In this document: piece by piece, positions 1 to 40,378 of the stretch
Position numbering within the stretch: the stretch's first letter is position 1
Layout of the letters: each line of letters opens with the position of its first letter
Source of the DNA: Ignavibacteriales bacterium CG_4_9_14_3_um_filter_34_10
Lineage (GTDB): Bacteria; Bacteroidota; Ignavibacteria; Ignavibacteriales; Melioribacteraceae
Reading direction: 5' to 3'
DNA: 40,378 nucleotides
Assembly: GCA_002790395.1 (NCBI GenBank)
Contig: PFVB01000180.1
Coordinates: forward strand, 2,349 to 42,726
Program-made: the position numbers and the translations under genes
The notes under the pieces: model-generated
What the model was told of the DNA's origin: nothing
The model's database searches: none
The model's input: only the letters and a program-made list of their open reading frames with translations

Positions 1-1238
1 TCATTAACAAAAAGAAAAACGGAGAAATTTATTATGAAGAAGCAATTATTACATCTATAAGGAATGGAGAAGGAATTATTACCAATTTCGTTGCTGTGAA
101 AGAAGATATAACTGAAAAGAAAAAAACAGCAGACCAATTAATTCAGTCAGAAGAAGAATTTAGAGCGGTTTGGGAGAGTTCAGTTGATGCAATGAGAGTG
201 GTTGATGAAAATGGAATCATTATTAACGTAAACGACGCCTATTGCGAACTCCTTGGCATTACAAAAGATAATTTGCTTGGGAAACCATTTAATGTTTCTT
301 ACGTAATAACAGATGAAGACAAATCATTGGAGCGTTACAAGGAAAAATTTAAACAGAGAAATATTCCAAAAAAGTTTGAGAACCAAATCTTTTTGCACAG
401 TAATGATAAAATCTGGGTTGAACTTACAAATTCTTTCATTGAAATTGGAAAAGAGAAACCTTTGCTTCTCACTATTTTCAGAAATATCACTGAACAAAAG
501 AAACTGATAGAAGATATAACTGAAGCACGCAAAAAGGCGGAAGCATCAGACAAGCTGAAATCGGAATTCCTTGCACAGATTTCGCACGAGATCCGTTCAC
601 CTTTGAATGTTATTGTAAATTATAATTCATTATTAAAAATTGATTATGATAGTTTAACAGCCGAAGAGAGGACGGATATTTTCAGCGGAATTACAAATTC
701 AAGTCAGAGAATTATCAGAACAATTGATTTGATTCTTAATTCATCCGAGATGCAGCTTGGTTCATACATTCCGATTTTTGCAAAAATCAATGTGTATGAA
801 AAAATTGTTGAAAAGGCTTTTCATGAATTCAGACATTTGGCTGAGTCAAGAAATCTTGTGCTGAAACTTGAGAAATTAACCGATAAAGTCAGTGCAAAAT
901 GCGATGAATATTCTTTGTATCAGTCTGTGGTTAATATAATTGACAATGCGATTAAGTACACAAAGAAAGGCAGCATTAAAATAAAACTTCAGCGAAACGA
1001 AAAAAAGAAATTGCAAATTGAGATTGCAGATACGGGAATCGGAATGTCGGAGGAATATCTAAGCCGTTTGTTTACACCATTTTCACAGGAGGAAACCGGA
1101 TATACAAGAAAGTTTGAAGGCACCGGATTAGGTTTGTCTTTAGTGAAAAAATACTGTGATTTAAATAATATTGTAATTGATGTAAAAAGCAAAAAAGGTG
1201 AGGGTTCAACATTTACGCTGACATTTGAGAATTCCTGA
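1..1238 (+). CDS. PAS-domain sensor histidine kinase, 5' end cut by window edge
   Basis: The frame is open from base 3, so the gene begins outside the window; the GTG at 96 is internal. Bases 3 to about 110 encode the end of one PAS domain with its C-terminal PAC stretch (ITNFVAVKEDITE). A second PAS/PAC follows at about 130-510. The dimerisation helix carries the H-box SHEIRSPLNVI, whose His is the expected phosphorylation site, at about 577-610. The catalytic domain follows with N-box (NIIDNAIKYT), G1 (DTGIGM), F (LFTPFSQ) and G2 (GTGLGLSLV) motifs intact. No receiver domain or HTH follows the kinase, so the phosphate should pass to a separate response regulator, which is not encoded here. 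Known of the family: autophosphorylation on His in response to signals at the PAS domains. It converges on phoU, and nothing links it to phosphate sensing. Confidence 0.93.
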   Translation, partial: INKKKNGEIYYEEAIITSIRNGEGIITNFVAVKEDITEKKKTADQLIQSEEEFRAVWESSVDAMRVVDENGIIINVNDAYCELLGITKDNLLGKPFNVSYVITDEDKSLERYKEKFKQRNIPKKFENQIFLHSNDKIWVELTNSFIEIGKEKPLLLTIFRNITEQKKLIEDITEARKKAEASDKLKSEFLAQISHEIRSPLNVIVNYNSLLKIDYDSLTAEERTDIFSGITNSSQRIIRTIDLILNSSEMQLGSYIPIFAKINVYEKIVEKAFHEFRHLAESRNLVLKLEKLTDKVSAKCDEYSLYQSVVNIIDNAIKYTKKGSIKIKLQRNEKKKLQIEIADTGIGMSEEYLSRLFTPFSQEETGYTRKFEGTGLGLSLVKKYCDLNNIVIDVKSKKGEGSTFTLTFENS

Positions 1239-1416
1239 GTTTAAGTTTTTCTAAGTGGTAAAAAAGAGCACCTCTTAGATTTTATAACTCAGTAAATTAT
1301 AATTATTGGCGAGCGTTGCGGTGCTTGGCGAACTTTGCGAGGAAAAAAATCCTTCGTGAAACTGGTGTATCCTTTGTGTTCTTTGTGTTTAATTTTCTTT
1401 TTATCACAAAGGAACA
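1239..1416. other. Convergent intergenic region with hairpins
   Basis: The gap lies between the kinase gene (+) and phoU (-). A short stem AAGAG/CTCTT with a 3-base loop lies at 1264-1276, followed by a T-rich stretch; it could end kinase transcription. A larger inverted repeat at 1372-1421 runs into the phoU 3' end. The rest (GTTGCGGTGCTTGGCGAACT and following) is slightly more GC-rich than its surroundings and looks like non-coding repeat sequence. Confidence 0.5.
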
Positions 1417-1421
1417 CTAAG
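1372..1421. repeat. Imperfect inverted repeat overlapping the phoU stop codon
   Basis: The left arm CTTTGTGTTCTTTGTG (1372-1387) pairs with the right arm CACAAAGGAACACTAAG (1405-1421), with one mismatch and one bulged base. The loop is T-rich. The right arm contains the phoU stop (TAG on the minus strand, 1417-1419). Between two convergent genes this could serve as a bidirectional terminator. Its wording also resembles the 'CTTTGTG...CACAAAG' intergenic repeats I recall from related phyla, a recollection I cannot test here. Confidence 0.5.
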
Positions 1422-2112
1422 ACTCAACAGAATTACTATCGGGATTAAATCTGCTCAGTTTTTTTTCATGAGCAATTACTTTTGCTTCAATATAGAAGAC
1501 AACATTTTCGGCAATATTTGTAGCATGATCTGCAAGTCTTTCGATATGTCGTGTAAGCACAATTAAGTGAGAACAGGGTTCAATCAGTTCCGGATTTTCT
1601 TTCATTTTTGCCACAAGAAATTTGAATGACTTCTTGTTTAACTGATCAACAACTTCATCATTTTCAATTACCTGTTTTGCAAGCTGCAAATCATTATGAA
1701 TGAAAGAATCAATCACATTGCTCAACATCTTTCGTGCATTATTTCCCATTTCGGTAATCTGTGAATCAGCAATCAGATTATGAAAATCCCTTGTCTTTTT
1801 AACTCTCTGAGCTATATTTACGGCAATATCTCCGCATCTTTCCAACTGATTATTAATCATCAAAGCAGAAATTACAAACCGCAAGTCAACTGCCACAGGC
1901 TGAAAAAGTGCAAGTATATTTTCACACTGAATCTGAATCAGGTTATCGTACGAATCTATTTCCAAATCTTTTCGTTTTATGTTTTCGCAAAGTTCAATCT
2001 TTCCGGTTTCCAAAGCTGCAAATGCTTTTCCGGTCTGCTCATCAACAAGAGAAGCCATTTTGATTAAACTTGTTTTTAAGTCTTCAATTTCCTGATTAAA
2101 ATGTTCCTGCAT
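1417..2112 (-). CDS. phoU: Phosphate transport regulator PhoU
   Basis: The 231-residue protein is all helical, with the two repeated three-helix units typical of PhoU. The N-terminal stretch (EIEDLKTSLIKMASLVDEQ) and the acidic E/D-rich metal-binding type segments (RCGDIAVNIAQRV in the first half, RLADHATNIAENV in the second) match the family. PhoU links the Pst transporter to the Pho sensor kinase and damps the phosphate-starvation response. It is the last gene of the pst operon, 15 bases after pstB, with a strong Shine-Dalgarno AAGGAGG before the ATG. No phoB or phoR lies in the window. Length is close to usual (about 220-240). Confidence 0.97.
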   Translation of the reverse strand: MQEHFNQEIEDLKTSLIKMASLVDEQTGKAFAALETGKIELCENIKRKDLEIDSYDNLIQIQCENILALFQPVAVDLRFVISALMINNQLERCGDIAVNIAQRVKKTRDFHNLIADSQITEMGNNARKMLSNVIDSFIHNDLQLAKQVIENDEVVDQLNKKSFKFLVAKMKENPELIEPCSHLIVLTRHIERLADHATNIAENVVFYIEAKVIAHEKKLSRFNPDSNSVES

Positions 2113-2127
2113 AATTCCTCCTTAAAA

Positions 2128-2889
2128 TTATCCGAATCTTCCGCGGATATAATCTTCTGTCTGCTTTTTATCGGGCGAAGTAAACATTTTTTTTGTATCG
2201 GAATATTCAATCAATTCACCCATGTAAAAAAATGCTGTCGTATCACTAACACGTGCAGCCTGCTGCATATTGTGTGTAACAATAACGATTGTATAATTCT
2301 TTTTAAGTTCAAAAATCAAGTCTTCAACTTTTGTAGTTGAAATCGGATCAAGAGCACTTGCCGGTTCATCCATCAATAAAATTTCAGGATTGACTGCCAA
2401 AGCTCTTGCAATACATAAACGCTGCTGCTGCCCGCCGGAAAGTGCAAGTCCGTTTTTATTCATATCATCTTTCACTTCTTCCCAAAGTGCGGCACGGATA
2501 AGACTTTGTTCAACTATCTCATCGAGTTCATTTTTGTTTTTGATTCCGTTTATTTTAGGACCGTAGGCAACATTTTCGTAAATGGATTTTGGGAAAGGAT
2601 TTGATTTCTGAAAAATCATTCCGACTTTTTTACGAAGTTCAACAACATCAATATCTTTGCTGTAAATCGGGAGATTATCAATCAATACTTCACCTGAAAT
2701 TGTTACATCTTTAATCAAATCATTCATCCGGTTTAATGAACGGAGGAATGTCGATTTACCGCAGCCCGAAGGTCCTATCAATGCAGTAACACGCTTCTCA
2801 AAAATATCAATATTGATATTATTCAGTGCTTTCTTTTTTCCGTAGAACAGATTAAAATCTTTTACAGATATTTTAGCAGATTCATTCAT
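2128..2889 (-). CDS. pstB: Phosphate ABC transporter ATP-binding protein PstB
   Basis: This 253-residue ABC ATPase has Walker [10 protein letters not shown] near residue 40, Q-loop [17 protein letters not shown], signature LSGGQQQR, Walker [13 protein letters not shown] and the H-loop VIVTHNM. The Q-loop sequence '[16 protein letters not shown]' is diagnostic of PstB within ABC ATPases. It energises phosphate uptake through PstA/PstC at the inner membrane face. The ATG is 9 bases after the pstA stop and has no clear Shine-Dalgarno, so translation may be coupled to pstA. Length is normal (about 250-260). Confidence 0.98.
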
Positions 2890-2898
2890 GAATAAACT

Positions 2899-3792
2899 TT
2901 ATGCCTTTAATTTTTTTCTAAACTTATATCTTATAATAATAGCAACAAACGACAGCGAGAAAGTGAGCGCCAAAAGCACAAATGCGGATGCATATTGAAT
3001 TCCGCGTGTTGCTTCAACATCGGTTGACTGAGTTGCCATTATATAAATGTGATATCCTAAATTCATAAACTGATCAGTAGCCTTCTTTGGCAGATTCGGA
3101 AGGAAATAAGCAGCGCCGGTAAATAAAATCGGGGCAACTTCTCCGGCTGCTCTTCCGATTGCAAGTATTGTCCCTGTTAAAATTCCGCCAATGGAATTCG
3201 GAATAACTATTTTCCAGATCGTTTGCCACTTAGTTGCACCGAGCGCCAAACTTGCAGATCTTAAATCATCAGGAACATTTTTCAAAGCTTCTTCAACAGA
3301 AACAATAACAACGGGAATTGTAAGAAATGCCATTGTCAGACTTGCCCAAAATAAATTTGGTTGTCCCCAGCCTGTGTTGTCATTAAAAAATCTGTCAATT
3401 CCTCCGCCAATAAACTGAATGAAAAATCCCAAACCAAACAAGCCAAAAACAATCGATGGAACTCCGGAAAGAGTATTGACCGCAAACCGTATTAACTTTG
3501 TAAAAAAAGATTTCTTGCTTGCGTATTCATTCAGATAAATTGCTGTTATTGTTCCAATCGGTACACAAAAAACAGACATAATAAAAACAAGCAAAACCGT
3601 TCCGACGATAGCTGGAAAAATTCCGCCTTCTGTCATTCCTTCGCGCGGTGATTCAAGAAGAAAATTTAATGTGAGATAATCTTTGCTGCCGAAATATATT
3701 TCTAGGAAAATATAAATGATTGAAACTAAAATCAGCAAAGTTGACAAAGCAGAAACAATTACGATTGATCTGCCAAGAAATTTATTATTCAC
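2899..3792 (-). CDS. pstA: Phosphate ABC transporter permease PstA
   Basis: The 297-residue permease has an N-terminal membrane helix (residues 8-33) and a MetI-like binding-protein-dependent transport domain with about five further helices. The EAA loop reads EALKNVPDDLRSASLALGAT and contacts PstB. GVPSIVFGLFGLGFF and GRAAGEVAPILFTGAA are typical PstA segments. It forms the phosphate channel with PstC. Its start overlaps the end of pstC by 8 bases, showing tight co-translation. All expected helices are present and length is normal. Confidence 0.97.
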   Translation of the reverse strand: MNNKFLGRSIVIVSALSTLLILVSIIYIFLEIYFGSKDYLTLNFLLESPREGMTEGGIFPAIVGTVLLVFIMSVFCVPIGTITAIYLNEYASKKSFFTKLIRFAVNTLSGVPSIVFGLFGLGFFIQFIGGGIDRFFNDNTGWGQPNLFWASLTMAFLTIPVVIVSVEEALKNVPDDLRSASLALGATKWQTIWKIVIPNSIGGILTGTILAIGRAAGEVAPILFTGAAYFLPNLPKKATDQFMNLGYHIYIMATQSTDVEATRGIQYASAFVLLALTFSLSFVAIIIRYKFRKKLKA

Positions 3793-4795
3793 CGCGAAAC
3801 CTTTTCATTAACTTTGCACGCACATAAAATTCTGCAATTGCATTTATAATAAAAGTAATTATAAACAATAACGAACCGATGAAAAATAAAACAGAATAAT
3901 GAGTTTCGCCAAAAACAACTTCTGCCATTTCTGCACCTATTGTAGCCGATAATGTTCTTACAGGTTCAAAAATATTAAACGAAGTGATTGGTGCATTTCC
4001 CGTAGCCATCAGCAAAATCATTGTTTCACCGAAAGCACGTCCAAACCCTAAAAGTAATGCAGCAAATATTCCGGGAAATGCTGCAGGCAGAATTACAAAA
4101 AATGCGGTTTGCCATTTTGTTGCCCCGAGTGCAAGACTTGCTTCCGAAAAATAATTTGGTACTGCACTCAAAGCATCTTCGGTAATCGTATAAACAATGG
4201 GAATTACAGCCAGTGACATTGCTAATCCGCCGACGAAAGCATTCAGCCTGTATGTGTAACCAAAAACATTCTGAAAGAAAGTTGCAAGCGTCATTAATGC
4301 AAAAAAGCCAATTACTACCGAAGGAAAACTTGCAAGCAGTTCTATTATTGGTTTTATAAATTCTTTGATTTTAATTGGCATAAATAACGATGTGAAAATT
4401 GCTGCAAGTATAGCAACAGGAGAACCAAACAGGACTGATATTAAAGTAACTTTCAGACTACCGACAAAAAGCGGAAGCAATCCGTATTTAGGTTCATCAC
4501 CAACGGGCTGCCAATCTTTGCCCATCAAATTTTTTATGGTTGATTCATCCGTGGTTGATGTTTTTTGTTTGGAATTGTTCTGAGATTCAGCTTCCAAACC
4601 GCTTATCTCTTCGCCGTAAGTTTCATATTGAATAGTTTCGGTTTGTTCAGCAGCCTTTTCTTTAGCGAAGAAAATTGGTGCGGCTTCCCTGAATACAAAA
4701 ACAAAAATCAGAATTATTACAACAAATGAAATAAATGCAACTGATTTTATTATTTTTTCAGCAAGGAACTCGCTAAGTCGGAATTTCTTTCTCAT
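3785..4795 (-). CDS. pstC: Phosphate ABC transporter permease PstC
   Basis: The 336-residue permease has a first helix at about 17-36, then an unusually long polar periplasmic stretch (about 45-95, rich in E, Q, S and T) before the characteristic 'W.P....P.YGLLPLFVGSL' entry to the transport domain. The EAA loop is EDALSAVPNYFSEASLALGAT, and GRAFGETMILLMATGN is a PstC hallmark. It partners PstA in the inner membrane. It lies 8 bases after pstS and overlaps pstA. The long loop is longer than in the E. coli protein and may contact the binding protein; that is inference. Confidence 0.96.
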   Translation of the reverse strand: MRKKFRLSEFLAEKIIKSVAFISFVVIILIFVFVFREAAPIFFAKEKAAEQTETIQYETYGEEISGLEAESQNNSKQKTSTTDESTIKNLMGKDWQPVGDEPKYGLLPLFVGSLKVTLISVLFGSPVAILAAIFTSLFMPIKIKEFIKPIIELLASFPSVVIGFFALMTLATFFQNVFGYTYRLNAFVGGLAMSLAVIPIVYTITEDALSAVPNYFSEASLALGATKWQTAFFVILPAAFPGIFAALLLGFGRAFGETMILLMATGNAPITSFNIFEPVRTLSATIGAEMAEVVFGETHYSVLFFIGSLLFIITFIINAIAEFYVRAKLMKRFRGE

Positions 4796-4803
4796 TCTAT
4801 ATT

Positions 4804-5628
4804 TTATCGGACTGTAAAATATCCAACCTCAGAAACAATTGACTGTCCTTCTTTGCTCAAAATCCAGTCAATAAATTCTTTGACAGCTCCTTCGGGTTTT
4901 TTGATTGTGTACAGATATAAAAATCTTGACAATGGATAGACGCCACTTTTAATGCTTTCTAATTTTGGTAAATATGCTTTTGAATTTTTATCTTTTTTAA
5001 TCGAGACATCTTTAATTCCTTTTGCATAGGCTGCTCCACCATACCCAATCGCATTTTTGTCTTTTGAAACCGCGTTTGCAACTGCTGCCGTTCCGGGCAA
5101 ACTTTGCATAGATGAAACGTAATCTGCCCCATCAAGAACATGCTCTTTGAAAAAAACATAAGTTCCGCTGTTATTCTCTCTTCCATAGACAATAATTTTT
5201 GCGTTATTGCCACCAACTTCTTTCCAGTTAGTGATTTTCCCCAAATAAATATCTCTGATTTGCTGCATAGTTAATTCTTTTACTGGGTTTGTCTGATTAA
5301 GGTAAACTGACAATCCGTCAATTGCAACTCTGATTTCAACGCCAAATGAATTGAATTTCTGCTTCAATAATTGTCTTTCTGAATCTTTTATTTCGCGTGA
5401 AGAATTGCAAATATCTGTTGTCCCGTTTATTAATGCCGCAATTCCGGTCCCCGAACCTCCTCCGGTTACCTGAATTGAAATATCTTTATGTTTCTGCATA
5501 TATTTTTCCGCCCATCTTTGAGCAAGAATTACCATTGTGTCAGAACCTTTTACTGTGATTATCTTTTTTGAAGCAGTAAAACCGAAAGCAACAAATAAAA
5601 TCATGAGCATTAAAAGAGTTTTTCGCAT
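4804..5628 (-). CDS. pstS: Phosphate-binding periplasmic protein PstS
   Basis: The 274-residue PBP-like protein has a signal peptide (MRKTLLMLMILFVAFGFTAS). Ligand-binding landmarks are VKGSDTM, the GGGSGTGIAALINGTTDI loop with the phosphate-binding Ser/Thr residues, SSREIKDSE, and GRENNSGTYVFFKEHVL. It captures phosphate in the periplasm and hands it to PstC/PstA. There is no lipobox cysteine near the signal peptide, so it is probably soluble. It is the first gene of the pst operon, with GGTGA 5 bases before the ATG. A Pho-box-like tandem repeat lies about 65-80 bases upstream. Confidence 0.96.
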   Translation of the reverse strand: MRKTLLMLMILFVAFGFTASKKIITVKGSDTMVILAQRWAEKYMQKHKDISIQVTGGGSGTGIAALINGTTDICNSSREIKDSERQLLKQKFNSFGVEIRVAIDGLSVYLNQTNPVKELTMQQIRDIYLGKITNWKEVGGNNAKIIVYGRENNSGTYVFFKEHVLDGADYVSSMQSLPGTAAVANAVSKDKNAIGYGGAAYAKGIKDVSIKKDKNSKAYLPKLESIKSGVYPLSRFLYLYTIKKPEGAVKEFIDWILSKEGQSIVSEVGYFTVR

Positions 5629-5685
5629 TTTTTCACCGTAATTATTAAATAAATATTGATTCGAAATATAAATGTTGGTGTATTA

Positions 5686-5707
5686 CCTTATATTAAGGAA
5701 TTGTTAA
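5686..5707 (-). promoter_or_regulatory. Candidate Pho-box-like tandem repeat upstream of pstS
   Basis: Read on the minus strand, TTAACA (5702-5707) and TTAATA (5691-5696) are tandem direct repeats with an 11-base period and a 5-base spacer. This is the geometry of PhoP/PhoB sites in other bacteria (for example TTAACA-N5-TTAACA). The second copy overlaps a small palindrome CCTTA-TAT-TAAGG on the + strand (5686-5698). It sits in the 97-base gap before the phosphate operon. In AT-rich DNA the match could be chance. Confidence 0.35.
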
Positions 5708-5725
5708 GAATAATAAAAATTTGAA

Positions 5726-6721
5726 TTATATCGGACGTGCTTTTAATTTTATACTGAAGTATTCAGTCTCATTAGAAAAGTTAATATGAGGATAAGTTTT
5801 TTTTACAGCAGAAATTTTTCCGAGATTTGTCATAAAAAAATTTTGACTTGCCTCGCTTTTAGGATTTCTGACTTTATGTTTGGCAGCTTCAAGAATCGGG
5901 TTTATTTCACTAATTATTTTTTTGCCTTCAACTGAGAGCAAGGAATCGTAAAACTTTTCCCAAATATATTTCACTGCTGATTCATTTGGATGAAGCAAAT
6001 CTTCTTTGTAAAATCTGTAATCGCGCAAATCGTCCAGCAAAATTTCATATGCAGGAAAATAAAAACAATTTCTTCGTGTGCTGATTGCTTCGTGTATTCC
6101 AAGAATCAAAGTTGATTTGCTTTTGCTGTTGGTTACAAATCCGTCTTTCAAATGCCTCACAGGACTTACAGAAAAAATCAGTTTCAGATTCGGATTGAAA
6201 TTTCCGAGCCGGTCAATTATTTCCCGAGTGTAATTTTTCACTTCTTCAACAGAAAGCAAAAAGTTTTCAAATTCTGTTTGTGGCAGTTTATGGCAATTTG
6301 AAACAATAAAATTATTGCGTTTATACTTATATACTTTTGCCGTTCCAAATGTGATGATTACAACATTTGCTTCTTTAAGGAATTCATGTGCTGACTGAAA
6401 TGACTTGTTTACTTTATCAATTAAGTCAGATTTTGAAACAGAAGAGAACTCCGAATCATGCAGTAAACTGTGCCACTCACTCTGATCAAATACAATTTCA
6501 CTTTCATGAATTAAATGCAACCCGATTGAATTTTTTATTGCGTAGAAAACTGAAGCAGGATTGTAAAGAACGCCAAATGGATTTGCCAGAACAGTGAATT
6601 TTTTATCAATCAAAATTGAGCTGATATTTTCCGCAAAACAAGAGCCGACTGCAAATATTTTATCTGTATGTTCAATCAGAAAATCGGGTGTGTTAAAATT
6701 AATCTCTGTTCTAAAATGCAT
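5726..6721 (-). CDS. GSCFA-domain protein (SGNH-hydrolase-like, function unknown)
   Basis: The family signature GSCFAENI lies near the N-terminus, with the following NPFGVLYNP, ITFGTAKVY, SPVRHLKDG and DLLHPNESAVKYIWEKF. The GSCFA serine and the late 'D..HPN' block resemble blocks I and V of SGNH hydrolases, so an esterase or acyl transfer role is possible but unproven. I chose ATG at 6719-6721 (protein starts MHFRTEI) because GSCFA proteins usually start that way and GGGGAG lies just upstream. The in-frame start 8 codons earlier (6743-6745) is TTG. About 331 residues, no signal peptide. It follows the aromatic enzyme by 28 bases on the same strand and is probably cotranscribed. Confidence 0.85.
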   Translation of the reverse strand: MHFRTEINFNTPDFLIEHTDKIFAVGSCFAENISSILIDKKFTVLANPFGVLYNPASVFYAIKNSIGLHLIHESEIVFDQSEWHSLLHDSEFSSVSKSDLIDKVNKSFQSAHEFLKEANVVIITFGTAKVYKYKRNNFIVSNCHKLPQTEFENFLLSVEEVKNYTREIIDRLGNFNPNLKLIFSVSPVRHLKDGFVTNSKSKSTLILGIHEAISTRRNCFYFPAYEILLDDLRDYRFYKEDLLHPNESAVKYIWEKFYDSLLSVEGKKIISEINPILEAAKHKVRNPKSEASQNFFMTNLGKISAVKKTYPHINFSNETEYFSIKLKARPI

Positions 6722-6749
6722 TTTCTCCCCGATTTTATTTGCCAAAATG

Positions 6750-8786
6750 CTAATCTAATTTCCGTAAACTTTGCATCAGTTCTTCAAACTGACTGAAATA
6801 CAATGCCTGAGGTCCGTCGCTCAATGCTTTTTCAGGCTCGGGATGAAACTCAACCATTATTCCGTGTGCGCCAACAACTTTCGCAGCTTTTGCAAGAGGA
6901 ATTACTTTGTCACGCTGACCAATCGCATGTGACGGATCAACAATAATTGGCAAGTGCGTTAATTCTTTCAAAACGGGAATTGCACTTAAATCCAGCGTGT
7001 TTCTCGTTGCAGTTTCAAAAGTACGGATTCCTCTCTCGCATAAAATCACCTGTCTGTTGCCATAAGATAAAATATACTCGGCAGCATTTAATAATTCATC
7101 AATCGAAGCCATCAGACCGCGTTTGAGCATTACAGGTTTATGAATTTTTCCTACTTCTTTCAGAAGAGCAAAATTCTGCATGTTTCTCGCACCGATCTGA
7201 ACAATATCAGAATATTTTGCAACCTGCTGAATCTGTTCAATTGCAAGCACTTCTGTTATAACCGGAATATCATATTGCTTCCCGACTTTGTTTAATAAAT
7301 CCAAACCTTCAAAACCTAATCCTTGAAAACTATATGGTGAAGTTCGGGGTTTGAAACAACCGCCGCGAAGAATTTGAGCTCCATTTTCTTTTGCTTCAGC
7401 TCCACATGTCATAATTTGTTCATAAGATTCAACGGAACATGGACCTGCAATTACAACAAAATTATTTCCTCCGATTAATACATCTTTCACTTTTATTATT
7501 GTGTCTTCAGGTTTGTAATCGCGGCTTGCAAGTTTATATTCTTTGGATTTTTTTGAAATAATTTTTTTCCTTTTCACTTCTTCAGTTTTAGCAGAAGCAA
7601 TTTTCTCTGCAGGTTTTTCACTGCTTAAAAAGTCGAGCTTTGTTTTAATAACTTCCTGTGTCGGATATGAACCAAGCACTTTTAAAAATCTTGTGTATTT
7701 TCCAAGTTCATCCAAAAGCTGCTGAACTTTTTCATCTTTGATGTTCCCCAAAAAATCGAGATAAAACATTTCTTCCCACGGATTACCGAGTATTGGTCTC
7801 GATTCTAGTTTTGTGAGGTTCACACCATTTTTCTTGAACACAGACAAAGCCTCGACAAGTGAGCCGGGTTCCTGTGAAGTTGCGAGAACCAAAGAGGTTT
7901 TGCACGGAATACGCAAATCAACTTCAATAGGTTTCCGGGTGATAACAAGAAATCTTGTATAATTTTCAGATTGATTGGCGATATTTTTTCTTATGATTTT
8001 TACCTTGAAAATATCGGCTGCTTCTTCACTTGCTATCGCGGCAAAGTTTGGATTTTTTTCTTCCTTTATTTTTTGTACCGACATTGCAGTATCGGCGTAA
8101 TATTCAATCACAACATCCGGAAGAGTTTCAAGGAATTTGCTGCACTGAGCTGCGGTTTGATAATGTGCATAAATCTTTTCAATTTTTGTAATCGGAACTT
8201 CTTTATATGAAACAAGACAATGTTTAATCTGAAAAACTTCTTCCCCAACAATTGACAAACTTGTGTGAAGAAGTAAATCATAAACCTCATTTATTCCGCC
8301 TGAAGTTGTATTTTCAATTGGCAGGAATGCAAAATCTGCTTCACCTGATTCAACTGATTTAATTACATCATCAAATCGTTTTTTGCCAATGAATTCAAGC
8401 TGATTTCCGTGATTTGCAAAAAATTTATTTGCGGCAAGATAACTGTAAGCTCCTTCAATACCTTGAATAGCAATTCTGAAAGTTGCATCCTTTACACTCG
8501 CTTTCTTCCCGATATTCAGCACATGATTTTGTTGAATTCTTACCGAGTCTTCAATAATTTCATAAAAAACCTTGGTTACGAAATTGGAATCAAGTCCTAT
8601 TTCTTTCCCTGTTTTTATTAAACTGCGAAGCAATTGCGATTCGCGCTCTTTATCCCTGATTGGTTTGTCAGTGAGATCTTTTGCCTGAATTACTTCTTTG
8701 CTGAGTTTTCTTCTTTCAGATAATAGTTGAAGAATTTTTTCATCTATAGTATTTATGCCACTTCTTAATCTTTCAATGCTTTTCAT
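6750..8786 (-). CDS. pheA-aroF: Fused chorismate mutase / prephenate dehydratase / ACT / DAHP synthase
   Basis: The 678-residue protein joins four modules. Residues 1-90 are an AroQ-type chorismate mutase ([20 protein letters not shown]). Residues about 104-283 are prephenate dehydratase ([24 protein letters not shown], and the catalytic TRF of NYTRFLVI). Residues about 290-370 are an ACT domain with the phenylalanine-binding motifs PGSLVEAL and ESRP. A lysine-rich linker (about 385-425) leads to a type I-beta DAHP synthase ([36 protein letters not shown]). Together they cover the entry step of the shikimate route and two steps to phenylpyruvate. All key motifs I can check look intact. Two-module versions are well known; having all in one chain is less usual. 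Phe binding at ACT could control both ends, which is inference. The ATG has only weak GAGA upstream. Confidence 0.93.
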
Positions 8787-8890
8787 ATTTTCTCAATAAT
8801 TTTTTGCAAAAGTACAAAATTTTATTGGCAATGTGGAATTGCAAGTAAGAATAAAATTGCATAAAAAAAGAGGCTGACTCAAAAGACACA

Positions 8891-8960
8891 ATTTGCGACT
8901 CTGAGCTTGTTGAAGAGCGACACTATCTTTGTCATGTTTCGACTAGCTCACCGTGACATT
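8891..8960. repeat. Dispersed-type palindromic element
   Basis: GAGCTTGTTGAA (8903-8914) pairs with TTCGACTAGCTC (8938-8949), 10 of 12 positions. The flanks GCGACTCT and ACCGTGACAT extend the symmetry weakly. The left half (8891-8923) also matches the reverse complement of 37812-37843 (CTGA-[AG]-CT..T.GAA core), so at least two copies of the unit occur in the window. Confidence 0.55.
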
Positions 8961-9097
8961 GAAACTGAACAAAATATTTTCGGTCAGGGCAAACCCTATC
9001 CCTACTATTTATGCTATTATCCCGTCACTCAACTTCAACTTTACATTTTACATTATAAACTATACATTTAATGGGCTTTACATTATTCCCCGTAGTG

Positions 9098-9126
9098 TTC
9101 ATTTTTTAATCCGCTTCAACTATAAT
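9098..9126 (+). promoter_or_regulatory. Candidate housekeeping promoter for the 9163 gene
   Basis: A perfect TATAAT lies at 9121-9126, with TTCATT 17 bases upstream (9098-9103), matching the -35 consensus only in part. A start site would fall about 30 bases before the ATG at 9163. The DNA is AT-rich, so the match is suggestive only. Confidence 0.3.
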
Positions 9127-9162
9127 ATTTTTAAGAAGTAAAAAATAATTCTTGAGAAAAAT

Positions 9163-10506
9163 ATGAAAAATATTTTAGTACTTGGAGCCGGTCAAAGCTC
9201 GCCTTATCTTATTAAATATCTTCTTGATTCAGCAAGTGAAAATTCATGGTTTGTAACAGTTGCAGATATGAATTGTGAACTTGCTTCAAGCCGGATTAAT
9301 GGAAATCCCAATGGAAACGCAGTTGAATTTGATGTTAATGATGAAAAGTTGCGTAACACATTAATTAAAAATTCTGATATTGTTATAAACTTTCTTGCAC
9401 CGCCGTTTCAGTATCTTATTGCATTGGATTGTTTGCAGCATTCTAAACATATGATTTCAGCTTCGTATGAAAACCCACGTGTTGCTGAACTCCATAGGGA
9501 CGCTATGCGAAAAGGGATTTTAATACTTAATGAAATGGGACTTGACCCCGGAATTGACCACATGTCTGCAATCCGTATTATCAATAAAATCCGTGAAAGG
9601 AATGGTGAAATTCACAGTTTTATTTCTTATGGCAGTGGAATTCCTGCACCGGAAGTAAATGCAAATCCTCTTAATTATTGTTTAACATGGAATCCGCGAA
9701 ATGTTGTTATGGCTGGCGAAGCAGGTGCTCAGTATATGGAACTTGGAAAAATAAAATTGCTGCCTCATTACGAAGTTTTTCAGAGAACATGGTCAGTGGA
9801 TGTTGATGGAGTCGGAACACTTGAAGCATATCCCAACCGAGATTCATTGATTTACCTTGATGTTTTTAAATTACAAAAACTTCACACCATGATTCGTGGA
9901 ACGCTGCGATATCCGGGTTGGAGTGAAACTTGGAATCAGATTGTGCGTCTCGGAATACCAAATGAAACTCTGAAGATTCCCGAATTATGCAAGCGTACTT
10001 ATGCAGAATTTACCGAAATGTTTTTGCCGCTGAATGCAAGCGGAACAAAATTTTCTGCACGTCTTGCTAATTTTCTCGGAATAAATCCAACCGGAAAAAT
10101 AATGCAGAACATTAAATGGCTTGGACTTTTGGATGATAAATTAATTGGCGGAAATCCCAAAACTCCTGCAGAAGTTATGGTCAGACTTATGTCAGAAAAA
10201 ATGATGCTTCCAAAGGGCGCAAGAGATATGGTTGTTCTTATTCATGAAATTGAAGCAAAATTTCCAAACGAGAAAAAACGCGAGAAAATTGTATCCACAC
10301 TTGTTGAATACGGAGAGCCGGATGGATTAACAGCAATTTCAAAAACAGTTGGATTGCCGGCTGCAATTGCTGCAAAGTTAATTCTGCACGGCGAAATTCC
10401 TTTGACAGGCTGTCATATACCAACTCACCCTATGATTTACACAAAAGTATTGAATGAACTTGAAACATTCGGAATAAAATTTTCGGAAAGAGTTGAAAAA
10501 ATATAA
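9163..10506 (+). CDS. Saccharopine dehydrogenase-like oxidoreductase (LYS9 type)
   Basis: The 447-residue protein opens with a Rossmann nucleotide-binding strand-loop-helix (ILVLGAGQSSPYLIKYLL), with the second strand ending in an acidic residue (VADMN). The middle holds NEMGLDPGIDHMSA, the hallmark of the saccharopine reductase/dehydrogenase family, then the substrate domain (FISYGSGIPAPEVNANPLNY, RYPGWSETW). Family members interconvert saccharopine with lysine or 2-aminoadipate semialdehyde using NAD(P). No other lysine gene is nearby, so direction and exact substrate are open; carboxynorspermidine-type activity is less likely given length and motifs. A GAG lies upstream of the ATG. Gene 10533 follows after 26 bases and is probably cotranscribed. 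Confidence 0.85.
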   Translation: MKNILVLGAGQSSPYLIKYLLDSASENSWFVTVADMNCELASSRINGNPNGNAVEFDVNDEKLRNTLIKNSDIVINFLAPPFQYLIALDCLQHSKHMISASYENPRVAELHRDAMRKGILILNEMGLDPGIDHMSAIRIINKIRERNGEIHSFISYGSGIPAPEVNANPLNYCLTWNPRNVVMAGEAGAQYMELGKIKLLPHYEVFQRTWSVDVDGVGTLEAYPNRDSLIYLDVFKLQKLHTMIRGTLRYPGWSETWNQIVRLGIPNETLKIPELCKRTYAEFTEMFLPLNASGTKFSARLANFLGINPTGKIMQNIKWLGLLDDKLIGGNPKTPAEVMVRLMSEKMMLPKGARDMVVLIHEIEAKFPNEKKREKIVSTLVEYGEPDGLTAISKTVGLPAAIAAKLILHGEIPLTGCHIPTHPMIYTKVLNELETFGIKFSERVEKI

Positions 10507-10532
10507 TTCATCAAAAAAAATTTAAGGATAAA

Positions 10533-11546
10533 ATGAAAAACAAACTGATAATGGTTCTTCTTTTCGCACTAGCTGATATCTTGGCAGCACAAACAAAAAT
10601 TACAGAAAATAAGGATGCATTTGGATTGGTCGTTCATGGAGGTGCGGGATATATTTATAAAGGCAGATATACAAATGAAGAAGAATCTGCATATAAAAAT
10701 AAACTGCAGGAAGCCATTGATACAGGTTATGCCGTGCTTTCAAGAAATGGCTCGGCACTCAATGCAGTTGAAAAAACGATTCACATACTTGAAGATTCGC
10801 CTTTGTTCAATGCAGGAAAAGGTGCGGTGATGACAAGCGAAGAGACGGTAGAACTCGATGCTGCAATAATGGATGGCAGTAATTTGAAAGCCGGAGCTGT
10901 TGCAGGAATAAAACATATCAAAAGCCCGATATCACTTGCCCGAACGGTTATGGAAAAATCTCCACATGTTTTTATGATAGGCGAAGGTGCTGAAAAATTC
11001 GGGCTCGATAATGGAATGGAGAAAGTTGAAAATTCATATTTCTATACTGAGAAAACTCTTGAAGAAATCAGAAAGATAAAAGAAGAAGAAAAAAAGCGAG
11101 ATCAATCTTATATTTATAAAGATGAAAATAAATACGGAACTGTTGGATGTGCTGCACTTGATAAGCACGGTAATCTTGCTGCGGGTACTTCAACTGGCGG
11201 AATGGTTAATAAAAAATTCGGAAGAGTTGGCGATGTTCCGGTAATCGGTGCAGGAACTTATGCAAACAACTTTACTGCGGCAATGTCATGCACCGGACAC
11301 GGCGAGTTTTTTATCCGGAATGTTGTAGCACACGATATTTCGTCATTGATTCAATACAAAGGAATGAAACTGAACGATGCAGCTAAAGAAGTTATTATGG
11401 AGAAATTACTGAAACAAAATGGCAGAGGCGGAGTAATAGGAATTGATGCACAGGGAAATATCACAATGGTTTTTAATACAGACGGAATGTTTCGCGGTTA
11501 TAAATTAAATAATGGAAAATCTTTTGTTGGAATGTACAAGGAATAA
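10533..11546 (+). CDS. iaaA: Isoaspartyl peptidase / L-asparaginase, exported
   Basis: This Ntn-hydrolase of the plant-type asparaginase family has 337 residues. A signal peptide (to about residue 20, ...ILAAQ) is followed by the family start VVHGGAGY. The autocleavage site is KYG|TVGCAALD; Thr203 becomes the N-terminal nucleophile of the small subunit. Substrate-binding GTSTGGM, GRVGDVPVIGAGTYA and CTGHGEFFIR are intact. The precursor should split into alpha and beta chains, then hydrolyse isoaspartyl dipeptides and asparagine in the periplasm. AAGGA precedes the ATG. It is in line with the upstream dehydrogenase, though no shared pathway is evident. Confidence 0.94.
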   Translation: MKNKLIMVLLFALADILAAQTKITENKDAFGLVVHGGAGYIYKGRYTNEEESAYKNKLQEAIDTGYAVLSRNGSALNAVEKTIHILEDSPLFNAGKGAVMTSEETVELDAAIMDGSNLKAGAVAGIKHIKSPISLARTVMEKSPHVFMIGEGAEKFGLDNGMEKVENSYFYTEKTLEEIRKIKEEEKKRDQSYIYKDENKYGTVGCAALDKHGNLAAGTSTGGMVNKKFGRVGDVPVIGAGTYANNFTAAMSCTGHGEFFIRNVVAHDISSLIQYKGMKLNDAAKEVIMEKLLKQNGRGGVIGIDAQGNITMVFNTDGMFRGYKLNNGKSFVGMYKE

Positions 11547-11590
11547 TTTTTTCATTATCTTTTCATTGTAAATAAACAAAGGAGATTGAT

Positions 11591-12001
11591 ATGAATCCTG
11601 TAAGTATTAATTATTTGGCTGTAATTGTTTGTGCAATTATCAGCATGGTTTTGGGTGCACTCTGGTACGGACCTCTTTTCGGTAAAGAATGGATGAAACA
11701 AATTGGAGTTACGGAAGATGATTTGAAAAAAGATTTTAATCCTGCCAAAACATACTCACTTGCGGTTGCAGCACATTTTTTTGTGGCTTTGATTGTTTCA
11801 TATTTTATCGATTTATTTCACGCAACCACAGTTGTAGATGGACTTCGTATAGCACTTACTGCCTGGATCGGATTTGTTGCAGCACCGATGTATGTGAATT
11901 TTTTGTTTGAAAGAAGATCGATAAAGCTGCTGATTATCAATTCCGGATATAATTTGGTTCTTATAATAATATTCGGAATAATTTTAGTGACCTGGCAATA
12001 G
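11591..12001 (+). CDS. DUF1761 family membrane protein
   Basis: The 136-residue protein has about four predicted membrane helices. The N-terminus (NYLAVIVCAIISMVLGALWYGPLFGKEWMK) carries the conserved 'LGALWYGPLFGK.WM' signature of DUF1761. Function is unknown for the family. AAAGGAG stands 7 bases before the ATG. The gene sits 44 bases after iaaA and 19 before the Nudix gene, all on one strand, so it may belong to the same transcript. Nothing in the context reveals a role. Confidence 0.85.
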   Translation: MNPVSINYLAVIVCAIISMVLGALWYGPLFGKEWMKQIGVTEDDLKKDFNPAKTYSLAVAAHFFVALIVSYFIDLFHATTVVDGLRIALTAWIGFVAAPMYVNFLFERRSIKLLIINSGYNLVLIIIFGIILVTWQ

Positions 12002-12020
12002 AAATAAAAGCTGAAATCGA

Positions 12021-12638
12021 ATGAATGAAAAATGGCTTGATTGGGCGCGTGAAATTCAATCTCTTTGTCAAACCGGACTTGCATTTGCAAGCACAGGTTA
12101 TGAAGTGCAGCGATATAAAAGATTGATTGAAATTTCTTCTGATATTATTTCCCAGCATACAAATCTCGATAAATCAACTCTTGAAAAAGTATTGATGGAG
12201 CAGCCCGGATATGCAACACCGAAGATTGATGTTCGGGCTGCGGTTTTTAATGAAGGAAAAATATTACTTGTTCAGGAAAGCACTGATCGTAATTGGTCGA
12301 TGCCAGGTGGTTGGGCTGATGTAGGTGACTTTCCTGCAGCGGTTGCTGAGAGAGAAACACTTGAAGAAAGCGGGTATATTGTGAAGGCAAAAAAGTTGAT
12401 TGGAGTTTTTGATGCAAACAGAAGCGGCAGACCACTGGAATTTTTCCATGCTTTCAAACTGATTTTTTTATGCGAGTTAAAGGGAGGAAACGCAAGAATT
12501 AGCGATGAAACTTTGGATGTGAAATTTTTTAATCTTGATGAACTGCCACCACTTTCTGAAAACAGAACAAATATGCGTCACATTAATGAAATCAAAGTTC
12601 ATCTTGCAGACAATTCAAGGCTAGCATTTTTTGAGTAA
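12021..12638 (+). CDS. Nudix hydrolase with NUDIX_N domain
   Basis: Residues 1-60 form a helical N-terminal domain of the type found in Nudix enzymes acting on CDP-choline or ADP-ribose (EIQSLCQTGLAF, YEVQRY, PKIDVRAAVF). The Nudix fold spans about 70-195. The Nudix box reads G-WADVG-D-FPAAVAE-RETLEESGY: the REUxEExGU part is intact, while the upstream glutamate of the consensus is Asp. Members use Mg2+ to cleave nucleoside diphosphates linked to another group, in the cytoplasm. The substrate cannot be set from sequence. No clear Shine-Dalgarno is seen. Only 6 bases separate it from the next gene. Confidence 0.88.
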   Translation: MNEKWLDWAREIQSLCQTGLAFASTGYEVQRYKRLIEISSDIISQHTNLDKSTLEKVLMEQPGYATPKIDVRAAVFNEGKILLVQESTDRNWSMPGGWADVGDFPAAVAERETLEESGYIVKAKKLIGVFDANRSGRPLEFFHAFKLIFLCELKGGNARISDETLDVKFFNLDELPPLSENRTNMRHINEIKVHLADNSRLAFFE

Positions 12639-12644
12639 AACACA

Positions 12645-13094
12645 ATGAGCAAAGAGGAAGATTTTTATAAGAAAATCAGGACTGAAATTTCAGATTGGAT
12701 TGCTGCGAATATTTCAGAAAAGAAATACTGGTCGGATTTCTTGCTGCTTGTTCCGGATGTCTTTTACCTGCTGATGAAATTATCACTGGACAAGGAATTT
12801 CCTGTGAATAAAAAATTAAAACTCGCAGCACTAATTGCTTATTTTATTTCACCTATTGATTTGATGCCCGAATTGATTTTAGGACCAATAGGCTTTCTGG
12901 ATGATCTCGTGGCTTCGGCTTATGTTTTGAATGAAATTATTAATGACGAAAATACTCAGCTCGTGAAAAAACATTGGGCAGGTGACAAAGATATTTTATA
13001 TGTCATTAAAAATATTATTGCAAATGCGGATCATCTTGTGGGAGAAAAAATAATTAATAAGTTGAAGCAGAAATTTTCACCGAAATCAAAGTAG
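12645..13094 (+). CDS. DUF1232 (YkvA-like) protein
   Basis: The 149-residue protein contains the DUF1232 core at about 62-100: KLKLAALIAYFISPIDLMPE followed by GFLDDLVASAYVL. The 'YF.SPIDL.PE' and 'G..DD' elements define the family. That core is hydrophobic and may associate with membrane. The family function is not established. The start is 6 bases after the Nudix stop codon, so the two are almost certainly cotranscribed. The C-terminus is lysine-rich. Confidence 0.85.
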   Translation: MSKEEDFYKKIRTEISDWIAANISEKKYWSDFLLLVPDVFYLLMKLSLDKEFPVNKKLKLAALIAYFISPIDLMPELILGPIGFLDDLVASAYVLNEIINDENTQLVKKHWAGDKDILYVIKNIIANADHLVGEKIINKLKQKFSPKSK

Positions 13095-13181
13095 AACTTT
13101 ATCAAACTCTTTCACGTTTATCTTTTTGCACTCCTGATTTTTTCTTAGATTTCAGTTACGTTTAATAAAATTGGGGAGAAA

Positions 13182-15050
13182 ATGTTTAAAAACTATTTAA
13201 TGGTAATTGTTATGATATTTTTTGCAACAAATTTAAGCAATGCACAGCAAATTGAAAGAAAAGATATTCCTGAGAAATATAAGTGGAATTTAGCGGATAC
13301 TTTTAAAGACTTAAATGCCTGGAAGTCTGCTACCGAATTATTTTCTTCCAAGATTGATGATATTGGTAAATACAGAGGGAAACTTTCTGAATCTTCAGAT
13401 AATTTATTCTATACAATTGATACTTATTTCAAGCTGCTAAAGGAAATTTATCTGATTTCAGATTACGCAAGTCGCTTGTCGGATGAAGATTTGCGTATCA
13501 GCGAAAATCAGGCACTCACACAGCAGGCGAGTACTTTGTGGACAAAATTTGCAGAGGCATCTTCTTTTTTTAGTCCCGAAATATTGAAAATTGACGCAGG
13601 TTTAATTCAAAAATTTTACTCGCAAAAAACCGAATTAAAAAATTATGAGCATATTATTTCTGACATTCAAAGATTACGCAATCACACTTTATCAGAAAAT
13701 GAAGAAAAAATTCTTGCAAGTTTTGGATTGGTAGCAGAGACTCCATCCAATGTTTACGGAATTTTTAATAATGCTGAAATGCCTTATCAAAAAATTGTTC
13801 TTTCAGATGGAGAAAATGTTGAATTAAGTAATTCGGGGTATGTTCGATATAGAGCAACTGAAAACAGAGAGGACAGAGCAAAAATATTTGATGCGTTTTT
13901 TAATAATTACGGAAAATTTAAAAATACAATCGGAGTTAATTTAGCCGGCAAAGTAAAATCTGATTTTACTTATGCAAAAAACAGAAATTATAATTCCTCT
14001 CTGGAAGCTTCGCTTAATAATTATGCAATTCCAACCAAAGTTTATGAAACATTAATTTCACAGATCAATGTAAATCTTCCGACACTTCATCGTTTCCTTG
14101 CTTTGAAGAAAAAAATGCTCGGGGTTGAGGAATTGCATTATTATGATTTATATACACCAATCGTAAAATCAGTTGATATGAAGTTCACAATTGAAGAAGG
14201 ACAAGATGTAATCATCAAGGCTCTGAAACCGATGGGCGATGAATATGTTAGTACGTTAAAAAAATCATTCAGCGAAAGATGGATTGATTACATTCCGAAT
14301 GCCGGTAAACGAAGCGGAGCTTATTCATCCGGTGCTGCATACGATTATCACCCTTATATTCTTACAAACTGGACAGATGATTATGAATCGGTTTCGACAT
14401 TGGCTCATGAACTTGGTCATACTTTGCACTCATATTTTTCAAATAAAAATCAACCTTTCCAATATTCGGATTACGCTACATTTGTTGCTGAAATTGCTTC
14501 CACCTGTAATGAAAATTTATTGAATGATTACATGATTAAAAATGTAAAGACAAAGGCAGAAAAAATTTATTTGCTTGGAAGTTATTTAGAATTGCTTCGG
14601 ACAACAATTTTCCGTCAGGTATCTTTTGCCGAATTCGAATGGGAAATTCACAAAAAAATTGAAGCTGGTGAGCCACTGAATGGAGAAGTTCTAGGCAATA
14701 TTTATTATGATATTGTTAAAAGATATTATGGACACGATAAAGGCGTTTGTGTGGTTGATCCTTACATTCAATACGAATGGGCGTACATTCCGCATTTCAT
14801 AAATTACAGTTATTATGTTTATCAATATTCTACTTCGCTAATTTATGCAACGGCATTTGCAGAAAAGATTATAACAAATGGTAAACCTGCGGTTGATTCA
14901 TATTTTAATATTTTAAAAGGTGGCGGTTCGGATTATCCAATTGAATTAATCAAGAAAGCCGGAATCGATCCACTATCTTCTGAAGCATTTGAGTTAACAA
15001 TGAAAAAGATGAATTCTGTGATGGACCAAATCGAAGAATTGTTAAAATAA
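13182..15050 (+). CDS. pepF: Oligoendopeptidase F (M3B zinc peptidase), exported form
   Basis: The 622-residue protein starts with a signal peptide (MFKNYLMVIVMIFFATNLSNAQ), unlike cytoplasmic PepF of Firmicutes. The helical N-terminal lobe with 'R.DIPEKYKWNL.D.F' is typical of M3B. The zinc site is HELGH: His409, Glu410 and His413, with Glu437 (in FVAEIASTCNE) as the likely third ligand. GVCVVDPYIQYEWAYIPHF and YYVYQYSTS are conserved substrate-cleft blocks. It should cut short peptides in the periplasm. GGGGAG lies just before the ATG. An 87-base gap sets it off from DUF1232, so it may have its own promoter. It ends before the hairpin at 15062. Confidence 0.95.
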   Translation: MFKNYLMVIVMIFFATNLSNAQQIERKDIPEKYKWNLADTFKDLNAWKSATELFSSKIDDIGKYRGKLSESSDNLFYTIDTYFKLLKEIYLISDYASRLSDEDLRISENQALTQQASTLWTKFAEASSFFSPEILKIDAGLIQKFYSQKTELKNYEHIISDIQRLRNHTLSENEEKILASFGLVAETPSNVYGIFNNAEMPYQKIVLSDGENVELSNSGYVRYRATENREDRAKIFDAFFNNYGKFKNTIGVNLAGKVKSDFTYAKNRNYNSSLEASLNNYAIPTKVYETLISQINVNLPTLHRFLALKKKMLGVEELHYYDLYTPIVKSVDMKFTIEEGQDVIIKALKPMGDEYVSTLKKSFSERWIDYIPNAGKRSGAYSSGAAYDYHPYILTNWTDDYESVSTLAHELGHTLHSYFSNKNQPFQYSDYATFVAEIASTCNENLLNDYMIKNVKTKAEKIYLLGSYLELLRTTIFRQVSFAEFEWEIHKKIEAGEPLNGEVLGNIYYDIVKRYYGHDKGVCVVDPYIQYEWAYIPHFINYSYYVYQYSTSLIYATAFAEKIITNGKPAVDSYFNILKGGGSDYPIELIKKAGIDPLSSEAFELTMKKMNSVMDQIEELLK

Positions 15051-15061
15051 AATAATTATTA

Positions 15062-15105
15062 ATGTCACCCCGAGGCGATTGTTAGCGGTTTCCAAAGGGT
15101 GACAT
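15062..15105. terminator. Hairpin downstream of pepF
   Basis: Perfect 9-base arms ATGTCACCC (15062-15070) and GGGTGACAT (15097-15105) enclose a 26-base loop. The right arm is followed by ATTTTATAATTT. It sits 12 bases after the pepF stop and 11 bases past the stop of the convergent small ORF, so it could end both transcripts. The TGTCA/TGACA ends also match the dispersed palindromes elsewhere in the window. Confidence 0.5.
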
Positions 15106-15115
15106 ATTTTATAAT

Positions 15116-15283
15116 TTACTTTTTAATTAAAGATCTCACCCAAACTTTAAATTGCAGCCAGATTACTTTTGCAATAATCAGTTTTTCATTTGAAACGGTT
15201 TGTAAAGTGATCTTTCCATTTTCAGCTGTTATAAGAAAGTTTCCATCATCCTGAACAAAAACAGATATCATTAAGTCGTTCAT
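15116..15283 (-). CDS. Small protein, 55 residues, unknown function
   Basis: The minus strand encodes a 55-codon frame from ATG (15281-15283) to TAA (15116-15118). A good ribosome site AAGGAGAT lies about 8 bases upstream, the best reason to believe it is translated. The product begins MNDLMISVFVQDDGNFLITA and ends with a basic, tryptophan-containing segment (WLQFKVWVRSLIKK) that could be amphipathic. There is no signal peptide and I recognise no family. It sits 68 bases beyond the start of the CocE-like gene's 3' end, on the same strand, and converges on pepF. Confidence 0.5.
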   Translation of the reverse strand: MNDLMISVFVQDDGNFLITAENGKITLQTVSNEKLIIAKVIWLQFKVWVRSLIKK

Positions 15284-15351
15284 GGCTAATCTCCTTGTTT
15301 CTCACATTCATAATCGAAAACAACAGTAAAAAGTTTAGCCATTTGAAAGAA

Positions 15352-17187
15352 TCAGTTCATTTTCAACAATTTAATATGTGATGGATGCTTATCAGAATAA
15401 TAAATCCTAACTGTTGTTTTTCTGAAATCTGTTTCGGATGCATTATAAATATCACAAAATATTTGTGGGTTGCGATCGAAAAGCGGAAACCAGCTGCTCT
15501 GAATCTGCAACATAAGTTTGTGCCCTCTTTTGAAAGTATGGAAAATATCATTCATGCGTAATTTTATTTTTGTTACCTCATTTGGAACAAACGCAGCCGG
15601 GTTTTCATAACTGTTGCGGTATTTTCCGCGCATAATATCTCCGCGAACTAACAACTGATATCCGCCCCATTCAACTTCTTTCGAATCTTTTGCACTATCA
15701 GGATAAACATCAATTACTTTAGCAACAAAATCGGCATCGGTGCCACTGACAGAAGCAAAAATTTCGGCTTCAATTGGTCCGGCAAAAGTGTAATCTTTTG
15801 TGAATATATCTGATGTCAATACTAATACATCATTTCTTGTTGAAACAAATCTCTGATCTTCAACCATGTAATTTCTGTTATACATATTTCTTGAATCCTG
15901 AAACTTTGCAGTATAAGGCACAGGTTTATCAGGGTCACTTATATAAAAATAAAATCCGTTTGAATTAAGAGATTCAGATAATTTGTTTTTGTTATTGATA
16001 AAAAACTTTATTGTGTCCTGATTTTTAATTGGCCAGCTGTCAGAGAAATGCCAGTGATTTTTTCCGACTTCGAAAACCGTAGCTTCAGCAAATTTATTAT
16101 TGCCTTTGTTTTTCAAAAAGGAATTAAAAAAGGGAAGTTCAAGATTTTTCTGAAAATACTCGCTTGTGTTTGAATCAAAATTCAGGTCTCCCATTGAAGA
16201 ACCATCTGTCCGCGACCAACCTCCGTGCCTCCATGGACCCATTACAAGTATATTGAATGCATTTTGATTTTTCATTTCAATTGATTTATAAGTTTGAAGA
16301 GCACCAAAAAGATTTTCGCCATCAAACCAACCACCAACAGTCATAACAGCAGGTTTTACGCTATTAAAATGTTGGCGTGTGTTTCGTGATTTCCAGAATT
16401 CATCGTAATTTGAATGCTGCGAAACTTCATTCCAAAATGGAATTTCATTGTGAAGTATTTTCTCATTTAAGTTTTTTATTGGACCAATATTCAAAAAGAA
16501 ATTATAAGCATCGGGCGAATCGTATTGATAACCACGTACCCAGTTTTTTGTAAGCTCTGGTCGTGGTTTTCCGAAAACAGAAAAGAAATTATAAGAAAGA
16601 AGCAATTGCAGAGCACCGTTATGATGCATGTCATCACCAATAAACCAATCCGAAATGGGTGCTTGCGGTGAAACGGCTTTTAATGCAGGATGGGAATCGT
16701 TAAGTGACATTGCTGCATAAAATCCGGGATAGGAAATTCCATAAATGCCAACATTGCCATTATTGTTTGAAACATTTTTTATCAGCCAGTCAATAGTATC
16801 GTATGTATCGCTGCTTTCATCAATTTGTTTCCCTGTTTTATTTGGGATGTACGGACGCATATTAACAAATTCACCTTCACTCATAAATTTGCCGCGAACA
16901 TCCTGATAAACAAAAATAAATTTTTCTGCTGCAAGATGTCGTGGAATATTGGTGAGCGAAGTATCTCCATATGGATTACAGCTATATGGAGTTCGCCAAA
17001 TTAAAATCGGATATTTCTCAGTCTGATCTTTGGGCGAGTAAACAGCAGTATAAAGTTTCACTCCGTCCCTCATTGAAATGCGGTATTCGCTTTTCTGATA
17101 GTTGGCTTTGATAAAATTTTTCTGTGCAAATGAATTTGTGAAAGACAAAACAAAAATTGTTAGAAATAAAATTTTAATGAATCTCAT
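15352..17187 (-). CDS. CocE/NonD-family alpha/beta hydrolase (X-Pro dipeptidyl-peptidase-like), exported
   Basis: The 611-residue S15-like protein has a signal peptide (to about residue 21, ...TNSFAQ). The alpha/beta core begins MRDGVKLYTAVYSP with IWRTPYSC and YQDVRGKFMSEGEF. The nucleophile elbow is GISYPG with Ser152. VGGWFDGENL likely provides the acid and GPWRHGGW the histidine. The C-terminal third is the beta-rich jelly-roll typical of the family (FVAKVIDVYPD, LRMNDIFHTFKRGHKLMLQI). Relatives cleave Xaa-Pro dipeptides, glutaryl-7-ACA or cocaine esters; the substrate here is probably a peptide or ester in the periplasm. It follows metH by only 11 bases with GGAG before the ATG, so they share a transcript despite unrelated roles. 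Confidence 0.9.
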   Translation of the reverse strand: MRFIKILFLTIFVLSFTNSFAQKNFIKANYQKSEYRISMRDGVKLYTAVYSPKDQTEKYPILIWRTPYSCNPYGDTSLTNIPRHLAAEKFIFVYQDVRGKFMSEGEFVNMRPYIPNKTGKQIDESSDTYDTIDWLIKNVSNNNGNVGIYGISYPGFYAAMSLNDSHPALKAVSPQAPISDWFIGDDMHHNGALQLLLSYNFFSVFGKPRPELTKNWVRGYQYDSPDAYNFFLNIGPIKNLNEKILHNEIPFWNEVSQHSNYDEFWKSRNTRQHFNSVKPAVMTVGGWFDGENLFGALQTYKSIEMKNQNAFNILVMGPWRHGGWSRTDGSSMGDLNFDSNTSEYFQKNLELPFFNSFLKNKGNNKFAEATVFEVGKNHWHFSDSWPIKNQDTIKFFINNKNKLSESLNSNGFYFYISDPDKPVPYTAKFQDSRNMYNRNYMVEDQRFVSTRNDVLVLTSDIFTKDYTFAGPIEAEIFASVSGTDADFVAKVIDVYPDSAKDSKEVEWGGYQLLVRGDIMRGKYRNSYENPAAFVPNEVTKIKLRMNDIFHTFKRGHKLMLQIQSSWFPLFDRNPQIFCDIYNASETDFRKTTVRIYYSDKHPSHIKLLKMN

Positions 17188-17198
17188 TTTAGCTCCAT

Positions 17199-20100
17199 TT
17201 ATTCGGCTTCATCGTAATTTAAAATCGGTTTCAGCCACTTTTCGGTTTCTTTCAGGCTGAATCCTTTCCTCTTTTGGTAACTTAAAACCTGATCTTTGTT
17301 GATTTTTCCGGTGTTGAAGTAAATTGAATTTTTATTAGCAAAATATAACCCGCAAACTGATGCAGCAGGAATCATTGCCAGATTTTCTGAAAGTTTTATT
17401 CCCGTATTTTTTTCAACCGATAACAATTTCCAGATTGTAAGTTTTTCTGTGTGATCGGGCTGTGATGGGTAACCTGGTGCAGGTCTGATACCATTATATT
17501 TCTCCCTGATTATATCTTCGTTTGATAAATTTTCATCAGCAGTATAACCCCAATATTCCTTTCGCACTTTCTCATGAAGATATTCTGCTAATGCTTCAGC
17601 AAATCTGTCGGCTAAGGCTTTAATCATTATCGAGTTATAATCATCATGCATTGATTCAAATTTCTTTGCGGTTTCCTCAGCACCAAAACCCGCCGAAACA
17701 GCGAATGCACCAATATAATCTTTAATTCCGCTTTCCTTTGGTGCGATAAAATCTGAGAGTGCAATATTGAAATTTCCATCGGCTTTTTTGTATTGCTGAC
17801 GTATTGTATGGAAGACAGATAAAATGCCTTTTCTGCTTTCATCAGTGTAAACTTCAATATCATCGTCATTAATAGTATTTGCTGGAAATATTCCAAATAC
17901 TGCTGAAGCTGAAAAATATCTTTTCAAAATTATCTCATCAATTAATTTATTGGCATCATCAAAAAGTTTTTTTGCTTCATTTCCTGATTTTGGGTCATCA
18001 AATATTGCAGGATATTTTCCCTTCATTTCCCATGCAATAAAGAACGGTGACCAGTCAATATATTTTCGTAAATCGACGAGAGAAATTTCAGAAAGAGATT
18101 TTACTCCCAAAAAATTCGGAGTAAATATTTCTTCATTCTTCCAGTCAATTTTTAATTTGTTCTTTCTTGCATCATCAAGTGATAAATAATTTTTTTCTTC
18201 CTGCTTTCTTTTGTGATTTTCTCTTATCCTTTCATACTCAGTTTTAATATTTTCAACAAAAGGAGGTTTGAGTTCGTCATTCAATAAACTGCTTGCAACC
18301 GTTACACTTTTTGAAGCATCAAGAACATGAATTACAGGCGACTGATAATTCGGTGCTATTTTGACAGCAGTATGAACTTTTGAAGTAGTGGCTCCACCAA
18401 TCAACAGAGGAATATTGAAACCCAGTCTTTTCATCTCAGAAGCAACGTTTACCATCTCATCAAGTGAAGGTGTTATTAATCCGCTCAGTCCGATAATATC
18501 AACGTTCTGCTCAATTGCAGTGCGAAGAATTTTATCTGCCGGCACCATTACCCCAAGATCAATGATATCATAATTGTTGCAGCCAAGCACAACTCCGACA
18601 ATGTTTTTTCCGATATCATGAACGTCGCCTTTTACAGTAGCAAGCAAAATTTTCCCTTTTGCTTTTGTTAATGCTGTTTTTTCAGCTTCAATATATGGAA
18701 TGAGATAAGCGACAGATTTTTTCATCACTCTTGCACTTTTTACTACCTGAGGCAGAAACATTTTTCCTGAGCCAAACAAATCTCCGACCACACTCATTCC
18801 GTCCATCAAAGGTTCTTCAATTATTTCAAGTGCAGTGCGGTATTTACTGCGTGCTTCTTCTGTGTCTTCTTCGATATAATCAACAATTCCTTTTATCAGC
18901 GCATGTTTCAGTCTTTCTTCAACAGGAAAATTTCTCCATTCTTCAATTTCCTTTTCTTTTATGTCACTTGATTTATAACTTTCTGCAATTTCAATCAACC
19001 TTTCTGTTGCATCATTTCTTCTGTTTAAAATCACATCTTCCACACGTTCTAAAAGTTCGGGTTGAATTTCTTCATAAACATCCAATTGCCCTGCATTTAC
19101 AATTCCCATATCCATACCCGCTTCAATTGCATGAAATAAAAAAGCAGAATGCATTGCTTCGCGGACTTTATCATTCCCACGAAATGAAAACGAAAGATTG
19201 CTGACACCACCGGAAACTTTTGCATAAGGAAGATTTTTCTTTATCCACCTTGATGCTTCGATATAATCAAGTGCATAATTATTATGTTCTTCAATGCCGG
19301 TAGCAATAGCAAAAATATTTGGGTCAAAAATTATATCTTCGGGAGGAAATCCGATTTCTTCTGTCAGAATTTTATATGCCCGGGAACAGATGTTTTTCTT
19401 TTTCTCAAGTGTGTCTGCCTGACCATTCTCATCAAATGCCATAACAATAACCGCAGCACCATAACTTCTAACCAACTTTGCATGATGACGGAAAACATCT
19501 TCGCCTTCTTTCATGCTGATTGAATTTACTATTCCTTTCCCCTGAAGACACTTTAACCCTGCTTCAATAACTTCCCACTTTGATGAATCAAGCATTATTG
19601 GAAGTTTTGCGATTTCAGGTTCGGAGGCAAGCAGATTCAAAAATTTTGTCATCACGGTTTTTGAATCAATCATTGCCTCATCCATATTTACATCAAGAAT
19701 TTGTGCTCCACCTTCAACTTGATCTTTAGCTACAGACAATGCTTCATCGAATTGTCCTGATTTTATTAAGCGGGCAAATTTCTTGCTCCCGGTAACATTT
19801 GTTCTTTCACCAATGTTAACAAAATTAGTTTCAGCCCGAATTATCAGTGCTTCCAGCCCGCTCAGGCAAAGATATTTTTCTTCTTTCGGAATCTTACGCG
19901 GCTTAAATTTTTTTGACAATTCAGCAAACATTTTAATGTGTTCTGGTGTTGTTCCGCAGCAGCCGCCGACAATATTTACAAATCCATCTTTAGCAAATTC
20001 CTGAAGGATATCGAACATAGATTTTGGAGTTTCATCATAACCACCGAATTCATTAGGCAATCCTGCATTTGGATAAATACTTACAAACACATCTGCAATT

Positions 20101-20915
20101 TTTGATAAGCTTTGCAGGAATGGTCTCATTTCTTTCGGACCAAGCGAACAGTTTAATCCAACACTTAATAAATTTTTCGTGTGTTTAATTGAATACCAAA
20201 ATGCTTCAAGTGTCTGACCTGAAAGAGTTCTGCCGCTCAAATCAACAATTGTTCCTGAAATCATAACCGGTACTTCAGTTTGCATTTCGCTCAATAATTT
20301 ATCTATTGCAAAGATTGCAGCCTTTGCATTCAGTGTGTCAAAAATTGTTTCGATAAGAAACAAATCGGCACCGCCATCAAGCAAACCTTTTGCCTGTTCG
20401 TAATATGCTGCGACCATTTCGTCAAAAATTACAGCACGAAATCCAGGATCATTAACATCCGGAGAAAGTGATAAAGTTTTGTTTGTCGGTCCTAATGCCC
20501 CGGCTACAAATCTTGGTTTGTTTGGATTCAAAGCTGAATACTTGTCTGTACATTCTTTTGCAATTTTTGCTGAAGTAAAATTCAATTCATAAACTAAACT
20601 TTGTAGCTCATAATCGGCTTGCGAAATCGATGTTCCGTTGAATGTATTTGTTTCAATAATATCAGAGCCAGCTTCAAGATATGCTTCATGAATGCTTTTG
20701 ATAATTTGCGGCTGTGTAATCGATAATAAATCATTATTTCCTTTAAGGTCTTTTGTGTGGTTTTTAAATCTTTCGCCGCGGTAATCCGATTCTTGAAGTT
20801 TGTGTCTCTGAATCATTGTTCCCATTGCACCGTCAAGAATCAGTATTCTTTCTTTCAGTAAATTTTTTATTAATTCAGTTTTCATATTTTCTTTCATTGT
20901 GAATAAAATCAGCAT
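17199..20915 (-). CDS. metH: Cobalamin-dependent methionine synthase MetH
   Basis: The protein is full-length, about 1230 residues. The homocysteine domain begins ILDGAMGTM and carries zinc ligands GLNCS and [10 protein letters not shown]. The folate domain shows [15 protein letters not shown] and [13 protein letters not shown]. The cap domain follows, then the B12 domain with [18 protein letters not shown], whose His coordinates cobalt. The reactivation domain has VYTDESRKG and [12 protein letters not shown], the AdoMet-binding signature. It transfers the methyl group from methyltetrahydrofolate to homocysteine in the cytosol and needs imported or made cobalamin. Three in-frame ATGs compete for the start (20913-20915, 20895-20897, 20883-20885); the last, giving MKTELIKN, fits the family best. 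No riboswitch fits in the 63-base divergent gap. Confidence 0.97.
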
Positions 20916-20978
20916 TGAAGCTCTTTGCGAATATAGTTAAATTAGCATTGAGATAAAATTTATAGAAGGAGAAGCAGA

Positions 20979-21959
20979 ATGATAGTAGTAACTGGTGGAG
21001 CTGGTTTTATTGGTAGTGCAATTGTATGGAAATTAAATCAACTTGGCGAAAAAGAAATTATTATTGTCGATGAACTCGGACAGGATGACAAGTGGAAAAA
21101 TTTAACCGGATTGAATTTCATTGATTTCTATCATAAAGATGATTTTATAAGTATGGTTATGGATGGAAATCTTCCTTTTGAAGTTGAAACTTTAATTCAC
21201 ATGGGGGCCTGTTCTTCAACCACCGAAAAAGATGCGGATTATTTGTTTGATAATAATTTCCGGTATTCACAGGAACTAGCGAAATTCAGTTTGACTCACC
21301 GTGCAAAGTTTATTTATGCGTCTTCAGCAGCAACTTATGGTGACGGTTCTGACGGATATTCTGATAATGAAAAACTTTTATTTAATCTTCGCCCGCTGAA
21401 TATGTATGGTTATTCGAAACAGCTTTTTGATGCTTGGTTATATAAAACCGGGGTAATCGATGAAGTGGTTGGATTAAAATTTTTTAATGTTTATGGACCA
21501 AATGAATATCACAAAGGCGATATGAGAAGCGTAATTCACAAGTCATTCGGACAGATAAAAGAAACGGGGAAAGTCAAACTGTTCAAATCATACAATCCGC
21601 AATATGCCGATGGCGAGCAGCTCCGCGATTTTATCTATGTAAAAGATGTTGTTGATATAATCTCTTTCTTCATTGAGCAAAAGGATAAATTCGGGATTTA
21701 TAATGTTGGTACGGGAGACGCACGTTCGTGGAATGATTTGGTTAAATCTGTTTTCAATTCAATGGGAAAGCCTGCAAATATTGAGTATATCGAAATGCCT
21801 GATTATCTGAAATCAAAATATCAGTACTTCACACAAGCAGAAATGAAAAAACTAAGAGAAGCCGGCTACACAAAAGAATTTTATTCGCTTGAATCGGGAG
21901 TTGAAGATTATGTAAAAAACTATTTGATTCCAGGAAAATATCTTGATAGTAAAATCTGA
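20979..21959 (+). CDS. rfaD: ADP-L-glycero-D-manno-heptose 6-epimerase
   Basis: The 326-residue extended SDR epimerase has Rossmann motif TGGAGFIGS at residues 5-13, the 'DELGQDDKW.NL.GL.F.D' stretch specific to RfaD/HldD, and the catalytic YxxxK as Tyr143 and Lys147 (YGYSK). FNVYGPNEYHKGDMRSV and DGEQLRDFIYVKDVV are also diagnostic. It converts ADP-D-glycero- to ADP-L-glycero-manno-heptose for the LPS inner core, implying an outer membrane with heptose. AAGGAGAA precedes the ATG. It is divergent from metH, with the Nudix gene 7 bases downstream. Confidence 0.96.
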   Translation: MIVVTGGAGFIGSAIVWKLNQLGEKEIIIVDELGQDDKWKNLTGLNFIDFYHKDDFISMVMDGNLPFEVETLIHMGACSSTTEKDADYLFDNNFRYSQELAKFSLTHRAKFIYASSAATYGDGSDGYSDNEKLLFNLRPLNMYGYSKQLFDAWLYKTGVIDEVVGLKFFNVYGPNEYHKGDMRSVIHKSFGQIKETGKVKLFKSYNPQYADGEQLRDFIYVKDVVDIISFFIEQKDKFGIYNVGTGDARSWNDLVKSVFNSMGKPANIEYIEMPDYLKSKYQYFTQAEMKKLREAGYTKEFYSLESGVEDYVKNYLIPGKYLDSKI

Positions 21960-21966
21960 GGATTTG

Positions 21967-22425
21967 ATGAAACTTGCCACCCTATGTTATGTGATGAAAG
22001 ACAATAAAACGTTGATGATTTACCGGAACAAGAAAAAGAATGATTACCATGAAGGGAAATGGAATGGGCTCGGAGGAAAGTTTGAAGCAGGTGAATCGCC
22101 CGAAGAATGTGCTGTGCGGGAATTAAAAGAAGAATCCGGTTTAATAGCTGTAAATCCGGAAATGAAAGGGTTCATTACTTTTCCAATGTTTGATGAAATT
22201 GATGATTGGTATGTTTTTGTGTTTGTGATGAAAAATTTTACTGGGGAATTAATTGATTCAAACGAAGGCAAATTGGAATGGATTCCAAATAAAAAATTGC
22301 CCGAACTGAATCTTTGGGAAGGTGATAAAATTTTTCTCCCGTGGCTTTTTCAGGATAAATTTTTCTCTGCTAAATTCAACTATCAGCAAGGAAGATTTAT
22401 TGATTACTCGGTACAATTTTATTGA
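21967..22425 (+). CDS. MutT/MTH1-like Nudix hydrolase
   Basis: I start at ATG 21967 (MKLATLCYV), with GAGG just upstream overlapping the rfaD stop; the frame runs back to a TTG at 21943 but that would overlap rfaD. The 152-residue protein has a complete Nudix box, G-GKFEAG-E-SPEECAV-RELKEESGL. The lead-in NDYHEGKWNGLGGKFE is typical of the 8-oxo-dGTP/2-hydroxy-dATP (MTH1-like) branch. The expected role is clearing oxidised nucleotides from the pool; the exact substrate is inferred. It is cotranscribed with rfaD and ends 14 bases from the convergent hydrolase. Confidence 0.9.
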   Translation: MKLATLCYVMKDNKTLMIYRNKKKNDYHEGKWNGLGGKFEAGESPEECAVRELKEESGLIAVNPEMKGFITFPMFDEIDDWYVFVFVMKNFTGELIDSNEGKLEWIPNKKLPELNLWEGDKIFLPWLFQDKFFSAKFNYQQGRFIDYSVQFY

Positions 22426-22439
22426 TTAATTAGTAAACC

Positions 22440-23237
22440 TTAACTTTGAATCTTCCTCTTCATGAATCCTGAAATTAAATCATTTACCATTGAAGGATTT
22501 TCCAATGGTGACATGTGTCCGGCAAAAGGTATTGATGAGAATTCCGAATTTTTAATTTTTTCTGCAAGCTTTCGCATTTGAACAGGCGGCGTCAGATTAT
22601 CAAATGCACCGCAGATAACCAATGTCGGCAATTTGATTTTCTCAAGAAAGGAGGTTGTATCTGTTCTGCTTAGCATTGCAATCAATGCTCCTTTTACACC
22701 AATTGGATTTTGCGACTTTGCTATTTCCAAAAACTCATTGTAAAGTTTGCTGTTGTTTTTAATTGTATCTTCAAAAAAAACAGTTGACAGAAATTCTTCG
22801 GCAAAATGTTCAATTCCTTTTGTGTTAATCTGATTTATCTTGAATGCGAGAATTAGTTTTCCGGTATCGTTATCAGCTTCTGATTTTGTATCACAGAGTA
22901 TTAATCCGCCGAATTTTGACTGGTTTGTTTCAACTGCACGCAAAGAAATATATCCGCCCATTGATAATCCGCAAAGAACAGGTTTATTCAGATTAAGTTC
23001 ATTTATGATTGAGAATAAATCCCAGACATAGGCTTCCATCGTGTATTGACCGTCGCCAACGTAACTGTTGCCAAGTCCTCTGACATCATAAGTGATGCAG
23101 TAATAGTCTTTCTGCAAAAATTTAATCTGATTTTTCCACATTGTATTATCAAGCGGAAAACCGTGTACAAAAATTATCGGTGTGTTTTTTTTGTTGCCAT
23201 ATGTATAAACAGCTAATCCATTGATTTGCTTTTGCAT
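22440..23237 (-). CDS. Alpha/beta hydrolase
   Basis: The 265-residue protein has the oxyanion segment VHGFPLDNTMW, a nucleophile elbow GLSMGG (Ser92), an acid in CGAFDNLTPP and the catalytic His in FAGHMSPLENP. The pattern resembles 3-oxoadipate enol-lactonase and related carboxylesterases. There are no catabolic neighbours, so the substrate is unknown. There is no signal peptide, so it should be cytoplasmic. AGGAAT lies before the ATG. It is a single-gene unit between a convergent Nudix gene and the divergent CHASE2 regulator. Confidence 0.88.
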   Translation of the reverse strand: MQKQINGLAVYTYGNKKNTPIIFVHGFPLDNTMWKNQIKFLQKDYYCITYDVRGLGNSYVGDGQYTMEAYVWDLFSIINELNLNKPVLCGLSMGGYISLRAVETNQSKFGGLILCDTKSEADNDTGKLILAFKINQINTKGIEHFAEEFLSTVFFEDTIKNNSKLYNEFLEIAKSQNPIGVKGALIAMLSRTDTTSFLEKIKLPTLVICGAFDNLTPPVQMRKLAEKIKNSEFSSIPFAGHMSPLENPSMVNDLISGFMKRKIQS

Positions 23238-23298
23238 TAAAAATTCCTATTATTTTAGTGAATCATAATTTTAATTTCGTAAATTAATATAAATTATT

Positions 23299-25776
23299 AT
23301 GAGTATAATTTTCATGATTGACATTGATAAAATAACAAAAGATTTCCGACTTTATAAAATTCTTGCGATTGTTTCCGCATTAATTTTGCTGCTGTTGTTT
23401 CCTTCGGTCAGAAATATTTTAAATAGTCAGACAGAAAATATTTTTCTGAAAAGTTATGGTTCAGACAAAACTGACACAAACATTGTAATAATCAGAATAG
23501 ATGAAACAACTATCAATTCACTTCAGGGCTGGCCGCTGAAACGAAGTTTTTATGCTCTTGCTTTTAATTATTTGCGAAAACTTAATGCAAAGAAAATTGG
23601 TTTGGAAGTCTTCCTTGGCAACCGGACTTCTGCAATCAGTATTTACAACAGACTTTTGGTGGATGAAATCAATCAGAACCCAAACGTTATTTTATCAGTA
23701 CTGCTGAATGATTTGAAATTCGAAAATGGAAGTTATATTTCTGATTCACTGATTGCACCGGATTTGAATACCGTAAATCTGAAAGTTAATATCGGACATA
23801 TAAATTATTTGCAGGACGATGGATTTTATATACCTGCAAGGGTTCTGGTAAAATCCAAAGGGGTCAATTCTTTCTCATCACTTATTGCTGATAAAAATGA
23901 ATTGTCGGATAATTATATAAAACTGAAGATAAATCATTCCTGGCGGGAATATCACAGTATTGAATTTGTGGATTTTCTGCAAACATTTGAACAGGACGAA
24001 AGTAAATATGAATTCATGAAAAATAAAATAATTCTTATCGGTGTAACCGATGAATTTATTGCAAAAAGTGTTGAAGGAGTTTTTGATTATAAAATTCCGG
24101 GAGTTGGTTTTCATGCCATTGCTGTTGACAATTTGCTGAATGACGAATTCCTGAATACAAATTTTAAAAATGTGTTGGCAATAATATTTCTGGTAATTCT
24201 ACTTGTTTTTACGATTCTTAATTTTGGTCGGAGAGAATTGTATTATGATATTTTCCTTTCATTCGGGCTGATATTATTGAGTTTTGTGCTTTATGTCTTT
24301 TTTGATATTTATCTGAATTATGCAATTTTTCTTTTGCCTGCATTATTCATCGTTGCAGCCTCGTTGATTCACTTTTGGATTCAGAAGAAAGAACAGCTTT
24401 CTGAAACAGTGAATGAAAATAAAATCCTGAATGAAATTATCAGAGCAAAAGAAATTGAACTGACCCGCTTTCAGGAAGAAATTTCAAAAAAGGAAATTGA
24501 GAATCAATCCGAACTGACACAGAAAATAGAAAAACTGAAATCGGAAATAGAAGCTCTGCAACAGTCACAGCAAACCAAAATTGATGAAGAAGAAAAAACG
24601 GAAATCGCCGAAGCAAAAACTTTTCAGGGGATTGTTTATAACAGCAGTTCAATTGAAAAAATTGTCGGCTTGATAAAAAAAGTTGCTCCTCAGGATGTTA
24701 CAATTTTAATTCTTGGTGAAAGTGGTACCGGAAAAGAACTTGTTGCAAATGCAATTCATAATCTTAGCAAAAGAAAACTGGAAAAATTCGTAGCTGTAAA
24801 TTGTGCCGCACTTACCGAAACACTTTTGGAGAGCGAACTTTTTGGACATGTTAGAGGTGCTTTCACAAATGCTATTAATGATAAAAAGGGAATTTTTGAA
24901 ACTGCAAATAATGGCACCGTTTTTCTAGATGAAATTGGTGAGACATCAGAAAATTTTCAGTCAAAATTGCTGCGCGTTCTTCAGTCGGGTGAAGTGCAGA
25001 AAGTCGGTTCAACGGAAACTATTTATGTGAATGTCAGAATTATTGCAGCTACGAATAAAAATCTTGAAGAACTTGTAATGCAAAAAAAATTCAGGGAGGA
25101 TTTGTATTACAGATTAAATGTTATTCCGGTTAATCTTCCTGCTTTGCGAGAAAGAAAAGAAGATATTCCTTTTCTTGCAAATTATTTTGCTGAGAAAGAA
25201 AATAAAATTCTGAAAATTTCTCAATACGTGATTGAACAGTTAATGAAATATGAATGGAAAGGAAATATCAGAGAACTTGAGTCGGTGATGAAAAGAGCTG
25301 CAATTTTTGCCCTCTCTGAATCACGTGATTTGATAAAACTGAAAGACCTGCCGGAAAATGTTTGCAATTATAAAAAACTGGATTTGGATAATCTGATTTT
25401 AAATTCTTTGCGAGAGAAAAGATTTTCTCATTCTTCAATAAATGAAACGTCCGCAGAATTGGGGAATATCAACCGTGCAATTGTTTCTGAACATTTGCGG
25501 GGAATGTTTTTCCGAAGCTTTGTTAAAAATGATTTCAATTTTTCAAAAGCTGTGGGTGAACTGGCAGAATCAGAAGATGAAATGGTATTAGCAAAACTTT
25601 CTTCGAAATGTGAAACTTATATCAGCAATATCGAAAAAGATGTGAATAAACTGAATGAAGACAATTTTGATGATGTGAAGGTAATATTTGCTTCAAAGTA
25701 CAAAAATCTTTCATCGAAGTATCATGAATATTTGGATAAAGTTATTCGGGAATTTATTTCAAAAAGGAAATTATGA
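23299..25776 (+). CDS. Membrane CHASE2 sensor fused to sigma54 AAA+ activator
   Basis: The 825-residue protein has a membrane helix at about 18-36, a periplasmic CHASE2 domain (about 45-285, with VIIRIDETTINSLQGWPLKR), three more helices (about 290-362) and a cytoplasmic coiled coil (about 370-440). The sigma54 AAA+ domain follows: Walker A GESGTGKE (473-480), GAFTNA (520-525) where GAFTGA is usual, Walker B VFLDEIGE with Asp544-Glu545, and the arginine region FREDLYYRLNVIPVNLPALRERKED. A helix-turn-helix-like segment is near 710-736 (INETSAELGNINRAIVSEHLRG), not a clear Fis type. It should sense an envelope signal and open sigma54 promoters. Its stop lies 5 bases before tandem repeats and 85 before a -24/-12 promoter, so the adjacent genes are the likely targets. 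ATG 23314 is an alternative start. Confidence 0.93.
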   Translation: MSIIFMIDIDKITKDFRLYKILAIVSALILLLLFPSVRNILNSQTENIFLKSYGSDKTDTNIVIIRIDETTINSLQGWPLKRSFYALAFNYLRKLNAKKIGLEVFLGNRTSAISIYNRLLVDEINQNPNVILSVLLNDLKFENGSYISDSLIAPDLNTVNLKVNIGHINYLQDDGFYIPARVLVKSKGVNSFSSLIADKNELSDNYIKLKINHSWREYHSIEFVDFLQTFEQDESKYEFMKNKIILIGVTDEFIAKSVEGVFDYKIPGVGFHAIAVDNLLNDEFLNTNFKNVLAIIFLVILLVFTILNFGRRELYYDIFLSFGLILLSFVLYVFFDIYLNYAIFLLPALFIVAASLIHFWIQKKEQLSETVNENKILNEIIRAKEIELTRFQEEISKKEIENQSELTQKIEKLKSEIEALQQSQQTKIDEEEKTEIAEAKTFQGIVYNSSSIEKIVGLIKKVAPQDVTILILGESGTGKELVANAIHNLSKRKLEKFVAVNCAALTETLLESELFGHVRGAFTNAINDKKGIFETANNGTVFLDEIGETSENFQSKLLRVLQSGEVQKVGSTETIYVNVRIIAATNKNLEELVMQKKFREDLYYRLNVIPVNLPALRERKEDIPFLANYFAEKENKILKISQYVIEQLMKYEWKGNIRELESVMKRAAIFALSESRDLIKLKDLPENVCNYKKLDLDNLILNSLREKRFSHSSINETSAELGNINRAIVSEHLRGMFFRSFVKNDFNFSKAVGELAESEDEMVLAKLSSKCETYISNIEKDVNKLNEDNFDDVKVIFASKYKNLSSKYHEYLDKVIREFISKRKL

Positions 25777-25780
25777 CTCA

Positions 25781-25813
25781 TCAGGCATTTGACCTGCAAT
25801 TTCAGGCATTTGA
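25781..25813 (+). promoter_or_regulatory. Tandem 12-bp direct repeats, candidate activator binding sites
   Basis: TCAGGCATTTGA occurs perfectly at 25781-25792 and again at 25802-25813. The spacing is 21 bases start to start, two helical turns, so both copies face the same side. They lie about 80 and 100 bases before the predicted start site of the sigma54 promoter at 25861-25876, the normal place for enhancer sites of such activators. I found no other copy in the window. Confidence 0.7.
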
Positions 25814-25860
25814 TTTTGATGAATTGTTTGTTAATTGAAGAAAAACAAAGATTTTATGTG

Positions 25861-25876
25861 CGGCACGGGGTTTGTT
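25861..25876 (+). promoter_or_regulatory. Sigma54 (-24/-12) promoter
   Basis: CGGCAC-GGGGT-TTGTT matches the consensus TGGCAC-N5-TTGCW with exact spacing; the differences are C for the first T and T for the -12 C. The start site should fall near 25887, giving a leader of about 50 bases to the ATG at 25938. It lies directly after the CHASE2 sigma54 activator gene and its tandem repeats. Confidence 0.7.
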
Positions 25877-25937
25877 TGGTAGTGAACAGAAAGGGTTGAG
25901 TTAGATTAATTAAATTAACAACAAAATGGAGGTTACA

Positions 25938-26879
25938 ATGTTATTATTCAAAAAAATATCCCAAACAGCTTTCCTGTTCGCATTCATGTTTTCATTTTTT
26001 GCTTGTCAGGAAAAAGACAATATTGTCAGTCCCGATTCAAACGGTTCAGTCTTCAAACAGTTAGTTGAAAGTGATGAAGATATTACTTCCTTCGAACCAA
26101 ATTATAATGAAGAAGATGCAATGAGTTTTCTCGGAAAACTTTCCAAGACCGTTTATCCTGTAAAAATCGGACAGAATATGAAACTTGTTAGCCGTGACTT
26201 GCAGATTGATTCAAGTCAGGAAACAGCTGTTGGAGTTCTCACAGAAACTTTTGACGGCAGACTTATAATTGCAGCTTCTTTTACAGAACCGACAAACCCA
26301 ATGTTCAGTAAGGTTGACACTGTTGTTTTCAAAAACTTTACAACCACAGTTACAAGAAAGATAAAATTTGAAAAAACAAATTCATCTGTTTCAAAAAGAA
26401 ATTGGAGAATCACATCTGTTTCTTTACCGGAAGGCGGAACAAGCAATCAAAGTGTTGAAATTACAAAAATGACTGTTACTCTTCCGAACGGAGATACAAT
26501 TGATGTTACTTCACCAAATGATTACTGGTTAGACAGATTCCCGGGAATCAGGCATCAGATTCCGGTTATAAATCGTGGTCAGGGAGTTAAATTAACCGTG
26601 GAAGTAAAAAGTCTTTTTGATGGTGAGGATTTTATAACTTTGACTTTTGGTGCAATACGTGGACAGGGACATCACAGAACCAAAGCCAGGTTTGAATTGG
26701 TTTCTTCTGAATTTGACGGAACTTATTACAATAAAGTTTACACACAGACATGGAACGAAGTAATGCAGCCTATGGGTCATAAACATGCAATTGTAAATGC
26801 TTTGCCAATGTCTTCTGTTAATGATTCTGATTCTCCGGTTGAAGAAAATTCATGGGGAATGCCGTATATTATTAAATAA
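25938..26879 (+). CDS. Lipoprotein, unknown function
   Basis: I start at ATG 25938 with GGAGG 5 bases upstream; the in-frame ATG at 25926 would overlap the ribosome site. The 313-residue product has a lipoprotein signal (MLLFKKISQTAFLFAFMFSF then FAC, Cys23). The mature part is mixed beta-rich, with two like-sounding stretches (TKMTVTLPNGDTIDVTSPND and a later GEDFITLTFGAIRGQGHH), and ends in a His/Gly/Met-containing tail (MQPMGHKHAIV). No family recognised. It is the first gene after the sigma54 promoter, so it is likely its main target; a hairpin after the gene may limit read-through to the rest of the cluster. Confidence 0.8.
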   Translation: MLLFKKISQTAFLFAFMFSFFACQEKDNIVSPDSNGSVFKQLVESDEDITSFEPNYNEEDAMSFLGKLSKTVYPVKIGQNMKLVSRDLQIDSSQETAVGVLTETFDGRLIIAASFTEPTNPMFSKVDTVVFKNFTTTVTRKIKFEKTNSSVSKRNWRITSVSLPEGGTSNQSVEITKMTVTLPNGDTIDVTSPNDYWLDRFPGIRHQIPVINRGQGVKLTVEVKSLFDGEDFITLTFGAIRGQGHHRTKARFELVSSEFDGTYYNKVYTQTWNEVMQPMGHKHAIVNALPMSSVNDSDSPVEENSWGMPYIIK

Positions 26880-26906
26880 TTAAACAAAACATTGGAATTT
26901 TGTTTC

Positions 26907-26958
26907 ACTGTCATCCTGATCCGTCTCCGTGGGTTGACGGATGTCGAAGGATGACAGT
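26907..26958. terminator. Long hairpin between the two lipoprotein genes
   Basis: Perfect outer arms ACTGTCATCC (26907-26916) and GGATGACAGT (26949-26958) and inner arms TCCGTC (26920-26925) and GACGGA (26936-26941) form a long interrupted stem, followed by ATTTTAC. It could be a partial terminator or 3' stabiliser within the cluster. The TGTCATCCTGA wording also matches the palindromic repeat family at 38034-38165. Confidence 0.55.
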
Positions 26959-27018
26959 ATTTTACTAAAATAAATTTTATATAAACTAAAAAGTTGATAA
27001 GAGTCTAAAACAAATAAA

Positions 27019-27930
27019 ATGAAAAATGCAATTTTATTTATAGTTATTAGCGTTTTGTTCAGCTTTTGTTCTGAGCAGGCACCAACGCAGCTTTTGGATG
27101 ATACTGCAAGTCCGAATGAACAGCTCGATATTGAAGTGCTGCCGAGAGAACAAAATGTTTTTGATTATTCAAGTGACTATGATTCGACAGGTATATTCGA
27201 ACCGATTAGGCAGGAATCATCTGTAATATTTGCAAACGGAATTAAAAACACTTATTCAAATATTACAGTTCGCCAGTTATACATGTCTTCAGTTTTAATT
27301 GACAAAAAAATGCCGGTTTTTCATCGCGGCGGAAGAATTATTGGATATTATTCAACTGCTGAAGGTAAGGTAAAATTTAATAATGAATATGCACAGATTT
27401 CTGACAGAAAAGTGAGAATAATGTTGAATGGTGTTTCAAAGGATACTTCGTTGGGAAAAATGTTTGTGATAAAGAAAAGATATCTTCTGAATATTCCGCA
27501 GAATTTTCCTTACAATTCAAGCATAAAATTTGAGTATGAAAAATCTGCGATGGGAAATCACAGAACTTCTTTTGATATAATTACTCCCGATGAAATTAAT
27601 GGTGAAATTAAAGTCAGCGGGAAAAAAAGTGATAAAGATTTGAAAATTGAATTAAAATGGAATGCTAAAAATTCGGGTAAAATAGAAATAATCATTGGTG
27701 GAGGCAGAAAGGATAAATTATTGATAAAACCATTGCTTCGGCTTAGGACAGATGATGATGGTTTGCTGAAATTACCGTGGACATTTCTTCGTTCGCTGCC
27801 TTTTGACCAATTCGATTATTTGGTTTTAAGTTTTGAAAGAGCTGTAAAAAAATCATTTTCAAATCAAATGATGGGCGAGAATCTTGTTATATCAAAAAGT
27901 ATTCACAATATTAAATTTGATATTCCTTAA
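27019..27930 (+). CDS. Lipoprotein, unknown function
   Basis: The 303-residue product has a lipoprotein signal peptide (MKNAILFIVISVLFSFC, Cys17) and an acidic linker after the cysteine. The mature part is beta-rich, with basic segments (KKSDKDLKIELKWNAKN, IIIGGGRKDKLLIKPLLRLR) and a closing 'FLRSLPFDQFDYLVLSFERA'. No family recognised. The ATG lacks a strong ribosome site. The next gene's frame overlaps its end by 47 bases if the first start is used, so the two are translated as a unit. Its place among exported proteins suggests an envelope role. Confidence 0.78.
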   Translation: MKNAILFIVISVLFSFCSEQAPTQLLDDTASPNEQLDIEVLPREQNVFDYSSDYDSTGIFEPIRQESSVIFANGIKNTYSNITVRQLYMSSVLIDKKMPVFHRGGRIIGYYSTAEGKVKFNNEYAQISDRKVRIMLNGVSKDTSLGKMFVIKKRYLLNIPQNFPYNSSIKFEYEKSAMGNHRTSFDIITPDEINGEIKVSGKKSDKDLKIELKWNAKNSGKIEIIIGGGRKDKLLIKPLLRLRTDDDGLLKLPWTFLRSLPFDQFDYLVLSFERAVKKSFSNQMMGENLVISKSIHNIKFDIP

Positions 27931-29893
27931 ATCATTTGCTCTTTTGCTTTTGGTTTGCAGTGTGTCCTATTCTCAGGAAAACTTAGATTTTATGGGAGGT
28001 TATCCAAGCCTAATGACTGATGGTTTTAGAAAAAATTCGTTTGAAAGCAATCCCGGAAATTTTGTTGCCAAAAGTGACTGGGAATTTTCGGCAATTTACG
28101 GTGCTGATTTTTCAAGTTCAGGCAGCAATATTTCAAATGATATTTTTCTGATTTCACTTTCAAAAAAAATGGACAGGCATTATTTTTATTTCAGATATAC
28201 ACCTGCTTTCAAAAAAAGTTTTATAATCTCAGCAGGAAATAACATTACAATCGACAGCTCATCTGCTTCATTAAAAACGACAATTAATTATTCAGAAAAA
28301 TTTGGGCTCGGTTATTCTTATTCTTTCGGCAGTAATTTTTCGCTGGGTTTTTCCACGAGATATTTTGAAGAAGAAATGAAAGAGGATGTGTTTAATTTTT
28401 TTATTGGCGACACTTCAATTCTTACAACATCTACATCTGTTTCACAAAAGAAATTCTGGCGGACAGATTTCGGAATGAATTATCTGTTGTCAGAACGTAT
28501 CAGATTAAATCTTTCCTCAAAAAATCTTTTTCTGTTAAATGAAAATGGAAATCTGAGCAATAAACATTTTGAATTAAAATTGAAAAAGGGAATTATCTTT
28601 GGGCTTGAATCAAAGCTTTCGGAAAATCTGGCTCTTAATTTTAACTGGGATGTTGCAAGTTCTTTTTTACTTGGTTCTTTTTACTTGTTTGAAATTTTTG
28701 GAGGGAAAGTTATTGGGGGAATAAACATAACACATGATCAAACTCAAAACCCTTTTATAAACGTAATCATGCCCACAGTTTCTTTCTCCTCCAACCTATA
28801 TTCTGTTTCTTTAAGTTATATTAATTACTTACAAAGCCGTAACAATCGTCTTTCGGATTTTGCAGAAAAAGGAATTCAAAATATTGTAAGTAATCAGTTT
28901 GCAGATGACAAGTTGCTGCTCTCAATGAATTTTGCACTCAGTTTCAAGCATGAAAAAGCTGTTGAGTTTTTAGACGTCGAAGTGACAAATGACATTTTTC
29001 CAACATTAACCGAAGAATTTGTGAATCATCCTTTTGCAATTGGACATGCTAAAAACCTGACTGATAAAACTATTTCAGTAAAGCCTATAAGTTTTATTCC
29101 TGGAATCAACAATGAACATATTTATTCGCCGACGGTTGAAATCGCGCCAAATTCCATAGGCGAAGTTAAATTTTTTACTCTCATTTCTGATGAGAAGAAT
29201 TACGAAAAAAGAAAAATTGATAATGCTGAATTTTTGCTTTTTACAACCGAGCCTGACTACGAAGATAAAACTGAAAAACCTGTTCTGATTAATACAAAAA
29301 ACAATTGGGATGGAAAGGTTAGCAATCTCCGTTATTTTGTTTACCGAAGCTTTGATTATTCACTTGACTTTGCAACTCGGACGATGAAAAATTATTCGTC
29401 AGCAATTGATTCAAATGTTTATCTGAAAAAATTTAATTCGGTAAAAGTTTTGTTTTCAGAGTTTGTAAAAAATATGAATTACTTTTCTGACCCGCGTACA
29501 AGTTTTGAATATGTTCAGTTTCCAAAAGAAACAATGGAAAGAAAAGGCGGTGACTGCGATGATTTGTCAGTCGCTTTTGCTTCAATACTTGAAATCGCTG
29601 GAATTGAAACAGCATTTGTTGATTTTAAGTCTGATGACGGAATCAGTCACGTGAATCTGCTTATAAATACAGGTTTGAATTCATCGCAGGCTGAATTAAT
29701 TACTCAAAATGACAAGAAGTATTTTCTGCGGGAAAATCAGAATGGGGAAGATGAAATATGGATTCCGCTTGAAACAACACATTTTGTAAGTTTTGAATCT
29801 TCATGGAATCTTGCAGCCGAAAAATTTTATCGTGAAGCAATTGAGAATTTTGGACTTCAAAAAGGGAAAGTTTTAATAACTGATATTTATTAG
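27884..29893 (+). CDS. Outer-membrane barrel-like protein with C-terminal transglutaminase-like domain
   Basis: The start is uncertain: TTG 27884 (with GGGCGAG upstream) or TTG 27917; both leave a signal peptide ending ...CSVSYSQ. Numbered from 27884, residues about 45-340 alternate polar and hydrophobic/aromatic positions in many short strands (FGLGYSYSFGSNFSLGFSTRYF), as in outer-membrane barrels. A beta-sandwich-like stretch follows (about 350-480). The C-terminus is transglutaminase-like: KGGDCDDLSVAFASILEIAGI with Cys558, SHVNLLI with His589, and IPLETTHF giving a possible acid. Such domains act as cysteine proteases, transferases or inactive binders. The combination is unusual. FecR-domain gene 29902 follows by 8 bases. 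Confidence 0.75.
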   Translation: MLYQKVFTILNLIFLKSFALLLLVCSVSYSQENLDFMGGYPSLMTDGFRKNSFESNPGNFVAKSDWEFSAIYGADFSSSGSNISNDIFLISLSKKMDRHYFYFRYTPAFKKSFIISAGNNITIDSSSASLKTTINYSEKFGLGYSYSFGSNFSLGFSTRYFEEEMKEDVFNFFIGDTSILTTSTSVSQKKFWRTDFGMNYLLSERIRLNLSSKNLFLLNENGNLSNKHFELKLKKGIIFGLESKLSENLALNFNWDVASSFLLGSFYLFEIFGGKVIGGINITHDQTQNPFINVIMPTVSFSSNLYSVSLSYINYLQSRNNRLSDFAEKGIQNIVSNQFADDKLLLSMNFALSFKHEKAVEFLDVEVTNDIFPTLTEEFVNHPFAIGHAKNLTDKTISVKPISFIPGINNEHIYSPTVEIAPNSIGEVKFFTLISDEKNYEKRKIDNAEFLLFTTEPDYEDKTEKPVLINTKNNWDGKVSNLRYFVYRSFDYSLDFATRTMKNYSSAIDSNVYLKKFNSVKVLFSEFVKNMNYFSDPRTSFEYVQFPKETMERKGGDCDDLSVAFASILEIAGIETAFVDFKSDDGISHVNLLINTGLNSSQAELITQNDKKYFLRENQNGEDEIWIPLETTHFVSFESSWNLAAEKFYREAIENFGLQKGKVLITDIY

Positions 29894-29901
29894 AGGTGTT
29901 T

Positions 29902-30576
29902 ATGAAAATTTTAATGTTTGTATTATTTGTCAGTCAGATTTTATTTGCTCAGGATTTTATTGTTCAAAAAGTTTCGGGAAATGTTTTTGTTCAAAAAGGA
30001 TTTGAAGAGAAAACACAAAAAGTAAATACCGGCGATAAATTAAAAAGTAATGACTTGATTATCACAGATGAAAGTGCTTTCATTCATCTTAAAGATAAAA
30101 ACGGAAATTCATTTGTGCTGAAATCAAATTCGGCTGTTGGTGTGAATTATTTGAGAAAAATGTCACTAAACGATTTGATTTTGGCTTTAACGCAGGAAGA
30201 AATCAGAACTGTTCCGCGAAACAGCAACAAAACACCAAATACGGCAGTTTATGGCACTGAAGCAAGAATGAAAAAACCATTTGATTTTCAGAACAAACTC
30301 GGGCAGAAGAAAATTAACGGTGCGAAGCAACTTGCGGAAAGTGGATTTGTCGAATCGGCAATACTAGCAGCGAAAGAGACTTTCAGGAAATATCCTGCAA
30401 CCGGTAAAAATTTTGGTGACAGACTTTATTTTGCTGACCTGGTTAAAAATCTTGGACTTGATGAAGAATCAATTTCAGAATACAATAAAATTTCAAAAAT
30501 TGCTGAAACAGATGCTCAAAAAGAAATATTAAGTAATCGAATAGAGGGAGTAAATCTTAAAATAATTCGGAATTGA
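29902..30576 (+). CDS. FecR-domain protein, exported
   Basis: I start at ATG 29902, preceded by AGAGG that overlaps the upstream stop; the GTG at 29896 lies inside that site. The 224-residue product has a signal peptide (MKILMFVLFVSQILFAQ) and a FecR domain at about 20-90 (VQKVSGNVFVQKG, VNTGDKLKSNDLIITDESAFIHLKD). The C-terminal part (about 125-224) is helical and resembles TPR-like repeats (AKQLAESGFVESAILAAKETFRKYP). It lacks a membrane anchor, so it is probably free in the periplasm rather than a classic FecR anti-sigma. In other bacteria FecR domains occur next to CHASE2 proteins, as I recall, so it may feed the CHASE2 sensor; this is inference. Confidence 0.85.
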   Translation: MKILMFVLFVSQILFAQDFIVQKVSGNVFVQKGFEEKTQKVNTGDKLKSNDLIITDESAFIHLKDKNGNSFVLKSNSAVGVNYLRKMSLNDLILALTQEEIRTVPRNSNKTPNTAVYGTEARMKKPFDFQNKLGQKKINGAKQLAESGFVESAILAAKETFRKYPATGKNFGDRLYFADLVKNLGLDEESISEYNKISKIAETDAQKEILSNRIEGVNLKIIRN

Positions 30577-30648
30577 TTCTTTTCTGATATATGTTGAATT
30601 GAAACTTTAAAATTTTTTATCGGGTTATTCTAAATAAAAGTTAATCCA

Positions 30649-31491
30649 ATGAAAAAAATATTCGACAATATCAGTGTAAAAACAAGCAAATTAATCACGA
30701 ATTCATATTCAACTTCTTTCAGTCTTGGAATTCGCGCATTCTCTCCCAAATTCAGAGAACCAATTTATTCTATTTATGGATTTGTCAGAATTGCTGATGA
30801 AATTGTTGATTCTTTTCATGATTATGATAAAATCCTGCTGATGAAAAAATTCCGGGAAGATACATTTGAAGCAATAAAACTTGGTATCTCAAGTAATCCG
30901 GTTCTTAACTCCTTTCAGGCAGTTGTAAGAAAATATAATATTGATTATCAGCTCATAGATAAATTTTTAAAAAGTATGGAGATGGATTTGACAGAAAAAA
31001 CTTATGAGCGTAATAGTTATGATGATTATATTTTTGGGTCAGCAGAAGCTGTCGGATTGATGTGTTTAAAGGTTTTTGTTGGTGGCGATAAACTTAAATA
31101 AGAAAAATTAAAATTTTCGGCTCAAATGCAGGGTTCGGCTTTTCAAAAAGCAAATTTTTTGCATGATATCAAAAGTGATTTGGATGAGAGAGGCAGAATT
31201 TACCTCCCCGATGTACAACATTCCGAAAAAATATCTGATGAAAATAAAATCCGCCTTGAAAAAGAAGTGGAATATGAGTTTGATGAAGCACTGAAAGGTA
31301 TAATGAAACTTCCAATGGGCGTAAAACTTGGGGTTTACTCTGCTTACCTTTATTACCGCATGTTGTTCAATAAAATCAAAAAAATGAAAGCACAGGATTT
31401 GCTTAAAAAGCGAGTAAGAGTTTCTGATTTTCAAAAACTTGTTTTACTTATTAAATCGGTTTTTCAAATAAAAATTCTTAAACTTATTTAG
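30649..31491 (+). pseudogene. crtB: Phytoene synthase, interrupted by an in-frame TAA
   Basis: The frame is homologous along its full length (281 codons, normal for the family) but is broken by TAA at 31099-31101, where relatives have tyrosine (GGDKLK-stop-EKLKFSAQMQGSAFQ). Both Asp-rich motifs remain: DEIVD near residue 48 and NFLHDIKSDLDERGRIYLP near residue 170, the latter after the stop. Translation should stop at residue 150, before the second diphosphate-binding motif, so the product would be inactive. Intact CrtB joins two geranylgeranyl diphosphates to phytoene, the first carotenoid step. It heads a crtB-crtI-cyclase cluster whose crtI is also broken. Confidence 0.88.
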
Positions 31492-31520
31492 TAAAACCAT
31501 TAATAAATACAAACTGACAA

Positions 31521-32835
<1,315 letters not shown>

Positions 32836-32838
32836 AAA

Positions 32839-33555
32839 ATGATTGAAGCAAATCATAAAAAATTTGCTCATTTGATTTTTAATATTATAGTTTTTTCAGG
32901 ACCAATTTTCTTTGGATTACAAAAGAAGTTTGGTTTCTGTGATAAAATTTTTCCTGCATTTATTTCTGCTTTTTTTTCTGCAATTCCGTTTGTAGTTTGG
33001 GATGCATTGGTAACAAACATCCACTGGTCTTTTAACGAAAATTATATTTTGGGAATAAAATTTTGGAGTTTGCCGATCGAAGAAATTCTGTTTTTTATCA
33101 GTGTGCCTTTTGCCTGCATTTTCTTATGGGAAATGATAATTCAGAATTCCAGAGACAGATTCAGCTTCAGTATGTTTTATTTTTATTCTGTTTCAGCCAT
33201 TTTTTTTCTTTTAAGCTCTTTACTCTTTTATTTTGGTAAAATTTATTCCGGGTTGGTTTTCTTTGCGCTTTTGGTGATGGTTATAATTGATTTTTTTAGT
33301 TCAAAAATTGCTTTCAGGCGTCATTTTCGCATTTTTCCGGGTTTTGTGTTGCTGGCGATTTTGATTTTTAACGGCTATCTGACAGCGAGACCAATGGTGC
33401 TTTATTCCGGCAAATACATAACTAACTTGAGAATTTTTACAATTCCTTTGGAAGATATTGGATATGGTTTTTCTTTGATTTATCTTGCAATCGCAGTCTA
33501 TGAAAAATTGAAGAAATCAATAAATGTTCGAAAGAAGACCATATTTATTAAATAA
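32839..33555 (+). CDS. Lycopene cyclase, fused c/d type
   Basis: The intact 238-residue membrane protein has about seven helices and two copies of the lycopene cyclase domain: the first with WSFNENYILGIKFWSLPIEE (PIEE near residue 81), the second with MVLYSGKYITNLRIFTIPLED (PLED near residue 205). This is the CrtYc+CrtYd fusion arrangement, which cyclises the ends of lycopene to beta-carotene in the membrane. Its start is 3 bases after the crtI stop and its end overlaps manA by 32 bases. With crtB and crtI broken, it has no local source of lycopene, so it may be a relic not yet mutated, or act on a product supplied elsewhere. Confidence 0.82.
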   Translation: MIEANHKKFAHLIFNIIVFSGPIFFGLQKKFGFCDKIFPAFISAFFSAIPFVVWDALVTNIHWSFNENYILGIKFWSLPIEEILFFISVPFACIFLWEMIIQNSRDRFSFSMFYFYSVSAIFFLLSSLLFYFGKIYSGLVFFALLVMVIIDFFSSKIAFRRHFRIFPGFVLLAILIFNGYLTARPMVLYSGKYITNLRIFTIPLEDIGYGFSLIYLAIAVYEKLKKSINVRKKTIFIK

Positions 33556-34762
33556 TACAATTCAGAAATATTCTTGGGGAATGAGTGGAAAAAATGCTTT
33601 CATTCCCAAATTGTTGGGCATTACTTTAGAAAAAAATGAACCTTCTGCAGAATTATGGATGGGCGGACATCCTTCAGCACCTTCAAAAATTTATTTGTTT
33701 GATTCGTGGATTAATTTGAATGATGTAATCAGAGATTTTCCTGTTGAAATTCTTGGGCAGAAGATTTTCGAAAAGTTTGGAAGTCAGTTGCCTTTTTTAT
33801 TTAAAGTCCTTTCTGCTGCACAGCCGCTTTCTATTCAGGTGCATCCCAATAAAACGCAGGCAGAAGAATTAAACTCAAAAGATCCCGAGCATTATCCTGA
33901 TAAAAATCACAAGCCGGAAATTGCCATTGCTATTGATGAATTGAAAATGCTTGTGGGCTTCAAAACAATTCAGGAATTTGATGCTTTGTTTGAAAGATTT
34001 CCGGGTTTCAGAAGTTTCTTCCGCATTACAAAAGCCGAACTGAAAAATGTTTTATTAATGAACGCCGAGGACCAAAAGCTTTTCCTAAGAAACATCTTAA
34101 AAAAATTATTTGATCATTCGATTAAACAAAGTCCATCATATTTTACTTTGGTTGAAGGACTGCGGAATAAAATTGTCAATCAGCTTGAATATGATAATCT
34201 TGATGAAGCCGAAATTTTATTCCATGATTTATATCCAAAATTCAATAACGATCTGGGACTTGTTCTGCTATTGATGATGAATTTTACAACGTTGGAAAAA
34301 GGCGAGGCGATTTTTACTCCCGCAGGCGTTCCACATGCATATATTCAGGGAAATATTATTGAATGTATGGCAAATTCGGATAATGTTATTCGTGCAGGAT
34401 TAACTCTTAAATTCAAAGATGTTGATTCTTTGAAAAACATAATCGATTATTCATTCGGCATCCCGGAAAAAGTTAAAAGTTCCGGTGATAAAAAACATTT
34501 GATATTCAAAACTGCTGCGGAAGAGTTTGAAGTGCATTATTTGTCACTGAGTGCAGGACAGAATTTGCAATACTTCTGCAATGATAATCCAACAATCGGA
34601 ATTCTGACTGAAGGCGAAATCCAAATTACATGGGAAAATGATTCACAATTATATCTGTTTTCGAAAGGGCAGTCATTTTTGCTTCCTGCAAGTTTGAATG
34701 AATGTAAATTTCAGGCTGTTACAAAGTCAAAATTATATTTATCGGGTTTGCCTCAATTATAA
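33524..34762 (+). CDS. manA: Mannose-6-phosphate isomerase, class I
   Basis: This 412-residue type I phosphomannose isomerase opens LLNNTIQKYSWGM with AELWMGGHPSAPS. Zinc ligands appear in the conserved sites: QVHPNKTQAE (Gln and His), HKPEIAIA (Glu) and PAGVPHAYIQG (His). The catalytic Arg lies in NVIRAGLTLKFKD. It interconverts mannose-6-phosphate and fructose-6-phosphate, supplying GDP-mannose for glycans. The ATG lies inside the end of the cyclase gene, so translation may be coupled; function is unrelated to carotenoids. Length is normal. Confidence 0.95.
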   Translation: MFERRPYLLNNTIQKYSWGMSGKNAFIPKLLGITLEKNEPSAELWMGGHPSAPSKIYLFDSWINLNDVIRDFPVEILGQKIFEKFGSQLPFLFKVLSAAQPLSIQVHPNKTQAEELNSKDPEHYPDKNHKPEIAIAIDELKMLVGFKTIQEFDALFERFPGFRSFFRITKAELKNVLLMNAEDQKLFLRNILKKLFDHSIKQSPSYFTLVEGLRNKIVNQLEYDNLDEAEILFHDLYPKFNNDLGLVLLLMMNFTTLEKGEAIFTPAGVPHAYIQGNIIECMANSDNVIRAGLTLKFKDVDSLKNIIDYSFGIPEKVKSSGDKKHLIFKTAAEEFEVHYLSLSAGQNLQYFCNDNPTIGILTEGEIQITWENDSQLYLFSKGQSFLLPASLNECKFQAVTKSKLYLSGLPQL

Positions 34763-34875
34763 AAAATCTGAACGAAAATGTTTTTTCTGCTGTTTCAAAT
34801 TTTAACACTAATTCATATTGAGTCAGGTAATTTTTAATGACCCTTAAAATTCTGATTAAAAAGCACATTATCTGG

Positions 34876-34890
34876 GGCATGAGATTTGGC
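34876..34890 (+). promoter_or_regulatory. Weak candidate sigma54 promoter
   Basis: GGCAT-GAGAT-TTGGC has the -24/-12 spacing of the site at 25861 but with mismatches at the -24 end and G for C at -12. The ATG of the next gene is 30 bases downstream. There is no strong enhancer repeat; only TCAGG at 34826 echoes the 25781 repeat. Confidence 0.25.
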
Positions 34891-34919
34891 TTCATTTAAT
34901 TAATTTAAAAGAAAAATTT

Positions 34920-35330
34920 ATGACACAAATTATTATTGAAGCATTGCTTATAACAGGCGGCGGGTTTGTTGTTCTGTTTTTATTATCTTTAATTTCATCA
35001 AAAATTAAAGTGAAGCAAAATCTTAAAAATTCGAAGAGGAATCTCCTTGAGCAGAAAACAAATATCAGGGAAATTTATATTCAGAATATCAACCGGAATT
35101 TGGGAAAGTCTGAACCAAACATAGGAAACACTTCTCAAAAATCTCAGAATGTTGACAGGAAAAATCAGAAAATCAGACTTGTAAAAGAAAACTACAATCA
35201 AACAATGAGAAATCAGTTTTCTGCAGCAAGCAATTCATATGAAAAAGAAGGAATATTTTATACAGCAAGAAACTTTCAAAGTCTTTCCAATGCGAATCAG
35301 TTTTATTATAGTTCTAATAAAGAATTATAA
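34920..35330 (+). CDS. Small single-span membrane protein, unknown function
   Basis: The 136-residue product has one N-terminal membrane helix (EALLITGGGFVVLFLLSLIS, about 7-27). A strongly polar, Asn/Gln/Lys/Ser-rich tail follows with no obvious fold (NRNLGKSEPN, ENYNQTMRNQF). No family recognised. The tail is probably cytoplasmic, judging by the positive residues just after the helix (KIKVKQNLKNSKR). It has no strong ribosome site. It precedes the hemerythrin gene by 138 bases. Low complexity makes the coding call less certain, but the frame is free of competing long frames. Confidence 0.6.
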   Translation: MTQIIIEALLITGGGFVVLFLLSLISSKIKVKQNLKNSKRNLLEQKTNIREIYIQNINRNLGKSEPNIGNTSQKSQNVDRKNQKIRLVKENYNQTMRNQFSAASNSYEKEGIFYTARNFQSLSNANQFYYSSNKEL

Positions 35331-35468
35331 TTTCACGTCTCTGTAAAAATTTCGTTTATTTTCTTTTGAAATTCAATTCTATTGCGGGGTGAAAAATATT
35401 CTTCCCAACTTTTCTAAATTATTTTGAAAAATGTTCGATAATCTTAACAAGAAATAGAAGGAACTATT

Positions 35469-35897
35469 ATGCAATTCATTGTTTGGTCTGATTTTTTCAG
35501 TACCGGCATTAATTATATTGACGGTCAGCACAAAAAACTGATTGATATTGCAAATGATTTTCATGCATCTGTAAAAAACAATGCCAATAAATCGACAATG
35601 TTTTCGATTCTGAATCATTTGGTAAGTTACGCTGAAGAGCATTTTGCTGACGAGGAATTAATAATGCGTAAAGCAGGAGTTTCTGCCGAGCATTTTGAAT
35701 ATCACAAAGATTTGCATGAGAAACTTACACTTTCAGTTTTTGAGTTAAATTCAGAACTCGAGCGCGGGGAGCCAAAAACTCTTCATGAAATTGAAGTTTT
35801 CTTAAATGATTGGTTAATAAAACATATTTTGGAAGAAGACAGGAAAATGCTTCCGTATTCTGCCAAATTAAAAAATTATAATCCAATGATGAATTAA
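35469..35897 (+). CDS. Bacteriohemerythrin
   Basis: The 142-residue single-domain protein has the full set of di-iron ligands: DGQHKKLID, EEHFADEELIM (His and Glu), YHKDLH, and WLIKHILEEDR. The opening IVWSDFFSTGINYIDGQHKKL is the classic bacteriohemerythrin pattern. It binds oxygen reversibly, with proposed roles in O2 storage, delivery or sensing. There is no signal peptide, so it is cytoplasmic. AAGGAA precedes the ATG. The 616-residue membrane protein starts 48 bases after it, so they may share a transcript. The presence of hemerythrin fits a microaerophilic or oxygen-exposed lifestyle. Confidence 0.95.
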   Translation: MQFIVWSDFFSTGINYIDGQHKKLIDIANDFHASVKNNANKSTMFSILNHLVSYAEEHFADEELIMRKAGVSAEHFEYHKDLHEKLTLSVFELNSELERGEPKTLHEIEVFLNDWLIKHILEEDRKMLPYSAKLKNYNPMMN

Positions 35898-35945
35898 AAT
35901 AATAAAATTAAAACACGGATGTTTTAATAAAAGAAATGGATTTTT

Positions 35946-37796
35946 ATGAATAATGCTGAACAATTATCGTATTCGCTGAGCAACGAAAATTATGCTTATG
36001 CTGAAATAAATGTTGGAAAATTTAACGACTTTGCAAAAAGATATATTTTTTTTGAATCGGATGCTGAGAACGATAAATATTATCTTATTAAATCCAACAC
36101 TAAATTCAATTCTATAATTCTGCCTGAAGAGCTTTCAGAAAATTTTATTTATTATAAAGACTTTGCCAAGTATTTTGTTCTTGATACAAAGTTTTCGAAA
36201 ATTCTACATAAAATTTATAATATCAATCTGCAAAAAATGGTTCGCACAAATCCTCAAAAACTTATTTACGAATATTATTATAAATGGGTTTTTGCAGATT
36301 TGAATAAAGACAATCGCTACTTTGCAATGAGTGTATTAAAACAAATTAAAGAATCGAGGAAAAACGCCCTGAACCTTGTCCTACAGGGTAGTATTCTTGC
36401 CAACGATAAAAATCTTCTGAATATTCAAAAATCACTTGAATCTTTCGATGAAGCTGAGCAGTTGCTTTCTCTTAAAAGTTTTGAGATTAGTGATATTGCT
36501 GAAGTGAAATACTTTATTTGTCTATTTAAAGGCTTTGTTCAATTACTCGATCAAAACCACGAAGGAGCTAAATATGAATTTATTCAGGCACTTTCACAAA
36601 AATCTGATGGAATAACAGCAAAATTTCACCTGGCAATTTCTGAAATACACTTGTCGGATTTAGACTTATCCAAATCTCTGGTGAATGAAATTGTCGATTT
36701 TGACTTAAATAGAACTCATCAAAGCATTGAAGCCAACAAAACCAATGACTTTAATTATTTTGTCAGGAACTTTATCAGCAGCAATTATTTCAACGATTCA
36801 GTTTGCTATTCACTTCTTGAGGTTTTTGAGAATCGAATAAATGATTTGACCAGTTCAGCACAAGTAAGATTTCTGTGCCTCAAAGAAGATATAATTTCTT
36901 TGAAAGAAATAAAATTTGGAGAAATGCATGAGGAGGAAATTTATAAAAGTCTTGATTTTATTGAAGAATTTGTAAAGAATTATCAAAACAGCGAGAATCT
37001 TCTTGTTTTAGAAAACATTTCAAAGATTGAGCAAAAACTTGTCGATACATTAAAAAGCATTTTAAGTAATATTGAAGAAAGTTATAAACGTGAAATTCAG
37101 GAAAGCTTAAAAATATATGATTTGAAAATAGGTGAAAATGTTCAGCTTAAAGCAAGGCATCAATCAGAATATGAACTGCAAAAGAAAAGAATTGAAGACA
37201 AATTAAAAACAACCCTTACCGATTATCAGTTGATGATGGATGAGAAAATTAAATCCATAGAATACAAATCAGAGAACATTGAATCCAAGCCGGAATATAA
37301 TCCTTCAGCTTCATTCAAGAATTCAATTTCCTATTCACTGTTTCTTTCGCTCTTGGTTTTGCTGCTTGCGGGATTTGCGGAATATTCAAACAGCAGTGTT
37401 CAGGAAGTCACTGATGCAAGTAAAGTTTTGACAATCGTTTTATTTCATGGCTCAAAATGGGGTGTTATTTCTTTTGTCATTGGAATTTTTATTTCACTGA
37501 TGGTTTCAGCCTCTACAAGTATGGAAAAAGCAAGTGCCAAACAGCGATTGGCAAAGACCGTTTCTCTTTTAAAAAACGAAAAAGCCGAAAATATTAAAAC
37601 GATTAAAGAAGATTTTGAAAGAGCCATTACCGATAATGAGCAGAAATACAAAAGTAGAATTGACTCGGTTGATGAACAGGTTCGTGAATTGATCGAAAAG
37701 AAAAAGCAGGATGAAAGTGTCATGATTGAGAGAGCTGCGTCAAGAGTAAGTAAAGAAACCAGCCGAACAAAAGAAATTATTGAGCATTATCAATAA
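35946..37796 (+). CDS. Large membrane and coiled-coil protein, unknown function
   Basis: The 616-residue product has no family I recognise. Residues 1-350 are mostly helical, with TPR-like pairs (LNLVLQGSILANDKNLLNIQ, EGAKYEFIQALSQKSDGITA, KFHLAISEIHLSDLDLSKSL). A coiled coil runs about 380-450. Two membrane helices follow (about 463-480 and 506-524) with a short loop between, and a second highly charged coiled coil fills about 525-612. Both coiled coils should face the same side, probably the cytoplasm. The layout suggests a scaffold or mechanosensing-type adaptor, which is guesswork. It follows the bacteriohemerythrin gene closely. Confidence 0.8.
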   Translation: MNNAEQLSYSLSNENYAYAEINVGKFNDFAKRYIFFESDAENDKYYLIKSNTKFNSIILPEELSENFIYYKDFAKYFVLDTKFSKILHKIYNINLQKMVRTNPQKLIYEYYYKWVFADLNKDNRYFAMSVLKQIKESRKNALNLVLQGSILANDKNLLNIQKSLESFDEAEQLLSLKSFEISDIAEVKYFICLFKGFVQLLDQNHEGAKYEFIQALSQKSDGITAKFHLAISEIHLSDLDLSKSLVNEIVDFDLNRTHQSIEANKTNDFNYFVRNFISSNYFNDSVCYSLLEVFENRINDLTSSAQVRFLCLKEDIISLKEIKFGEMHEEEIYKSLDFIEEFVKNYQNSENLLVLENISKIEQKLVDTLKSILSNIEESYKREIQESLKIYDLKIGENVQLKARHQSEYELQKKRIEDKLKTTLTDYQLMMDEKIKSIEYKSENIESKPEYNPSASFKNSISYSLFLSLLVLLLAGFAEYSNSSVQEVTDASKVLTIVLFHGSKWGVISFVIGIFISLMVSASTSMEKASAKQRLAKTVSLLKNEKAENIKTIKEDFERAITDNEQKYKSRIDSVDEQVRELIEKKKQDESVMIERAASRVSKETSRTKEIIEHYQ

Positions 37797-37811
37797 GTTG
37801 AATATTAAATC

Positions 37812-37843
37812 ATGTCATCTTTCGATGAGTTCAGACTGACAAG
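37812..37843 (-). repeat. Copy of the CTGA.CT..T.GAA repeat unit
   Basis: Read on the minus strand, GTCTGAACTCATCGAAAGAT matches the unit ACTCTGAGCTTGTTGAAGAG near 8898 at about 14 of 20 positions, with a TGAC/CGAC flank on each. Such units recall intergenic repeats in related genomes. Confidence 0.45.
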
Positions 37844-38033
37844 ATTGAACTTTTTGTCAGCCTCCGATAAAACATCAGAAAAAACAATCAAAGTCCGCAT
37901 GACTCAAATCAGGTTAAATCCAAAACAAATAATTGGCTAATATTGACCCAATTGCCAAAAATAATCACAAAAACTGCTTTTTTTAACCAAAAACCAAGAA
38001 TTTATCTGGAATGATTTTGTCAGTATTTTCAGG

Positions 38034-38165
38034 TCACCTTACGCATTTGTCATGCTGAATTTTTTTCAGCATCTACAAAACTTAACAAAAGAAGATTCTG
38101 AAACAAGACTTGCCTGACGGCAGTCGGGTTCAGGATGACATTATTGTAAACTTTGTGTAAGGTGA
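38034..38165. repeat. 132-bp palindromic element with perfect terminal inverted repeats
   Basis: TCACCTTAC (38034-38042) and GTAAGGTGA (38157-38165) are perfect terminal inverted repeats. Inside are TGTCATGCTGAA on the left and TTCAGGATGACA on the right, a nested 8-bp hairpin ATGCTGAA/TTCAGCAT (38052-38072) and a CCTGAC/GTCGGG near-palindrome. No target-site duplication is evident. This is MITE-like in form, with no coding capacity. Confidence 0.6.
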
Positions 38166-38203
38166 ATTATCAGATTAAGTATAGAATAAACTTTTGGGAT
38201 TTA

Positions 38204-40378
38204 ATGAAAAAAGACAAATATCAGGTTGCCGTTGAATTGTTTAATTCTGAAAAATTTGACAAGGCAAAAGAAATTCTTTATGGATTAGTCAGAATGAACG
38301 CTCGGGATTTTGATGCGTACAATTTTCTGGGAATAATCGAATTAAAAGAAAAAAATTACAAAAAATCGCTTGAATATTTCAACAAGGTTCTGGAAATAAA
38401 AAGAGATCATCCGAATGTTTATTATAATATTGGAATGTGCCTTCAATGTATTGGTGAAATCGAACAGGCAATAAATGCATATAAAAACTTTTATCAGACA
38501 AACCAAAATCATCTGGATGTTTTGAATAATCTTGGGCTTCTTTATGTGGTTGATAAAAAATATGAACTTGCTGAAGAACATTTCAAGAAGGCAAATAAAC
38601 TTAATCCGAATGAAGCAAAAATTCTGCTCAATTATTCAAATCTGCTTTTTGCAAAGTTGCGTTATGATGATATATTGAATTTGGACAAAAACATTTCTGA
38701 AGTAAGTGATAAAACTTCCTCCGATGAATTAGTTGGTTTCAAAATCAATGTTGCAAAAGCACTTTTTAACAAGGGCAGAATTGATGATTCGCTGATTTTA
38801 CTTGAGTCTCTTTTGCAAGTATCTCCGGTAAATTCAGATGTCATGTTAAATATTGCAAACATTTTTCTTTTTAAGTCTGATAATGACAAGGCAAAATTCT
38901 ATTTTAATAAATTACTTAATACACGTCTGGAATCCGCCGGTTATAATGGACTTGGACTTATTGAACTGAGAAATATGAATCTCGATAAAGCCGAACATTT
39001 TTTCCGTGAAGCCATTAAGAGAGAGCCTGAGACTTCAGAATTTCATTATAATTTGAGTCATGCTTTATTGCTAAAAGGAAATCTTGATGAAGGATTTAAG
39101 GAATATGAATGGAGAAAAAAGAGAGATGAGTTTTTAAAAAGAGAATTCAGCAAGCCAGAACTGAGCGATGAGGATATTTATGGCAAACGTATTCTTGTTT
39201 GGGATGAACAGGGAATCGGAGATATAATACAGTTTATCAGATATTTTAAAATCTTGAAACAGAGAGGTGCAATTGTAATTTTTCAATGTGCTGCCGGTGT
39301 TATTAATTTAATTGAAAATGCAAAATATATTGATACATTACTGCCAAGAAATTCAACTGAAGAGCCTGATGTTGAATATGATTTCCAAATCTCTCTGCTT
39401 AGTTTGCCAAAATATTTTAATACAACATTAGAAACCATTCCGACTGAATCAAAGTATATTTTTGCAAAGCAGGATTTAGTAAACCACTGGAAAAACCATT
39501 TTCAACAGTTCGATAAAAAGAAAATCGGAATAGTTTGGGCTGGAAATCCAAAGCATTCAAATGACAAAAACCGATCGATAAAATTAAAATACTTTAGTAA
39601 ATTATTTAGGCTGTCAAACTGCCAGTTCTTTTCATTACAGAAGGGTTTTGGTTTAGAACAATCAGCAGAATTTAGTGGCAGTTTAATTGTACTCGATAAT
39701 AAAATCAACAATCTTTCTGATACTGCTGCAATTATTGAAAATCTTGATCTGGTGATTTCAGTTGATACTTCTGTTGCGCATTTATCTGCCGCATTGGGAA
39801 AAGAAACTTTTGTGTTGCTTCCCTTTTCTCCCGATTGGAGATGGATGGCAGAAATTAATTATTCGCCATGGTATTCCACAATGAAATTATTCCGACAGCA
39901 AAAAGAGGGTGACTGGGGAAGTGTTTTTGATGTAGTTCAATCAGCACTGAAAGGAAATTCTGTTTTAGCCAAAACAGAATTTCATAAAGAAAAAACATCG
40001 AAGAATAAAATTTTTCTCGGACTGACAAGCGGTGAAAATTTTGGTTGGGGTGTTTGCAGTAAATATCTAAAAAAAGAGTTGGCAAAAAAAAATCTTGCTG
40101 AGTCACTGGAAGAATATTATTCAGTTGATGATGGAAAAAAAATAGAAGGCAAAGTTTTTCACGGATTAACGGATATTGAATTTAACAGCATTTATAGGGT
40201 TCGCGGAAAACAAAATTACGGCTATACTTTTTTTGAAAATGAGTTGCTTCCTGTCTCTGTTGAAAATGCAAAGAAATATGATGTGGTAATCGGAGGTTCC
40301 ACTTGGTGCAAAGAGAAAATGGAAGCGAAGGGAATTTTAAACACTGATGTTCTAATCCAAGGAATTGACCCGGAATTG
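38204..40378 (+). CDS. TPR-repeat glycosyltransferase, 3' end cut by window edge
   Basis: The frame is open from ATG 38204 to the window end (725 codons, no stop). Residues 1 to about 305 are TPR repeats of about 34 residues (AYNFLGIIELKEKNYKKSLE, VLNNLGLLYVVDKKYELAEE). Residues about 325-590 resemble the GT9/heptosyltransferase fold: VWDEQGIGDIIQFIRYFKIL, IGIVWAGNPKHSNDKNRSI and the sugar-nucleotide site DTSVAHLSAALGKETFVLLP. A third part begins near 605 (IFLGLTSGENFGWGVCSKYL) and looks like the start of a GT4-type glycosyltransferase. Such proteins glycosylate proteins or surface glycans in the cytoplasm; the acceptor is unknown. Its ribosome site is weak. Confidence 0.88.
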   Translation, partial: MKKDKYQVAVELFNSEKFDKAKEILYGLVRMNARDFDAYNFLGIIELKEKNYKKSLEYFNKVLEIKRDHPNVYYNIGMCLQCIGEIEQAINAYKNFYQTNQNHLDVLNNLGLLYVVDKKYELAEEHFKKANKLNPNEAKILLNYSNLLFAKLRYDDILNLDKNISEVSDKTSSDELVGFKINVAKALFNKGRIDDSLILLESLLQVSPVNSDVMLNIANIFLFKSDNDKAKFYFNKLLNTRLESAGYNGLGLIELRNMNLDKAEHFFREAIKREPETSEFHYNLSHALLLKGNLDEGFKEYEWRKKRDEFLKREFSKPELSDEDIYGKRILVWDEQGIGDIIQFIRYFKILKQRGAIVIFQCAAGVINLIENAKYIDTLLPRNSTEEPDVEYDFQISLLSLPKYFNTTLETIPTESKYIFAKQDLVNHWKNHFQQFDKKKIGIVWAGNPKHSNDKNRSIKLKYFSKLFRLSNCQFFSLQKGFGLEQSAEFSGSLIVLDNKINNLSDTAAIIENLDLVISVDTSVAHLSAALGKETFVLLPFSPDWRWMAEINYSPWYSTMKLFRQQKEGDWGSVFDVVQSALKGNSVLAKTEFHKEKTSKNKIFLGLTSGENFGWGVCSKYLKKELAKKNLAESLEEYYSVDDGKKIEGKVFHGLTDIEFNSIYRVRGKQNYGYTFFENELLPVSVENAKKYDVVIGGSTWCKEKMEAKGILNTDVLIQGIDPEL

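Follow-up and report, generated by a model that had tools for sequence, protein, structure and literature searches.

A predicted sigma54 switch linking a CHASE2-containing activator, paired direct repeats and a cell-envelope operon in the Ignavibacteria

The stretch of DNA analysed here (the window; 40,378 nucleotides from Ignavibacteriales bacterium CG_4_9_14_3_um_filter_34_10) most likely carries a self-contained sigma54 switch, in which a membrane-bound bacterial enhancer-binding protein (bEBP) acts on paired sites and activates an envelope operon that begins at 25938. The arrangement is conserved in dozens of relatives across the class and is very probably a real, undescribed cell-envelope gene switch made of known sigma54 parts. 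In the proposed mechanism, an envelope signal would enter through the periplasmic CHASE2 domain of the membrane-anchored bEBP, and the C-terminal helix-turn-helix domain would bind two head-to-tail sites, two helical turns apart, as their conservation suggests. The cytoplasmic AAA+ domain would then assemble on the DNA and remodel the RNA polymerase-sigma54 held at the -24/-12 promoter, which would turn on the operon. The features are listed in Table 1.

Table 1. Features of the predicted switch and its target operon, in window coordinates.
Feature	Coordinates	Strand	Basis or remark
CHASE2-bEBP, predicted membrane-anchored sigma54 activator, 825 aa	23299-25776	+	Pfam domains, hydrophobic segments, 23 orthologs aligned
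CHASE2 periplasmic sensory domain, aa 27-302	23377-24204	+	Pfam
AAA+ sigma54-interaction domain, aa 446-611	24634-25131	+	Pfam, ortholog alignment
C-terminal DNA-binding candidate domain, aa 690-825	25366-25773	+	AlphaFold2 model
Enhancer repeat 1 (putative), TCAGGCATTTGA	25781-25792	+	Centre about -100; conserved in relatives
Enhancer repeat 2 (putative), TCAGGCATTTGA	25802-25813	+	Centre about -79; conserved in relatives
Predicted sigma54 -24/-12 promoter, CGGCAC-N5-TTGTT	25861-25876	+	Predicted start near 25887
Target gene 1: lipoprotein, predicted beta-sandwich fold	25938-26879	+	
Target gene 2: second lipoprotein	27019-27930	+	
Target gene 3: PorV-like outer-membrane barrel with transglutaminase-like domain	27911-29893	+	Weak matches; conserved
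Target gene 4: secreted FecR-like protein with LapA retention-module-like domain	29902-30576	+	

A first-pass annotation of the window had described two perfect 12-bp repeats, the first starting 5 bases past the stop of a sigma54 activator gene, and a -24/-12-like element ahead of a lipoprotein gene. All of this holds: the repeats agree to the base and lie 21 bp apart from start to start, the activator stop falls at 25776, and the promoter-like element, which reads CGGCACGGGGTTTGTT, lies about 60 bases 5' of the lipoprotein ATG. The alternative ATG at 25926 given by the ORF finder is less likely to be the start than 25938, because the GGAGG at 25928-25932 provides a ribosome site for the latter. 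No further exact copy of the 12-mer is present within the window, and the paired motif YCAGGCR-N14-YCAGGCR occurs only once in the entire 2.69-Mb assembly. The sigma54 promoter consensus is TGGCACN5-7TTGCT (PMC12316311), from which the window promoter departs at two positions; it is a weak match. When scored with a matrix built without the window's own copy, it is the third best of all window 16-mers, and the two better matches, at 4376 and 15730, both lie within listed ORFs.

The identification of the upstream gene as a sigma54 activator is confirmed by Pfam, which reports Sigma54_activat (PF00158, 4.4e-69) in addition to CHASE2 (PF05226, 6.9e-26) and AAA_lid_14; the conserved start of the gene is probably 23317. 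The AAA+ domain contains a Walker A motif (GESGTGKE) and a GAFTGA-type loop for sigma54 contact, which together with the Sigma54_activat match place the protein among the bEBPs. The loop, at 24856-24873, reads GAFTNA, not GAFTGA, and in the aligned orthologs it takes the form G[AS]FT[NDGS]A, with variation confined to the N position or to the first A (A/S). At the N-terminus no receiver domain is present; that region instead holds CHASE2 and two hydrophobic segments (aa 15-42 and 284-362) that flank it. These predicted transmembrane helices would anchor the activator in the membrane, and a CHASE2 domain with flanking transmembrane helices is the architecture of a CHASE2 receptor. Between sensor and motor, a linker at about aa 375-430 is charged and, as read from the sequence, helical-looking. 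The window's own genome also contains one rpoN (PF04552, 1.4e-58), a gene on whose presence the first-pass annotation had made its proposal depend, and 17 strong Sigma54_activat matches, both in keeping with a sigma54 switch.

The C-terminal 136 residues of the activator are modelled by AlphaFold2 as an all-helical domain of seven helices (mean pLDDT 93.6), in which an HTH-like helix pair is found at about 25435-25527. A Pfam search of this region gives no family at the accepted threshold, a PDB fold search with the model gives no match at E<=0.001, and a PDB search with the sequence returns nothing useful. The Fis-type helix-turn-helix HTH_8 is absent from the Pfam families listed for 27 such C-termini, where weak generic HTH matches alone appear; its lack does not exclude membership, as HTH_8 is not found in every bEBP. 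Autoregulation of the bEBP through the paired sites was also considered and is unsupported: there are no such sites upstream of the activator gene, which is therefore probably not self-activated through them.

Comparison across 79 genomes of the window's family reveals that lipoprotein 1 is present in 40 and the bEBP C-terminus, as a strong match, in 29, and that the order bEBP, sites, lipoprotein, lipoprotein, PorV-TG, FecR-like is kept in nearly all bEBP-positive genomes examined. Two CAGGC cores precede lipoprotein 1 at 26 loci, and a 27th carries CATGCA with CAGGCA; the spacing is 21 bp in 24 of these 27 and 20 or 22 bp in the other three. Because CAGGC cores had been searched for, an unbiased repeat scan was added, in which a near-exact direct repeat appears at offset 21 in 23 of the 27 orthologous operon upstream regions, every other offset is found in at most 7 loci, and control stretches inside two neighbouring genes reach at most 7 at any offset with no peak. 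The pattern CAGGCA-N14..16-CAGGCA-N45..75-GGCAY gives 43 matches in the 79 genomes versus 3 for a reversed control. The strict site pattern is matched in 23 of the 29 genomes with the bEBP versus 2 of the 50 without it (Fisher p 2e-12), and the remaining six bEBP-positive genomes carry one-letter variants of the same sites. At L037 and L038, lipoprotein loci whose genomes give no bEBP match, repeats and promoter are both missing. At the lipoprotein-1 homologs L158, L159, L160, L161 and L162 the genome has no bEBP and the rest of the operon is not nearby; a separate lipoprotein branch under other control therefore exists. In genome G054 (locus L154, 3289-5805) the bEBP gene and the repeats are about 2.5 kb apart, with an apparent copy of the bEBP C-terminal end immediately 5' of the repeats, perhaps as the result of an insertion with partial duplication.

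Orthologs of the bEBP extend to other families of the order and the class, and the repeats in their intergenic regions are likewise conserved, as the first-pass annotation had proposed to check. The paired sites read CAGGCR or CATGCR in the order and CCGGCA or CCCGCA in the class, and the spacing at 13 order and class loci is 21 bp in 11 and 22 bp in 2, with peaks in an unbiased autocorrelation as well; at one order locus (G364) the pair is poorer, CAGACG/AAGACA. Downstream of the sites, all 13 loci have TGGCAY or a near match to it and then a lipoprotein gene. All 15 bEBP-positive order and class genomes examined have the PorV-TG gene; in 5 bEBP-negative ones it is missing or marginal. Among the order genomes examined, most have the operon unlinked to the bEBP gene or in a position that is not downstream of it. 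The region adjacent to the bEBP gene there had suggested loss of the sites, an interpretation that was rejected, as the operon has relocated and pairs of the CAGGCR or CATGCR kind, 21 or 22 bp apart, are found in its promoter. Sites are kept in the unlinked state in G003, order family f2 and G317, and the activator therefore acts in trans in such genomes. The predicted recognition helix changes along with the sites, being [SN]RTxxxEN in the CAGGCA/CATGCA clades and NR[GS]TVAEY in the CCGGCA/CCCGCA clades; across these few clades the correlation is consistent with recognition of the sites by the C-terminal domain of the bEBP itself. From linkage, co-occurrence and this clade-wise covariation, we infer that the repeats are bound by the cognate bEBP.

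The common promoter form in the relatives is TGGCAY-N5-NTG, with TGGCAY in nearly all family promoters, where GGCA is fixed by the design of the search, and TG at -12 in most. At the -24/-12 element, whose conservation had also been proposed as a check, the GG of -24 is kept, whereas the C at -12 is not conserved and TG alone persists. Class-level promoters read TGGCACG-N4-TTG. In most family sites, dispersed ones included, the second repeat is found either about 57-60 bp or about 68-73 bp upstream of -24 (with a few exceptions, at 50 and 123), and in the class it lies 59-135 bp upstream. Across lineages the site pairs are found at variable distances, about 50-135 bp 5' of -24, as is possible for an enhancer. 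The longer spacer is found in about half of the family sites, and the window belongs to the short group. In the long-spacing group, about 12 of 17 sites (L086, L085, L092, L035, L030 and others) have a dyad, TTAACTCATT...AATRAGTTAA, centred 27-28.5 bp upstream of -24, of which the examples are weak singly and the position recurrent; it is not found in the window. This dyad suggests a second input at those promoters and may be bound by a second regulator or a bending protein.

The products of the operon, namely lipoproteins, a weakly PorV-like barrel and a FecR-like protein, make an envelope or surface role likely; the predicted fold of lipoprotein 1 shows weak matches to RbmA and Ig-like domains. 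In genus g3 and other relatives, extra paired sites lie 5' of secreted or envelope genes, which encode WXXGXW proteins, carboxypeptidase-regulatory-domain proteins with type IX sorting tails, other proteins with such tails and small predicted membrane proteins. The one-input local circuit suggested by the first-pass annotation consequently fits part of the data: with one paired site in its own genome the circuit looks local there, but relatives have dispersed targets and unlinked activators. In these relatives, the circuit is probably a small regulon, with the same activator acting in trans on scattered genes for surface and type IX-secreted proteins. Separately, a strong hairpin at 26907-26958 between the two lipoprotein genes has 11-bp perfect arms (ACTGTCATCCT/AGGATGACAGT) and one partial copy (81%) elsewhere in the genome; it may function as an attenuator or belong to a dispersed repeat. 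Beyond the operon, carotenoid-type genes at 30649-32788 appear split into short ORFs (30649-31101, with a phytoene synthase match, 31126-31491, 31653-32306 and 32483-32788), possibly through frameshifts or assembly errors.

Other explanations of the locus were weighed against these data. It is unlikely that the sigma54 promoter is real and the repeats are bound by another regulator, with the neighbouring bEBP acting from solution or elsewhere, given that the sites co-occur with the bEBP across the 79 genomes, lie directly 3' of its gene in most and shift their letters in step with its predicted recognition helix. What speaks for another regulator is the presence of 17 strong Sigma54_activat matches in the window's own genome, the further dyad of the long-spacing promoters, through which extra regulators may act, and the form of the sites, which are direct repeats, whereas the enhancer sites of bEBPs are usually described as dyads. 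A reading in which a housekeeping promoter, or read-through out of the activator gene, drives the operon and the conserved elements serve otherwise (for example, as an RNA leader) is considerably less probable still. In its favour are the imperfect -24/-12 match in the window and an intergenic gap short enough to be read through. Against it, no Bacteroidota-type -7 element (TAnnTTTG) is present in 25700-25945, the sigma54 spacing of the -24/-12 element is kept across the class, and the expected start is downstream of the repeats. Additionally, the repeats and the -24 element are retained where the bEBP gene is unlinked, so that read-through from it is impossible at those loci. AT-rich DNA and a short -24/-12 motif, outscored twice inside window ORFs, would make a chance duplication and a chance promoter match conceivable in a single sequence; the comparative data refute this, as orthologous positions are conserved at 27 family and 13 order and class loci, and its probability is negligible.

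Activation of the envelope operon by the membrane bEBP at the paired sites is accordingly the favoured reading, even with the points that count against it: the unconserved C at -12, the two departures of the window promoter from the consensus, the GAFTNA loop, the use of direct repeats and a candidate DNA-binding domain that belongs to no recognised family. Chances are about equal for and against a wider proposal, that a new family of membrane-anchored sigma54 activators, class-wide in distribution, reads head-to-tail sites with an unclassified C-terminal fold, holds its enhancer at the inner membrane, turns an envelope signal into transcription within a single protein, and regulates outer-membrane and type IX-secreted proteins. 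A single membrane protein apparently combines the sensor, the AAA+ motor and the DNA-binding domain, and its enhancer, promoter and envelope targets lie next to its gene. The site pair exists in dozens of natural variants, with four core sequences and one spacing, so that both the protein-DNA code and the enhancer geometry are open to direct test; the pairs also provide a sequence-based way into an undescribed envelope regulon with a link to the type IX secretion system.

Signaling-helix proteins that join sensors to NtrC-like AAA+ ATPases have been surveyed (PMC1592074), and the window activator resembles them in that a predicted helical linker connects its sensor to an NtrC-like AAA+ domain; that survey is general, and no description of this activator family, its sites or its targets was found. 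The open literature searched yielded no paper in which CHASE2 is paired with sigma54 interaction domains. Typical bEBPs are soluble and take their input from a separate sensor kinase or a ligand. With NtrC/NifA-type systems, the window activator shares the Sigma54_activat AAA+ domain with a GAFTGA-type loop, the C-terminal HTH-like region, sites 80-100 bp upstream of the predicted start and a predicted -24/-12 promoter. It differs in having a predicted transmembrane CHASE2 sensor without receiver or GAF input and a C-terminal domain that is not HTH_8 by Pfam, and its system differs in the direct repeats at a fixed 21-bp pitch and the unconserved -12 C. FecR is associated with CHASE2, which provides a lead, as the operon also encodes a FecR-like protein. 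Like the CHASE2 receptors among adenylate/guanylate cyclases, Ser/Thr kinases and diguanylate cyclases, the window protein combines CHASE2, transmembrane helices and a helical linker, whereas its output domain is a sigma54 activator.
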